Assembly: GCA_036768485.1 (NCBI GenBank) | Contig: JAVLUZ010000191.1 | Coordinates: 434,001 to 498,000, forward strand | From: Mermis nigrescens | Lineage: Eukaryota > Nematoda > Enoplea > Mermithida > Mermithidae | DNA: 64,000 nt | Reading direction: 5' to 3' | In this document: positions 1 through 64,000 of the stretch, in pieces | Layout: each line of letters opens with the position of its first letter | Position numbering within the stretch: position 1 is the first letter of the stretch | Position numbers and translations under genes: made by a program | The notes under the pieces: model-generated | Told to the model about the DNA's origin: nothing | Database searches by the model: none | The model's input: only the letters and a program-made list of their open reading frames with translations

Positions 1-34
1 TCCATCGGCCTATGCCTGCATGTTAAACTACCCG

Positions 35-449
35 GCTTAATGCATACAGCGTGTATTTTTTCACCTCGCATAATGCGATCAGGCTCTTTGGATAATGCGT
101 ACGGCTTTTATTTCGATCGTGAGTATTCCATGATCACTTAAAATAGAGAAGTAGCGTACCCTATTACAATATTTCTTATTTCCTTCCTGGCTATATTTAC
201 AATCTTCTGTATATGTTTTCTGTGTTCAACGAATACTTTAGGCACAGCGAAATGAATGATATCGAAGATTTTTGTGACTTTAAGCGTGAAAATATGTTAA
301 AGCAGACTTGTATCGCTGATTTTTTCTTTATAAAATGATTTGATCGCATAATAGTGTATTCCTTGTTAAGAATCTGGGGTATTCGGATAATGCGTACACT
401 CGGATAATGCATACAGAAGGGCTTGGTCCCTTGGGTGTACGCATTAAGC
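35..449. repeat. Putative small MITE with GCTTAATGC-type inverted ends
   Basis: The segment begins with GCTTAATGCATACA (35-48) and ends with its near-perfect inverse (436-449, 13 of 14 bases match). Further copies of the core GGATAATGCGTAC lie inside, near 88, 382 and 399. Terminal inversion plus internal repeats suggests a non-autonomous DNA transposon of about 415 bp. No target duplication is clear and no coding capacity is seen; the two overlapping short ORFs here have no recognisable domain. Confidence 0.4.
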
Positions 450-861
450 AAGTTCGACTGTACTATTTTTATGGATTAAACAAGAAAAACTCAGAATTTG
501 ATGATATAGTTCGTTCTTTTCTGATTTATTTTTACTTATTTGTTTTAAATTTTTTTTATTTACATTTTTTATTTATTTTATTCTTTTTCCTTAGTTCTCG
601 TTAGTACTGGCAGGAGTACGTTAAGAATATGGTACTTTAGGATACTATGAAATAAACTTCAGAAGAGCGGATTTTTTTTGCTCAGTACTTAGAACATGTT
701 GAAAGAAAGCGCGGAAAAAAATATTCATCCGTCTATGATCAATATTACAAAAGCTATGGGTTTCGTTAATCAGCCTCTTCTCGACCTACGCAAGCATGTA
801 TATACTCTGATTCAAACAGCTGAATGCAGAAGCACATATAGATACCCAATTTACGTAGATA
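450..861. other. Non-coding AT-rich stretch
   Basis: T-rich and low-complexity sequence. No gene, RNA or repeat is recognised. Confidence 0.5.
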
Positions 862-981
862 TAAGCATCTATACATCGACCTAAGCATCTATACATCTAC
901 CTCAGCATCTATACATCGACCTAAGCATCTATACATCGACCTAAGCATCTATACATCGACCTAAGCATCTATACATTGACC
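862..981. repeat. 20-bp minisatellite, six units
   Basis: Six head-to-tail copies of TAAGCATCTATACATCGACC start at 862, 882, 902, 922, 942 and 962, with one or two substitutions in some units. It has no unique spacers and is an ordinary minisatellite. Confidence 0.9.
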
Positions 982-3900
982 TGAGCGGGAGCGACCTCGA
1001 CCTGAGCAGCTTAAAACACCTTTTCAGATATGCTAAGCCTAAGCCTAAGTATATTAGAAGCAAAAACTCAGATTTTCCTATATCTTATCAAGTAAAACCG
1101 ACAAAAACATGCACAAAAATGAAAATTTTTTTAAATTTTTTTCAAGATTTCAAACAGCTTTCCGCGCCTTTTTCCCTTTTTTTTTCTCCTTCATTGCTAT
1201 GCTTCCTTCCATAATTTTAGCCCATATTATTTATTTCTGACAAATGTGTAAGTCCTTGGATCGAGCCGTTTAATCGTCACACCCAACACTCAAATCGACA
1301 GTTGCCTGCAACTTTTGCAACAAGTGTATGGCTCAGATTTTCACCAAATTTTTTTTTCGCGCTTCAATTTATCATGTTCTACCAGTTTGGCACAAAAATT
1401 TTGGCATTCCGCATTCGATTTTGCTCCTTTTTCTAAAAGTACCATATTCTTAACTTTAGCCGTACTGGCAAGTGCTTTACATAAAAAATTTTCGTTTTTC
1501 AGGCTTCAATCAACTAATTTCTGGGACATTTCTATGCAAGATGCATTTTAGCACTTCTGTTTATGAATTGCACTTTCAAATATTAAAAAATTAAAAAAAC
1601 CATTAAAAACGATTTAAAAAACCATTAAAAAACATAAAAAAACTAAAATGGACAAATTTTCAAACTTTAATTTTTTCCTCACCCTGCACACTTATTGAAA
1701 AACACATTAAACGCAATGTTAATGAAATTGGTAGACAACGCAAACGATAGTTTAGGTATGGAATTACGAATCGAACGATAACAGCATCAAAGAATCCAAA
1801 ACTTGCGCGTTTTAAGATTTCTTCTAATCAAGTAACATGAGCATATCGAGAATTACCATATTTTGAAAAACGCGGTTGCCCAACAACAGACATTCCAAAA
1901 AATTCAGCGATCTATTTCAAACTTAAAGCCTAGCAAATTTAGAGCTTCGCTGAGAGCTGATCCAGAAGCCTCAAAGCATGGAGAAAAATTCACAGCTTAA
2001 TCAGTAGCCCAGTATCCAGGGAGATAGTACGAGGCACTGTGCCCCTCCACCATGAAATATGGGGATGACTTTTCTCCTTTGCTCCTTTTTTTACCTTTTT
2101 GTGCATTTGTATGCACTTTTACCACTTTTTAGAACGGAAACCAATTTGAAGCAAGATCCGGATTCGAATTGTACGAAGGCTGTGCTCGTCGCAACCACGC
2201 TACAGCAATAGCAACTAACGACCAATAGTGTTAATTTCCTAAAATACCATTACTTGCTATTTATATAAACACCGGAACTCAATATTGAAACCACACCTAT
2301 CCGTTATATGCACTCAAGATAGTACCTACGGTAACGCTAATATGCAAACAGATGAATTATCCCATTAGCTTGCAAAATATCGTAGAACGTTAAGCTCAGC
2401 CCACGTGAAGAGGGGCCGTTCGTATGGCATGGATTATATACAGAGCACGAAAGTGGTTTGCGCACGATCTTGTCTGCAGTAATATGAATTTACGAGCAAA
2501 ATCTCGCGTTCTTGCTGTACGCTATAAGACTCCGTATTAATATCATGCTTATTGATGGCTAGTTTCACGAATCCGTTACAGAGGCATATATGTATGTTGT
2601 ACATGTGCAATGTACGCTTCTGATGACGGGGGAGCCCCATCAGGCATGTTAACGACAAGCCATAACGAACCGAAATTCTACCACATATACCAGGCATTAA
2701 CGAGTCGGTTGCGGGTCTTCGGATGGATCCGCCCATTTTCGCTGGCTTGTCTCGGTGTATAAACCGCTTTTATATAGATTTGCATTGATTCGAAAATTGT
2801 TAACTTTTTTACACAGGCTACATGAAAAAGTCAATAATTTTACGCACGCTAAAACAATGATGCATGTTTTCCATGGGTTTTGTAGTCAATACTGCGTTTA
2901 CAAATCGATAAAATGGATTTTATTTTGACAATTATTCTTCAAATTGTAAATACAGAGCCGGCCCTATGTTTACGGAATCAACATGGGACACGGGTGTATT
3001 CACCTTCAGAACTTACTGAGGTACCCAAGTACTTAAAGCTGCTCTTAGCGCTGGGCCGCGATGGCGTAGTAGATAGAAGCTTCCGATCTTTCTGGACGCT
3101 TTAGGTAGACCTACGGCTTCGACTCCCTCAGTCCTAATCTTGCTGACCGCTTTTCGTCGGGAGTCTCAGCAGCTACGCCCTAGGTCCACCACAAGTACCT
3201 ACCTAATCCCGGTATTGCCGCAAGGTCAGTTGACCTATCTCAATCCCACTCAAGTTGATGATTTATCTCATTTTCGAGGTTCAAATCAATCAGAAATGTT
3301 TTTGGTTCCTAATGTACGAAGCACAGTGAAATTTGAAAGCAACACCAACGAGCTCTAAGCTGATCAGTCCGTCATAAAAGATTAAATAATAATTTTGACC
3401 AATTTTGGGATTGAGAAAAGTATATTGAATTTTGAACGAAATAAATGATCACACGAAATTTACCTATTCCTTCCACCAAAAGTATAACGAAATCCTCGAC
3501 GACAAGAGCACCGACCTCACCCTCGGTATAAAGAGACCCCTGGGTGGGTTTTTATCGTTTATTTGGTATGTACACACGGCCTAGAGCCGGGAAAGCAAAA
3601 ACAAAACGTACGAATAAAACGAGCTAACCAGAATAATCGTCCAAAACCAACTAGACTAATATCCCATCAGGGGATCGATACAGTAAAACGTAAGTTTAAG
3701 ACAAACAAACATTAGTCAAGATTACTTTCAATTCACGTCGAATCTTCTAGAATACGATTATGCGGTAATGAGTAAAACAATTACTATTAGCATACACTTA
3801 ATTCTAATTTACCGGACAAGTATCTTATTGTTTTTTATAATGAAAATTTGGGAATAGATGAGAAACTGAAGGCATAGCCACAAGTACACTATCGCGCAAT

Positions 3901-4569
3901 AGCTACTCGTATTCGGCTATGTTAACCGATACAGACCCAAGCTGTTTTCGGCATGGCTACCGCGAACTGCTAAAACTAGTTCGCCACGTGTAACTCTCGC
4001 AGTTACAAAATTAATCAGGCAGTTGACGCTGCTTCTGCTTGTACATATAGTTGTTATAGAATATCAGGCTCACGGCGTTAGTTTAAAACATCCCAGATAT
4101 AATTTCTATTCTTCGCATTTGAAATGCTGCGAAATTGAGATTTAAGAGATAAAGACGTCAGAAAATGTTCGTGATTACTGCATTGTTTATGTTTGGAAGG
4201 TTGCATGATTTAGCAAAAAATATCGGAGTTTCAAAAATTTTGGACGACAAATTCATCTTCATAGGCCCGGCGATTTAGGGAGCACTCGATTATCCATTAA
4301 AAACCTTTTTGGAGATCCAAACACAGAAACTCGAAATTAAATGTATCCTAGCAAATGGGGCGCTTCGCTGCCCCATCTGCTAGAGTGTTTGTAAACAAAT
4401 AATATCTTAACCAGTAATTTGTATAAAAAATTGAATGACTCTGCAATTGATCGGCCAGCGGTTTTTATATTTTTTATATCTAAGCTGAAGCTGCCCGGCG
4501 TTGCCCTGGCTGAACTTAGGCCTGATAGCTGTATGGGATTGAGATGTCTCTTGTATTTTTTATTCTTCG
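982..4569. other. Gene-poor stretch, nothing recognised
   Basis: AT-rich non-coding sequence. The few open frames of 60-100 codons (for example 2434-2736 and 3140-3358) show no conserved motif or plausible splice context. The part around 3500-3720 has a mixed composition that could be an LTR or UTR relic, but no partner repeat or primer site is visible. Confidence 0.5.
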
Positions 4570-5016
4570 GGACTTTTGATGTTTTTGGGATATTTCTAAA
4601 AAAATTGTTGGTAAAAACATATTGTATCTTTTTAATTTTGTAAAACTGTCTTTTGTCAACCATTTCTTTGATTAAATCCATATTTCTGACGTTATAGAAT
4701 GGTTCTGAGAATTCTTTATCCTAAATCATATTTTTGATGTTCTGGGATGTTCTGGAAATTATACCATTAGATGGTTTGGGATGTTTAAAAATTTTGTTTG
4801 ATCATAACCATATTTTTAACGTTTTAAAATATTAAAAAAACTTTTTGGTCCAAAACCATACTTTTGATGTTTTTGGAGGTTTAAAAATTTCTTTTGATTA
4901 AAAGCATATTTTTGATGTTTTGGGGTGTTCAAAAATTTTTTGGTCAAAACCATTTTTTTGATGTTTTGGGATGTTTAAAGATTGTTTTGGTGCAAACCAT
5001 ATTTTTGATGTTTTGG
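4570..5016. repeat. Degenerate ~60-bp tandem array (CATATTTTTGATGTTTTGGG)
   Basis: Repeated units read roughly 'accatatttttgatgttttgggatgtttaaaaa' and recur about every 60 bp, for example at 4576, 4722, 4798, 4856, 4905, 4953 and 4998. Units are diverged. No coding function is apparent. Confidence 0.75.
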
Positions 5017-5262
5017 GACACCAATCTTACAGCACAGGATATGTTATAGCACTGGGTATGGTATATCACGTCCTATCTTGTAGCATAGGGGTATGTTATA
5101 TCACGTCCTATCCTGTAACACTGGGTATGTTATATAACGTCCTATCTTATAGCGTGGGGCATGTTTTATCACGTCCTATTGTATAGCATGCGGTATGTTA
5201 CATCACGTCATATTGTATAGCATTGAGTATTTTGTATCACGTCCTATCTTATAGCGTCGGGT
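5017..5262. repeat. ~41-bp tandem array (TATCACGTCCTATCTTATAGC)
   Basis: About six units contain 'atgttatatcacgtcctat' followed by 'cttatagcgtgggg'. The open frame at 4971-5186 is only the array read in one frame. The TATCTTATAGC/ATAACGCAGGATATGTTATAGC wording recurs at 24220-24460 and 24910, so the motif belongs to a dispersed repeat. Confidence 0.8.
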
Positions 5263-6270
5263 TCAACTTTGTACAATGATCAACTTTGCCCTCATTGTAA
5301 ACAAATGCAAAAGTTGCATATTAAATTAGCCGCTAGAAGCAAAAACATTTGGATTTGTATTTGTGAAAGCCGCGTGTTTGCTGCTTTCGATTGCTTCGCA
5401 TTAAATTTCACGCGCGCTGGTTTACAAGGTCAAAACTTTTGACTTGGTGCAAGCTCTTTTTCAGTGATTAATCATGTTTATAAGTACCAGTATGTGATTT
5501 CCTTTCAGCCCGTCTCATACATGTTTTATGATACCACATCGTATATTTAAAGTAGCGAATATGGAATCAGCGGTCCCAGAAACCCCAGGGGCCAAATTTT
5601 GGAAGCAACAGTCAATCTGTGCTTCTGCAAAAAGACAAAAACCTTAATTTTACGCTATGCATTGGGTACCTTTGGGTTCCCGTATTCCAGAAACCAATCC
5701 GTGAATTTTCTTCAAATTCTACAGTAAGGTCAGTCATAAGATATCCAATAATTGGTGAAAACTTTAGAAAAAATTAATAGCTGCGATTTGAGATATTTGA
5801 TAAAATACACTTGTAAATAACGTTTTTCTTACGGCATCACATCAGTTTACACTGTAGTGTAAAGTGGTTCACACCAGTCGATAGCGCATAAAAAGTTGAT
5901 TTAGGGTGGCTTTCAAATTTTACCCTGCGGCAATTGCATAAGCGGCTAGAGCTACCAAAACCTTTTACATAAATCCGTAGTTTCCGGATGTCAGGAGTCC
6001 GATCGAGCCATTTTAATCAAAAAATTGTAATTAGCGCCCAAGAATACCCATTGCGTGAAAATATAAGTATCACAAAATTATCCAGTAAAAACTTTTTTAC
6101 CTCACACACACACACACACTTACACACAACTCGAAATTAATATTACAGATGTAGGTACAATAGATGTTTATTCAATAACATGTGCGTGATAAGTCCGAAG
6201 AAGACACCAAATTTCAAACGATGATAAAAACAACAAGTTTAAAAAGCCAGGTAAAGTTGAACGTCCTGTC
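5263..6270. other. Non-coding; includes a short (CA)n
   Basis: No gene is seen. A (CA)n microsatellite lies at about 6103-6118. At about 5847-5873 is a palindromic TTTACACTGTAGTGTAAA, also found nearly unchanged at about 47703-47720. Confidence 0.5.
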
Positions 6271-6507
6271 CATAGGTAGGCGGCAACAAAGGTCTGGGAA
6301 AGTGCAAGCTTTTTCAAAGGTCAAAGAATGGCCCTAAAAATGGTGGTATAGCGAAAAAACATCATTTTTCAACGTTTCTCATCAAGCACTATCCATCGGC
6401 ACCAAAAAATTGCGAAAAAAACAAAAGAAATTTTCAAAAATTGAATTCTGGGAATATTTTGGTTTCTGGAAGCGGGGTGTACACTCCTTACGCCCAGGTA
6501 TGGCATT
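6271..6507 (+). mobile_element. hAT-like MITE family A, copy 1
   Basis: The copy starts CATAGGTAGGC and ends GCCCAGGTATG, the family's imperfect inverted termini. The body shows the family core (GTTTCTCATCAAGCACTATCC then AAAAAATTGCGAAAAAAAC). The flanking 8-mers gtcctgtc and gcattgtc agree at 5 of 8 positions, a decayed target duplication. Confidence 0.75.
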
Positions 6508-8104
6508 GTCTCGTGCCGTCCGTCATGTGAGAACCACTTCTTTGAACGCTTCGTCCGAATCCAAATTCTTTATCGCCGTACTCTCCCAAAACTTTCTGAA
6601 GAATGTCGCGTTGAAAAGGACCATCGTTTCAGAATTTCTTAAAAATTAGCCAATTTAGAGAATGATTTTTGATAATTCATTGTACGATTGGGAAGCCTAA
6701 AAAGCTGGGCAGGTCCAGAAGACCCGCCACTGCGCATTGTTCGGTAGCTGGCGCGAGCCGAACCAGTGCTCAATTACCCAAAAAATTGCGCTCTCTATTC
6801 CGGAGATGAAACGTCATCTCTACGGGTTGAAGCGCAAAAAAAGGCGCAGCGAAACGAGCTGACGGGAAAACACATCAGAACAGCGAGAACATGCTGACGG
6901 GGAAGCTATAGCAGCGCATGAGTTCGATGAGTGTGTACGTGCACCGCACTTACAATTGGAGTGAACGTTCAGTTGCAATTATTCTATCGATTATAAAACA
7001 AAAGTGTGAAAAAAATTATGGTGAATTATTTAAAAATTATTAAAGGGTGAGAGCAAAAAAATCGTCATTGCTGCTACCCATGTCGCCTTTTGCTGTCAGT
7101 GGCGGACCCAGGATTTTCGGACAGGAAGAGCGGAAACCCAAATTTTCCTAAAAGTGTCAAAAATTGCTCGAAAAGTTGGTCCCTTATGCTAAAAGTAGCG
7201 CTTCATTGCCGTCTCTTGTTAGGCAGATTTACATATATATGAGGCGAAAAAACTTCAAATTTTTCAAATTTTCTGAAGATTTCTATCAAAAACTCGCGAA
7301 ATATGCAAAAATCGACACAAAGCGCGGAAAAAGTACTCGAAAAATCATTGTAAGAACTATGAAATTTTTGTGTTGTACAAAAACTACTCTCCTCAACATA
7401 AAACTAAATTCTTTAGAACGTCAAGAAAATCAGTAAATATGATAAAAATGACTAAAATCATAAAAATACACATTTTTTCTTGTGAATGCATTCAAACATT
7501 TTTTGAAGAAGGGGTGCCCCCAATCCTTCAAAATACGCCCTTGTTTGCTGGAGGTCTTTTACATATTGAATTTACATTTTGATTAAGCCTTTGTACATTC
7601 TCGCAATTGTCACACATATTTGTAGTAAACATTTCACTTCAGTTCAAAAGGACAATCCAAAAATAGCAAGTTGTAATCTATTTCACTCCGCGGACTTTTC
7701 CGCAATCTGTTTGGAAATCTACAGGCTGTTTTACACAACTTTTAGCCATCAGTTAGAAACGTAAACCTGCAAAGCGATTTATCGCAGGCTTCGAGAAATA
7801 TAGCACTGTTTCTACCCCACCCCACAGTATACCCATAATCTTAAAATTCCCTACCCTAACTTTTTTCTTTATAATTTCTTCGAAACCTCAATATTTTTTC
7901 ATCATCATTCTTTTGTTCAATGCAAAAATAAATAACTCACGCAACGAATATGAAAAACCGTACCTGCGTTGTAAACATAAGCTACAGTATGCCTGAAATG
8001 ACACATTTTGTGTTCGTATCTTTGGTGCACGAAAGTCAAACTCGAAATCGGGTATTTCGTTTATCTCACTAAAAAGAGCGCTCCTTCTTCTATCGTACAC
8101 TCGC
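6508..8104. other. Non-coding; no gene recognised
   Basis: Open frames of 60-127 codons here either read through a MITE or lack any domain. Nothing else can be supported. Confidence 0.5.
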
Positions 8105-8354
8105 AACCATACCTGGGTGTGGGGTTTGGGCGTATGCACCCCCAGAAACCAAAATAGCCCCCTCCCAACGCAGAATTCAATTTTTGAAATCTTCTTTGGT
8201 TTTTTCGCAATTTTTTGATGCCAATGGATAGTGCTCAATGAGAAACGTTGAAACATGGTGTTTTTCGCCATATAACCATTTTGAGGCCGTTTTTGAACCT
8301 TTGAAAAAATCTTACACTACCCCTTCCCCTAAAGCTTCGGTGCCGCCCACCCAT
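8105..8354 (-). mobile_element. hAT-like MITE family A, copy 2
   Basis: Inverse orientation. It begins CATACCTGGGTG and ends GCCCACCCATG. The flanks ctcgcaac and ctgtcaac agree at 6 of 8 positions. The open frame at 7888-8271 partly reads through this MITE and is not a gene. Confidence 0.75.
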
Positions 8355-8704
8355 GCTGTCAACCTTGCCCGGGTTTTGCATAGCGAAATATAGCTCGTCG
8401 TCCAAAAGGAAGTCCTTAAGTCAGTAATCGTCCTACGCCTTCTCTTCACACATACAAGTGTACATATGTACATGTTACAGGGAGGATCGGGGAATCCCAC
8501 ACCCAAAGTTGGTTGTCCCCTATCCCTCCTCCAAAGTCAGATAAATTTTGACTCCTCCCAATTTTTGACAAAAATTGAATATTTTGGCCGTTTTTGGCTA
8601 AAAATTGGAGGTCATTTACCCCCCCCCCCCAACCCCTTGAAAATGGCCGGGGAACCCATCCTAATTTTCGAGCCATTACGTGTATGTGTAACAATCATGG
8701 TTTC

Positions 8705-11450
8705 ACTAAATGCTACAATATACTTAGACACTGCCTGTGATTGCTCTCAGTCTCACCTCGAACTACTGTCCTAACCAAGACCCCGACTGATACGGACTGA
8801 ACAATGACTATTACGCATATTACCTAATAAGGGTGTTAATACATAGAACTGATAGCTCAAGGCCACCTACATTACTTAGTTGCAGAAAGGTGATCATGAT
8901 ATCACAGGAGGTGTGTTTGTTACATATGCCTTCAAATATACGAATTTTCCAAAATGGAACATCTGTGAGATTTAAACCAAAATTTAGTGCTTTTGCTGTT
9001 TAGCGATAACCTTAGCAAAATAGGACTCAAAATTGCCTTTTTATGTTTTAGTAAAAAATTCTATACACTTAAACCAGCCTTTGATTGAAATCTGCGTGGT
9101 AAACCTAAATTAAAAAATTGCAGGCTTGAGAGTTACACATTCAGGTATATAGCACAAGGCACGTAGCTGGCCGTCCTATTTGGGGGACAACACCAATTTT
9201 GGGGGTCCGGAGTCCGAAAAGGCCAAAAATAGCACAAAATAACCTTTAAAAAGTCCTATTTTTCCGGTTTTTCCAGAATTTTGGGGGTCCGGACCCCCCA
9301 TTCCACCAGAGCTACATGCCTGTGCAGCATGTAGCTTATATGTGTGTATAAAGAAAACACTTTTCAAAGCAAGTATCACTCAATTAGCAGATAAAGCAAT
9401 TAAAGACGCTTTTGAGTGAAGAGGTGCTGACCACTTACTTAATCATCCGATGCAAATTTTTAACGTTGCTCGCCAATAACTCGTAGTTTGCATCGATAAT
9501 TTTGGTAATTCGGTTCATATTTTCATCAGAAGCTACGTAGACAGTGGTGGCAAAGTTTTCTATTTCTACCATCTTCTCACGTTGCTCGTTGGAGAAATTC
9601 GTCGACGAATTTAAGAATTTTCCAATTTCGTCCTTTACAAATTAATCAATAAATATCTCATACAAATCTGGTATTGGATAATAATTACGTAACTTAATTA
9701 CTGATAAATAATAAACTATGGTCTGCTTCAAAATTCTTCGGACTTTTTACAGTGTGGCGATTCGCAAAGAGCAGTTTCTTAGTTTACCTCTCGCATCGCA
9801 TCAACCGATGGGTATTTTTCTTGCGCGAGGCTGCTGGCCAAGCTCTCACAGCTTCTAAAAGCCAGACTGCCCCAAAGTGCCATAGTTCAAGGTTCAGAGC
9901 CAAATAACGTGAGCCAATAAGATGAATGGCCTTACGCCGATTGGCTGAATTTTCGCTGCCTTCTAATCGCCTTATTGTAGAAAAAGTCTCAAGAATTTCG
10001 AAACAAACTATAGGGTAATAAATGATAAATGAAAGATTAACAATAAATAAATCAATATTTATTTTTGAAACATTTATTTTTGATAATACAAGTAATACAT
10101 ATAGTTATAAACAATACATGGTTAAGGTAGCTTTGCTGCCGTGTTCAGCATAGGGTCGTTATAATTAACGGTATTAAAACCAGAAATATCGTTAGATGTG
10201 TTTTTCAGTACGTTAACGGAACGATATCTTTTCTCGAGAGTCTTCATTAACAAAAACGATATATATTTTGGGATTAATATCGTGAACAAAAATTAGTTTT
10301 TGTACATATATTCGATCCTATCTAAACTGTACGAGTTTGCTGAGGAGGCTTCTGGCTGAGTGGGAGAAGGGTACAACACAGACAGACATTACGAAATGCG
10401 CGTTTTTAAACTGACTTCGATTCAGTAACAACTTTCTCTATGCTTGAACGACGACAGTGATCATTGTATTTTATGTTGTTGAGGTACTGATCTTCCAGGG
10501 AATTAAATTTATGGACGAAAAAGTTTTCTGTGATAAACAGTTATTTCGAATTAGATAATGAAAATGCGGAAGTGTAAAAGCTGTACGTTACACATTGAGA
10601 TTTAGCGGTATTTACATTATTTTGATTCGTTTCTAATACCAACATTTCGATTTAAAATGAAATCAGGCATGTACCTATAAAACACACTTGGGCGTGCGGG
10701 GTATGCAGCTCCAATGAAGTCCGAATACTCGCCCTGTTCAGAAATTTAAATACTCCCCAGAATTCAATTCTTGAAATTTTTTTGTTTCTTCAACATGTTT
10801 TTGGTGCCAATGGATAGAGCTCGATGAGAAACGTTGAAAAACGGTGTTTTTCTGTCATACCATTCTCTTCAAGTATGTTTTTTGACCTTTGGAAAATCCT
10901 GTGCCCCCCGTCCTTGATCAACCTCTTTTTCCGGTCTTTTGCGTTTTCTAGTTTAATTGAACATCGCTTCTAGCGCAACGCTTATTTCGAAAAATTTGAA
11001 ATTTTCGACGATTTGCTAAAAATCATTGTTTTTTGACTTTAGCGAAAATCTTATGCGAAGCGCCCGGAAAATTTATTAAAATTAAAATGAGAACCTCTAG
11101 AAGCTCGAATTAAAGCTCCATCTTCTGTATTTATAGCATTTGACGTAGATCGTTTAAAATTTTTGAATAGTTATACTTTTGAAAATAGAAGAAAACTATT
11201 CTGAAAAGGCTGTTTCTGCTCTTAAATCAACAAAACCTACTCCTGAGCAAAAATATGGCTTCCAGAACATACGAGGGCAACAAGAAAATTCGAGAGGGAG
11301 TGAAATCGCCAACAATTGCCAAAATGTTACTAAACATAGAATTGTGCGGAGGGTCTACAGTCATCTGCGGGAGAACCCCCTAGACTCCCAGGCCCATACA
11401 CATGTATTCCGGACTGCCATGCTAAAACGGGAAACAAACGTTGAGTATAA
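8705..11450. repeat. Dispersed 2.7-kb repeat R1, contiguous copy
   Basis: This block matches 37851-39532 and then 44118-45375. Shared landmarks include GACCAAGACCCCGACTGATA, GTTGCAGAAAGGTGATCATG, ACATGGTTAAGGTAGCTTTG and TCTAGAAGCTCGAATTAAAG. Its first ~215 bp looks like an LTR: a TG-type start, a TACTTAAATAAGGG-type TATA and a TTACA end. A third copy of only that part flanks the Harbinger element at 26.1/31.3 kb. The - strand of both long copies holds a short decayed coiled-coil frame (9420-9680; 38409-38639). The parent element is unknown. Similarity continues weakly to about 12100 against 45.4-46.7 kb. Confidence 0.75.
10681..10919 (-). mobile_element. hAT-like MITE family A, copy 3 (truncated, inside R1)
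   Basis: It begins CACACTTGGGCG and contains the family core, but the far terminus is lost. It occupies the same position in R1 as copy 10 at 44.4 kb, so this insertion predates duplication of R1. Confidence 0.65.
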
Positions 11451-13538
11451 AACGATGTGAATAAACTATAAGCCTGTTTCACACTAGCTTTGAGCATATC
11501 TCGACTTTCACCGACAAGCTAACAGACGGCGATTATTGCATTGATTGTGAGATCGCTTAGAGGCTTTCAAGTCATAAATGCACTTAAATCTACTATACAT
11601 ATATGGACTGAAAGTTTTCTGATAAAATGAGGTAAAATGAAGGCCGAAAACTGATGAAAAGTGAAAATATTGTTTAAGCATATTTGAAATTAACCAGAAA
11701 CTGTAAATAAATATATTTTCATGGCTATTTTAGCGTTGATACCAGTTTTTGGACGTCATTTTGACCCAAAAAGGCTCGTTATTTGACACTAAGAGCGCCT
11801 GTGGTGTTTCTATGGTCACAATAGTGGCATTACTTTTAACTAAACAGATTTCAACGTTCAAAGTTATTTTTATGTATATAAACTTTTCCCGTTTGTAAAA
11901 GCAAAGAAAAACAAAAATTTCACATTCCTACAGATTAAAATACATATACCTATATTTCTGAAACATGAGGCACGTAAAGATGTGGGGGATGAGGACTAGT
12001 CCACCAAAATTTCAAAAATAAGAGAGCTTTTTACAAGGGTCCTCCAAAGGATAAAATTGAAAACTCATAAAGCGCATTTCAATGACCGCCAGGATAGATT
12101 TTAGCACACTTGAGCACATAGATTTTACCACTTGAGCCCATAATCCCAAAATTTTGGGGCGCCGTGCCGGATTTGCTGCTTTTGTATAACTTTTGTCTTC
12201 TGAGCAGTCCGAGTTTAGTAGACATAATAAATATGTGAAAAAAATTTCGGTGCTCTGCCCAGCATTATTTATTTTCCGTTTTGCTTTCCTTCGCAATGTA
12301 TGTACATATTAATTAAATACCAAACAGTTTAAACACAGGGTTAAGCTTGGACATAATTGATAGAAACCATTTGTTAGGCCATTTTATACAGCTTATGGTT
12401 TGAATATGATTGAAATTAAGTTTGTTCAAAAACATTTAAAATTTTCTTCTTTTCAAATGTGTACAGCTCGCTGAGAAATGCTCAAAAACACCATTATTTT
12501 TTGCCTGTCTATAGTAGTTGTTTAGACATAACAGACTTCAAAATTTTAGCCCCCACCCTCCCCTCCCCAAACTCAAGGCCAGCTATGTACGTGCCTGTCC
12601 AACATATTGAAAATGCAATTGTCTTGAATGGTGAGATGGTCCAAACGATTTTATTGCAACAATCGATACGGCGAAACATTCAGTGAGAATAAGATCAAAA
12701 ATTATCGCTAAGTTTGCTAATGGACATTTGATCCGCCCTATTTCGTCGCTAAAACCATCTTTTGGTGAATGGTTTTGCCACAAGTAATGACAAGCGCGGC
12801 TGTGAATGAGCCCAGGCCCAGCAGGCTCATAAATACGGTAAACGCAACTCGGGGAATGAACCAGTAATCGAGCTGCTAAACATTTGTTCTGATATCAACT
12901 TGTAGGAAAGCAGATCAAATATAAATCGATAAAAAATATTCGATCAAAAAACTAAGGTGAGGGCTGGCACGGAAGAATTTTTGAAGCGTTTTAGGCTTGA
13001 CCTGTCAAAATTTTTTGACTTTACATGGGTAGCAATCAAATTCTGAGAGGTCTGAGATGGTACAAAACCTTAAAAAAACATCAAAAAGTTTATTCTTAAC
13101 GGTTAATCTGAAAGGAACTATGTAATCTAAAAACTTACTCAATCGGTTCGGCGAAGGGAAAAATTGGATACATTTGTTAAAATTTCATGCAATGCTCGGT
13201 GAGATTGAGCGATTCAGGTCCAGATTGACCGCTAACCCTATATTGGCCCCAACCACAATTTCAAGTTTTCCAAAAAGCTACAAAAAGTGGCTACATATAT
13301 ATACATCCGTAAGATTTGCATAGCGATTTTCAATTTTGCACGAGTCAATTATCTTTTTTGCTCTAAAAGAAGAACATTAATCGAAACAAAAAACGCGTAA
13401 AATATTTGTGGAAGCAATGAATCGTGCGGATTCAGCAAACAAGGGGTCAAAAAGCCCGATCCTTTCAGGACACAGTTTTGGTATACAACCTTACATCCTT
13501 TAATGACTGGAAAGGCTAAATAAATAGTGAAATGTAAA
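11451..13538. other. Non-coding repeat debris
   Basis: No gene recognised. At 12070-12110 the text 'catttcaatgaccgcca' matches about 46640-46660, so part of this is ancient duplicated sequence related to R1. Confidence 0.45.
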
Positions 13539-14105
13539 GATGCACACCATGGTCGATCTGGGAGGGTTGGTAAGGGTCCGAAATTGAGCTTTTGTGAGCG
13601 AAAATGACCTCAAAAACCGGTAGCGTTAGAACTGCATTATTATATAGTCTCTGTTTAATTTAAACAAATCACACTTGAAGGAAAATTTCGGTTTTCAATT
13701 ATTTTTGGCCTTCATTTTACCTCATTTTACCCAGAGAATTTCCCATTGTTTCATTCTGGGGGTCTCTAGACCATAGATGCACAGCATGGCCGACATACGC
13801 AGGCAGCGAGAAAATTCTGGGCAGGGGAGGGTCGGGGTCAGAATGGATAAAATCGCCAAAAATGCTACTAAAAATACAATTCTTTGGTCTATAACAATCT
13901 GCGGGGTGGTTCAGGGGCGATATGGGGAAGGGGAGGTCGGCCAGTCCAAAGGGCGTCAAAAGTTGAACTTTTTTAGGCCAAAATGATCTCAAAAACTGGT
14001 ATAAGAGCTAAAATAGTGTTAAAACTAGGTTAAACAGTTTCTCGTCAATTAGAAACACTTTTGAAAGAAGATTTCCAATCCCCCACCCCAAGTGCATGTT
14101 TGGTT
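13539..14105. repeat. Two adjacent copies of repeat family C, one carrying a family-B insert
   Basis: Family C begins CATAGATGCACAGCATGGCC, contains 'aaaatgacctcaaaaac' and 'ttttggccttcattttacctc', and ends near CTACGTGCATGTCT. One copy spans about 13539-13771 and a second runs from 13772. The second is interrupted at about 13794 by a family-B segment (CATACGCAGGCAGCGAGAAAA, then 'ctactaaaaatacaattct'). These look like MITE-scale elements. No coding content. Confidence 0.55.
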
Positions 14106-14178
14106 TAAACCATATATACATGTTCTTTTTGGGGTTTGACCCCAAAAATGGCGAATGACTCCCCGCAAAAATGGCCGC

Positions 14179-14450
14179 GACCACACCTGGGCGTTGGGGG
14201 TTAGGGGTATGCACCCCTACCCGAGAAACCAAAATACCCCCCAGAAAAACAAAATACCCCCAAAAACCAAAATGCCCCCAGAATTCAATTTTTGAAATTT
14301 TTTTGTTTTTTTTCGCAATTTTTGATGCCAATGGATAGTGCTGAGAAATTTGGGAAATGGTGTTTTTTCGCCATACCACCATTTTTAAGGCTATTTTTTG
14401 ATCTTTGAAAAATGTTGCATCCCTTAGAATTTTGATGCCGCCCACCTATG
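14179..14450 (-). mobile_element. hAT-like MITE family A, copy 4
   Basis: It begins CACACCTGGGCG and ends GCCCACCTATG. The flanking 8-mers gccgcgac and gctgcgat agree at 6 of 8 positions. The open frame at 14008-14445 is spurious because it reads through the repeat. Confidence 0.8.
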
Positions 14451-15581
14451 GCTGCGATCCCCCCCCTCAGAATTGTCGGTTTTTCGCAAAAAATGTAAAA
14501 GTGTGTCTTTTTCAAGCGTGGCTGGTTTGGTTCAAATGTCTGAAATTTTCGGCGCTCGCGCCAGATAGATATTTTTTGACTATATTTCGTCAATTTACTC
14601 TATTTTTATGTTTTTGAAATGTGTTTTTATGTTTTTATGCCTTAGAAAAAAACGAGCATTGTCTGAAACTTCAAAAACAGTGTTTTTGACGTGTACCCAT
14701 CTATTTTTAGCCTAAAAAAGGAATTTTAAAAATTTTTTGGGCCTGCCCCCCAGAATTCCTCTGCTGTATTTGCATAGTCTAGCCCGCGTGCATGTCTGGT
14801 CGTATATGTATGTATAGTTAATGTAGGTATGTATGTAGGTACAACTCTTTGAATGACAGTAGAAGCCTCTATTTTTAGTCGTTGATCTAAATTGGGTTTT
14901 GGCTTCAGATTTTATTTGCTGGCTGCAAGATAGCGGATTATTTTGTTAAAATATGAGATTCTTAATTTTCCAATAATCAACTTTATGTGAAACGGCAATA
15001 ACACCAAAGAACATATTACAAGGTTAGTACCTTTCGTTCCTGATGAGCCTCCAGTAATGAAGGGTCTTCCTTTGGTATGAATATCAAAATCAGACTTATC
15101 GTCAACGCCAATAAAACTGGTCCAATGGCACCGTTTCTTAAATAGAATCAAAATAATTTTACTGGATTCATTGCACTTATTCCATTCAAATAATGGGTAA
15201 TTTTAGAAACCGAGAGTCAAATTTTTGTACGAATCATAAGACTTTTTTGCCATATTTTGATTCCGATGATAATTTTTTCGTTAGTCTCATTCGTTTCCAA
15301 ATTTTCCAAGAAGATTTATTATTAATTAATAAGCTTCTGGGTTATGGAGGAAATCGCTATATTTCATTGATAAAACCATTCGAATTAAGCAAACAACAGG
15401 ACCAACATTTTAGGCCATTCGATCATCTTAAGATAGCATAACTTAGTTTAGAATCTTTAAAATTAAAAAAACGATTAAAAAATTTACTTCAAATAATATT
15501 ATCCTGATATTTATTACACAAAAATATGGTTAAAAAGTCACGATTTTCTCAATAATTCTTTTCAGAGTTTGAGAACTGCAC
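14451..15581. other. Unassigned stretch
   Basis: Contains two open frames without recognisable domains: 14912-15151 on - (79 codons, one hydrophobic run) and 15193-15441 on + (82 codons). Neither has supporting splice or homology evidence by eye. Confidence 0.4.
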
Positions 15582-15768
15582 TTACAGTCCTCGTGATCGC
15601 GTAGTGAAATTGCAAAGAATAAGACTAAGCGTCCAAATTAATGTGAGAATTACAACTCCAATCCCAAAACCGAAAATTTGCATATTTTCATTGCAGCTCG
15701 CGTTCCAATTCGCAAACTCAAGCACAGTATTTGTGTAGTTACCTTGACAACGTTGCAAAACTATAAAC
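15582..15768 (-). CDS. Candidate terminal exon of a membrane protein
   Basis: On the - strand a reading frame follows a possible acceptor AG near 15768 and ends at a TAA (15582-15584). It encodes a cysteine-containing segment with two N-glycosylation sequons (NYT, NAS). A roughly 20-residue hydrophobic helix (FGFGIGVVILTLIWTLSLIL) follows, then a short basic cytosolic tail. The layout (extracellular cysteines, one last transmembrane helix, short tail) resembles the last exon of a tetraspanin-like protein. Upstream exons were not found and the canonical CCG motif is not in this piece. It could be chance. No function is claimed. Confidence 0.25.
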
Positions 15769-16107
15769 TATACGTAAATCAATCTGATGACGAACGGAGT
15801 CATATTTGTACGATTAATATTTGGTGAGGCCAGGCCAGTATAAATAATATAAAAATGATTTAGTACTGCCTACATTATGTATGAGGAACAATAAGGACAC
15901 ATAATAATGTTGTAGTATTATATTGCAATTATATTGTACTATCGAATCAAATTGATTGACGTATTGAAAAAATTTAAAAAATCCTCTTAAACATGATTCT
16001 TTAGTTCCGCCTAAAATACCAGTATTAATTTTTTTCTTCCATTTGTTTGTGTCTCATAAGTTAGGTACGTGCGTTGTTTGGGTTGTTGCATAAACGGTCG
16101 TGGGTGA

Positions 16108-16400
16108 GGGCATAGAGGCACAACATGGCCGATCTGAGGGGTCAGACGGCGAAGGTCCTGAATTGAGCTCCTTGGGCCAAAATGACCCCAAAAACTGGTA
16201 TAAGCGCTAAAACAGCGTTACGTTATTACACGCTTTCTGGTCAATAAAAGGCAATTTTGAACAAAATTTTCAATTTTCATTCATTTTCGGCCTTCAGTTT
16301 GACTCATTTTTATGAAAAACTTTCCCGTTTATCCATTCCGGAAATCTAGACACCTCAAATACCCCACGTGCATATCTAATGGAGGACTTTGCAGCTTTAG
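16108..16400. repeat. Repeat family C copy
   Basis: Starts 'catagaggcacaacatggccgatc' and contains 'gaccccaaaaactggtataagcgc' and 'ttcggccttcagtttgactc'. It ends near CACGTGCATATCT. Same family as 13.5, 17.0 and 45.6 kb. Confidence 0.6.
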
Positions 16401-17027
16401 ACTACGAGAATTCAAACCCCTACAATCAGACGCACTCCCAGAATTGAATTTTCCGCTCCTGTATGTTGTTTCTGAAATATATTCAATCACGGCTGGAATG
16501 AATCAATTCAATTAATAAACTTGTTTTCCTTCTTTTCTGTATTGACAAAGGAGCATTTATGACTTTAATACTTATGGGGTTATGCTTGCCCAAAGGAGGA
16601 TTCAAGGGAGGGCAGAGGCACTCATTCGCTCTAATCAGATTTCTTAAATTCGACTATGTGACTGATTTAATTTATTTTAGTTATAACTGCAATTACATTT
16701 ATTTACTTTTTAGCGTAAAGTAAATAAAAATACGTCTTTGCGCCGCTATAGTCAACTAAGCCTCCGTGAATAGATTTCTGAAGCACAAAAAATTTTATTA
16801 AAGTTTTTTCATTGGTGAAAATTCCCGAAAAAATTTGCAGCTCGTTCCTGTAGTGCAAATGGCTCGTACATGATGTTGCTCCAAGTCCACGAATAACAAG
16901 AAATTGATCAAGAAGTCTAGTACCTACCCTCCAACCATCCTTCTGCCTAATTTCGGTGCTACGCGTCGGATTTTCGCCAAAGCTGATTTTTTGACATTAT
17001 TTTCTGCTGTTTGTGAGAATGTTGGGG

Positions 17028-17325
17028 CATAGATGCACAGCATGGCCGATCTGGATGAGGGGGGGGTCAGCCGACCTGGGAGGGGGCTCAAAAGTTGAGC
17101 TTTTTTTGGGCAAAAATGACTTCAAAAACTAATATAAATGCTTAGCGTTAACAGTGCGTTATTCAATCGTTTTGTGCCAATTTCAGGCATTTTTGAAGAA
17201 AATGTTCAGTTTTTATTTTTTGGGCCCTCATTTTGCCTCAATTTCCGCCAAAACTTTCCCTTTTTCCATTCTGTGGGGAAGGTCTTAACCTCCCCAACCC
17301 CTACGTGCATGTCTATTAGGGAGAG
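17028..17325. repeat. Repeat family C copy
   Basis: Starts GCATAGATGCACAGCATGGC and ends CTACGTGCATGTCTATT. The start and the inverse of the end share ATGCAC, giving weak inverted termini. Confidence 0.65.
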
Positions 17326-17851
17326 CTTTTCAGGAATTTTACCAAAACGCCTAGCCGGAAAGAAATATTTTAAATATGTACCTAGTATGTACGTACATAT
17401 GTCCCGTTATACGTTAATGCCAGTTCAAAGCACAAAAACACGTTTAAGAATTTTAAGCGAAATCATTTGAGTCTCCTTCCCCTCGGACCATTTCAATATA
17501 GGGAACAAGTCGGTATTCAGAATATTATGCAAATTTTCGACATAAAATACACTCGTATGTTAATATTATCGATTGAGCGACTCAGCTCAGCTCAATTCAT
17601 CTTTCTATGACGTCAATTTACCTTCAAAGAACTTCGTTCAAAGTTCAGTTTTACTGCGATTATTTGAGTCATTCTTGCTTATTACGTCACAGAAGTAGGT
17701 ACTTTGTTATACAAGTGCGCGAGTGCAATCAGACCATCTCGTCATTCTATGATTCATCGCGATTTTGCTGGAAATGAAGATCAGGAGCAGACCGACATTA
17801 TCTTATAATAATCAGGTTAGTCTCTTCCATTATCAGATTATTGGTAGTGAG
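17326..17851. other. Non-coding; nothing recognised
   Basis: No gene, RNA or repeat can be supported here. Confidence 0.5.
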
Positions 17852-18119
17852 CATACGTGGGCAGCAAGAAAATTCTGGGGGGGGTGCAAGATTTTTTTGA
17901 AGGTCAAAAAATGGTCTCACAAAGTGGTGGTATGGCGATAAAAACACCATTTTTCGACGTTTCTCATTAAGCACTATCCATTGGCATCAAAAAATTGCGA
18001 AAAAAACGAAAAAAATTTTAAAAATCGAATTCTGGGGGGGTATTTTGATTTCTGGGGGAGGGGTATTTTGGTTTCTGGGGGATGCATACCCCCCAACCCC
18101 CCCACGCCCAGGTGTGGTA
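17852..18119 (+). mobile_element. hAT-like MITE family A, copy 5 (perfect 8-bp target duplication)
   Basis: It begins CATACGTGGGCAGC and ends GCCCAGGTGTG. It is flanked by identical 8-mers gtagtgag on both sides. This is the best copy for defining the family: imperfect 11-bp inverted termini, about 265 bp, C/G runs just inside the right end, and no coding capacity. An 8-bp duplication is the hallmark of hAT transposition. No autonomous hAT transposase is in the window. Confidence 0.9.
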
Positions 18120-18605
18120 GTGAGTGAGTTGCCGGTGATATAATTGAGAAGGAAAATCATGGAGACAGAAAAAAATAAATTTAAGCAACAAAAGAAGAAA
18201 CAGGTACATAGTACATAGGTGCATCTGGATTTTTGTTATTGAGGAACTAAAATTTTGAAGTCAAGGCAAAAACAATCGTGTTTTTAGCGTTTTCGCAAGG
18301 TCTACATCATTAAAGACAAAGTTTTTTAATTTTTTATACATTTTGATACATTGCAGAAAGTAAAACCGAAAATCAATAAATCAATAAATCGAGCGCCAGA
18401 AAATTTCGCCGTTTATTCTGGCAGTATAGACAAAAGTTGTAAAAAAGCATAGATTTGGAGAGAAGCGCCCAGTAATTTTTAGATTATCAGCTCAGAAGTT
18501 TGCTAACATCTGTTCTCGCCGTCTTACTTCAAAAAGTGTCAATTTTCTTCTTTGGGGAACCTTTTTTAAAAAAATATTCGTACTTTCAAAATTTTTAGGG
18601 TTATC

Positions 18606-19035
18606 CCGTACATTGGCAGCACCTAAATTCTCGGGGTCAGGACAGGATGAATTATATCGCCGAAAATGTTACTAAAAATAGAATTCTGGGGGTCTACACC
18701 ACACCTGGGCGTGGGGGGTTTGGAGGGTATGCACCCCCAGAAACCAAAATACCCCCCCAGAAATCAAAATACCCCCCCCAGAATTCAATTTTTGAAAATT
18801 TTTTTCGTTTTTTTCGCAATTTTTTGATGCCAATGGATAGTGCTTGATGAGAAACGTCGAAAAATGGTGTTTTTATCGCCATACCACAATTTTTAAGGCC
18901 ATTTTTTGACCTTCAAAAAATCTTGCACCCCCCCCAGAATTTTTCTTGCTGCCCACGTATGGTCTACACTAATCTGCGGGGGTTTTCAACTTCTGAGGTT
19001 CAAAGCCCCCTCACGCCCATGCGCGGCTATCCCCT
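18606..19035. repeat. Repeat family B copy interrupted by a family-A MITE
   Basis: The family-B sequence (CATTGGCAGCACC..., 'gttactaaaaatagaattctggggg') is split at 18698 and resumes at about 18963 ('taatctgcggggg'). It ends near CACGCCCATGCGCGG. Its termini resemble those of family A, so B is probably a sister MITE mobilised by the same transposase. Other B copies: about 11270-11400, 13794-13940 and 45205-45330. Confidence 0.6.
18699..18962 (-). mobile_element. hAT-like MITE family A, copy 6, nested in family B
   Basis: It begins CACACCTGGGCG and ends GCCCACGTATG. Both sides carry the 8-mer gtctacac, exactly duplicating the family-B target. This gives a clear nested order: B first, then A. 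Confidence 0.9.
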
Positions 19036-19962
19036 ATTCCCCCTCTGTTCCCAGCTGCGTGCCTAAATCGGAATAAAACAAAGGAGTATCAGTATAAGAT
19101 TTTTATATTGTAGTCCAAAACTTCAGTTTTTTTCTACAGAGACAGAACAGAACCCCTTTCCAGATTCCAAAGAAAACCGAATGCGGTCGCCGCTCTTATT
19201 AGCACAAACTTTCTCTTCTTCCTATGGCGAATCTGTGTAGTTATAGCTTACTTGAACTTATTTTTTAACTGTGCTTGTTTTCGTCAAGGTTTCTTTAAAC
19301 GTAGCTATAGTCTGTTCTATTCCAAACGGCCATTTTCTCAAAAGTCTTATTACTGTCAATTATCCTCTCGTAGCGGCTGATTCGCTATAAATTCTTCTTA
19401 TTGATTTTCAACCTGCTTTGCTTAACATGTGACGCAACAAACTGCCGCAACAAATTAAAATATAAAATATTCTGCTATAGTATTGTCGGAGATATATAAG
19501 TGGCTATGTACATGTTAGGCTCGACGATTGGTGAAAAATCTAGGGTCATAATTATTTTCTGTTTTTTGTCTAATTACTTACTTAATTAATTAATTAATTC
19601 CATGTTATACTTACTTATTTCTTATTTTTACTTGTTAATAACATTTAGGAATTGTTACATCGACATCAATGAGCGAGAGTTTTATTACTGTCAGACTTTC
19701 AATTTCACACATAAATCGGTTTAGTTAATTGATATTCGTTTTAGAACCTAGTGCGCGGGTTTGACTTGTACAGTATGGATGAGCAGTCGTCATTCAGTGA
19801 GTAGTCATTTGATCAATCGAATCGACTTACTATTTTCTGTATCGATTTGTCTACAAAGCTGTAGTTTTAGTACCCAATAGTTTGTCTTAGCTGTTCTCGG
19901 TGTTTACACCAACAATTCGTTTCAAACAAAGTTAGAGCCTTTTCCGACTTGCATTTTTAATA
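19036..19962 (+). promoter_or_regulatory. Probable 5' flank or leader exon of the RnrS gene
   Basis: Mostly unique-looking sequence without MITEs. It ends at a strong splice donor GTAAGT (19963-19968) that pairs with the acceptor before the ribonucleotide-reductase exon. No in-frame ATG continues into that exon, so the piece before the donor is more likely 5' UTR. Transcript start not determined. Confidence 0.35.
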
Positions 19963-20030
19963 GTAAGTAAATGCAATTAATGCTTTCTTAATTCAATAGG
20001 TAGAGTAAATTTTTTAAAATTTTTTTGTAG

Positions 20031-20153
20031 ATGATAGAGGACGAACCGCTGCTTAGGCCGAACCCTCGTCGTTTCGTCGTTTTTCCTATTGAATTTCCTG
20101 ATATTTGGCAATTTTACAAGAAAGCAGAAGCTTCTTTCTGGACTGTCAAAGAG
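20031..20153 (+). CDS. RnrS: Ribonucleotide reductase small subunit (R2), internal exon
   Basis: The product is the small (R2) chain of class I ribonucleotide reductase, which carries the diiron-tyrosyl radical used to make deoxyribonucleotides. The exon is exactly 41 codons, preceded by T-rich sequence ending in AG (20029-20030) and followed by GAG|GTTAGA, so both phases are 0. The peptide contains the family's characteristic N-terminal block, here [19 protein letters not shown] and, later, [10 protein letters not shown]. The exon opens with ATG, so translation might start here behind a non-coding exon, or this may be an internal methionine. A 68-bp intron (19963-20030) is typical of arthropods. 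The next exon, with the metal ligands, is not found downstream before the Polinton, so the following intron is long or the gene is broken. This is the only firm host coding sequence in the window. Confidence 0.85.
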
Positions 20154-21026
20154 GTTAGACCATAATATATATTGAACGACGCATTGACGTTTCTAATATA
20201 AAATCAAAGTAGCAACGGTTTTTACTTGCTTGCTTAGGCTTTTTGATTGACAATAATTATTTATGACTTTTCGATAGTTTTATATTAAAGACAATAGCGT
20301 TAAAACACTAAAAAAATTCATTCGCTTCTACTAATAACACGTGGTGAAAAAATAAAATGCATCGAAAAATAAGGGAGACGATTTAAAAATATATGTACCT
20401 ACTGAAAGACGAAACATAAAACTTAAGTTACTGTACATATGTACCTGTGTAATTGCTGATGACGTCGTTTGAATTACTATCCTATGGGAGTATCAAAATA
20501 TTAATGAAGGGCAGCCTCGTTGACGAATGAGATTGGTGTGACCATTGTATACATAAGCGCAGCACCCGTTACATGTAGAATACATTGCAAAACATAGAAA
20601 TTCAATAGACAATCCAGCTTCTCTTTTCGCATTCACTAAGCCTAAGCACGAAGTGAGTATAATTCATGTTAAAAGATCACTTTTCGAAGAAGTATTAGCC
20701 CAAAAAACATGTAAAACTGCTGTGTATTATGTTATCTAAATTTTCTGCATATAGCTACATAGCTGGTGCTACGCTTAGGTGTTTTTGATAAGCAAGTACT
20801 AGAGATTTCATTGGAAATGAGAAAAAGTCATCTTTTTTTATCGAATAACAAAATATACTACTGTTGTGCTTCGTTTCGGGTAATCCAGTGACTAACATTT
20901 GAGTGAACATTGAAACAGATGGATATTTTTCGATAATGCTATTTTAGTAAACTCTTTATATTACGAAAATAAGCATGTTTGACTGTTTTTTACGCACAAC
21001 ATTTAAAATGTTGACTCGTTTCAGTA
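20154..21026. other. Probable RnrS intron / Polinton-1 left flank
   Basis: AT-rich, with no coding sequence recognised. The left boundary of the decayed Polinton must lie somewhere here, but no inverted repeat partner to the 25.85-26.0 kb side is visible. Confidence 0.4.
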
Positions 21027-23837
21027 TCACTTAAAATTGTTTTTTTCCTTATTGTTACCTAAATGCTGAATATGGTGACCTATTTTTTCACTCTCACATT
21101 CTAAGCATTCGACAGAAATAGGCTTAGAAGAGGTATTTTTGTGAAATTTATTATTTTTCTCAATTATCCAGTGGTCGTAATGACCAGTAGGCATGTCTTT
21201 AGATTGAGCCCAATAAGTATAATGCATTAAAATCAAGGCCTACTACTGATTTTACTGGTTTTAAGGGGTTCTTCCTGATAAATATTTGGTCTTTAATTGC
21301 CAATCGAGTCATAATTGAAAGACCGCCACACATACTCGATTTTAGCATATAGTAGACATTTTTTGATTTTTCTGAGAAAAGTGAAAATTTAGTGTCAGGA
21401 ATGCTTTTGAAGAGGTACCGTTCTGTGGTTCCCGGTAAGGACATTGCTTCTCTAAAATATCAATTTTAAATCTGTCCCAATACAGCTGCAACATGTTACT
21501 ACAAACTTCTAAGAAGGGAACAACATCCCTCATATTATAGAAAATTAGATAGTCCTTCAATGTAGTCATATCATATTGTTGCCAATACTGCTGGCATTGT
21601 GCATAATCGGCTGTGCTGATGCATTCATCTTTAAGTGAGCTGTAGAATGCTTCAGGAGGCGGTAATTGTGTCTAGGACAATTTTTCAAATGAATAAATAT
21701 TCATAAGGGAATTTGGCTTTTACTAATGTCGCCTTGTATGCTCTCATGAATACGTCTAAGCTAAAACCAAGTGCAACATAAGTACTAACATCGAGAAACT
21801 TAAAAATGCTAGTGGACAAGCAAAGTGTTGACCCGTTTCGTAAAATTGCTTTTGGCCATGTATTGTTTTCAGGATCAGTCCGCACTTGTTGAATGAGTGC
21901 AGGAAATAGATTGCGTTTAATTAAATTTACATCATATTTTCCCGAATTAAATCCGAGACACATAAGTTGAGTGCAATATCTATACAGCTTAGTTTTAGTC
22001 CGAATCAATTTATTGAGTAAGCCTTTTTCTCGTCTACCGTTGGCTTCTTGCTCCTTAATATATGCTTCACTAGTGCTTATTTTTGCATCAAGAGCATCAA
22101 AAACATGTTGAAATGTTGATAAAAGAATGACACTTTGCGCCTTTTGAATTTTTTCCAGATGTTCTAGAAGCCGTTTGACTAAATGATCCGGATTACTGTC
22201 TACAAAACATTGGGGCTGAAAATCCCGGAGCACTTGTATGCATAGCACATGAAATGGGCTGATCTTGAGCAACAAATTTTAACTTTTCAGAAGTTTCTAT
22301 GCATTTTTTACAAGAAGAGCTTCAAAATCGTAAACAGCGAAGAAATTGCAAAAATGTTGCTCATTTTCATTCTGTATTTCATATTCCTGCAATTCCTCAA
22401 AAATCGTTTTCTTCAGCTGATATACTCCACCAGGAAACTTATGTTTTGTTTTGCCATGCCTGCAATGATGTTTTGCATGATCACTCAATTTTTCTGCTTT
22501 TCTAAATAACCGCCTGCACATGAGGCACATGTATCGTTTAGCTTACTGATCAAGATTTATAATGTAACTATAGTGAGCCTGCTTGGAGATTGTGTAAGAA
22601 ATGTCAAGATTTAATAGTTTTTCATACTTTCTAACTACATTCTTCCAACAGACAGCTGCCTCATCCATGTGAAAACACTGAATATCTACCTGAAACAATT
22701 TTTCGATCATTTCTAAATCTGTGTATGGGACGCCAATAAAGGTCTCAACATTTGCTTGAATATTTTCCTTTTTGCAGTATTTGACAAAAAGTTGAAAAAC
22801 GATATCAGGCTCAAAGTTTCCCACAAGACACTGTGCTAAACAGCGGAAAAAGCATAAATTATCATTAAATTTATGACGATTGTTATCTTGAGTCATATGC
22901 AAGGTGTGTCGCTGGTAAGCAGTATTTTCAGAAAGTTCCACATCTGTGCATCCACTCACAAAATCTTTCTGTGGTGTCACAAAAAATTCATCATTGGTTA
23001 TTGCCAGTAGTCCCCATTTAGTGTCAAGGCGAGTAAATTTTCCTTCAACATCAATTTCGTGCAATTTTTCAGCCACATTTTTTACATCATTACCATTGGT
23101 TATAAGAACAGGTTTTCCTAATAGCGTAAAATTATTCTGGCATGCGTACCAATAATTTACTGCACCAGTTTCACGATTTTTGAGGAAACACCCAAGTGCT
23201 GCATCTACTCGGAAAGCTTCCTTTTCATTTTGGAAAATATCGCTCAACATTTCTAGGTAATTTCCAGTTCCCCATCTATAGTTATATGCATGATCCAACA
23301 CATCATTCACAGTTTTATTCGTTCGGATAAGCCGCCAATATCTCCCAACTTCATCCCTAATTTCTTCAGGGTAGGTGGACAAATCTTCAGCAATCATTTT
23401 GTCCTCAGGGATAATTTGAGTAGTTTCAATTTTTTCAATTGGTTCAGTGACAGGATAAGCACGTACTTTTAGGCATTTTTTCATGTGAGTGTCCGAAAAT
23501 AATTCCTTTTTTGAATTGACAGATTGCTAATAAATACATACATTTTGGTACTACATGTTTCACCTCAAAATGAGTAACTAATTTCCTTCTTAATCGGAAA
23601 AGAGTGGCACATGAAGGACATCTAAACCTAGATTCTAAATGCGAAGAATTCTCATGCTCTGCTAACCTGCTTTGACGCGTAAACAATTTATCAGATACAG
23701 TACATTGGTGCAGCTTGCGCTTCAGAAGCTGCGATCAGTTTGAATCGGCACCAAAAAGATTACGGGCGTCTGCCGATGGAGGCTCCTTAGAAGCCCCACT
23801 GAGACCAGTAACACGAGATTTGGCAATATTGGTCATA
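21027..23837 (-). pseudogene. Polinton-type family B DNA polymerase, broken and 3'-truncated
   Basis: Protein-primed-type PolB would replicate the element. The likely start is the ATG at 23837, after which a TGA interrupts at about residue 34. Then follow C2H2 zinc fingers (one near 23650-23715 lacking its second cysteine; one FRCPSCATLF...H....H near 23580-23630; one CLMC...H...HHC near 22460-22530). An NLCFFRCLA block typical of these polymerases lies near 22840-22860. Exonuclease motif I (YDFEALL, about 22310-22335), Exo II (GFNSGKYDVNLI, about 21920-21955), Exo III (YNMRDVVPF, about 21515-21540) and polymerase motif A (GLDFNALYL, about 21215-21240) are all recognisable. Coding jumps frame several times between 21.2 and 23.7 kb. 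Motifs B and C of the palm are absent, so the gene is also truncated. A TCTATAAATA promoter motif lies 49 bp upstream. Confidence 0.85.
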
Positions 23838-23886
23838 GTAATACTTTGACGTTTGTCAGAAACTATATTTCAGTTGTAAGAATCCT

Positions 23887-23896
23887 TATTTATAGA
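23887..23896 (-). promoter_or_regulatory. TCTATAAATA motif upstream of PolB (Polinton 1)
   Basis: On the - strand the sequence reads AAAAGTCTATAAATA, ending 49 bp before the PolB ATG. The same ten bases, with the same A-rich lead-in, precede the major capsid, pVI-like and minor capsid genes of Polinton 2. Probable TATA-type core promoter. Confidence 0.65.
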
Positions 23897-23916
23897 CTTT
23901 TAACCTTCAGTAAAAC

Positions 23917-24978
23917 ATGTTCAGACATGTTCAGGCGTGCCTACCAACATGCCTAACACAACTGTATAAAGGGGCTGCATGCAGGGGATACACTCAACTG
24001 TGTACAGGGGTAGGAAGAGCGGACCCGTGCCTCAGATTTGTTAATTTTTTATCACCAAAACATGTGATGTGTGCCCTCAGAATTATCACTAATTCTTATC
24101 ACTGCATGCAGCGGCGGCTCCCAGGGGCTCCCATAACACGTCAACACATCAAGCGTGTTTTTTATTCATTTGACTTCACATTTTGTTAACACATCACAAT
24201 GCGTTTTCCTGTTTTGCCTATCTTATAACGCAGGATATGTTATAGCATGGGGGACGCCAACCCTATGGCTCCTTCCTCAAGGCCCCTTCATTCCCTTCCC
24301 CTCCACCAAGACTGCCTTCCTATGTACGCTATAGCCTACCTCCATCACTCAGCAAATACGTCACAATGCGTTTTGAACACGTCGCAATGCGTTTAGAACA
24401 CATCAAGTGTGTTTTTCCGTTTTGCCTATCTTATAACATGGGCTATCTTATAACGTTGCGCCCCAGGGTGACAGGGCTAACTACTCGTTTTAATCCTATT
24501 GTAAAAAAATTGCTTTGCTAGTCAACAAAATGCGCCGATAAATTTGTATCATAAAAAATGCTTCAACAATGCGCTTATTATAAATTACAAACAGGCTGCG
24601 CGGCCATCAAAGAGAGCCGCCAGTTGCAAAAAATGCTTCGCCAACGCGTTTATTATTAGTCAGGCTGCCAATGCGCGATATTACCAGCTGCAAAAAATTG
24701 CTTCGCCAAAGCGCAATATGTGTCACTTAGCCAATGTGCGATATTACGATATTACGATTGCGTCACTTAGCCAATGTGCGATATTATGATTTCATCACAA
24801 GCTGCTTAGTCAATGTGCGATATTACTACCTAATTGTGTCTGCTTATTATAATGTTTCAGGGCCCAACAAGCGGGTTAAAAAGTGGTACCCCCGTGTACA
24901 AAAGATAGGCGGACTGTTCCCACGTTATAACATAGCGGTGCCCCTGAAATGCGCTTGCGACCCCCTTTAATACTACTA
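23917..24978. repeat. Tandem-repeat-rich filler between PolB and the capsid fragment
   Basis: Contains repeats of CAATGCGTTTT/CATCAAGCGTGTTT with TTTTGCCTATCTTATAAC (24130-24450). An array of about 41 bp follows around CTTAGCCAATGTGCGATATTA (24725, 24766, 24804 and a diverged unit at 24664). Text resembling the 5.0-kb array (ATGTTATAGCATGGGGG) recurs. No coding remains of the missing Polinton genes are seen. Confidence 0.65.
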
Positions 24979-25272
24979 CCAAACATACACGCTGGGGGCA
25001 TTGAAGTATTGTACATTTACGCAAATATTTTGGAACCACAAATTGTTGGAGAAACTTTGGCTCCCTTGTCAAGAATCGTGAATGTAGAGGGCTCCTATCC
25101 CAACATTATTGACAAAACATTCGACTATCCCCACTATGTCCCTATTCTTGTTAAGGACATTTCGAGTATCGAAATTAACATTAAAGATGATTTAGATGAA
25201 TTTGTTCCGTTTAATTCTGGAAAAGTGATTATCAAGTTACATTTTCGTAAAGTCAAGACTTCGTTTTTCTGA
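24979..25272 (+). pseudogene. Penton-like minor capsid protein, C-terminal fragment (Polinton 1)
   Basis: About 98 codons match the C-terminal third of the intact minor capsid protein at 57558-58343. Shared blocks are EPQIVG, then APL and NVEG/NIEG, then PHY(V/I)P, ending in KVIIKLHF versus KTIIKLHF. The match begins at about 24979 behind unrelated repeat sequence; the N-terminal two-thirds are deleted. In intact relatives this protein forms a single jelly-roll pentamer at capsid vertices. Divergence between the two copies shows that the two elements belong to different lineages. Confidence 0.85.
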
Positions 25273-25274
25273 AA

Positions 25275-25284
25275 CTAATAAATA
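25275..25284 (+). promoter_or_regulatory. TATA-like motif upstream of the TBP-like gene
   Basis: CTAATAAATA ends 28 bp before the ATG of the TBP-like gene, in the 40-bp gap after the capsid stop. It differs by one base from CTATAAATA, the core of the motif in front of the other Polinton genes. Confidence 0.5.
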
Positions 25285-25312
25285 CTCGCGTTTTTATTCA
25301 TTTTTATTCAAA

Positions 25313-25840
25313 ATGGCTACGATTGTGAACGTCGTTTTCACAAGTCGTCTGTCTCGCAAACCCTTAGACTTGTATAAAATTGCAAAAACATGCAAGGGCG
25401 TCAAATACGATCCGAGAAAGTTTAATGGTTTAATTATTAAAATAACGCAGCCAAAGAGTACTGGTTTATTGTTTAGTTCTGGAAAATTGGTTTGTGTAGG
25501 CACAAAGAGCATACACGAAAACAAGCTAGCGAATGAAAAAATGTGCACTTTTTTACAACAGAGCGGCTTTACCTTACAAATTTTTCATTTAAAAGTACAT
25601 AATGTAGTAGGAACGGGTCGAATGAACAGTCGAATAAACATTGCTGGTTTTGCTCGGATGCATTAAAAGTTTGTGCGCCTAGAGCCCGAATTATTTCCGG
25701 CCGCCAAATTAACTTTCCCTCATGCTACGGCTTTAATTTTTACTACCGGTACTGTTCTAATGGTTGGTCTTAAAAGCGAAGATGTCGTTCATAAATTTTT
25801 CAAAAAAGTGCGTTTCATGCTGGAAATGTTTAAGATTTAA
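25313..25840 (+). pseudogene. TATA-binding-protein (TBP)-like gene carried by Polinton 1, one in-frame stop
   Basis: TBP binds the TATA box and nucleates transcription initiation. The frame runs 176 sense and nonsense codons from ATG 25313 to TAA 25838-25840, the length of a bare TBP core, with a single in-frame TAA at 25664-25666. Repeat 1 shows IVNVVFTSRL, YDPRKFNGLIIKI and the stirrup LLFSSGKLVCVGTKS (residues 52-66). Next come FKVHN-type residues (HLKVHNVVGTG). After the stop, repeat 2 shows LEPELFP and ALIFTTGTVLMVGLKS. These are the two symmetric TBP saddle repeats, with Phe37 and Phe54 in the places of the DNA-kinking phenylalanines. There is no N-terminal extension. It is far more diverged than metazoan TBP, which is nearly invariant, so it is not a recent processed copy of the host gene. 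It starts 40 bp after the capsid stop on the same strand. The equivalent place in Polinton 2 has no such gene. Confidence 0.85.
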
Positions 25841-25998
25841 TTAAAAACGAGCTAGCGCGTTTTTTATGACATTACCAAGCGATCGCATTTTTTATGCCAT
25901 TAGCGAGCAAGCGAGCCCTATGAATCATATTTTTGGTCGACTGGCGAAAAGCTATGATGTGACGTAGTTGCCTATGCTTACACAGTTGCCTATCTCCC

Positions 25999-26116
25999 TG
26001 TACTGACGCCAGATGGTTACGTCACTTACTACTGTCCTACAACCAAGACCCTGAGTGATACGGACTGAACACTGACTATTACGCTACTTAAATAAGGGTG
26101 TTAATACATAGAACTG
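25999..26116 (+). repeat. LTR-like part of repeat R1, left half (split by Harbinger-1)
   Basis: 'ctgtcctacaaccaagaccc', a TACTTAAATAAGGG TATA-like stretch and TTAATACATAGAACTG match the start of R1 at 8.75 and 37.9 kb. The sequence resumes at 31274 after the Harbinger insertion. The uninterrupted paralogues provide empty-site controls. Confidence 0.75.
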
Positions 26117-26129
26117 GGGCCGGTTTCAA

Positions 26130-26285
26130 TATAGCGACTTAAGTCGGAAATCGAACTTAACTTCAAAATTAGAACTTAAGTCCCAACTTAGCGGTTCGAA
26201 TAAGAATTTTAAGTTCAAACTTAAGAATAAGCCGGTTTCAATAAAATTAAGTCCGAACTTAAGTTCCGACTTAAGTTGTAAATAT
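26130..26285. promoter_or_regulatory. Left subterminal repeat zone of Harbinger-1
   Basis: Repeated GAACTTAAGT / CGACTTAAGT units and a second internal CCGGTTTCAATA (about 26233). These are likely transposase or Myb-protein binding sites. The right end mirrors this at 31130-31258. Confidence 0.6.
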
Positions 26286-27200
26286 TTAAGACAGCACGGA
26301 GCTGTCTGAAGTCAATTCAGTACCGCACAAATTCACAATGGCTGGTCGCTCAATGAAGAAAAAGATAGCTTACAATGAAATCGGATTTTTCGGGATTGCT
26401 TGAATCCTATTGATTATTTCAATGATAAGGAATTTATAAATGTTATGGATTCGACCGAGAAAGTATTTTTTATCTGACCGATTTAATGGCAGATGACTTG
26501 TATAAAACTCGTCGTAATAAGGCCATGCTACTTATTCAGCAAATATTGGTTGCATTACGATATTATGCCACAGGTGCCTTTCAGATTGTCTGCGGCGACG
26601 ACATACTTGTGTCCAAGTCATCGGCTAATCGATGTGTCTGGCAGGTCACAAAGAGCTTATTGAAAAGATGATCTCGATTCATAGAAATTCCCACAGAGGG
26701 CGATGCTGACAAAATAAAGTCAGATTTTCATAAGATCGCCAATTTTCCTGGCGTGTTAGGTTTGGTTGATGGGACGCACATTCGTCTTCAACGGCCTCCT
26801 TTAAATGAAAATGAGTATATTAACAGGAAATTTTACCCATCAGTCAACATGCTGGCAATTTGTGATAACACTGGTCAGTTTTTAAATGTGGTCGCCAAAT
26901 ATACGGGATCGACGCACGACGCCTTCATTCAGTCTCAGTAATCGATGTACAGACAATTTGAAAACGGTCGAGACGATGGATTTATTCTAGGCGATAGTGC
27001 TTATCCCTATAAATCATGGCTTTTAACTCCCTTTCGCGAGCCAATTTCTCATTCTCAAAAAGACTACAATATGTCTCATAAGTAATTATCATTTAGAATA
27101 TTAACTCACGATTCCCATCATGATCTACCGTCATTTATGTACATACATATGTCACAGCGGTTGAGGGTATAAAGCACAGGTTAGCGTGGGGAGGAGGGTT

Positions 27201-27470
27201 TATACCACATTTGGGCGTGGGAGGGGGTTGTGGGGGTATGCACCCCCGCGATAAACCAAAATACCCCCCCCCCCAGAAATCAAATTACCTCCCAGAATTC
27301 AATTTTTGAAATTTTTTCGTTTTTTTCGCAATTTTTTGATGCCAACGGATAGTGCTCGATGAGAAACGTCGAAAAATGGTGTTTTTTACGCCATACCACC
27401 ATTTTTTAAGGGCATTTTTTGACCTTTGAAAAATCTTGCACCCTCCAGAATTTTCTTGCTGCCGACGCAT
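27201..27470 (-). mobile_element. hAT-like MITE family A, copy 7
   Basis: It begins CACATTTGGGCG. Flanks gtttatac and gtttacac agree at 7 of 8 positions. It lies inside the transposase intron, and the small open frames here are spurious. Confidence 0.8.
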
Positions 27471-28182
27471 TGTTTACACCCTCGGAGTTCAATTAGCCCC
27501 CAGATTACCCTAGATATCAAGAATTCGATGTTTAATAATATTTGTGGCTTTTTTGGCAATTTCACCCAAGCATACCCCCTCCCCAGAATTTTCTTGCTGC
27601 CCATGTATGATAGTAAGTAGACATGCACATGAGGATTAGGAGCTCAGAGAATCTGGAAGACATTCTTCCCCGAAAATCCAGCGGAACTTCCAGAATTAAA
27701 TTTTCAAAATTTTTTAATCGATTTTATAGTGCTATGGGATGGGATGGAATTCGACGAGAATCGTGAAAAAAATTGTCTTTTCGGTAGTTGTTAACCATAA
27801 AAAATTTTGGATCCCAGAATTTTGGCGCTTCAATGTTGATTAGGGTAGGAGAACGGAAAAGTTCCATCGGAGAAAATCAGTTCAAAACAGATGACAATGG
27901 AAAGTTTCCGTTAAAAATGCATTAAATCGGCCACAAACTGCGTACCTACTGAATTTTAACAATTTCCGGCATCGTAAGACGATTGTTGGCAAACATGAGC
28001 AGAGCTAATATCCGGATGGGTGTCAAAAAACTTCCAAGAATCAAAAATGGCCAAAACCTTAAAAATGTGGATAAAAATATTGTTGTTTGCTGTGACACTT
28101 ACAATCTTTAAAAAAAGGTTGAAATTCTTAAGAAAATAGCATTATGTGATCGGAGGGGCATTTTTGTTTTGCGGTTCACTAC

Positions 28183-28452
28183 CATAGGTGGGCAGCACCG
28201 AAATTCTGGGGGGGTGAAAAACTTCTAGGGGTGAAAAAAATTTTCAAAGGTCAAAAATGGCCCCAAAAATAGTGGTATGACGAAAAACACCATTTTCAAC
28301 GTTTCTCATCGAGCACTATTTATTGGCATCAAAAATTGCGAAAAAAACAAAAAAATTTCAAAAATTTAATTTGGCGGTATTTTGGTTTCTTGGTGGGGGA
28401 TATTCAGGTTTCTGGGGGTGCATACCCATAAACCTCCCAAGCCCAGGTATGA
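28183..28452 (+). mobile_element. hAT-like MITE family A, copy 8
   Basis: It begins CATAGGTGGGCAGC and ends GCCCAGGTATG, immediately followed after 8 bp by copy 9 in the same orientation. No clear duplication on its left side. Confidence 0.75.
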
Positions 28453-28460
28453 GTGGCACC

Positions 28461-28735
28461 ATAGGTGGGCAGCACCAAAATTCTGGGGGTGAAAAATTTC
28501 TGGAGGGGGTGAAAAAATTTTTAAAGGTCAAAAAATGGTCTTAAAAGTGGTCGTATGGCGAACAAAACACCATTTTTCGACGTTTCTCATCGAGCACTAT
28601 CCAATGGCATCAAAAAATTGCTAAAAAAGCACAAAAAAATTTTCTGGGGGGGGTATTTTGATTTCTGAGGGGGGGGGGGGGTATTTCAACTTCTGGGGGA
28701 TGCATACCCCCCAAACCCCCACGCCCATGTGTGGG
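28461..28735 (+). mobile_element. hAT-like MITE family A, copy 9
   Basis: It begins CATAGGTGGGCAGC and ends GCCCATGTGTG. Flanks agtggcac and ggtggcac agree at 7 of 8. It sits in tandem with copy 8 and has a long G run near 28668-28680. Confidence 0.78.
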
Positions 28736-29161
28736 TGGCACCCCCAATCCCTCATATACTTATCATGAATGTTGCCACCTCATTCCGAAAACTATTGAAT
28801 CGGTATTAGCGGTTTGACAGTGGAGCATTGAGGGCTTTCCCTTCTTAGGCGGACCAGAGTAATAATAGAACAGACATTTGGCGCGTTGCCCCTTCTAATG
28901 TCTGCAGATTAATAGTTGTAACAACGATTTTGCATAATTACGCCATTAAAAGAAGTCAGCCTGATTTTAATGATATCGATGAAGGTGAATTGGAAGGAAT
29001 TGAAGTGGCTGATTATAACGAGGAATTAGGACCTGAAAATGGGAAAACCTTCAGACAGCACATTGTTGAGGCGTACTCTACTTAATTTTTTATGAGGCGC
29101 ATATTGTTTTGTAATGTAATCAATTTTTAATCACACGCACAATATCAGGCATAATTAAAGC

Positions 29162-29512
29162 TTATAACGTAGTCAAATTGCATTCGTTTCCCAATTTTTG
29201 AGCTTGAAGCCGGAGTACGTGAATCTCCCATTCCAATTTCTGCTTCTGCAGTCCGAATATTTCTTTCTTCATAGTCAACCTTTCACGTTTGATAGCAATT
29301 GATTCTTTCTCTAGCTCAAGGCGGGCGATTTCGATCTCAGCGATTGTCGCATTGAGCCGATCCTTAGGTTCAATCGGAGCCTGCTGCTTTTGAGGCTTCA
29401 GAGAAGCTGACTGTGACCGGCCCAAGCGGCTTTCGTCAACCTTTTCTGACGGAGTATTCCTATTCAAATACTTTATATCATAGCTGCATGAGACCGTAAA
29501 AATTGGCAACAA
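29162..29512 (-). pseudogene. Harbinger-1 accessory protein, C-terminal coiled-coil part
   Basis: A 116-codon frame whose second half is a charged heptad-rich helix (ARLELEKESIAIKRERLTMK and onward). Harbinger elements carry a second Myb/SANT-type DNA-binding protein that partners the transposase. The same N-terminal Myb plus C-terminal coiled coil is seen in Harbinger-2. The N-terminal part is at 30521-30940, separated by about 1 kb of AT-rich sequence that is either an intron or an insertion. The ATG at 29512 is probably not the true start. Confidence 0.6.
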
Positions 29513-30520
29513 GACTTAAAACCTTTTATTGCGCCAACTGATTTTTTCTGATAAAAAAACACACTTAAGTTTACGTTGAATAATTTTTGATTTTTTTCCA
29601 GCTATTCTGATTTGGCGTCATTTTTTAAATCGGTATCTGAATTTATATGCGTCCATAAAATTAGTAAGTTTTATTATTCTTCCAGCAGATTTTTCATAGG
29701 TTGCACAGAAGGATTATCGTACGGCTAAATATAGCTTTCATGTATATATAAGAAGTTGCATTAGAACGTTTTTGAAACGCATTTCTCGACATCACAATCT
29801 ACATGAATTTCTGAGGTAATGGATTTTGTGTTAAAGCTAAAAATGTAGCTTAAAACACTTGGCAACAATACTAAGATCTACAAATGAAATTAACGTTTTT
29901 TTTCAAAATGTTCTGTTAGGTCGAAAAGGCCAAAACATTCTTTCACTTTGGAAAATTTCATCAAAGTTTTTTAATGAGGAAACTTAGTTATCCAGCAACT
30001 GACGTTAACGATTAACAAACAACCCTAATAGCAAGATGTTTGAAAAATTAAAACAAATTGAGAAAAATTAATAAAATTTAATTTATCAATTTTTCAAACA
30101 TAAAACGACAAAAATTCGTTCGACTCCAAGTGCCAAAAATTCGGACATTTCTGTCATTTTAAATAAAGCGCGTAGTAGACTGGATGGGAAAGGCCAGAAT
30201 TAATTCGAATTAGCACTTAGTTCAAATAAGAGGGGTTGATTTTTCAAAAAACATAAGTATTTATCCAGCCTTTTATAGCATAAAAATGAACAGAGGAAGC
30301 TGCTAAAATCTATTCTTTATTGTAGTATAAAAACTAAGAATTTAGGACTTCTTAGATGTTTTCAATATCATTTTACTCTAATTTGACATCTACGTCTTAG
30401 AAATAAGATCAATGAATATTAATATAATATTCATAGACAATATTATAACCTAAAAACAAGAAGCCAGGAGAGGTTTTTCAATTTAACTCAGATAATTTCC
30501 TAGAATTTGCAAGTAGGTAT

Positions 30521-30940
30521 TCACTCAGAGTCGGACAGTAGTCCTTCCGTCGCTTCGTCTGTGTCCATTCCTCCAGTAATGCCAGTGAAGCTTTCCGAAT
30601 CTTTGTAAGCTTCGATAATATCTCCCAAAACTGGCGAGATTGGCGAAGCAGGTGGGCCACCACCAGTTTTGACCGCGGACCTCCTAATTATTGCATTTTT
30701 GTGCTTTGCCGAGTTCTTTAAATTTGACCATTTTTTTCTAATTTCGTCCAATGAGCGTTTGTTTGCCGGGTAAGCCGAATTCACATCTTGCATGATTACT
30801 AGCTAAGTCGATTGTTTCCTCCTTTTAGAATCTACATTATTAAATTTTATTTCAAGTAATTCTCGCTTGGATAAGCACAGCTCCTTTAGCTTTTCAATTT
30901 CTTTTGCCGACCAATTATACGACCGTTTTCTTTCCTCCAT
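30521..30940 (-). pseudogene. Harbinger-1 Myb/SANT-like accessory protein, N-terminal part, frameshifted
   Basis: Starting at ATG 30940, the protein has RKRSYNWSAKEIEKLKELC, a Myb/SANT-like first helix. After a frame change near 30795 it continues with QDVNSAYPANKRSLDEIRKK and W-N-L-K, the recognition helix region. A glycine/proline linker follows (TGGGPPASP). The equivalent protein in Harbinger-2 shares KKRWCNIKSSAK and TGGG at the same places. The function would be DNA binding at element ends and nuclear import of the transposase. The frameshift makes it a pseudogene. Confidence 0.72.
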
Positions 30941-31273
30941 GCTTTTCTTAACAGTGTTACAACGACGCGATTGACAAGTTAATGAATAATTGTTTGACTG
31001 TGTTATACACAAGCCGGCAACAGCGCTTGTCGGACTTTGGACCTAATGTACCTCTTCACAAGCCTAGACTTGCCATCTCCGTCCGCCTCCGACGGGCAGC
31101 AATAGAGCTCGATTTTCGCCAAAAACTTAGTTCCAACTTAAGTTCAAACTTAGCGAGTTCGGAAATAATTTTTTATTGGAACCGACTTAAGTTCTGACTT
31201 ATCCTAGTTGGAGCTTTAGGACTTAAGTTGAGACTTAAGTTCAGACTTAAGTTTATCTTATTGAAACCGGCCC

Positions 31274-31348
31274 CTGGTAGCTCAAGGCCACATATTACTG
31301 AGTTACAGAAAGGTGATCACTATATCACAGGTGTATTCGTCACACTTC
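31274..31348 (+). repeat. LTR-like part of R1, right half
   Basis: Continues CTGGTAGCTCAAGGCCAC and then 'gagttacagaaaggtgatcac', stopping at GTCACA. The long R1 copies end the equivalent block TTACA and then continue, so this third copy may be a solo LTR. Confidence 0.6.
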
Positions 31349-34300
31349 CACCCCCTTTGGATTTCATGTCCTTTCTTGATCAAAACTTCCAGTTAAGCAA
31401 TTAAATAGTCTTTGTATGATTTTCATTGAGTAAAAACCAAAGTAAAAGTTTCGGGCAGTATGACTTACATACTAATCCCATATAAATCCGAAATCCGATC
31501 GCCCCAAAAATCCTCTTCAGTGAGTAGGCCATTGATGTACGATATAAAACGCTGTCGCTAATATCGGCGATAATTAAGCGCTAATTCCGGTTTAGTACGG
31601 CGCTAATATAACGTTGTCACAGCGGCATAATAATAGGTAAATCCGCATAAAATTTGCACTTACGTCGCTTTTTGCCGGCTAATACTCAACAATCATTGTT
31701 AAGCAAATCCGCGTTTTGAATCAGCTGTTGATCCAATCCAAAACATGGCAAGCTGGGACTAGGTATGTTCTAACCGTGTTTGTCGTTGATTAGCATAGGT
31801 CCTGACTCATGACCTTCAGCACCTGTAGTTGTACGATTTTATCCAGGCCATTCCAGCAGGCGACAAATTTCTCTGACGCTTATTGCTTCACAGCATCACC
31901 GATTAGCTAAATTTGGACCAACCATTAATCCACACTTAATCCAACCTCTTGCATAAAAAATGACCTCTTTCTGTTGTGCCTGCCACCCCCTTGATAGCTG
32001 TCTCAGCACTATCCCACGTCAGCTACCATTTGCTGCTGCTGGTCGCTAATTTTTGGTGATTTTGCGTTTTTGCAAGACTGCAATTTTCATCGACCAGAAA
32101 TAAGTTTGATATAATTCTCATCGATGCCCCTATGCGTAAAACATCCGATTGATTCTCGCCATTTTAATTGTTTTTGCCCTCACGTTCTGGTGTTGTACTC
32201 GAACGTCGGTCGACTAGGAGTCGAGCAATCGCTAATTTTTAACTAAGAGCGGACTGTGTTTGAATTACTCCCTTATTTTTGTCTGTAATAATGGCCAATA
32301 GAAACGTTGGCTTATCTTATCGAACATTAAACAAAAAGTAAGTATACAGATTTCACATCATTATACTAAGCGCCTAAAATAATAGAAGCGCTGACAATTT
32401 CATTGCGTGCAAAGCACTTTAAATCCTGTCACACTGACGCTGATGATTTCATTGTCGTGTAAAGCGCTTTAAATCCTGTTGCGCTGGCGGGGGGGGGGGT
32501 TTGGCAAATCTGGTACTTGATAATCCCGTCCTTCGCCACACACTAAATTTTCAGCAGCGTGTAGCTCAAATTCCGTTTGCAGCAGCTACACCGAAGTCCA
32601 ATTTCTGTGAAGGGCATTCAATTGCCATAAGTCATTTGCGCATCACAACTTGTACTTCTTTTTATACGCATCTTATAATTTTGCGCGAAACTTAGTGTTG
32701 TACCTCTTCCTCCCTTCAGAGCGTTTGCTTTCTGCTTGCAGTTCTAGCAGTGACAATATCTATCTTAGCATATCCATTTATCCTGGGGCAGTGGTAGTCG
32801 TCTCGCGGTCTCGTTGGACGTTGATTATATCTTCAGTAAACAGCTTAAAGTATCGAAGTTACTGTATCCATGGCCTTACGAGTATCAATATATTTTATCA
32901 ATGTCATGTCCCAAAATGACAGTGCCCATCGAATTAATGGGATGATGCTAAAAAACTGCATGGGGTTTGTAAAGTGTAAACTTTGTTCAAAACATGCAAA
33001 AGTCCGTTACAAGGCTATAGAAGCTGATGCGTCAATGTTTCAACTCACAATTACTTAGATTGGGCGTAATTCTGGTGCTGCATGCAATACAGTACTTGCT
33101 GTAATCCGTGTACACTCAATCATAGTTCACCTTGCATACAACTATGTTGTTTCTTGAGCAAATAGCTCCGCCAGTGTAAACTGCGTAAAACACGTTCTGC
33201 TATCTTTGAAACGTAATTAGGCCGTCTGATAGTTTGATTCAGAGGGTCTAATTCAAATGTAAAGTACTTATTTTACCTCACCTATCATTCTACGTCATTC
33301 AAAATATTTTTAATTGAGCATTGTAAAGTTCATCGCACCTTTTAAATATATCGCTGAATGCAGCAAGGATCAAATGTTTTGCACCACAATTTCGCTAATA
33401 CACATACTGTAGCTAACGAATCGCTAATGTCATGAGATTATAGAATAATTGATGCAGATACCATTCTTCTTCATTCGTTAACACAACCATTGTTAATATG
33501 CGTTTTTGCCATCCTCAAGTGAGAGGCTTGACTAGAATCCTCGGCCGAATCAGCTCCAGAAGTTGAGCCAGATTTTGTGAGGCAGTTATCACCAGAATAA
33601 TCGTAATTACAGTTTTAAGCACATGTACCATCAACGATAAATAACAAAGTGTTTAAAGGTTGGAATAGCAAAGGAAATGATGCTGTTTCAAGTAAGACGA
33701 CATACCCTTGAATCATCTTACTCCCTACGCGGAGTTGAGATATCAGTGTTAACGTTTAGGTGCATACTATTTTATGGTGTAAGCGGATTGCGAGCATACC
33801 AGCTAACAATGGCCTGGATGAGAATCCATGACTAGAAAATCCATTCCGACGCTTCAGACAATCGTTGCTCGGCTAAATTATGAACATAGAACAGCTTTTT
33901 GTCTACACTCGCCAAACTGAGTGCAAAGCACGCGTCAACAATTTTAAAGACCAAAAATTTCGTTTCACCCTCATGCGGGCCATCAAACAACGCGTCGCTA
34001 GACATGCTCACCATAATAATGTTCCTCTGCTTTACACTGAAGGCGCGTGGCAAAAATAAAGTCTAAGCATAATAATCTGTGCATTGTTAAGCTGTTCCAA
34101 CATCAGTATACACTCTGCAGCTAAATCGTTGTTAACGACAGTATGTAGACCCATTCTAGCCCTTTTAAATACCGTAGACGCTCATCAAAATTCATTGGTA
34201 GTGCTACGTTGATGAATTCTGTGACACAATAGCACAAAATTGTAAAGTGGTGTAAAGTCAGCGTAAATACTCGTTGTAAACGTTCTAAGCGCTGATCCAC

Positions 34301-36351
34301 TTCAAAAACGGCAGTAAAAACGTATTTGTGAGTCCCCTGGTCTATCAAGACGCTTTGACAAGACACTAAGACGCTTAAGTAAGACGCCCTTTTCCACAGA
34401 TATCATATATATCATTTGTAAATTCGTTTTATAGATATCTTACTACATCGCTTTGCTGTCCCTCATCAGAGTGTGAATCTGGGACTAAATATTCACACAT
34501 TAGTCGTTCGCAATTCAGACTCGAAGGGAATACTTAAATTTGTCTGATGCTATAATACAGCTCTAAAACCACAATGAATGGCTAGCGTTGCGTCTACATA
34601 CATTTTTTGATAATTGTGTCTTATCCTTTCAATTTAATATTTGCGTCTTACACAATAAAATTTGGTCGTCATCTCACATTAAAAGCGCCAAAGTTCTATT
34701 TAGTGGCAGTGTAAACTAATTTACATTTTTGTGAGTAATGTTCCTGACGACCTGACGGGAGAGCCCTCCACCGAAGATGGGCTGATTATGGACAGTGGCG
34801 TTAAATGGGCGTAAATCACATGAAAACTTGCATTCCACCATGTGACCTTTGGTGAAAACTACTTTTCCGTCCCTGTTCCATTTTCCCTTTCTATTAAATC
34901 GTCGTTTATTTTTGCCATAAAGCATCAGATCATCCCCACAATATTTGATATCACTGATAGTATCAATACAAATGTACTGCAAGGTGACAAATGACCAATG
35001 TAAAGTCCCTTACACTGAGACATCAACAACGCGCTGCATGGGCTTTCCTGGTTACGATTGGACGGAAGCGCATTGTAAGCAGTCATAAGCATTCATAATT
35101 CTATGCAATAAAAGGTCCTAAACTGGTGCTGCTTAAATTAAGGCTGCCTTCAAATGTGTTGTTCTGCTGTGAAATACTGACGGCAATAATTGCCATCGTT
35201 TACACTATTTGTTCTAGAACTGCTATTGAATTATTAACACTCGACTAGCACTAGGTCGGCCAAGTCAATTTTGTCATTAAATCGCATTTTTGCCTCTAAG
35301 TTCTCTCCCATAAAATCCTGTTTTGTTTCAGGGTAAAAGCTCACAAAATAATTATCACTGTGCGACGTATGTAACAGTTCTCTGATGGTGCACTCTCCTC
35401 CTGCAGCACTCGTAATAGGTAATATGTTAAAGTTCGCCACAGCACTTATCTCGGTCGTGTAACAATAGTTTACTAATTTTGATGCGCCTTGACACTGGTT
35501 ACTGCACAGCATCAATGTAATATTTGCTTTTACTGTAATCCTTGCGCTTTAATTCATGCAACTGTCAGAGTCATCAAAGAATATGCAAATGTATCAAAAT
35601 ATTGTTTAGAAACATTCGTCGCAAAACTCCGCTCGCATTGAAAAATGTTGTGTCATAATTCGTGAGTTACATAAGTAAAATAATCGATCGTCGATCGTGA
35701 GATTCATACATGGCTTGCTCCAGAAATATCAAAAATCTTTTGAGCTATCTCGATTTTGGTCAATTAATCCATCAGCAGATCGTAAATGCTTGATTGATAA
35801 TACCGCCACATCGTAAAAATCCAAATTCTCTGACATCATTATAGCATGCACTGCCAATCAGTCAATTTTAATGTTCTTATGTTGGTAATTTTTAGTATAA
35901 ACATCGCTTGCCATAAAACCACTTTAAGACTACTTGATTGGTAGAAAAGTCAAAATAAAATCAATTTATTGCAGCTGAGGTTTGATAAAATGAATTATGA
36001 CATTTGTAGGCCCCTAGTCATAATGCGGCATTGGAGTCTCTTAGTGCTGTCTTATAGCACACTTTCGTCTATACAATCACCTCGGGCCATGACTTTACTC
36101 TGAGGCATATTCACACGGCTAAAGCCAACTTTCGAGCTAAGACATGCTAATTTTCTCTGTACTAAATTAGCCCTTGCGCCATAATGCGACTCTGAGGTAG
36201 ACGGATTACTATACTCAGCTAAGGCAATCAAAAGTCTCAGTCTTGCGCTGTAAATTAGCTCTGAGACTCGGTAATCCAGCATAGCAAATTGGGGCAACAC
36301 ATGTAAGCAAGTGCAGCTAATTTCAATGTCCTTGACTACTGGTATATTTCC
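31349..36351. other. Non-coding stretch rich in TGTAAA/TTTACA words
   Basis: No gene is recognised; all open frames are under 95 codons and featureless. The short motif GTGTAAAGT or its inverse occurs many times (for example 32972, 33172, 34243, 34250, 34707, 34994), as in the denser array at 40.3-44.1 kb. ATG 32291 followed by a GTAAGT donor at 32338 could be a tiny first exon, without further support. Confidence 0.4.
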
Positions 36352-36623
36352 AGCTGGACAATCTTAAGCCTAACTGGACTAGATGGACATTTTTCTTTGG
36401 CCTAATCTGGGCCGGCTGAACTCTCCAGCCTTACCTGGGCCAAGCAGGCGTTTCTCTTTGGCCTTACCAGGGCCGGGCGGACTTTTTGGCCTAACCTGGG
36501 CCAGGCGGACTCTCTTTGACCTAACCTAAGCTGGGCAGACTCTCTGGCCTTACCTGGGCCGGGCGGCTTATTGACCTTACCTGGCCTGGGCAGACTCTCT
36601 TTGGCCTTACATGGGCCGGATGG
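36352..36623. repeat. GC-rich minisatellite (CCTTACCTGGGCCGGGCGGA)
   Basis: About eight degenerate units of 30-38 bp have the form TTTGGCC(T)TAACCTGGGCC followed by GGCGGACTCTC. The array is GC-rich against an AT-rich background and internally palindromic (CCTGGGCCGGG). Confidence 0.85.
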
Positions 36624-37850
36624 AAGCGTTTTGGGCTCTCTTCAAAAGCATCTGGTCCCACTTTATGTGCATCAACATATCTTTGCCCCCATCCACAGCA
36701 AACTCGGAGCATTGGTATGTGCAAACAATCAATAATTGTTCCATATGTGTTCGCGACTGAGCCTCATTCAGTGCATTGCCCTGTCATAATGCCAGAGCGC
36801 ATGATTAATGCTGAATCCATAGGTGTACATAGCGCAATGAGCGAATAACGTGACTTATTGATGAATCTTTGTACATAATCCTATTTATCACACGACCTTG
36901 TGCAGATACTATCGCCATTTCTCTGGAGGTATACCAATTCTATGGTCGAATTAATATTGGCCAGTCGTAGGGCATGTCATTTGTTACACTGTGCTACAAT
37001 ATTTAAACTGCAGAGGGCGCACATTAATAATAATTCAATCATCTTGCATGATTTGCTCGATTATAGTTCAATCAAGATAGCAAACAATTCCACATGCATC
37101 GCATCCTGTATTTCATAAATACAGTCAGGCGCTTTTATCTAATTTTACCAGTTTCCGGCGACTGGTGCTGTACGGTCACCATTAAGGACGCAAAATCCCT
37201 AAAGTTCGCACACGGATCCATGCTTAACCTTGCTGCTTCGAATTTTTAATGCGTAAAATCGTCCTAAGTTATTTACAAAACTGGCACAGCAATTGCGATG
37301 CATTTCCACACAGCTATCAATCAGCTGATTGCCATAATACTTCCTCTTGACCCATAATAATTTCCAAGTTCATATATTCAGTGCGACCCTGGGCGCTCCA
37401 TTGAAGCCATTTTGATAAAGTTTATCATGGTACAATGCTAGGGGACAATGTACATAGTTCAACATTCCTTCCATCCTATTGCAAGCTTAAATGGGGTTAC
37501 GGCTTGGAGCTTAAGGAATATTAATGTGCAGTATACAGTACACTAGCCAAGGGTTTGGTAGACATATTAGTTAGTGCGCTCTTTGATCTTTAAATGTTCG
37601 CTAAATTGTACAACATGAAATGTTCGTTTGCAATCCTTTCTCTCTCTTGTCAAATTAATGTGATTAATCTTGCCATCGTTAAATTATCGTCAATTGATCA
37701 AGTTGACTAATAGATACGAATTTTTCGGAAATTGAATAAATGCACTTCACAAATACTGTATACTGTACATGGGGTCGTCTCTTGACGAATTTAACATAAC
37801 TTTCGCCTAGGCAACGTTCCATTTTTGCCGAACATTCATGGTCTAGTTAT
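36624..37850. other. Non-coding; nothing recognised
   Basis: No gene, RNA or repeat is supported. Confidence 0.5.
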
Positions 37851-39532
37851 ATGTTGTAATATACTTAGAGACACTGCTGGCGACTGCTCTCAAGTCGGAC
37901 TATTGTCCTACGACCAAGACCCCAACTGATACAGACTGACACTAACCACTTTACTATTACGCATATTACTTAAATAGGGGTGTTAATACATATAACTGGT
38001 AGCTCAAGGCTACCTACATTACTTAGTTGCAGAAAGGTGATCATGATATCACAGGAGGTGTGTTTGTTACATATGCCTTCACATATACGAATTTTCCAAA
38101 ATGGAACATCTGTGAGATTTAAAGCAAAATTTTGTGTTTCTGCTGGTTGGCGAGAATCTTAGCAAAATAGGACTCGCAATCGCCTTTTTATGTTTCAGTG
38201 AAAAATTATATACGTACAATTAAATCAGCCTTTGATTGAAATAAAACTAAATCAAAAAATTGCAGGCTTGAGACCTACACATGCAGGTGTGTAGCACGTA
38301 GCTTATATACGTGTATAAAGCAGACACTTTTCAAAGCAAGTATCACTCAATTAGCAGATAGAGCAATGAAAGACGCTTTTGAGTGAAAAGGTAATTTTTG
38401 CTGACCACTTACTTAATCATTCGATGCAAATTTTTAAAGTTGCTCGTCAATAACATGCAATTTGTATCGATAATTTTGTTAATTCGCTCCATGTTTTCAT
38501 AAGAAGCTATGTAGACACGCATGGTAAAGTTTTCTATTTCTTCTATCTTCTCACGTTGCTCGTTTGAGGAATTTGTCGACGAAGATTTTAATTTTCCAAT
38601 TTCGTCCTTTACAAATTGGCCAATAAATATTACATACAAATCTGATATTGGATAATAATTACGTTACTTAATTACTGATAAATAATAAACTATAGTCTGC
38701 TTCAAAATTCTTGAGACTTTTTACAGTATGGTGATTCGCAAAGAGCAGTTTTTTAGTTTGCCTCTAGTTGTCTAGAGGTATCACCACTCACTTCACAGTG
38801 CGTAATACGGAGTTCGATTTCACGCATGATAGGTATTTTTCCTGCACGAGGTTGCGGGTCATGCTCTCACAGCTCCTAAGAGCCAGACTGACCCATAGTG
38901 CCAAAGTTCAAGATTAAGAGCCAAATAACGTGCAATAGGCTATAGCCAATCCGATGAAAGGTCTTACGCCGATCGGCTGAATTTTCGCTGCCTTCAAATT
39001 ACCTTACTGTAAAAAAGTCTTAAGAATTTTGAAACAATCTATATGGTAATAAATGTAAATGATAAATGATAAATGAAAGATTGACAGCAAATATTTTAAT
39101 ATTTATTTTGAAAATATTTATTTTTGATAATACAAGTAATACATCTACTTATAAACAATACATGGCTAAGGTAGCTTTGCTGCCGTGTTCAGCATTTGAT
39201 TGTAATAGTTAACGGTATTGAAACCAGAAATATCCTTAAACGTGTTTTTGACTTCGTCAACGAAGCGACATATTTTTCGAGAGTCTTCGTTTACAAAAAC
39301 GATATTGATTTTAGGATTTAATATCATGAAAATACGTTAGTTTTTGTACATACATATATTCCATCCTATCTGGACTGTACGAGTGTGCTGAGGAGGGAGG
39401 GTACAACATACAGACCCATAGATACGATCCTCCATGAATATCTCAACTGCTACGAAATATACGCTTTTAAAGTGAGTTCGATTCAGTAGCAACTTTCTCT
39501 ATGCTTGAACGTAGACAGTGATGATTATATTC
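37851..39532. repeat. Repeat R1, second copy, left part
   Basis: Matches 8705-10475 over its length. It is followed at 39533 by a MITE and the GTGTAAA array, and the missing remainder resumes at 44118. This copy contains a tRNA-like insert that the first copy lacks. Confidence 0.8.
38764..38832 (+). ncRNA. Degenerate tRNA-Val(CAC)-like sequence within R1
   Basis: AGTTGTCTAGAGGTATCACC resembles a tRNA D-arm/A box, CTTCACAGTG the anticodon region with CAC, and GGAGTTCGATTTC the T-arm/B box. Pairing of the acceptor ends is poor, so this is a relic or the head of a tRNA-derived SINE and not a working tRNA. The paralogous site at about 9790 lacks it. Confidence 0.4.
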
Positions 39533-39534
39533 TA

Positions 39535-40337
39535 CTAGCAAAGAAAAATGCTCCGATGGAACAAAAAAGATGAATATACTTGGAAATGTGGATTATCAAG
39601 TATGTAAAAGGAAGGGACTAGGAAAAAGCTACCTAAAGTCGCAAAATCTGCTAAAAATCACATTTCCTCTAAGCAACGCAAAAAATCGAAGTCGAAGTAA
39701 ATTCTGCGGACTCTAAAAAAGTGTCTATTTCAAATAATTTTCAAAGTTTCAGATAAGAGTGTATAAAAGAAATCTGTAATGTTTACTTTTTTAAATTGCT
39801 GGCAAGTAGCAAACGCTGACTAGCTTCGTATCCTGATTGATAGAAAACTAAGTGGTATTGTATTTAAAGTTGTTTTATTTTGTTATGAGCATTAGAGCAA
39901 GCAAAGCAGGGGCCGATTGATTTGTGCACACAATCGTTACGGGCATGCTAGTGTACCTACATTTAGTCTGTTTCAAGTCACACATGTCCAACTGTTTTAA
40001 ACCAACAATTTCTTCAATTGTCTTGGATGCATCGATCTTTGCTATTTCATTCAATTGGCTTAGAAAGACCCTTAGTTTACTCAATATCATTTCCCATAGC
40101 TACTGCATAGCTAACGTGCTGCTTTTTCAATCAGTTTTATGGTTAAATATTTATTTTATTATGTTGGCCACAGAATATACTCCAATTTTTTGCATTGCTT
40201 AGAGAAAGTGTGATTTGTGGTAGATTTTGCGACTCTAGGTAGCTTTTTCCTAGTCCCCTCCTTTTTACACACTTAAAAATCCACATTTCCAAGTATGTTC
40301 ATCTTTTTTGTTCTATCGGAGCATTTTTGTTTGCTAG
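39535..40337. mobile_element. 803-bp MITE with ~115-bp inverted repeats and TA duplication
   Basis: The first ~115 bp (CTAGCAAAGAAAAATGCTCC...) is repeated in inverse at about 40222-40337 (CTAGCAAACAAAAATGCTCC read on -), with TA on both sides (39533-39534, 40338-39). A TA duplication suggests Tc1/mariner-type mobilisation. The interior has no transposase. Confidence 0.85.
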
Positions 40338-40339
40338 TA

Positions 40340-43300
40340 CCCTACTTTTAATAAGCATGATTTCAGACAATCAGTCAGTAAACACATACAGTAACATGCC
40401 ACAATAATGACAGCAGTCCAAGAACGCGGAAAACAATATTGTTCTTAACATCAGCATTATCCTTTTTAAACAAGACAACTTTACATTATTTAAACAGATC
40501 AAAGTTTTCAGCATAAACTTTACGCAAATATCAAGTGAAAGGAACACTAATGCTCAGATTTGGAAGTAAAATAAATTTGTAGTATAAACTACATATTAAC
40601 AACAAATGAATAGTGCAAACTGTACACAACTACTAGTTGTAGAGGAATCTCACAGTCAGATTCTCAATTCTTATTTTACGTAGAATATTTTAAAAATATT
40701 AAGATTCCGCAAGGCTCTAGAAGTAAAGTTAATATGCAGTATAAACTTTACACAATCACAGAGTGTAAAGAAGAGTTTAGTCGGATTCGTAACTCTAATA
40801 TTACTCTGATATTACGATTAAGATTTATTAAAAATTTGAGTCTTCACAATAATCCGAGAACAAATAAACATCACTTGTAAAGTACTTTACACCACTGTTT
40901 AGTGCAAGCAAACGCACCTCAGGTGGCGTCTCACATTTGATTCCTGGTACATTTTTGGACTTTAGAAAAAATTCAGCTTCTGCAAGGGTCTAGAACTAAA
41001 GTTAATATGCAGTGTAAACTTTACACAACCTCAGAGTGTAAGATCAACATTTATGAAAAAATTAAGTCTCCACAATGGCCCGAGGATAAATAAATATGAG
41101 ATGTAAATCACTTTACACCACTGTTGAGTGCAAACAAACCAGCTTATCATATTTGGTTTCTGGTTCATTTTTAGACGTGAGATTATGTCCGGGCTCATAA
41201 CCCAGAACTTGACAGAAAAAAACAAGACAGAAACACGTTTAACTCCCCCATTTTTATGACTTTACACCTCGCGAAAAAGCTAACATTGATATAAACAAAC
41301 GCAATTCGCAGTGACGCGTACCCCTTAGAAAGTACTTTATTTTTATCCTATTCGACCTCGCCCGACTTCTGAACAGAGAAAGTGGCGAACAAAATAAATG
41401 GACAAACACGTATTTCCAACTGTCCACCACATTGTAAAAATTAAAAATCTGGACCAAACGCCCTATTCAGTGTAAATAAATTCTGTTCGGGTCAGTTTGT
41501 AGCCCTTTGTTTGTAGTACGTTTGTATGTGCCAAACTTATGTTCCGCAAAATATTTGATATGATTTACCAATCAAAATACGAAAAACAACCTGTTTTTTC
41601 GCCCATTGTACACCTCAGATTTCGAACTTTACACCTGCATAAACAACTCAATATTACGTTTTTTTGAACGTGGCTTGCTTCGACGTGTAGCCCTTAGAAG
41701 TTACTTTATTTCTATTTTATTTGGCAGTGAAATCTTGGACAAAATCTGTTTTTTTACTCATCCACTAGAGTGTAAAGTTTAGACCCCTGGTACTAACTGC
41801 GTATTGATTGTAGAAAAGTTTGCTGGTAAGCACAAGGTAGCCATCCGTAGTACATTTCTCTCTGAAAAAATTTCTTAAAACACATAATCGGAGTTGTTGG
41901 CAGACATAAAGAAGTTGAAAACTCAACCAAAATGTGTCTTTACACCCCGTATTTTCGCACTCTTTACACTCCCATTCGAGAACTAAGGCGAAATTTAAAA
42001 AATGTCATCTGCAGAATTCCTTCCTCTACAAATCTATGCCATTTAATCCTTTGAAGAGTAAAAAACCCGAAATTCGCTGTATGTTATAACTTTACGCCAA
42101 AACTTTACACCTTCTTTACACAGTCAGTTTTGAGTGTAAAGAGAAACAAAAAAGACGGACAGCAAACTTTTTGTTGTTATATTTCGTTTAAAAAACCGCA
42201 CCTCCCAGATGTGTCCCGTTATAGCTGTAGGATAGGGGTGCACAGGTGTTGGGGGTACCCAAGTATATTATAGGTACGCGCTAACACGCAACCTATGATT
42301 AAATACAGACCCTAAAATAAAATAGTAAACATAAATTTGGAGTTTTACAAAACGATAAATGAAGAAGCCAGCGGATTACTTAACCCTAATAGATGAATAA
42401 GTCAAATGAAGTGCATGGTTTGCCAGAATAATTTGAAAAATGAAAAAGTCACTATTCAGAAGATTTGAACCCATTATTCTTCTTTTAAATCCACATGCGA
42501 GGACGGATACGTCAGCCACTTGCACGATCTCAACATATCGGCGGATTTTAATACTTAGTCACTTATGATTTAGCTGTATTGTGGACAAAATATAAAAATC
42601 TGAAATCATTTCCCTACTTTCAAACAACATCCTATACTTATTACGCTGCAGGTTTTTTAACATGGCGACATATAGGAACATATGATTAGGTGCCTGTCTA
42701 TCAACACAATGCAAGTTAACTGAGTCTCGCAGCGAAGATTTTAGATTCATTGTGCTATTTTGAAAAATATTCATCATTCTACTGAAGTTTAAGAATAGTG
42801 CATTTATGATAATAAAAATAATTATTTATAAAAGACGAGTCAAAAACTCTGAAATAAGAAAAATCTGATCAAACAATATGCAATACGGAGTTATTTATCA
42901 GCATTTGAAAATAGATGTATAATTCAAAGTTCACCTCTTCATACCTCAACAAACACTGGCTGTAGAAAAGTTTAAAGGTCAGATTTGTTATTATGACCTT
43001 ACGAAGAACATTTTTTTAAAATTCATCATCCACGATGCTCTGGGCGGAAAAACTATTTTCAGTGTAAAGTTTATGCCTGCACTAATAACACAATATTGAT
43101 TGTGAAGAAACATAATAAATTTTGACGTGTAGCGCTTGGGATGAGGCACATTTTAAAGATAATTATCACGTTTTGTCTACTATGTGGAGAATATGGCAGT
43201 AAAAAAATATTTTTTAATCCCAGACTCTTTACAATGAACCGCCTCTAAATTTGAAAATATTACTTTTTCGAAAAAATAAAAAAATACCCCTATATTCTAT

Positions 43301-44117
43301 AACTGTCTACCTTTTGAAACCAATAAGACTGTATAGAATGTAAAACTGAGTTAAATATGCTTCTGCACATGAAAACTGTAAAAAACCGTCTACTTTACAC
43401 TCCTGGGAAAAACATTCTCAGAGAACAGATAGGCCCTCCGCCGATTATTTCAATTTTTGATGTAAACTTTACACTTGTGCTAATAACGCAATATTAGGTG
43501 TATAAAAGCAAAATAAGCTAGGATCTGTAACGCTAGGATCAGGGGACATTTTAAGCATAATTAGCATGTTCCGCCTACTTAGCGGAGTAGCTGAATAAAT
43601 TTAAGTTTTTCGTCGTGAAGCCTTTACGCTAAAACGATCACAGATCAAGAAATATTGCGTTAAAAGAGAAAAAATGTCCTTGAGATATTGTAGCCTTCTA
43701 CATTATAAAACCAATTGGACTGCACAGAAACCAAAATTGAGTTAGATAAGCTGAAAACACGCAAAGAGTAAAAATCCGTATACTTTACATTTTTGTGCAA
43801 CAACTATTGAGTGAAAAGAAATTTTAAGTTCAGATTCGTAATCTACAACTCGGGGGCAACATTTAAAAAAAGATTGGCCCTCCACAAATTATTTGATTTT
43901 TCGCTTTGCACCTTACACACTCATCGCTAACTCGGTATCGAGTGTAAACGAAAAAAAGACGGGCATCGAATTTTTTAATTATCCATCGATTAAAAGAACC
44001 ACATCTCCCAGGTATATGCCGTTGTTGCTGTGAGGGGGACACGAATTTCGCACTCGCTGTGATAAACATATGAAAAAAGGATGGCCAAGTGTATTATAGA
44101 TAGCGCTATCGCGCTAT
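40340..44117. repeat. Degenerate tandem array rich in GTGTAAA/TTTACAC
   Basis: Diverged units are built around (A/G)TGTAAACTTTACAC. Neighbours are alike at about 40735-40925 and 41005-41150. Units at about 41630, 43060 and 43465 share 'ctaataacacaatatt' and a 'gtgtagc' tail. Blocks at about 42100 and 43910 share 'agacgg' and 'ccgcacctcccag'. The array lies within the 4.6-kb insertion that splits R1. No coding sequence. Confidence 0.6.
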
Positions 44118-44423
44118 CTATGATGTTGTTGGGGTACTTATTCTTCAGGGAATTTGAGTTACAGGACAAAAAAGTTTTCTGTGATACACGGTTAATTCGA
44201 ATTAAATGATGAAAATGCAAGTAAAAAAATTAAAAATTAAAAAAAAATTAAAAATCAAATTAAAAATTAAATTAAAATTAGATTAAATTAAAATTGAATT
44301 AAAATAAATTAAAAATTAAAAATTAAACATTCCAAATTTAGATTTAGCGGTATTTACATTATTTTGATCCGTTTCTAATACCTACATTTCGAGTTAGAAT
44401 TAAATAAGGCAGGTACCTATAGG

Positions 44424-44694
44424 CACACGTGGGCGTGAGGGGTTTAGGGAGGTACGCACCCTCCCGCAAGAAGTCTGAGTACCCCCTCCCAGCAACCAAA
44501 ATACCGCCCTCCCATCCCCAAGAATTAATTTTTGAATTTTTTTGTTTTTCGCAACTTTTTTAGTGCCAATGGATAGTGCTCGATGGGAAACGTTGAAAAA
44601 TGATGTTTTTTCGCCATATCATTATTTTTAAGACCGTTTCTTGACCTATGAGAAATCTTGCACCCCCAGAAGTTTATTGCTACCCACCTATGCC
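44424..44694 (-). mobile_element. hAT-like MITE family A, copy 10
   Basis: It begins CACACGTGGGCG and ends ACCCACCTATG. Flanks cctatagg and cctatcgg agree at 7 of 8. It is in the same R1 position as copy 3. Confidence 0.85.
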
Positions 44695-44720
44695 TATCGG
44701 TCCGAAAATAGGTAAATAGG

Positions 44721-44864
<144 letters not shown>

Positions 44865-45584
44865 GTCCAGAAATTAGCCCTTCACCTGCGAAACAGCCTT
44901 TTTTCAGTGTTTCGTGTTTTCTACTTTTATTTAACATCGCTTTTGGCGCAACACTTATTTCGACAAATTTGAAATTTTTGACAAAAACATCGATAGCGAA
45001 AATTTTATGTGAAGCGCCGGAAAATTCGTGAAATTAAAGCAGAATCTTTAGAAGCTCGAATTAAAGCTTCATCTTCTGTATTTATAACATTGGACGCAGA
45101 TCGTCGAAAAATTTGAAAATAAAAGAAAACTATTTTGTAAAGGCTGTTTCTGCTCTTAAATCATCCAAAACCTATTTCCTGAGCGAAAATATAGCTTCCA
45201 GAACATACGTGGGCAACAAGGAAAATCTGGGAGGGAGTGAAATCTAACAATTGCCAAATGTTACTAAACATGGGATTTTACGGAGGGTCTGCAGTAATTT
45301 GCGGGAGAACCCCTAGATCACCACGCCCATATTCTTTCCGGACTGCCATGCTAAAAAGGAAACAAACGTTATGAATAGATATTCCGGGAAAATTCAATAA
45401 TTTATGATCACTGCATGGCCTAAAAAAGCTCAAAACAACATATTTTCTAGGATTTTTTTTTGGGAAAATCACTAATTCTGGAAACTCCAACAGATTATTT
45501 AGTTTTCTAATAACACCTAGTCGTGGTGTCCACGAAATTTTGAAAGCGCGATACTTTTTGCAATGGGACCCGTCCATAGTTGCA

Positions 45585-45900
45585 CTGCATGGGCGATGTG
45601 GCGGAGGCCACTTCAGCCGGTCTATGTGGAAGTTCCTAATCAATTTCCAGCACTTTTGAAGAAAATTATCATCAACTTTTGACTCCAGGAAGCTTATTTT
45701 TGATCCATAAAGCCATAAAATAGCGTTAAAACTACGTTATTTCGCAGTTTCTGATCAATTTTAAGCACCTTAGAGAGAAATTTTCGATATTCACCCATTT
45801 TTGGCCTTCATTTTGCCTCTCCGAATAAATTTTTAAATTACTTCGTCCGGGTTAGGGGTAGACCTCTAAAGCCACTACGTGTGCATGTCTGGTCTTGTCC
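45585..45900. repeat. Repeat family C copy, diverged
   Basis: Contains 'tttggccttcattttgcctc', 'ataaaatagcgttaaaac' and ends CCACTACGTGTGCATGTCTG, as in the 13.5-, 16.1- and 17.0-kb copies. Confidence 0.55.
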
Positions 45901-47188
45901 TTTAAAAAAATAAAAATTCTTAACCACGCTCATTTTCACACAAACTGACAAATTTGGCACATTTATGGCTCTAACTTTTGATCTATAGGTACTAATGGAA
46001 AAATAAATACAACAAATAATTGAAATTCAATTGGCTTTCAGAAAATTTAGCGCAACTTAAATAATATGGACATACAGTATAAGTGCAAGCAAAAGTAGGT
46101 ACACCTGTCCATTGAAGATTGCTTTCACTGAAATGGCCATTTTTAAGATTAACCCAACAATCACTACAAGGATTTCAATGAAATAAAGTGTTTTGAATAG
46201 ATAATTTTTAAATAAAACAACTATTTTGCTGAAAGCATTGTGCTAGCTTATGGCTACGGAGTGCTCCGAAAAGCGCCCTTATTTTACATTGTTCCCACAG
46301 CATACGGCTTTGTTTCATGTTTGAAAAGTAGAAGAATAGCTAGATTTTTTTGCGTTTATGCACATTTTGGAAAGCCTAAAGAAGCTTTTTCGAATGATGT
46401 CCTATTCGCCTGATTTAGTAGAGAATTCAACTTCTTCAACATGGCCGCCAATTAGGCTGTCATACTGTAGCTTTCGATGTTTTTGGCTATTATTTTGTGA
46501 GTTTTTGACATACTTCAAATTTTTCAGTAAGTAGCTAGAAAATTTGATCATCTTCCTTACGAGCTACGTCTCGTGTTCTGAATCCTTCTAGTTCTTTCGG
46601 GACCTCAAAATTCTTCATTGTATGGTGAAAAGGGCGTGTAAAGTGCATTCGAATGACCGCCAGAATAGATGTTAACACAGCGTCGAATTTATTAATTTTG
46701 AAAAATTTTTCTCATTCAAAGAGCTCAAGTTTGAGTATGATATTGAGATGAAGTAAAACTTATCGGACGTTCACGCGGAATTATTCATTTTCGGTATTGC
46801 ATTTGTTTACAATGTGCCAGAATTCACTACAAAACAAGTTTAACAATATTTATTTATAAGTCTTGTTTTTGTCCATTTTATAAAATAACGGGGCGGTACC
46901 CCAACTTTTCAAAAAAGGAAAAACATAGGTCCAAAAATTTGTCCTTCACAAGCAAATTGGCGTTTTTCGCGTTTTACGTTGTCCACTATTATTTAAAATT
47001 GCTTTTGGCACAGTATTTTTCAGAAAAATGTCAAAATTTTAGACAATTTTATGCAAATAAATTATTAAATTCCTTTACTTCAAGGAAAATTCGGCGATTT
47101 GCGCCGGAAAATGTATGAAATTCGGGCGAAAAGACGTTTAGAAGGTTGAATTTACTACTCGATTTCCTGTATTTTTGTAGCAGGTTAG
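45901..47188. other. Non-coding, ancient repeat debris
   Basis: 46640-46660 matches 12080-12100 and 46960-47170 is a diverged cousin of R1 (44900-45090). No gene. Confidence 0.45.
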
Positions 47189-47560
47189 CTAAGGATCAAT
47201 GGAAATATTATGTTTTAATGTTTAACCCGTGAGGTTGTAGTTGTAGTGAAACATATTCGTAATGAATATATTGCGCAGAAGTGAGCAAAAGCCCGAGTAG
47301 TCGGTTAGTACTACAAACGCGTGTGAGAGCGAAAGACCCGGGAAACCGGTGCGGGTAAAGCTTTGCTCACTCAACGGAGGGTTTGAAGTGCTCACGTTAC
47401 AATTGGAGGTCTATGAGCTTGATGATTTCAGGTTGTCTGCGCGGTTCGCCTCTTAAGGCGGAGGGATGTAGCAGTTAAGCTACGGGTCAATGGAAATATT
47501 GTATTTTGGTGTTTAACCCGTGAGGTTGTTGTTGTAGTGAAAGATATTCTTCATGACAAT
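47189..47560. repeat. Direct repeats of ~75 bp, 290 bp apart
   Basis: 'gtttaacccgtgaggttgt' with flanking 'tcaatggaaatatt' and 'tagtgaaa' occurs at about 47190-47265 and 47485-47555. It could be the ends of a small element or an old duplication. Confidence 0.65.
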
Positions 47561-47940
47561 CCCTAGGAATAAAATTTGTAGAGTAATCATTCAAGCTGTC
47601 CTTCTGCGAGTAGACAAAAACTCAAAATTTCACATTATGGATAGGGTATTTTTGGACTAATATACCTTAAAAATAAGCCTTTTTCTTATGGTCTTCGACA
47701 AGTTTACACTGCAGTGTAAAGTGGCTTGCATCATTGGTCAGAGCATTAAAAGTTGCCTAGACAGACGTAAAAGTTTTGCCCTTGGCAAGTACCCGAGCGT
47801 CTAGAACCGACATAAATTTTTAGTTTGAACTAAGTTCCCTTTTTGGTCGTTCAAAAGGAAGTTAGTTTGAACTAAGTTCTTGTCCAAAATATGTTACCTT
47901 AAATTATGTAGATAGGATTGGATAAGCCACTAAAACGGCC

Positions 47941-48762
47941 GTATGACAGAACGCGGAATAGCGCTGTTCCGAAATAAAACAGTGGAATAAGAGGACGGAA
48001 TAGAATATTTCGGGATTACAGAACGAGGAGTAAACTGTTATACCGGAAATAAAGTTGGTATGACAGAAAGCGGAATAGTGCCCTTCCAGGCGCTAATCTC
48101 GGAATAAAAATCTGCGGTATGACAGAAGGCGGATTAAGTTATTTCGGGAATAAAAACAGCCGCTTTTATACTGTCATTTTATACCTGGTCAGAGCAGGTA
48201 TAAGACGGCGGAATAATAGTAAAAATCGTTTTCAATGCGATTTTAAGAGGTGTAAATGTGTTTGAAAAATTTCTGAGTAGATAGGCAATTAATTCCTCTT
48301 TATCAAGAAATTTAATATGCTTGCTCCCGTTTGTATTTACGATCAAAAAAAGATACAGAAATTTTTCTAGTTGCGCGTATGCCCCAATGAGTGAGGCTCG
48401 TCTCGTTGAGCTCTTGATACAGATTTTTAAAATGATTTTTCGAATATGCAATACTAAACATTCCAAGTAAAATGATTTGAAAAATTAATGCAATAGGTAG
48501 TTTGTATAATCAGCTGGTTAAGAGCAAGATTCGCCAATGAGTGCTTACCCAAAAAAGTAGTTTTTCATGCGCAAGCTACACTTTTTTGATTTCAATGTCA
48601 ATGTTTCATTTTTGTTTTTCGTATAAAAAGTTTTTTGACAATATTCGGCAGTCTCATCAGCTATGCATCAATGCTTACCTTACCCGTGCGCATGCATTTA
48701 CATAAATACGTACTACACGTACTATTGTGTTTATTCCTCGCGTATTTCGCGTTCTGTCATAC
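47941..48762. mobile_element. ~820-bp MITE with GTATGACAGAACGCG ends
   Basis: GTATGACAGAACGCGGAATA at 47941 is inverted at 48743-48762. Subterminal direct copies (GGTATGACAGAAAGCGGAAT at about 48057, and a variant at 48118) lie inside, like transposase-binding repeats. No transposase and no clear duplication. Confidence 0.6.
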
Positions 48763-49310
48763 CAAATTTCCTTATCGGAAAGAGTGCCGAGAACTTTGAA
48801 AAACAGAACACTTCACTATTAAATTACAATGATAAATTTTACATAATTAGCCGAATGTCGGCTTTGCTTTGGACCTCAAAATGTGAAAATCCGTCAAGTT
48901 AGTCATACATGCATTATTATCATGTGTTTTCGTTGATAACAACAGAACATGGGGTAACGGCAGTCAAATATGCACCTAACTACTAGTTAATAATAATTAA
49001 GATCACATTAGCCTTTCTAAGAATTTTATTTGAAGCTAAACTAGACCTCATTCTTCTAGTTAAAGTCGACAGAGAAAATTAATTCTGCATGATTTATAGC
49101 TACAAAAAATATTCAGACTAAATAATGAATATAAGGATAAGTAAATGAGTTCGAGCGACGCGTCAAAATTTTGGAGTTTCTGACTTTAAAAAATGCGCAA
49201 TAGTTGACATCAGAAAAAACGTTGAAGGATTAATTGCGAAAAAGCAAGATCCGGAAATGGAAACGATGGGTAAAATCTGGAAACAGAAACGTTTGAAGTC
49301 TCAGAACCAG
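48763..49310. other. Non-coding flank; short repeat shared with 56.4 kb
   Basis: About 49148-49230 ('gagttcgagcgacgcgtcaaa') matches about 56418-56500, on the other side of Harbinger-2. No gene seen. Confidence 0.5.
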
Positions 49311-49607
49311 GGGCCGTATGCTAAGACATAGAATATTCTATGTAGAATAAACTAGGGCAAAAATTGCCTAGAATATTCTTTTCCTAGTTTATTCTAGGGT
49401 AGTTTATTCTACCCGTATGCTAAGAGAAGTATATACTAGAACTAGGGTAGTTTTTTCTATAGATTATACTTTATAGTCTAGACAGGAAGTAAACATGTAT
49501 GTTTACTGTTTACTTGAGCATTGTTTTCATGGACCATTGCAACAGCACACGTTGCAAACCAAAACATCGTACAAATACGGTTTTTTGGCGTTTTAACTTC
49601 GGCCAAA

Positions 49608-50137
49608 ATGTCGGATTCTTTTTCGATTCCTATGACAAAGCGTCTTACTGAACTTTACCGCGAAAAATCGAATATTTTGGAAAGCAAATCAAAGACTGAG
49701 GCTTCTAATCAGCAGCGAACTCAAGCATGGAAAGATATTACAGATTCCTTGAACGCTGAAGGTGGACGATTTACCCCTTTACAAGTCAAAAAACGTTGGT
49801 GTAATATTAAAAGCTCAGCGAAAGATTCTTACTGCAGGCAAAGCAGGTAAAGCAATTGCAGTTTTAGCCATGGCTGGAATTGTTTTGCTGGATTTAAAGT
49901 ACTGTTTAGAGAAATGGCTCAGACGGGTGGTGGAGTAGTTTCGAGCCCTCCAAGTGAGGTAACTGAAGCCGTTTGGAATATTATGGGAGAAAGTCGCCAA
50001 TTTACTGGAGAAAGCAATTACGTGGAAAGTGGAATAGGACCAAGTTCTGAAAGCTGCCACATTCCAGCTAGTCGCAATATTAGCGAAACGTCTTTCAGTG
50101 GCCAACAATTTGACAAAACTAAGGCAAATACTAGTTT
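49608..50137 (+). pseudogene. Harbinger-2 Myb/SANT-like accessory protein, N-terminal part (interrupted)
   Basis: The likely start is ATG 49608 (MSDSFSIPMTKRL); an upstream ATG at 49521 is less likely. A Myb/SANT-like three-helix region includes QQRTQAWKDITDSLNAEG and PLQVKKRWCNIKSSAK. A 63-bp intron (49847-49909, GTAAAG...TTTAG) restores the frame into REMAQTGGG, matching the TGGG linker of Harbinger-1. The coding sequence runs straight into the target duplication of the Penelope-like insertion at 50126-50137, so the gene is disrupted. Its C-terminal coiled coil survives at 54.1-54.43 kb. The role would be DNA binding and transposase partner. Confidence 0.75.
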
Positions 50138-50349
50138 CGAAAAATGAGCTTGCTAAGCGAGAGTTGTAAACTAAGAGGAACTTAAAGTTTAAACCTACCA
50201 TTAAATTATAAAGATAATAATAAAAGATTTAAAGCTTTAAGAAAAAGAAAAATGTGGTAAATTAAAACAAATTTAAAGGATATGATGAAACATTATTATT
50301 GAGAATAGGACGATCACGTGCTATGTATAATGACTCCTTGATTAAAAGA

Positions 50350-50706
50350 TCAAAGAGTTGGATGCTCGACTGATAACCTTGAAGCAATCTGATGTAATTG
50401 GATGATTGCTATTTGAGATATGTTTGTGAATAGCAGATAAAGTATCACCTCGAATTGGCTTTCCTGTAGCAAATGAGATGCCAGTATCTCTGCCATTCTA
50501 CTCCCAAAATGTCGGCGAGTTTCACTGATGTAACTAGCCATACAGCTAGAACACGTATACTTATATACTAAATTTGAGAGTAGCTTAGCAGGTACAGCAT
50601 CCTTGTTCTTGAAAAACCGGCTGATACACATAACAGGTTTGTAAACAAACCTTACTCTAATCTGAGGGTAAAATGCAGATATAACCTTTAGAATTCTGCT
50701 GCGCAT
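50350..50706 (-). pseudogene. Penelope GIY-YIG region, left arm
   Basis: The frame includes LVYKYTCSSCMASYISETRR, the start of a GIY-YIG nuclease (YIG is YIS here, a change at a core glycine). It then shifts frame at SRMAE. The RT C-terminal part continues upstream (about 50707-51000) out of frame with this ORF. Confidence 0.75.
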
Positions 50707-51024
50707 TTAGCATGCACCAGTGTAAGGCAAAACAAGAGAATAGCATAGTTTATCATACTCTGAATTTTATGTCATCACTCTTACTATAAACTTTTGTCAT
50801 AAAGTCTGATATGACCTTATCAATCAAGCTAAGCGGATACTCATTTTGCAGTAGAGTCTGCTTCAGCTTGTCAATATCAGAGACAAAAGTCTGATATGAG
50901 TTACAAATCATGGAATATGACTCACAAGTGTCTTTATTAAACCAACTTTATAGGCAAAAGGAATGAAGCTAGACAATTTGGCATAAAGGCCAGAAAATGT
51001 GGGTTTCTGATATATATTTCTGAT

Positions 51025-51781
51025 ATGAAACCCACATTTTCTGGCCTTTATGCCAAATTGTCTAGCTTCATTCCTTTTGCCTATAAAGTTGGTTTAATAA
51101 AGACACTTGTGAGTCGTATTCACATGATTTGTAACTCATATCAGACTTTTGTCTCTGATATTAACAAGCTGAAGCAGACTCTACTGCAAAATGAGTATCC
51201 GCTTAGCTTGATTGATAAGGTCATATCAGACTTTATGACAAAAGTTTATAGTAAGAGTGATGACATAAAATTCGGGTGTGATAAACTATGCTATTCTCTT
51301 GTTTTGCCTTACACTGGTGTGCATGGCTACAATGTACGCAGCAGAATTCTAAAGGTTATATCTGCATTTTACCCTCAGATTAGAGTAAGGTTTGTTTACA
51401 AACCTGTTATGTGTATCAGCCGGTTTTTCAAGAACAAGGATGCTGTACCTGCTAAGCTACTCTCAAATTTAGTATATAAGTATATGTGTTCGTAGCTGTA
51501 TGGCTAGTTACATCGGTGAAACTCGCCGACATTTTGGGAGTAGAATGGCAGAGCATACTGGCATCTCATTTGCTACAGGAAAGCCAATTCAAGTTGATAC
51601 TTTATCTGCTATTCACAAACATATCTCAAATAGCAATCATCCAATTACATCAGATTGCTTCAAGGTTATCAGTCGAGCATCCAACTCTTTTGATCTTTTA
51701 ATCAAGGAATCATTATACATAGCACGTGATCGTCCTATTCTCAATAATAATGTTTCATCATATCCTTTAAATTTGTTTTAA
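51025..51781 (+). pseudogene. Penelope-like RT C-terminus plus GIY-YIG endonuclease, right arm
   Basis: The frame at 51025-51495 (KPTFSGLYAKLSSFIPFAYK and onward) matches the RT thumb/C-terminal region of Penelope-like elements and ends prematurely after KYMCS because of a single-base insertion. The next frame (51500-51781) has the GIY-YIG core SYIGETRRHFGSRMAEH, then the catalytic-region ESLYIARDRPILNNN and the usual end SSYPLNLF. The palm with the RT active site is missing, so the copy is 5'-truncated and inactive. Confidence 0.85.
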
Positions 51782-52219
51782 TTTACCACATTTTTTCTTT
51801 TTCTTAAAGCTTTAAATCTTTTATTATTATCTTTATAATTTAATGGTAGGTTTAAACTTTAAGCTCCTCTTAGTTTACAACTCTCGCTTAGCAAGCTCAT
51901 TTTTCGAAACTATTCCTTCATAATCAGTCGAAAATACTAGTTTAACTTAAACTTGAACTGAGATTTATCACTGCACCAAAATCCAATAGATTTTGTACTT
52001 TTAAAACATTAAAAAAACAATTAACCACTAGCTGAGCTTGCCAAACGGTGCAAAAAACACAAATGACCCCCTTTGTACTTTTCAGTTTTCAGTAAATTTG
52101 AAAAATTCATATTGTTGAACAAAAATACTGTACATAAACCTGTGTCTCAAATTTTCAAGACAAACGTTCAAAATCTATAAATAAATAATGAAAAATTGCT
52201 TGAAAGCAGAATAAGCTTA

Positions 52220-53991
<1,772 letters not shown>

Positions 53992-54129
53992 TATATATTG
54001 GCAAGATTTTAGAATTATGCATGGCTAATTATCCTTGGGCCGAATCTCCTGTTGCCTTGAAAATCCGTCCTTTCAGTTTAATTAAACTCATAATGGATCT
54101 GGTAAAAGATGAAATTATATTTAGGCAGG

Positions 54130-54433
54130 GAGTATCGGCGCAGCTCCCACTTCATGGAAAAGACACCCTCAGCCTGGAATAGACGACTTGTGTCAACTGC
54201 AATTAACTGCTTTGCAGAAACAAATTGAGGCGAGTGAAGCTGCAGTACAACTGTATGCTGTGCAAAAAGAAGCCGACAAAAGCATCATTCATGCTTGCAT
54301 TTCTGCAGAAAACACGTTCAAAGTTGCGGTTGATGTTTTTGAAAAAATGAATGATACCCTAGATCAAGTTCAAACAACAATTAGAGCTTTTCAATCGGAT
54401 CAAACAAATATGCGTGATATCAATGATATCTGA
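54130..54433 (+). pseudogene. Harbinger-2 accessory protein, C-terminal coiled coil
   Basis: A frame opens near 54130 and reads through IDDLCQLQLTALQKQIEASE with heptad-like spacing, ending at TGA 54431. It is the counterpart of the coiled-coil part of Harbinger-1 (29162-29512). It is severed from its Myb domain by the Penelope-like and mariner insertions. The ATG at 54188 is internal and not the true start. Confidence 0.65.
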
Positions 54434-54606
54434 ATGTGACTTGTTAAAACGTGTCTTATACATTGAAATGAATCAGGAAATAAGTCGCGAATTACTTATT
54501 TTGATGCGCCGCTGTGTGTTACAGTAATTAACTGTTACAGTAATTAACTGTTCGCGTTACATGTTTAACATGTTTTCAATAAAATTGCAATATTTCAAAT
54601 ACAACA

Positions 54607-55979
54607 TCACGAAAAGTATTTCATGGCAAACTGATCTCTGTAAACTAAACCGGTTTCCAAGTCTCCTCTATATGCAAAATTATCTTGCTCCACAATTGTA
54701 TCATCACTTTCATCGCCAAAATTAATTTTGCGCTGAAGAGCAAAATTTCGAAGCATAAAACAAGCGGTTATGATTTTTGGAGAAAAATCAATATCCATTC
54801 TAATTCTTTCGTTTAATATATTCCACTGTCTTTTTAGTATACCAAAACTTTGTTCAATAATTACACGCGTTTTGCAGTGGGATTTATTGAAATTTTTCTT
54901 GGCCGGACTATCTGGTACTAAAAAAGGCGTTAATAGCCACTGACAACAAGGATATCCACTATCTCCAAGGATCACACAATCTGTTATTTGGTGATTTTCG
55001 AACGCATCCCAGATTTTAGATTGTCTAAAACATTAGTAGCGGATTTACTGGCAGTTTAGAGGCTGTGTTAAGTGAGGACAGATAAATTTTTGTATAATTT
55101 TGAACAAAAGCTATGCTACTGACTTTGATAATAATAGGCTTGGTAAAAATGGCCTGTGTTAAAACTGACAAATGTTTATGTATGAATTTGGGCTTAGGTT
55201 TTGCTTAGACTTTTGGAAAGTGCAGCTTATTTAGTATTTTCACCTTGTCTAGCTGATTTGCGTCCTCTGCAATTTCTTGAAAGAGATATTTTGCTCAAGC
55301 TTCTAAAATTTTGCAATATCTTGACTTCGTAATGAGGTCAAAATATTGAAGCCAGTCAATCCGCCACGTGCCTTAAAATGAAACTGTCTTGGCTGCTTCC
55401 ACACCAACGTGCAACAACGTTAAGAAATCTTCCTGTAAAATCGCAATTGGCTTGAACATTTAACGTATGTTGACCTTTACGGTTCACGTAGGCGAATTCA
55501 TGAATCTCTGGAGGAATAATTTTTACATGGGTACAGTCTATAGCACCCACTACTTGAGGAAATTTTCCGTCATGCAAATTATAAAATCCATGTTGAATTC
55601 GGTTTATTTTGTGAATATCCGTAGGAAAATAAATGAAATCTGATACTTTTTCTACCAAAGCATCAACAACAAGTCGCACTATTTTAGATACAGTTGGTTG
55701 TGAAATATTGAAACAATCTGCAATCGAAAGTTGAAATGAATTTGAAGCCAAATACCGCAAGGCTATCATAACTTTCGATTCGGGCGGAATTGGTTTGCCC
55801 CTATCACACTGGCTTACAATTTTGTCATGTATCAAATCAGTTAAAATGACAATCGATTCTTGATCAAATCTGTAACGTTCAACTAGCTTTTCATTAAGCA
55901 AATCAGGTGGAAAATTGTAAAATGGGTCATCGTACAATTTATTGGCACGAGTGCCAGAATAAAGATCGAAGAAAGCCAT
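54607..55979 (-). CDS. Harbinger (HARBI1-like) transposase, apparently intact, two exons
   Basis: A DDE nuclease that cuts and inserts Harbinger-2. Exon 1 is 55979-55372 (608 nt) and exon 2 is 55024-54607 (418 nt). Together they give exactly 342 codons including the stop, close to the usual 340-350. It has a helix-turn-helix (LSIADCFNISQPTVSKIV, residues 84-101), then VGAIDCTHVKI (catalytic Asp148), then FLNVVARW and SSQDSFIL. In exon 2 there is ILGDSGYP (second Asp) and TRVIIEQSFG (catalytic Glu). The intron is of the GC-AG class: AAG|GCACGT donor and TTTTAG|A acceptor, restoring the family block FILRQS. No stop or frameshift was found. Its partner Myb gene in the same element is broken, so activity would need a partner from elsewhere. 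Confidence 0.88.
55025..55371 (-). other. GC-AG intron of the Harbinger-2 transposase
   Basis: 347 bp. Donor AAG|GC, acceptor TTTTAG. A standard GT donor (CAC|GTGGCG) five bases further on would not keep the frame. The frame and the protein family both favour GC-AG. Confidence 0.7.
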
Positions 55980-56253
55980 CTTACAGCACCAAACACAACA
56001 AAACTAACAGCCTAGAGTGGCCTGCACCAGTCTAGGCAAAACATAGTATTTACTACCAGAATATTCTATAGAATATTCTACTTCTACCTTTTAGCATACG
56101 GGGTAGAATATACTAGGCCAGCTGGATAGAATAAACTACCATAAACAAAGAAAATTCTACGTCTTAGCATACGACCTAGGATAAACTAGGACAAAAAACT
56201 TCGAATGAACCCCCTAGATCTAGAATATTCTATGTCTTAGCATACGGCCCCAG

Positions 56254-56658
56254 GTTCCACAAGTAGTGTCCGTCAGGGTTAACACCTTAACCCCGTTTCC
56301 GGTATATTTCCTCGCAGTGGTAGTTTCAGAGGGCCCGGAAACGGGGTCTCTATAATTTGCATGTCATATACGCTACATCTCATTTCCTTTGGGGTTATTT
56401 CCATCCTGTGGGAGTGAATGAGTTTGAGTGACGCGTCCAAATTTCGGAGCTTTTGACTTTGAAAAACGCGTAACAGTTGTCACCAGGAAAGGATTTAGGA
56501 AGACGTAAAATCCGGAAGTTACACGTGGCCCCCTAGACTGCAACGCTTAAGCATAGGCAATGGTTAAGGATAGGCGAGAGGGGTGGAGTCTGCTCCCTGA
56601 GGTGGGGGTCAGGGCGCAATGGTTAAGCATAGACAATGGTTAAGAATAGGCAATGGTT
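56254..56658. other. Spacer between Harbinger-2 and Polinton 2 left TIR
   Basis: Contains a short repeat shared with 49.15 kb and, from about 56540, GGTTAAGCATAGGCAATGG-type repeats that may be the outermost part of the left Polinton terminus. The exact Polinton end cannot be set because the right end lies beyond the window. Confidence 0.5.
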
Positions 56659-57322
56659 AAGGATAGGCAACACTATAACATATGAGGACATAGTTGAGGA
56701 GTGGAAGGGTAAATAAAGCCTAAGCTAAACTAAGACTAGACCCAAACTGAATGTTAACTAAGACTAAACCTGAACTAAGATGTTAACTAAGATTAAAGTG
56801 AGACTAAACCTGAACTGGAGGTGTAAACTGAGATTAAACTGAGACTAAACCTGAACTTAGGTCTAAATTAAGCCCAGGTGTAAGGTAAGCTTAAATGTAA
56901 AGTAAGCCTTTGTATCAACCAGAATCAAACTAAGACTAAAGTCGAACTAAGATTAAAACTAGACTAAATCTGAATTAATGTCTAAATTAAGCCTAGAATG
57001 TATGCGAGACATTGTATGACATCCCAGTATATGTGCATGTGGACATCCCAGTACAAGTCTAAGCGTGTTTGGACATGTCAACAGCACCGCTTGTTGCATT
57101 TGTAAACTATTTTTATTGAGAATTTATTGTCTGACATTGCATAGACGCACATGTGCCCCGGGAGGAGGAGGGGGAGGCCCACCCACCCCGCCTGCGTGTA
57201 CCCCCTGCCAGTGCAAAGAAATGCTGTGACTCGCACTATTTTTGGCTCGCAAATGCGCATCTATTAGGGCTTCACATAACTTGCTCAAAATTTAGAATAA
57301 TACTACAAAGCAGAATAAACGC
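56659..57322 (+). repeat. Polinton 2 left terminal inverted repeat
   Basis: This sequence from AAGGATAGGCAACACTATAA through to AGCAGAATAAACGC is repeated in inverse at 63395-64000. The outer part is a degenerate array of TAAACTGAGACTAAACCTGA. The inner part has a GC-rich stretch (57155-57215). The 80-codon frame in it also appears in the other TIR, but only as a consequence of the inversion. The left copy is longer by about 55 bp of array. Confidence 0.92.
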
Positions 57323-57557
57323 TTGGCGTTATTTTTTATGCATTATATGGACAAGTATATGTCTGTCAATGGCTCTTTCCATAAAATACTTATAGTTATT
57401 TCTCGTTTAATTGATAAAATGGTGATACAGATGATGCAAAGTGTGCAGATCTTGTATCACTGCTCCAGCAAAGCAAGTACACTGGTATTTGGTAGATAAT
57501 TTTGTTGACTCAACTCCATTTTTGGGGGATGGTTGATAAAAATTCATATGCATAACT

Positions 57558-58343
57558 TTAGGTCATGTTTGTACGCTTGAAATGCAATTTAATGATAGTT
57601 TTTCCAAATTCAAAAGGAACCGGCATATCTTGGTCGGTTTTAACGTTGATTTCAATAGTATTAAATGATTTTTTGAGCACGGGTATATAGTGTGGACTAA
57701 TGTACGAGTGGTTTATTATATCCATATAGGTTCCTTCAATATTTATCACCTGCAGAAGTGGGGCAAAAACATTACCAACGATTTGAGGTTCCACTATATC
57801 ACAATATACATAAAAATTGTGCATTCCGCCTAGCATATCGGGAGAATGGTGGGCAGCTATTGTCAATTCTTGCGCTACCTTATAATTTATGCTAGAGAGT
57901 TGGTCTTCTAGAAATCCCAGCATGTACATTAAATATTTGGTTAATTTTAGGCTCTGAATACGTTCAGTGTTGAGTTTCAGATGACAGAATTTTTCATTAT
58001 CATCATATTGTAAGCTTATATGTTGAGTATAGTCAAATTTTTCATTCGTGCTGACCATTTTTATTCCCTCAGTGATTGTTTTCACAAGATCGTGTATATT
58101 CAAGTATCTGGCGCGAGGAATAAGCATTTTTATTCGGACATTATTTTTAAAATCATAATATTGAATCATGTTCTGATCTTCGGATATATTATTCCAAGTG
58201 TTTGCATAGATTATTTCGGCTAGCCCTACTTCCCAATCCCCATTGAGCATTATGTGTCTAGGCAGCTTTGTAATGAAGGTAGAGGCGGTATTTGATTCTT
58301 GAGAATCGCTCGGAAGCGTCATGTAAAACTGTTTAGGATCCAT
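57558..58343 (-). CDS. Penton-like minor capsid protein
   Basis: The 261-aa product is the single jelly-roll minor capsid protein of Polinton-type virions, expected at the fivefold vertices. Landmarks are GDWEVGLAEI (residues 35-44), a mid-region without cysteine clusters, YVYCDIVEPQIVG (about 178-190), PHYIPVLKK and the C-terminal GKTIIKLHF. The frame is intact and full-length. Its ATG lies 25 bp after a TCTATAAATA motif embedded in the end of the protease gene. It is the last gene before the left TIR, with only about 235 bp of non-coding sequence between. The C-terminal third has a diverged second copy in Polinton 1. The family assignment rests on recognisable motifs and gene order. Confidence 0.85.
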   Translation of the reverse strand: MDPKQFYMTLPSDSQESNTASTFITKLPRHIMLNGDWEVGLAEIIYANTWNNISEDQNMIQYYDFKNNVRIKMLIPRARYLNIHDLVKTITEGIKMVSTNEKFDYTQHISLQYDDNEKFCHLKLNTERIQSLKLTKYLMYMLGFLEDQLSSINYKVAQELTIAAHHSPDMLGGMHNFYVYCDIVEPQIVGNVFAPLLQVINIEGTYMDIINHSYISPHYIPVLKKSFNTIEINVKTDQDMPVPFEFGKTIIKLHFKRTNMT

Positions 58344-58352
58344 GTTTGTTTT

Positions 58353-58772
58353 TCACGTTTTCTCAAAGTATTTATAGATTTTGGGCGTGTGCATAGACTT
58401 AACGACTCTTTTGAATGAAACCCCTTTTGCTCGAAAATGCAGAAAATAGATGCACATATGGCCGCATGATGTAGAAAAAAGACCCTGAACCCGCATATCA
58501 TTGTACGTGTATGTTGTTGCATTTTTGTCAATATATTCTTTGAGCTCAAATGGTTTTTGACCATAACTGTCAAAATAATCACAATGCGATCTACGGTTGA
58601 AGAACATGGCCACCCAGTGTGACCCTGGTTCATTGCTGAAATCCAAATTGGCTATTACTGCAGCAGGGTAGCGGAGTATAGGCGGAAGGCGATCAATAGG
58701 AAAGACGCCCAACAAAATTTTGTTCACAGCAGGATCTGCTTCTAAAACGTGTAGTATTTCAAGTGTGTTCAT
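58353..58772 (-). CDS. Adenain-type cysteine protease
   Basis: 139 aa. Matures capsid proteins of adenovirus-like particles by cutting after short glycine motifs. A catalytic His52 is in GSHWVAMFF, an acidic residue Asp68 in YFDSYG and Cys103 in STSCGHMCIYF, in the order and spacing of the adenain (C5) family. It is shorter than adenovirus protease (about 200 aa) but of the usual Polinton size. It lies between the major and minor capsid genes with a 9-bp gap to the latter. No TATA-like motif is obvious in front of it, so it may be expressed with the major capsid transcript. No defect is visible. Confidence 0.9.
   Translation of the reverse strand: MNTLEILHVLEADPAVNKILLGVFPIDRLPPILRYPAAVIANLDFSNEPGSHWVAMFFNRRSHCDYFDSYGQKPFELKEYIDKNATTYTYNDMRVQGLFSTSCGHMCIYFLHFRAKGVSFKRVVKSMHTPKIYKYFEKT
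58369..58378 (-). promoter_or_regulatory. TCTATAAATA motif before the minor capsid gene
   Basis: Reads AAAATCTATAAATAC on -, 25 bp before the minor capsid ATG and inside the 3' end of the protease frame. Confidence 0.65.
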
Positions 58773-58774
58773 TG

Positions 58775-60064
58775 CTAAGCATTAAAATCATGAAAAATGT
58801 TGCGGTTTTTATCAATCATTATTAAATTATCAAATTCGGCGTATATAATAATTTCTAGTCCAGAATCAGGCACAGCGTCTGCGAACTTGATATTTATACT
58901 TGTTGTTCCTTCGCATACTAGATCCCAATGTCCACTATCATCCGCATCAGGCGTCAGGTCGAACACAAAGAAACAATGACTCGTTTTAAATTCGTCTCTG
59001 CTGATAAAATTACCTTTATTATCATGCCCAATATCAAGCGCGTCGTACATCTGATTAAATGCCTGTATAAACTTATTTTGCTTGAATGACACATTTAGTG
59101 AATGAGTTTGCCCTCCGCATGTTACTTTCACATCATAAATGCTAAAGGGGTTGAAATTGAATGGCGATTTTGACAAACTGCCTCGAAATGCTTTTCCCTC
59201 AACACAAACAAAAACTAAACGTCTTGGCAGCTGGCCTGTAAACAATGCGAAATTGGGCGTTTCCCTAGAAGGATTTGAAATGTGCATATTTGTCATGGCA
59301 ACTCTTCTTATAGGGTATTTGGCAGTATATGTCATCATTGTTTGCTCAAGCGCTAAACTCACACTCTCTAGCACCTCTACTTTCCGAACAAACAATTTCA
59401 TTACTAAAACATTGAGTTCTAGTGGGATATCTTCAAAACACTGTATGACAAAATTATTGCTGTTTCTGTGTAATTCTAGGCGAAAATCTGTGAAATTCAG
59501 CAAATACCTATCTTGAGAGAACAAGTCGATGTGTAAAGGCGCAGATACTTCTACAACACTCGAGTCTTTAAAGAGCGCCGCACGTTCTTTGAACCCTTTA
59601 TTATCGTCAACATTCACATTAGCCCCACCTTCGTGAAAATACAGCGCAGACTGAAGATGAGACAATTTTGCATCAAAACCATAATTTAATTCAGTTTCAA
59701 AATATGCCCTATATGCGTATAAATCGGAGCTGTCAAACACTAATCGACCGCCTAAAAAACACTTGACTTGCTTGAAAAATGTTTTGCCTATAAGGTTGAT
59801 TGGCGCATAATTGGGTAATGCTACGCCTGCTGCAGGTGTTGGTTTTTTAATTCTTAGCGCCATGTAAATATAACTTCTGCTCATTTGCAAATAGTGTGGA
59901 TCGGGTGGGATTCTGAATTTGTAGGGGCCTTCATTTGTTATTGGGTGCATAGGCTGCACTTCATCCCAAAATCCTCTTTTAACAGAAACTTGGGTAGGAG
60001 GGACAGTGAAAAGATCGAGTTCAGATTTCGTACTTGGAATAGATTTTACGTCTATTAGAGCCAT
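58775..60064 (-). CDS. Major capsid protein, F54H12.2-like (predicted double jelly-roll)
   Basis: 429 aa, intact. It belongs to the 'F54H12.2-like' family found in many invertebrate genomes. Its place between the pVI-like and protease genes makes it the major capsid protein of this element. Family landmarks include SELDLFTVPPTQ (residues 14-25), FWDE, a central AKYPIRRV, LFTGQLPRRLVF, SPFNFNPF and the C-terminal YAEFDN..MIDKNRN. A double jelly-roll fold is inferred from the family and context. Its ATG lies 39 bp after TCTATAAATA and 44 bp inside the end of the pVI-like gene, so the two frames overlap. Codon pattern and length give no sign of decay. Confidence 0.82.
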   Translation of the reverse strand: MALIDVKSIPSTKSELDLFTVPPTQVSVKRGFWDEVQPMHPITNEGPYKFRIPPDPHYLQMSRSYIYMALRIKKPTPAAGVALPNYAPINLIGKTFFKQVKCFLGGRLVFDSSDLYAYRAYFETELNYGFDAKLSHLQSALYFHEGGANVNVDDNKGFKERAALFKDSSVVEVSAPLHIDLFSQDRYLLNFTDFRLELHRNSNNFVIQCFEDIPLELNVLVMKLFVRKVEVLESVSLALEQTMMTYTAKYPIRRVAMTNMHISNPSRETPNFALFTGQLPRRLVFVCVEGKAFRGSLSKSPFNFNPFSIYDVKVTCGGQTHSLNVSFKQNKFIQAFNQMYDALDIGHDNKGNFISRDEFKTSHCFFVFDLTPDADDSGHWDLVCEGTTSINIKFADAVPDSGLEIIIYAEFDNLIMIDKNRNIFHDFNA

Positions 60065-60467
60065 TTTTTCGAATTAGTTTTGTAAATGCGTCGTCATTAT
60101 TCATATTTATAGACTTTTGGCGCACGCCCAGCCCCTCACCAGACATAGTCTTGGATGCCTCATCTAAGAATTGCGCCGCCTCATGCTTTGAATGTTCTTT
60201 GGCAGACTGAAATAAGGGTTTTCCCTGCGCCACATCTGATGCAATATTAGCACCAGCCACTAATGCGTGTTTCCCTGCGCTTTTGCCAATAGATCTCAAT
60301 ACAGGCACAGCCATTCTAAATAGTGATTTGAAGAAACTCCCTAATCCGCCACCTCGTTGGTATGGTACGCCTCTATACCCTTCTAGGCCATACCCTGTTT
60401 GTGAGGCTTGTTCTGCGTAATATTGTAGCCAAAGGCCACTGTTTTCAGGATTGAATTGTACATGCAT
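60021..60467 (-). CDS. pVI-like membrane-active minor virion protein
   Basis: 148 aa. After a short N-terminus with aromatic residues (GLWLQYYAEQ) and YQRGGG comes an amphipathic/hydrophobic segment GLGSFFKSLFRMAVPVLRSI (residues 41-60). An alanine-rich helix follows, then a basic tail. The same layout is seen in small proteins next to Polinton capsid genes and recalls adenovirus pVI/pX, which sit inside the capsid. It carries MSGEG (108-112), matching the adenain consensus (M/I/L)XGX-G, so its last 37 or so residues may be cleaved off. Start at ATG 60467; TCTATAAATA lies 40 bp upstream. The function is inferred from layout. Confidence 0.65.
   Translation of the reverse strand: MHVQFNPENSGLWLQYYAEQASQTGYGLEGYRGVPYQRGGGLGSFFKSLFRMAVPVLRSIGKSAGKHALVAGANIASDVAQGKPLFQSAKEHSKHEAAQFLDEASKTMSGEGLGVRQKSINMNNDDAFTKLIRKNGSNRRKIYSKYEI
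60104..60113 (-). promoter_or_regulatory. TCTATAAATA motif before the major capsid gene
   Basis: Reads AAAAGTCTATAAATATG on -, 39 bp upstream of the major capsid ATG and within the pVI-like frame. Confidence 0.65.
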
Positions 60468-60507
60468 GTTTTTTGATTGTATTATTTTTTTGCTTAAACA
60501 TTTCTAC

Positions 60508-60517
60508 TATTTATAGA
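60508..60517 (-). promoter_or_regulatory. TCTATAAATA motif before the pVI-like gene
   Basis: Reads AAAATCTATAAATAG on -, 40 bp upstream of the pVI-like ATG. The TAA stop of the 188-aa gene lies within it. Confidence 0.65.
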
Positions 60518-61077
60518 TTTTCTTCATCCCATGAAAAGTCGCCTTCAGGTGCCACTGCGCTCCTCCGTTTCTTATTAGCTATACTCTCAAGTGGGGCGTT
60601 CGAACGTTGAAGGGCCCTAGCCAACTCTTTTGCACCAATTGCAGTGGGTACGGTTTTACGATCACGCGTGAAGTCATGAACCAAATCAACAATATTTGAT
60701 CCATATATTTTTTGACCATCAATCACAATCTCACCCGATGGTTCAATGTCTATACTAGGATCATCATTAACATGCTGTAATAGCAGTTTTGCGTTTGGCT
60801 GTAAGGTTTTTGGAATACCAGCTATAATTTCTTTGCTTCCAATTGATTTGTGTGGACCTAGAATAGTTAGCTCATACGGTTTCTTACGCTGTTCCTGCAA
60901 TCGGCCAAACTTGCTCAAAATTTGGTTATACTTTATCATTTTCAAGCCTGATGATGAATGTTTGTCGCTTAAAATCTTGTACATCTCCCGATCCAGGGCG
61001 TTTAATACTTGATCTAGTGGTTTACTTTGTTCAGCAATATCTGCTGGCACCAAAACTAGTTTTTCTGTGTGCTTCAT
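60511..61077 (-). CDS. Conserved Polinton virion-associated protein, 188 aa
   Basis: No enzymatic domain. The central part (ILGPHKSIGSKEIIAGIPKT, then LLLQHVNDDPSIDI, then IYGSNIVDLVHDFTRDRKTV) has the layout of a protein that recurs beside capsid genes in Polinton/adintovirus-type elements: a helical N-terminus, an 'IPKT' block, a 'GSNIVDLV' block and a basic C-terminus. The role is unknown, perhaps a core or scaffolding protein. The frame is intact. Its start overlaps the stop of the 116-aa gene by 4 bp, so the two are tightly packed. Confidence 0.6.
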   Translation of the reverse strand: MKHTEKLVLVPADIAEQSKPLDQVLNALDREMYKILSDKHSSSGLKMIKYNQILSKFGRLQEQRKKPYELTILGPHKSIGSKEIIAGIPKTLQPNAKLLLQHVNDDPSIDIEPSGEIVIDGQKIYGSNIVDLVHDFTRDRKTVPTAIGAKELARALQRSNAPLESIANKKRRSAVAPEGDFSWDEENL

Positions 61078-61424
61078 TTCTTGCCTATAATCGCTTCTGC
61101 TAGTAAACTACCTACAACTGATAGAATAGGTGTCAATAAGAGAGGTAAAAAACCACCGTTCTGAATTATTAAATATTTTTTGCGTTTAGTACTTGCACAC
61201 TTATTCTTTGCCAAATATCTTATATGTGATTTATATCGCTTCAGTCTGTGAATATCTTTATCAGTGAAAGGAATGTTGCCGTTTAGAAAATTGTTTGCGC
61301 AATCGCAAATACATAAGATTTGGTCTTTACTAGCATTATTTATAAGCGCATCGCGTTGGGGTTTTCTTGCAATACTTAACAAATGTAGACAACTAATGTT
61401 TCGTTTTAGTCTTTGAGGAGCCAT
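61074..61424 (-). CDS. Small basic protein with hydrophobic tail, 116 aa
   Basis: Basic N-terminal two-thirds including ILCICDCANNFLNGNIPFT and a K/R-rich run (KCASTKRKKYLI), followed by GGFLPLLLTPILSVVGSLLA at the C-terminus. Small proteins of this composition with a GGF-hydrophobic tail accompany Polinton capsid genes. It may coat DNA or act as a membrane/minor core protein, but the function is unknown. The frame overlaps the start of the 188-aa gene by 4 bp and the end of the ATPase remnant by 32 bp. A weaker TATA-like CTATACATA lies about 30 bp upstream. Confidence 0.6.
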   Translation of the reverse strand: MAPQRLKRNISCLHLLSIARKPQRDALINNASKDQILCICDCANNFLNGNIPFTDKDIHRLKRYKSHIRYLAKNKCASTKRKKYLIIQNGGFLPLLLTPILSVVGSLLAEAIIGKK

Positions 61425-62090
61425 TTTTGTAATTTTCAGTTAGATCATTATGCATATGTATAGTTTTTGGCACATAAAATGTAGGATGTTTGCTGAAAAT
61501 ACTCGTTTTCAACCTGTGTAAATCATCTGCATTTTGTGTCAGATCAATGAACAAGTACCCATGTGGCCTGGAGGTAGCATCAACATATACTTCAAGAAAA
61601 TATTTAGTATTAGTAGGGTATAAATGATGCGATAAAATATGTGATTGCAGTTGATCTGCTGGGTTTTTGAATAGAACAATATAATCAGAATTGATGCGCG
61701 AGGTACGAAGGCCATCGTCAAATAGATTTTGCACAATTTTTATTACACTAATGTTCCAATGATGTCAACCACGAGTGAATAATTGTATAATTTCATGATT
61801 TCCTCTACTTTCGTGCATCAGATCATCAAGGACTATCAGCTGGGGTACATGACTTTTTTCTTTGATGATGCTAAAATCTGGCAAGCCTTTATTAAAAATT
61901 ACATTTTTCATTTTATTGTACATAAGCTGTTCTTCACTTTAAAACCAGTAGATTTTATCAATTTTTGTATTAATTATTCTTTCTCTATTTTCAATAAGTT
62001 GCTCATCAAATGTTTTTTTCCTGATTTTGTTGGACCAGAAACAGTGCATGTAAATGGGTGTTCCATTTCTAAAATGGTTTTCAACACAGT
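61393..62090 (-). pseudogene. FtsK/A32-like genome-packaging ATPase, broken
   Basis: Would pump DNA into the capsid. Walker A-like GPTKSGKK lies at 62013-62036; the usual Ser/Thr after the lysine is Lys here, which should abolish nucleotide binding. Walker B LIVLDDLM lies at about 61818-61844. The C-terminal part (61393-61734) has the family's GYLFIDL block. Between Walker A and B there is a frameshift and an in-frame stop. Another stop follows Walker B near 61770. Upstream the frame runs into a 21-bp minisatellite. Length and motif order fit Polinton ATPases (about 230 aa). Confidence 0.85.
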
Positions 62091-62122
62091 TTCAGCATCA
62101 GTATTTATAAACTTTCCAAACT

Positions 62123-62392
62123 CTGCACTCTTTTTCTCGAAACTCTGCACACTTTTTCCGAAAATCTGCACACTTTTTCTGAAACTCTGCACACTTTTTC
62201 CGGAACTCTGCACACTTTTTCCGAAACTCTGCACACTTTTTCCGAAACTCTGCACACTTCCTATATTATAACGTGTAAAAAATGTTACAAACTCTGCACA
62301 CTTTTTTCAAAACTCTGCACACTTTTTCCGAAACTCTGCACACTTTTTCCGAAACTCTGCACACTTTTTTTCCAAACTCTGCACGCTCTTTA
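62123..62392. repeat. 21-bp minisatellite (GAAACTCTGCACACTTTTTC)
   Basis: About twelve units of 20-22 bp, interrupted by a unique stretch at about 62255-62290. Several units are exactly 21 bp, so on - they encode the heptad SFGKSVQ in frame with the ATPase Walker A. The repeat has replaced or extended the 5' part of the ATPase region. Confidence 0.92.
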
Positions 62393-62647
62393 GATCAAAA
62401 TAGTTGACATAGATGAGGTGATGTGCTCATCGATATTTTTTGTGAAAACATTTGCAAAGTAAAACTTAGCTTCTGGACTTAAAAATTCCCATAACTTGAA
62501 TAACACACATAGATCTCCTCTTTTAAGGCGTTTTCTGATGTACTTTGAGAAGCCTAAAGCAGCATTCTCATAAAGTTCCAACAATGCTTGCCTATAATGA
62601 TTGCTCATTTTTGGCCAAAGATAACCCCCAATTGCATCATTAGACAA
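62390..62647 (-). CDS. Unrecognised 85-codon frame in Polinton 2
   Basis: Open frame with mixed aromatic and basic residues (for example GYLWPKMSNHYRQALLELYE) that looks protein-like, but I do not recognise it. It ends just where the minisatellite begins and reads in the same direction as the virion genes. It could be a small element gene or part of a longer one cut by the repeat. Confidence 0.35.
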   Translation of the reverse strand: MSNDAIGGYLWPKMSNHYRQALLELYENAALGFSKYIRKRLKRGDLCVLFKLWEFLSPEAKFYFANVFTKNIDEHITSSMSTILI

Positions 62648-62848
62648 ATAGGTATATAGTGATAAACGATGTAGAATATGGTTGAAAAGACACTGACCAG
62701 TCTCCGTTTTTCATATCAAAGTAGGACTAGAATTATTATTTATAACTTCACTAGGCTAGTGACCCGCGAATCGAATTTTGGTGGGTAACCATGCCACCGC
62801 ACTAAATAGTCCGTTTTTCGAGCACGTTTTCGAGTTTTCAGAATTTTC

Positions 62849-62858
62849 TCTATAATAA
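62849..62858 (+). promoter_or_regulatory. TCTATAATAA motif before PolB (Polinton 2)
   Basis: A variant of the TCTATAAATA motif 16 bp before ATG 62875, on the opposite strand from the capsid promoters. The region 62648-62874 is thus a divergent intergenic spacer. Confidence 0.5.
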
Positions 62859-62874
62859 ACAAATCTTTTGCGAT

Positions 62875-63314
62875 ATGGCTTTTAAGCTCATAATTGTAGA
62901 CCATAAACCACAATGGGGCATGGGCCCCTCTATTGATTTTACAACTATGGGTTCCCTCTGTAGAAATAAAGGAAAATTTATTAAAACTGCATCTAGAGAT
63001 AATTTATCACTACCCCGAGCTATTGTAACTGGAATAGCAAGGTTAGACTCTCACCCTCCAGTGGGGTGCAATTCGAAAAAGGCGACAAGAGTCGTTGCAC
63101 TCTACAAAAGAAGCTAGCATTAGAGCTGATGAGCAGAACTAATTTTACTGTAGAGACGAATAACAAATATAGCTTAGATGCTGTAGAACAAATTCAAAAT
63201 ATCTTAACGCCAAATTACCAAATAAAGGTTTACTCGGGTAAAGTGTTGCTCTATGAGGGGCCTGCTGCGGAAAAATTATCAATCTGTACGCATTCAATGG
63301 TCGTTACGATCTAA
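62875..63314 (+). pseudogene. PolB N-terminal fragment (Polinton 2)
   Basis: ATG 62875 opens a frame with SRDNLSLPRAIVTGIARL, the N-terminal block of Polinton DNA polymerases (compare NDNLCFFRCLA in Polinton 1). After a frame change near 63070-63090 it continues with LDAVEQIQNILTPNYQIKVY and LLYEGP, another family block. The match stops at about 63300, about 80 bp before the right TIR. All exonuclease and polymerase motifs are missing. Most of PolB was deleted, bringing the TIR close to the gene start. Confidence 0.75.
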
Positions 63315-63394
63315 TTACCCACATGCCAGACTAATTTTACATACTTATACATAATGATCTGCAGAGTATCATGTAGACCAGTCCGTCCTTTGGG

Positions 63395-64000
63395 GCGTTT
63401 ATTCTGCTTTGTAGTATTATTCTAAATTTTGAGCAAATTATGTGAAGCCCTAATAGATGCGCATTTGCGAGCCAAAAATAGTGCGAGTCACAGCATTTCT
63501 TTGCACTGGCAGGAGGTACACGCAGGCGGGGTGGGTGGGCCTCCCCCTCCTCCTCCCGGGGCACATGTGCGTCTATGCGATGTCAGACAATAAATTCTCA
63601 ATAAAAATAATTTACAAATGCAACAAGCGGTGCTGTTGACATGTCCAAACACGCTTAGACTTGTACTGGGATGTCCACATGCACATATACTGGGATGTCA
63701 TACAACGTCTCGCATACATTCTAGGCTTAATTTAGACTTTAGTTCATATTTAGTCTAGTTTTAATCTTAGGTTGATTCTGGTTTATACTAAGGCTTACTT
63801 GACATTTAAGCTTACTTTACACCTAGGCTTAATTTAGACCTTAGTTCAGGTTTAGTCTCAGTTTAATCTCGGTTTACACCTCAGTTCAGGTTTAGTCTTA
63901 GTTAGCATTCAGTTTGGGTCTAGTCTTAGTTTAGCTTAGGCTTTATTTACCCTTCCACTCCTCAACTGAGTCCTCATATGTTATAGTGTTGCCTATCCTT
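63395..64000 (-). repeat. Polinton 2 right terminal inverted repeat (cut by window end)
   Basis: Inverse of 56659-57322, beginning GCGTTTATTCTGCTTTGTAG and running to the last base. It lacks about 55 bp of the TAAACCTGAAC array present on the left. Confidence 0.92.

What the first reader, a model, noticed from the sequence alone, without database searches (positions are those of the whole stretch)
24979..25840. A Polinton-borne TATA-binding-protein gene
A 176-codon frame with both TBP saddle repeats (LLFSSGKLVCVGTKS; ALIFTTGTVLMVGLKS) starts 40 bp after the minor capsid gene of a Polinton, same strand, at the position where Polinton 2 has nothing. It is intron-free, has no N-terminal domain, and is much more diverged than animal TBP, which argues against a recent host retrocopy. 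TBP homologues are known in some large DNA viruses. I know of none described for Polintons.
Basis: partly seen in the sequence, partly recalled or inferred. Interest (0 to 1): 0.93.

Follow-up and report, generated by a model that had tools for sequence, protein, structure and literature searches.

The report
Virus-like transposons carrying TATA-binding-protein genes
Polintons (virus-like giant transposons) in a worm genome carry many copies of their own version of the cell's basic promoter-binding protein, and many of their genes share a promoter signal, which suggests that they run their own transcription start step; the copy in this window is a broken remnant of that family.

Summary
Confirmed, with one correction. 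The frame at 25313-25837 is a two-repeat TATA-binding protein (TBP) gene, 43 bp after a minor-capsid gene fragment, but it is not intact: an in-frame TAA (25664-25666) splits it and the capsid gene is truncated. It is no chance retrocopy. Two searches of the host assembly (very probably the nematode Mermis nigrescens) gave 300 rows of Polinton-type TBP, 217 without a stop in the match. 85 of 150 relatives of the window type lie directly behind a minor-capsid hit. Other subfamilies have TBP beside the packaging ATPase or polymerase. On the main tree the TBPs form two clades apart from 17 sampled eukaryotic TBPs. DNA-bending phenylalanines and TFIIB-contact glutamates are nearly all kept. An AAGTCTATAAATA box precedes many Polinton genes (2,212 copies genome-wide, control 79); none of 12 TBP genes has the GTC form. 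Best reading: a Polinton-encoded general transcription factor serving the element's own promoters. Gene identity and association are solid; the role is inferred. My searches of the held library listed no Polinton TBP; two key papers are not held. Side finding: p53-response-element-like arrays before some of these promoters.

The parts
25313..25663 (+). TBP gene, first half (repeat 1 and start of repeat 2)
   Evidence: PF00352 4.3e-24; 58% identical over 176 aa to the TBP of L015/L016
25664..25666 (+). in-frame TAA that breaks the TBP frame
   Evidence: translation; the genome search lists this copy (C101:459313-459837) with 1 TAA
25667..25837 (+). TBP gene, second half (rest of repeat 2), same frame
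   Evidence: PF00352 7.7e-08
24979..25269 (+). C-terminal fragment of a Polinton minor-capsid gene
   Evidence: 85.6% identity to residues 154-250 of the 250-aa protein of L015/L016; named by its place after MCP and protease in those loci, fold not confirmed (one search failed)
25270..25312 (+). 43-bp gap between minor capsid and TBP; 74 of the 85 class-D junctions counted have gaps of 42, 45, 46, 50 or 57 bp
23889..23897 (-). GTCTATAAA box about 60 bp before a putative start of the minus-strand gene
   Evidence: also found (C101:457889-457922). Two such boxes in the window are not more than chance on their own (0.76 expected)
23913..23942 (.). three tandem RRRC(NN)GYYY ten-mers, p53-response-element-like
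   Evidence: strict pair 23913-23932: 1 found, mean 0.01 expected; third, imperfect ten-mer
21342..23836 (-). broken minus-strand gene (several frames); looks polymerase-like by eye, unproven
   Evidence: frames; no Pfam match over cut-off and no match to a class-B Polinton polymerase
57561..62306 (-). second Polinton remnant: minor capsid, protease, MCP, small genes, broken ATPase; no TBP match
   Evidence: protease PF00770 22.1 bits, over cut-off
60106..60114 (-). GTCTATAAA box just before the MCP frame of the second Polinton

Best explanation
Polintons of this nematode genome carry a TBP gene as a regular, selected gene. The window holds a decayed copy of the subfamily in which TBP follows the minor-capsid gene. 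SHOWN: the family is large, is found in Polinton gene clusters, shows purifying selection where it could be measured, is distinct from host TBP, and nearly always keeps the residues that bend DNA and contact TFIIB. SHOWN: many Polinton genes of all six classes examined have an extended TATA box (AAGTCTATAAATA, or ...AAAAG) whose GTC form the TBP genes lack; most TBP genes have TATATA instead. INFERRED: Polinton TBP is made first from its own, host-like promoter, binds the GTC-TATA boxes, recruits host TFIIB and RNA polymerase II, and so switches on structural and other genes of the element.
Against: No expression, binding or transcription data. The box was found by eye in the set on which it was then counted, and starts of four genes there were moved to internal ATGs that homologues share. 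22 of 35 non-TBP genes lack the GTC form. 4 of 12 TBP genes have a TATAAATA or TATAAAAG without GTC, so the promoter split is not clean; two have no TATA[AT]A in the stretch. In the window alone the box is not enriched (2 found, 0.76 expected; 15 of 100 shuffles as many). Only 13 of the first 100 genome sites lie within 5 kb of a listed TBP hit (lists capped). A Polinton remnant without TBP (window Polinton 2) still has the box, so host TBP may read it. Position T124 is V, L or I in classes A-D, and E93 is changed in 22 of 24 rows, so affinity could be altered. The window copy is broken.
Confidence: 0.6

Rival explanations
1. Chance retrocopy or ordinary host TBP duplicates that happen to lie near Polintons.
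For: Intron-free frames; this copy is broken; 53 of 150 class-D hits had no listed minor-capsid hit within 2.5 kb (capped list; the window copy is one of these).
Against: 85 of 150 in a tight junction with a capsid gene; 27-48% identity between classes; on the main tree apart from host and all 17 eukaryotic TBPs put on it; low dN/dS.
Confidence: 0.02
2. The Polinton TBP is a competitor or dominant negative that weakens host transcription, or titrates host TFIIB, rather than an activator of Polinton promoters.
For: TFIIB-contact residues kept while E93 of the N-terminal stirrup is changed in 22 of 24 rows.
Against: DNA-bending Phe kept, and many Polinton genes have a common TATA-like box.
Confidence: 0.13
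3. The AAGTCTATAAATA box is read by host TBP; Polinton TBP serves another step, for example steering integration (as TFIIIB steers Ty3, recalled) or Pol III-type transcription.
For: Box present in a Polinton remnant without TBP (window 60106); in class C the TBP gene lies next to the integrase gene.
Against: No integrase frame was found beside class D or F TBPs in the loci read; TFIIB contacts kept.
Confidence: 0.2
4. One ancient capture with later gene shuffling, instead of two captures, explains the two TBP clades.
For: One clade is not rejected (p-AU 0.47); all Polinton TBPs on one side of a weak branch (64/62); class D with eukaryotic TBPs as one clade is also not rejected (p-AU 0.43).
Against: Classes C and D share a capsid lineage (MCP 58%, ATPase 64% identity, the latter over 115 residues) but carry TBPs of different clades (39%) at different places; D branches with eukaryotic TBPs 91/89.
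Confidence: 0.4

Closest known systems
Polinton/Maverick elements
   Same: A32-like ATPase, DJR-like MCP, adenovirus-type protease, rve+chromo integrase and viral family B polymerase in loci with TBP genes
   Different: a TBP gene; [quoted passage not shown]
Mirusvirus TBP
   Same: virus-encoded TBP, in 59% of mirusvirus genomes of PMC10132985 (passages); also a core function in PMC12768974 (passage)
   Different: large viruses of unicellular eukaryotes with HK97-type capsids; I had no identified mirusvirus TBP on the tree
TBPs on IMG/VR contigs
   Same: two-repeat TBP on a viral contig (12 loci)
   Different: the five put on the tree lie with archaeal TBPs; no Polinton frame of the 20 loci matched the 12 loci except TBP
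Cellular TBP and TBPL2
   Same: two-repeat saddle, intercalating Phe, TFIIB contacts
   Different: 36-48% identity for the 120 best hits of one class-D TBP, no N-terminal domain, separate clades

Membership tests
TBP (PF00352) | two saddle repeats | tested here: met
   both halves of the window frame over the Pfam cut-off; open relatives too
TBP (PF00352) | four DNA-intercalating Phe and TFIIB-contact Glu pair | tested here: met
   exceptions: Tyr for the fourth Phe in three class-A rows, a deletion in L027
TBP (PF00352) | saddle fold | tested here: met
TBP (PF00352) | binds TATA DNA and supports Pol II initiation | not testable with these tools
   needs bench work
Polinton | rve integrase with chromodomain | tested here: met
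   L013, PF00665 2.1e-11 and PF00385 2.8e-09, both over cut-off
Polinton | viral-type family B DNA polymerase | tested here: met
   L011, L012: PF03175 1.1e-19 and 4.3e-19
Polinton | DJR major capsid protein | tested here: inconclusive
   L015 MCP matches PF21738 at 4.1e-4, 20.1 bits, below the cut-off of 27; L014 MCP, 58% identical, has no match
Polinton | A32-like packaging ATPase | tested here: inconclusive
   L014 Pox_A32 22.7 bits, just below the cut-off of 22.8
Polinton | adenovirus-type protease | tested here: met
   window Polinton 2, PF00770 22.1 bits, over cut-off; L014 20.4, below it
Polinton | minor capsid (single jelly roll) | tested here: inconclusive
   position only; the model had pLDDT 34.5
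Polinton | terminal inverted repeats and target-site duplication | not tested
   loci were pieces of at most 10 kb and whole elements were not assembled; inverted repeats were not assigned to element ends
Polinton (window copy) | intact element around the TBP | tested here: not met
   TBP stop, capsid truncated, no MCP/ATPase/integrase match beside it

The most novel reading that the evidence does not exclude
These Polintons run a stress-triggered two-step cascade in an animal nucleus: the host's p53-family protein switches on early promoters (p53-like arrays before some TBP genes and before some GTC-TATA boxes), the Polinton TBP is made, and it then directs Pol II to the element's own AAGTCTATAAATA promoters. 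This would be an animal-transposon analogue of prophage induction followed by a viral initiation factor.
Probability: 0.2. Interest if true: 0.93.

Novelty: new variant of a known kind. Interest (0 to 1): 0.82.

Why it matters
Polintons are generally taken to rely on the host's transcription machinery in the nucleus (recalled). A Polinton family that carries its own TBP, in hundreds of copies, together with a recurrent TATA-type box, would be the first I know of with its own initiation factor, and makes the open question of how and when Polintons are expressed testable with one purified protein and one short DNA. It also gives TBPs that branch apart from the eukaryotic ones sampled here, and shows a TBP gene gained or swapped more than once by small virus-like elements.

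Tried and rejected
Chance retrocopy: rejected. Relatives in IMG/VR: four single-sequence scans confirmed none; the profile scan gave 12 loci without other Polinton matches. MCP scan of IMG/VR: 366 stretches, none confirmed. Minor-capsid fold from a single sequence failed. Window minus-strand gene as a polymerase: not supported. The idea that class D uses TATAAAAG and the others TATAAATA was dropped: the box before the window's minus-strand gene reads TATAAATA. Host TBPL1/TRF was not searched for. An attempt to see upstream of two class-B polymerase genes did not reach their starts. The ATPase/TBP junction count for class C did not complete.

Relatives in protein collections: 5 of 132 proteins tested (hits) score clearly better against Polinton TBPs than against host, human and Arabidopsis TBP; P0135, the top hit, joins class D on the tree; the other 119 listed hits were not tested that way. 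They come from sources labelled jgi and lgn, on contigs of 956-2,138 bases, without visible neighbours. Whether they come from another species is open: I tried to compare P0135 and P0024 with this genome, but the machine did not answer.

Rows dropped: broken TBP frames of L017, L020 and L022 left out of trees (L020 is); L011 trimmed to 170 aa, L019 by its first 22 aa; long viral and divergent eukaryotic rows dropped (with them, the deep order was unresolved); EUK_P0008 dropped. One search used 47 of the 49 distinct strings; one search repeats it with all.

Full report
OBSERVATION. The frame at 25313-25837 translates into both TBP repeats but has a TAA at 25664-25666. The two halves match PF00352 at 4.3e-24 and 7.7e-08. 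It begins 43 bp after a frame whose last 97 residues are 85.6% identical to a minor-capsid protein of open relatives. Gene and place are as described, but the copy is a relic.

HOST. The window lies in a 523,963,438-base assembly of 860 contigs. Contig C81 is 2,429,002 bp long, exactly the N50 printed for the Mermis nigrescens assembly (524,220,005 bp, 867 scaffolds; passages of PMC10989877). Mermis is a mermithid nematode, described there as an insect parasite. The identification is an inference from these numbers. The host's own TBP is split over introns and its core matches human TBP with 309 bits; on the tree it pairs with a nematode TBP, 98/94.

COPIES. A PF00352 search returned 150 rows, all that were scored out of 2,553 first-look candidates. 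A class-C query gave 150 rows at 72-100% identity, 137 without a stop in the match. A class-D query gave 150 rows at 53-100%, 80 without, the window copy among the rest at 58% with 1 TAA. Stops were counted by hand. The lists are capped, some rows are partial, and some stops may lie past the true end. The neighbours of most of these rows were not read.

CONTEXT. I read 20 ten-kb loci chosen to span the score classes (not random). Named Polinton hallmarks (MCP, minor capsid, ATPase, protease, integrase or polymerase, by Pfam or by clustering with such a frame) occur within 5 kb in 13: L011-L017, L019, L023-L025, L027, L028; L009, L010, L020 and L021 have only conserved small Polinton ORFs; L018, L022 and L026 have none (Pfam). 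Recurrent arrangements: class C, TBP divergent from the ATPase, about 45 bp away, with the integrase beyond; class D, TBP directly behind minor capsid at the end of the ATPase-to-minor-capsid row (the window keeps only the minor-capsid end of it); class B, TBP before an F-box gene and the polymerase. For class D, 85 of 150 TBP hits have a same-strand minor-capsid hit ending within 150 bp upstream, 12 at 151-2,500 bp and 53 none in a capped list of 150 (the window copy is one of the 53); gaps are 57 (19), 50 (17), 42 (17), 45 (16) and 46 (5) bp, others single; a crude chance rate per hit is 3e-5.

RELATIONSHIPS. Classes are 27-48% identical to each other. In the tree with 9 archaeal and 17 eukaryotic TBPs (plants, fungi, algae, animals, TBPL2), Polinton TBPs form two clades: one with classes A, B, C and F (99/97) and class D (99/98); the 17 eukaryotic TBPs are one clade without them (96/89) (earlier trees 51, 52). 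'Apart' assumes a root on the archaeal side. A single origin is neither shown nor rejected (p-AU 0.47). Classes C and D share capsid ancestry (MCP 58%, ATPase 64%) while their TBPs are 39% identical, fall in different clades and sit at different places: TBP was gained or exchanged more than once. Five proteins from sequence collections join the large clade and P0135 joins D; whether they come from other species could not be tested. Long branches are a caveat for deep placement.

PROMOTER BOX. Reading upstream sequences by eye showed AAGTCTATAAATA, or AAAAG at the end. GTCTATAAA is within 120 bp upstream of 13 of 35 non-TBP Polinton genes (simulated mean 0.05), at least one in each of classes A, B, C, C2, D and F, and of 0 of 12 TBP genes; TATATA is before 8 of 12 TBP genes (one a TA repeat) and 5 of 35 others; TATAAATA or TATAAAAG without regard to GTC is before 24 of 35 others and 4 of 12 TBP genes. 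The set was chosen by me, and four starts were moved to internal ATGs shared by homologues. In the 20 loci the box occurs 28 times, in none of L018, L020, L022 and L026, against 0-5 in 20 simulations. In the window it is not enriched (2; 0.76 expected). Genome-wide AAGTCTATAAATA occurs 2,212 times against 79 for the reversed pattern. Of the first 100 sites listed, 14 neighbouring pairs are 404-411 bp apart, close to the spacing of the boxes before K5 and MCP in L014 (410) and L023 (413). Some of the 100 are short-period tandem arrays; only 13 lie within 5 kb of a listed TBP, while 8 of 15 listed TBP hits on those contigs have a site within 5 kb.

P53-LIKE ARRAYS. RRRC(NN)GYYY ten-mers in tandem stand shortly before the TBP genes of L019 and L026, and one half-site before that of L020; L018, L019, L020 and L026 have further pairs farther upstream. 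Strict pairs: 2 in the 20 loci against 0 in 20 simulations; 1 in the window against 1 in 20 simulations or 0.01 expected. GAACATGT followed after 5-35 bp by GTCTATAAA occurs 68 times against 4 for the reversed pattern; in the 49 distinct strings the next ten-mers are in phase in 23 (+10) and 19 (+20), and in at most 2 at any other offset up to 25. Shared descent inflates this. The host has p53-family coding matches (three PF00870 stretches close together on C61). That p53 reads these sites is untested.

LITERATURE. Full-text searches for Polinton or Maverick with TATA-binding protein, TBP, promoter motif, TATA box and nematode listed no paper whose listing or passages that I saw describe a Polinton TBP. 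I saw listings, and passages of PMC10675990, PMC10132985, PMC8097293, PMC11071308, PMC10989877 and PMC12768974; PMC11464507 and PMC12085832, which hold both 'TBP' and 'Polinton', and PMC7786948 were seen as listings only. Papers on nematode polinton polymerases and on adintoviruses are not held. Absence from print is therefore not shown.

VERDICT. A real, large, apparently selected Polinton gene family, with a recurrent promoter box on many Polinton genes; the mechanism is plausible and untested.

Noticed in passing
window 23913-23942; L019, L020, L026 upstream of TBP; 68 places genome-wide: Tandem p53-response-element-like ten-mers before some Polinton promoters; the host has p53-family coding matches.
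   Followed up: partly
L011, L012, L017, L021, L025: F-box genes (Pfam-tested in L011 and L025; the others by clustering) beside TBP in class B/F Polintons.
   Followed up: no
window 61974-62393: In the second Polinton a repetitive stretch lies where class C has the ATPase start and TBP.
   Followed up: no
L028:4390-4815: AT-hook protein gene directly before TBP (PF02178, 20.1 bits, over cut-off).
   Followed up: no
window 26340-27090: Stretch that looks by eye like a broken transposase gene beside the remnant.
   Followed up: no
L021, L025: Two TBP frames within one 10-kb piece, perhaps nested or neighbouring elements.
   Followed up: no
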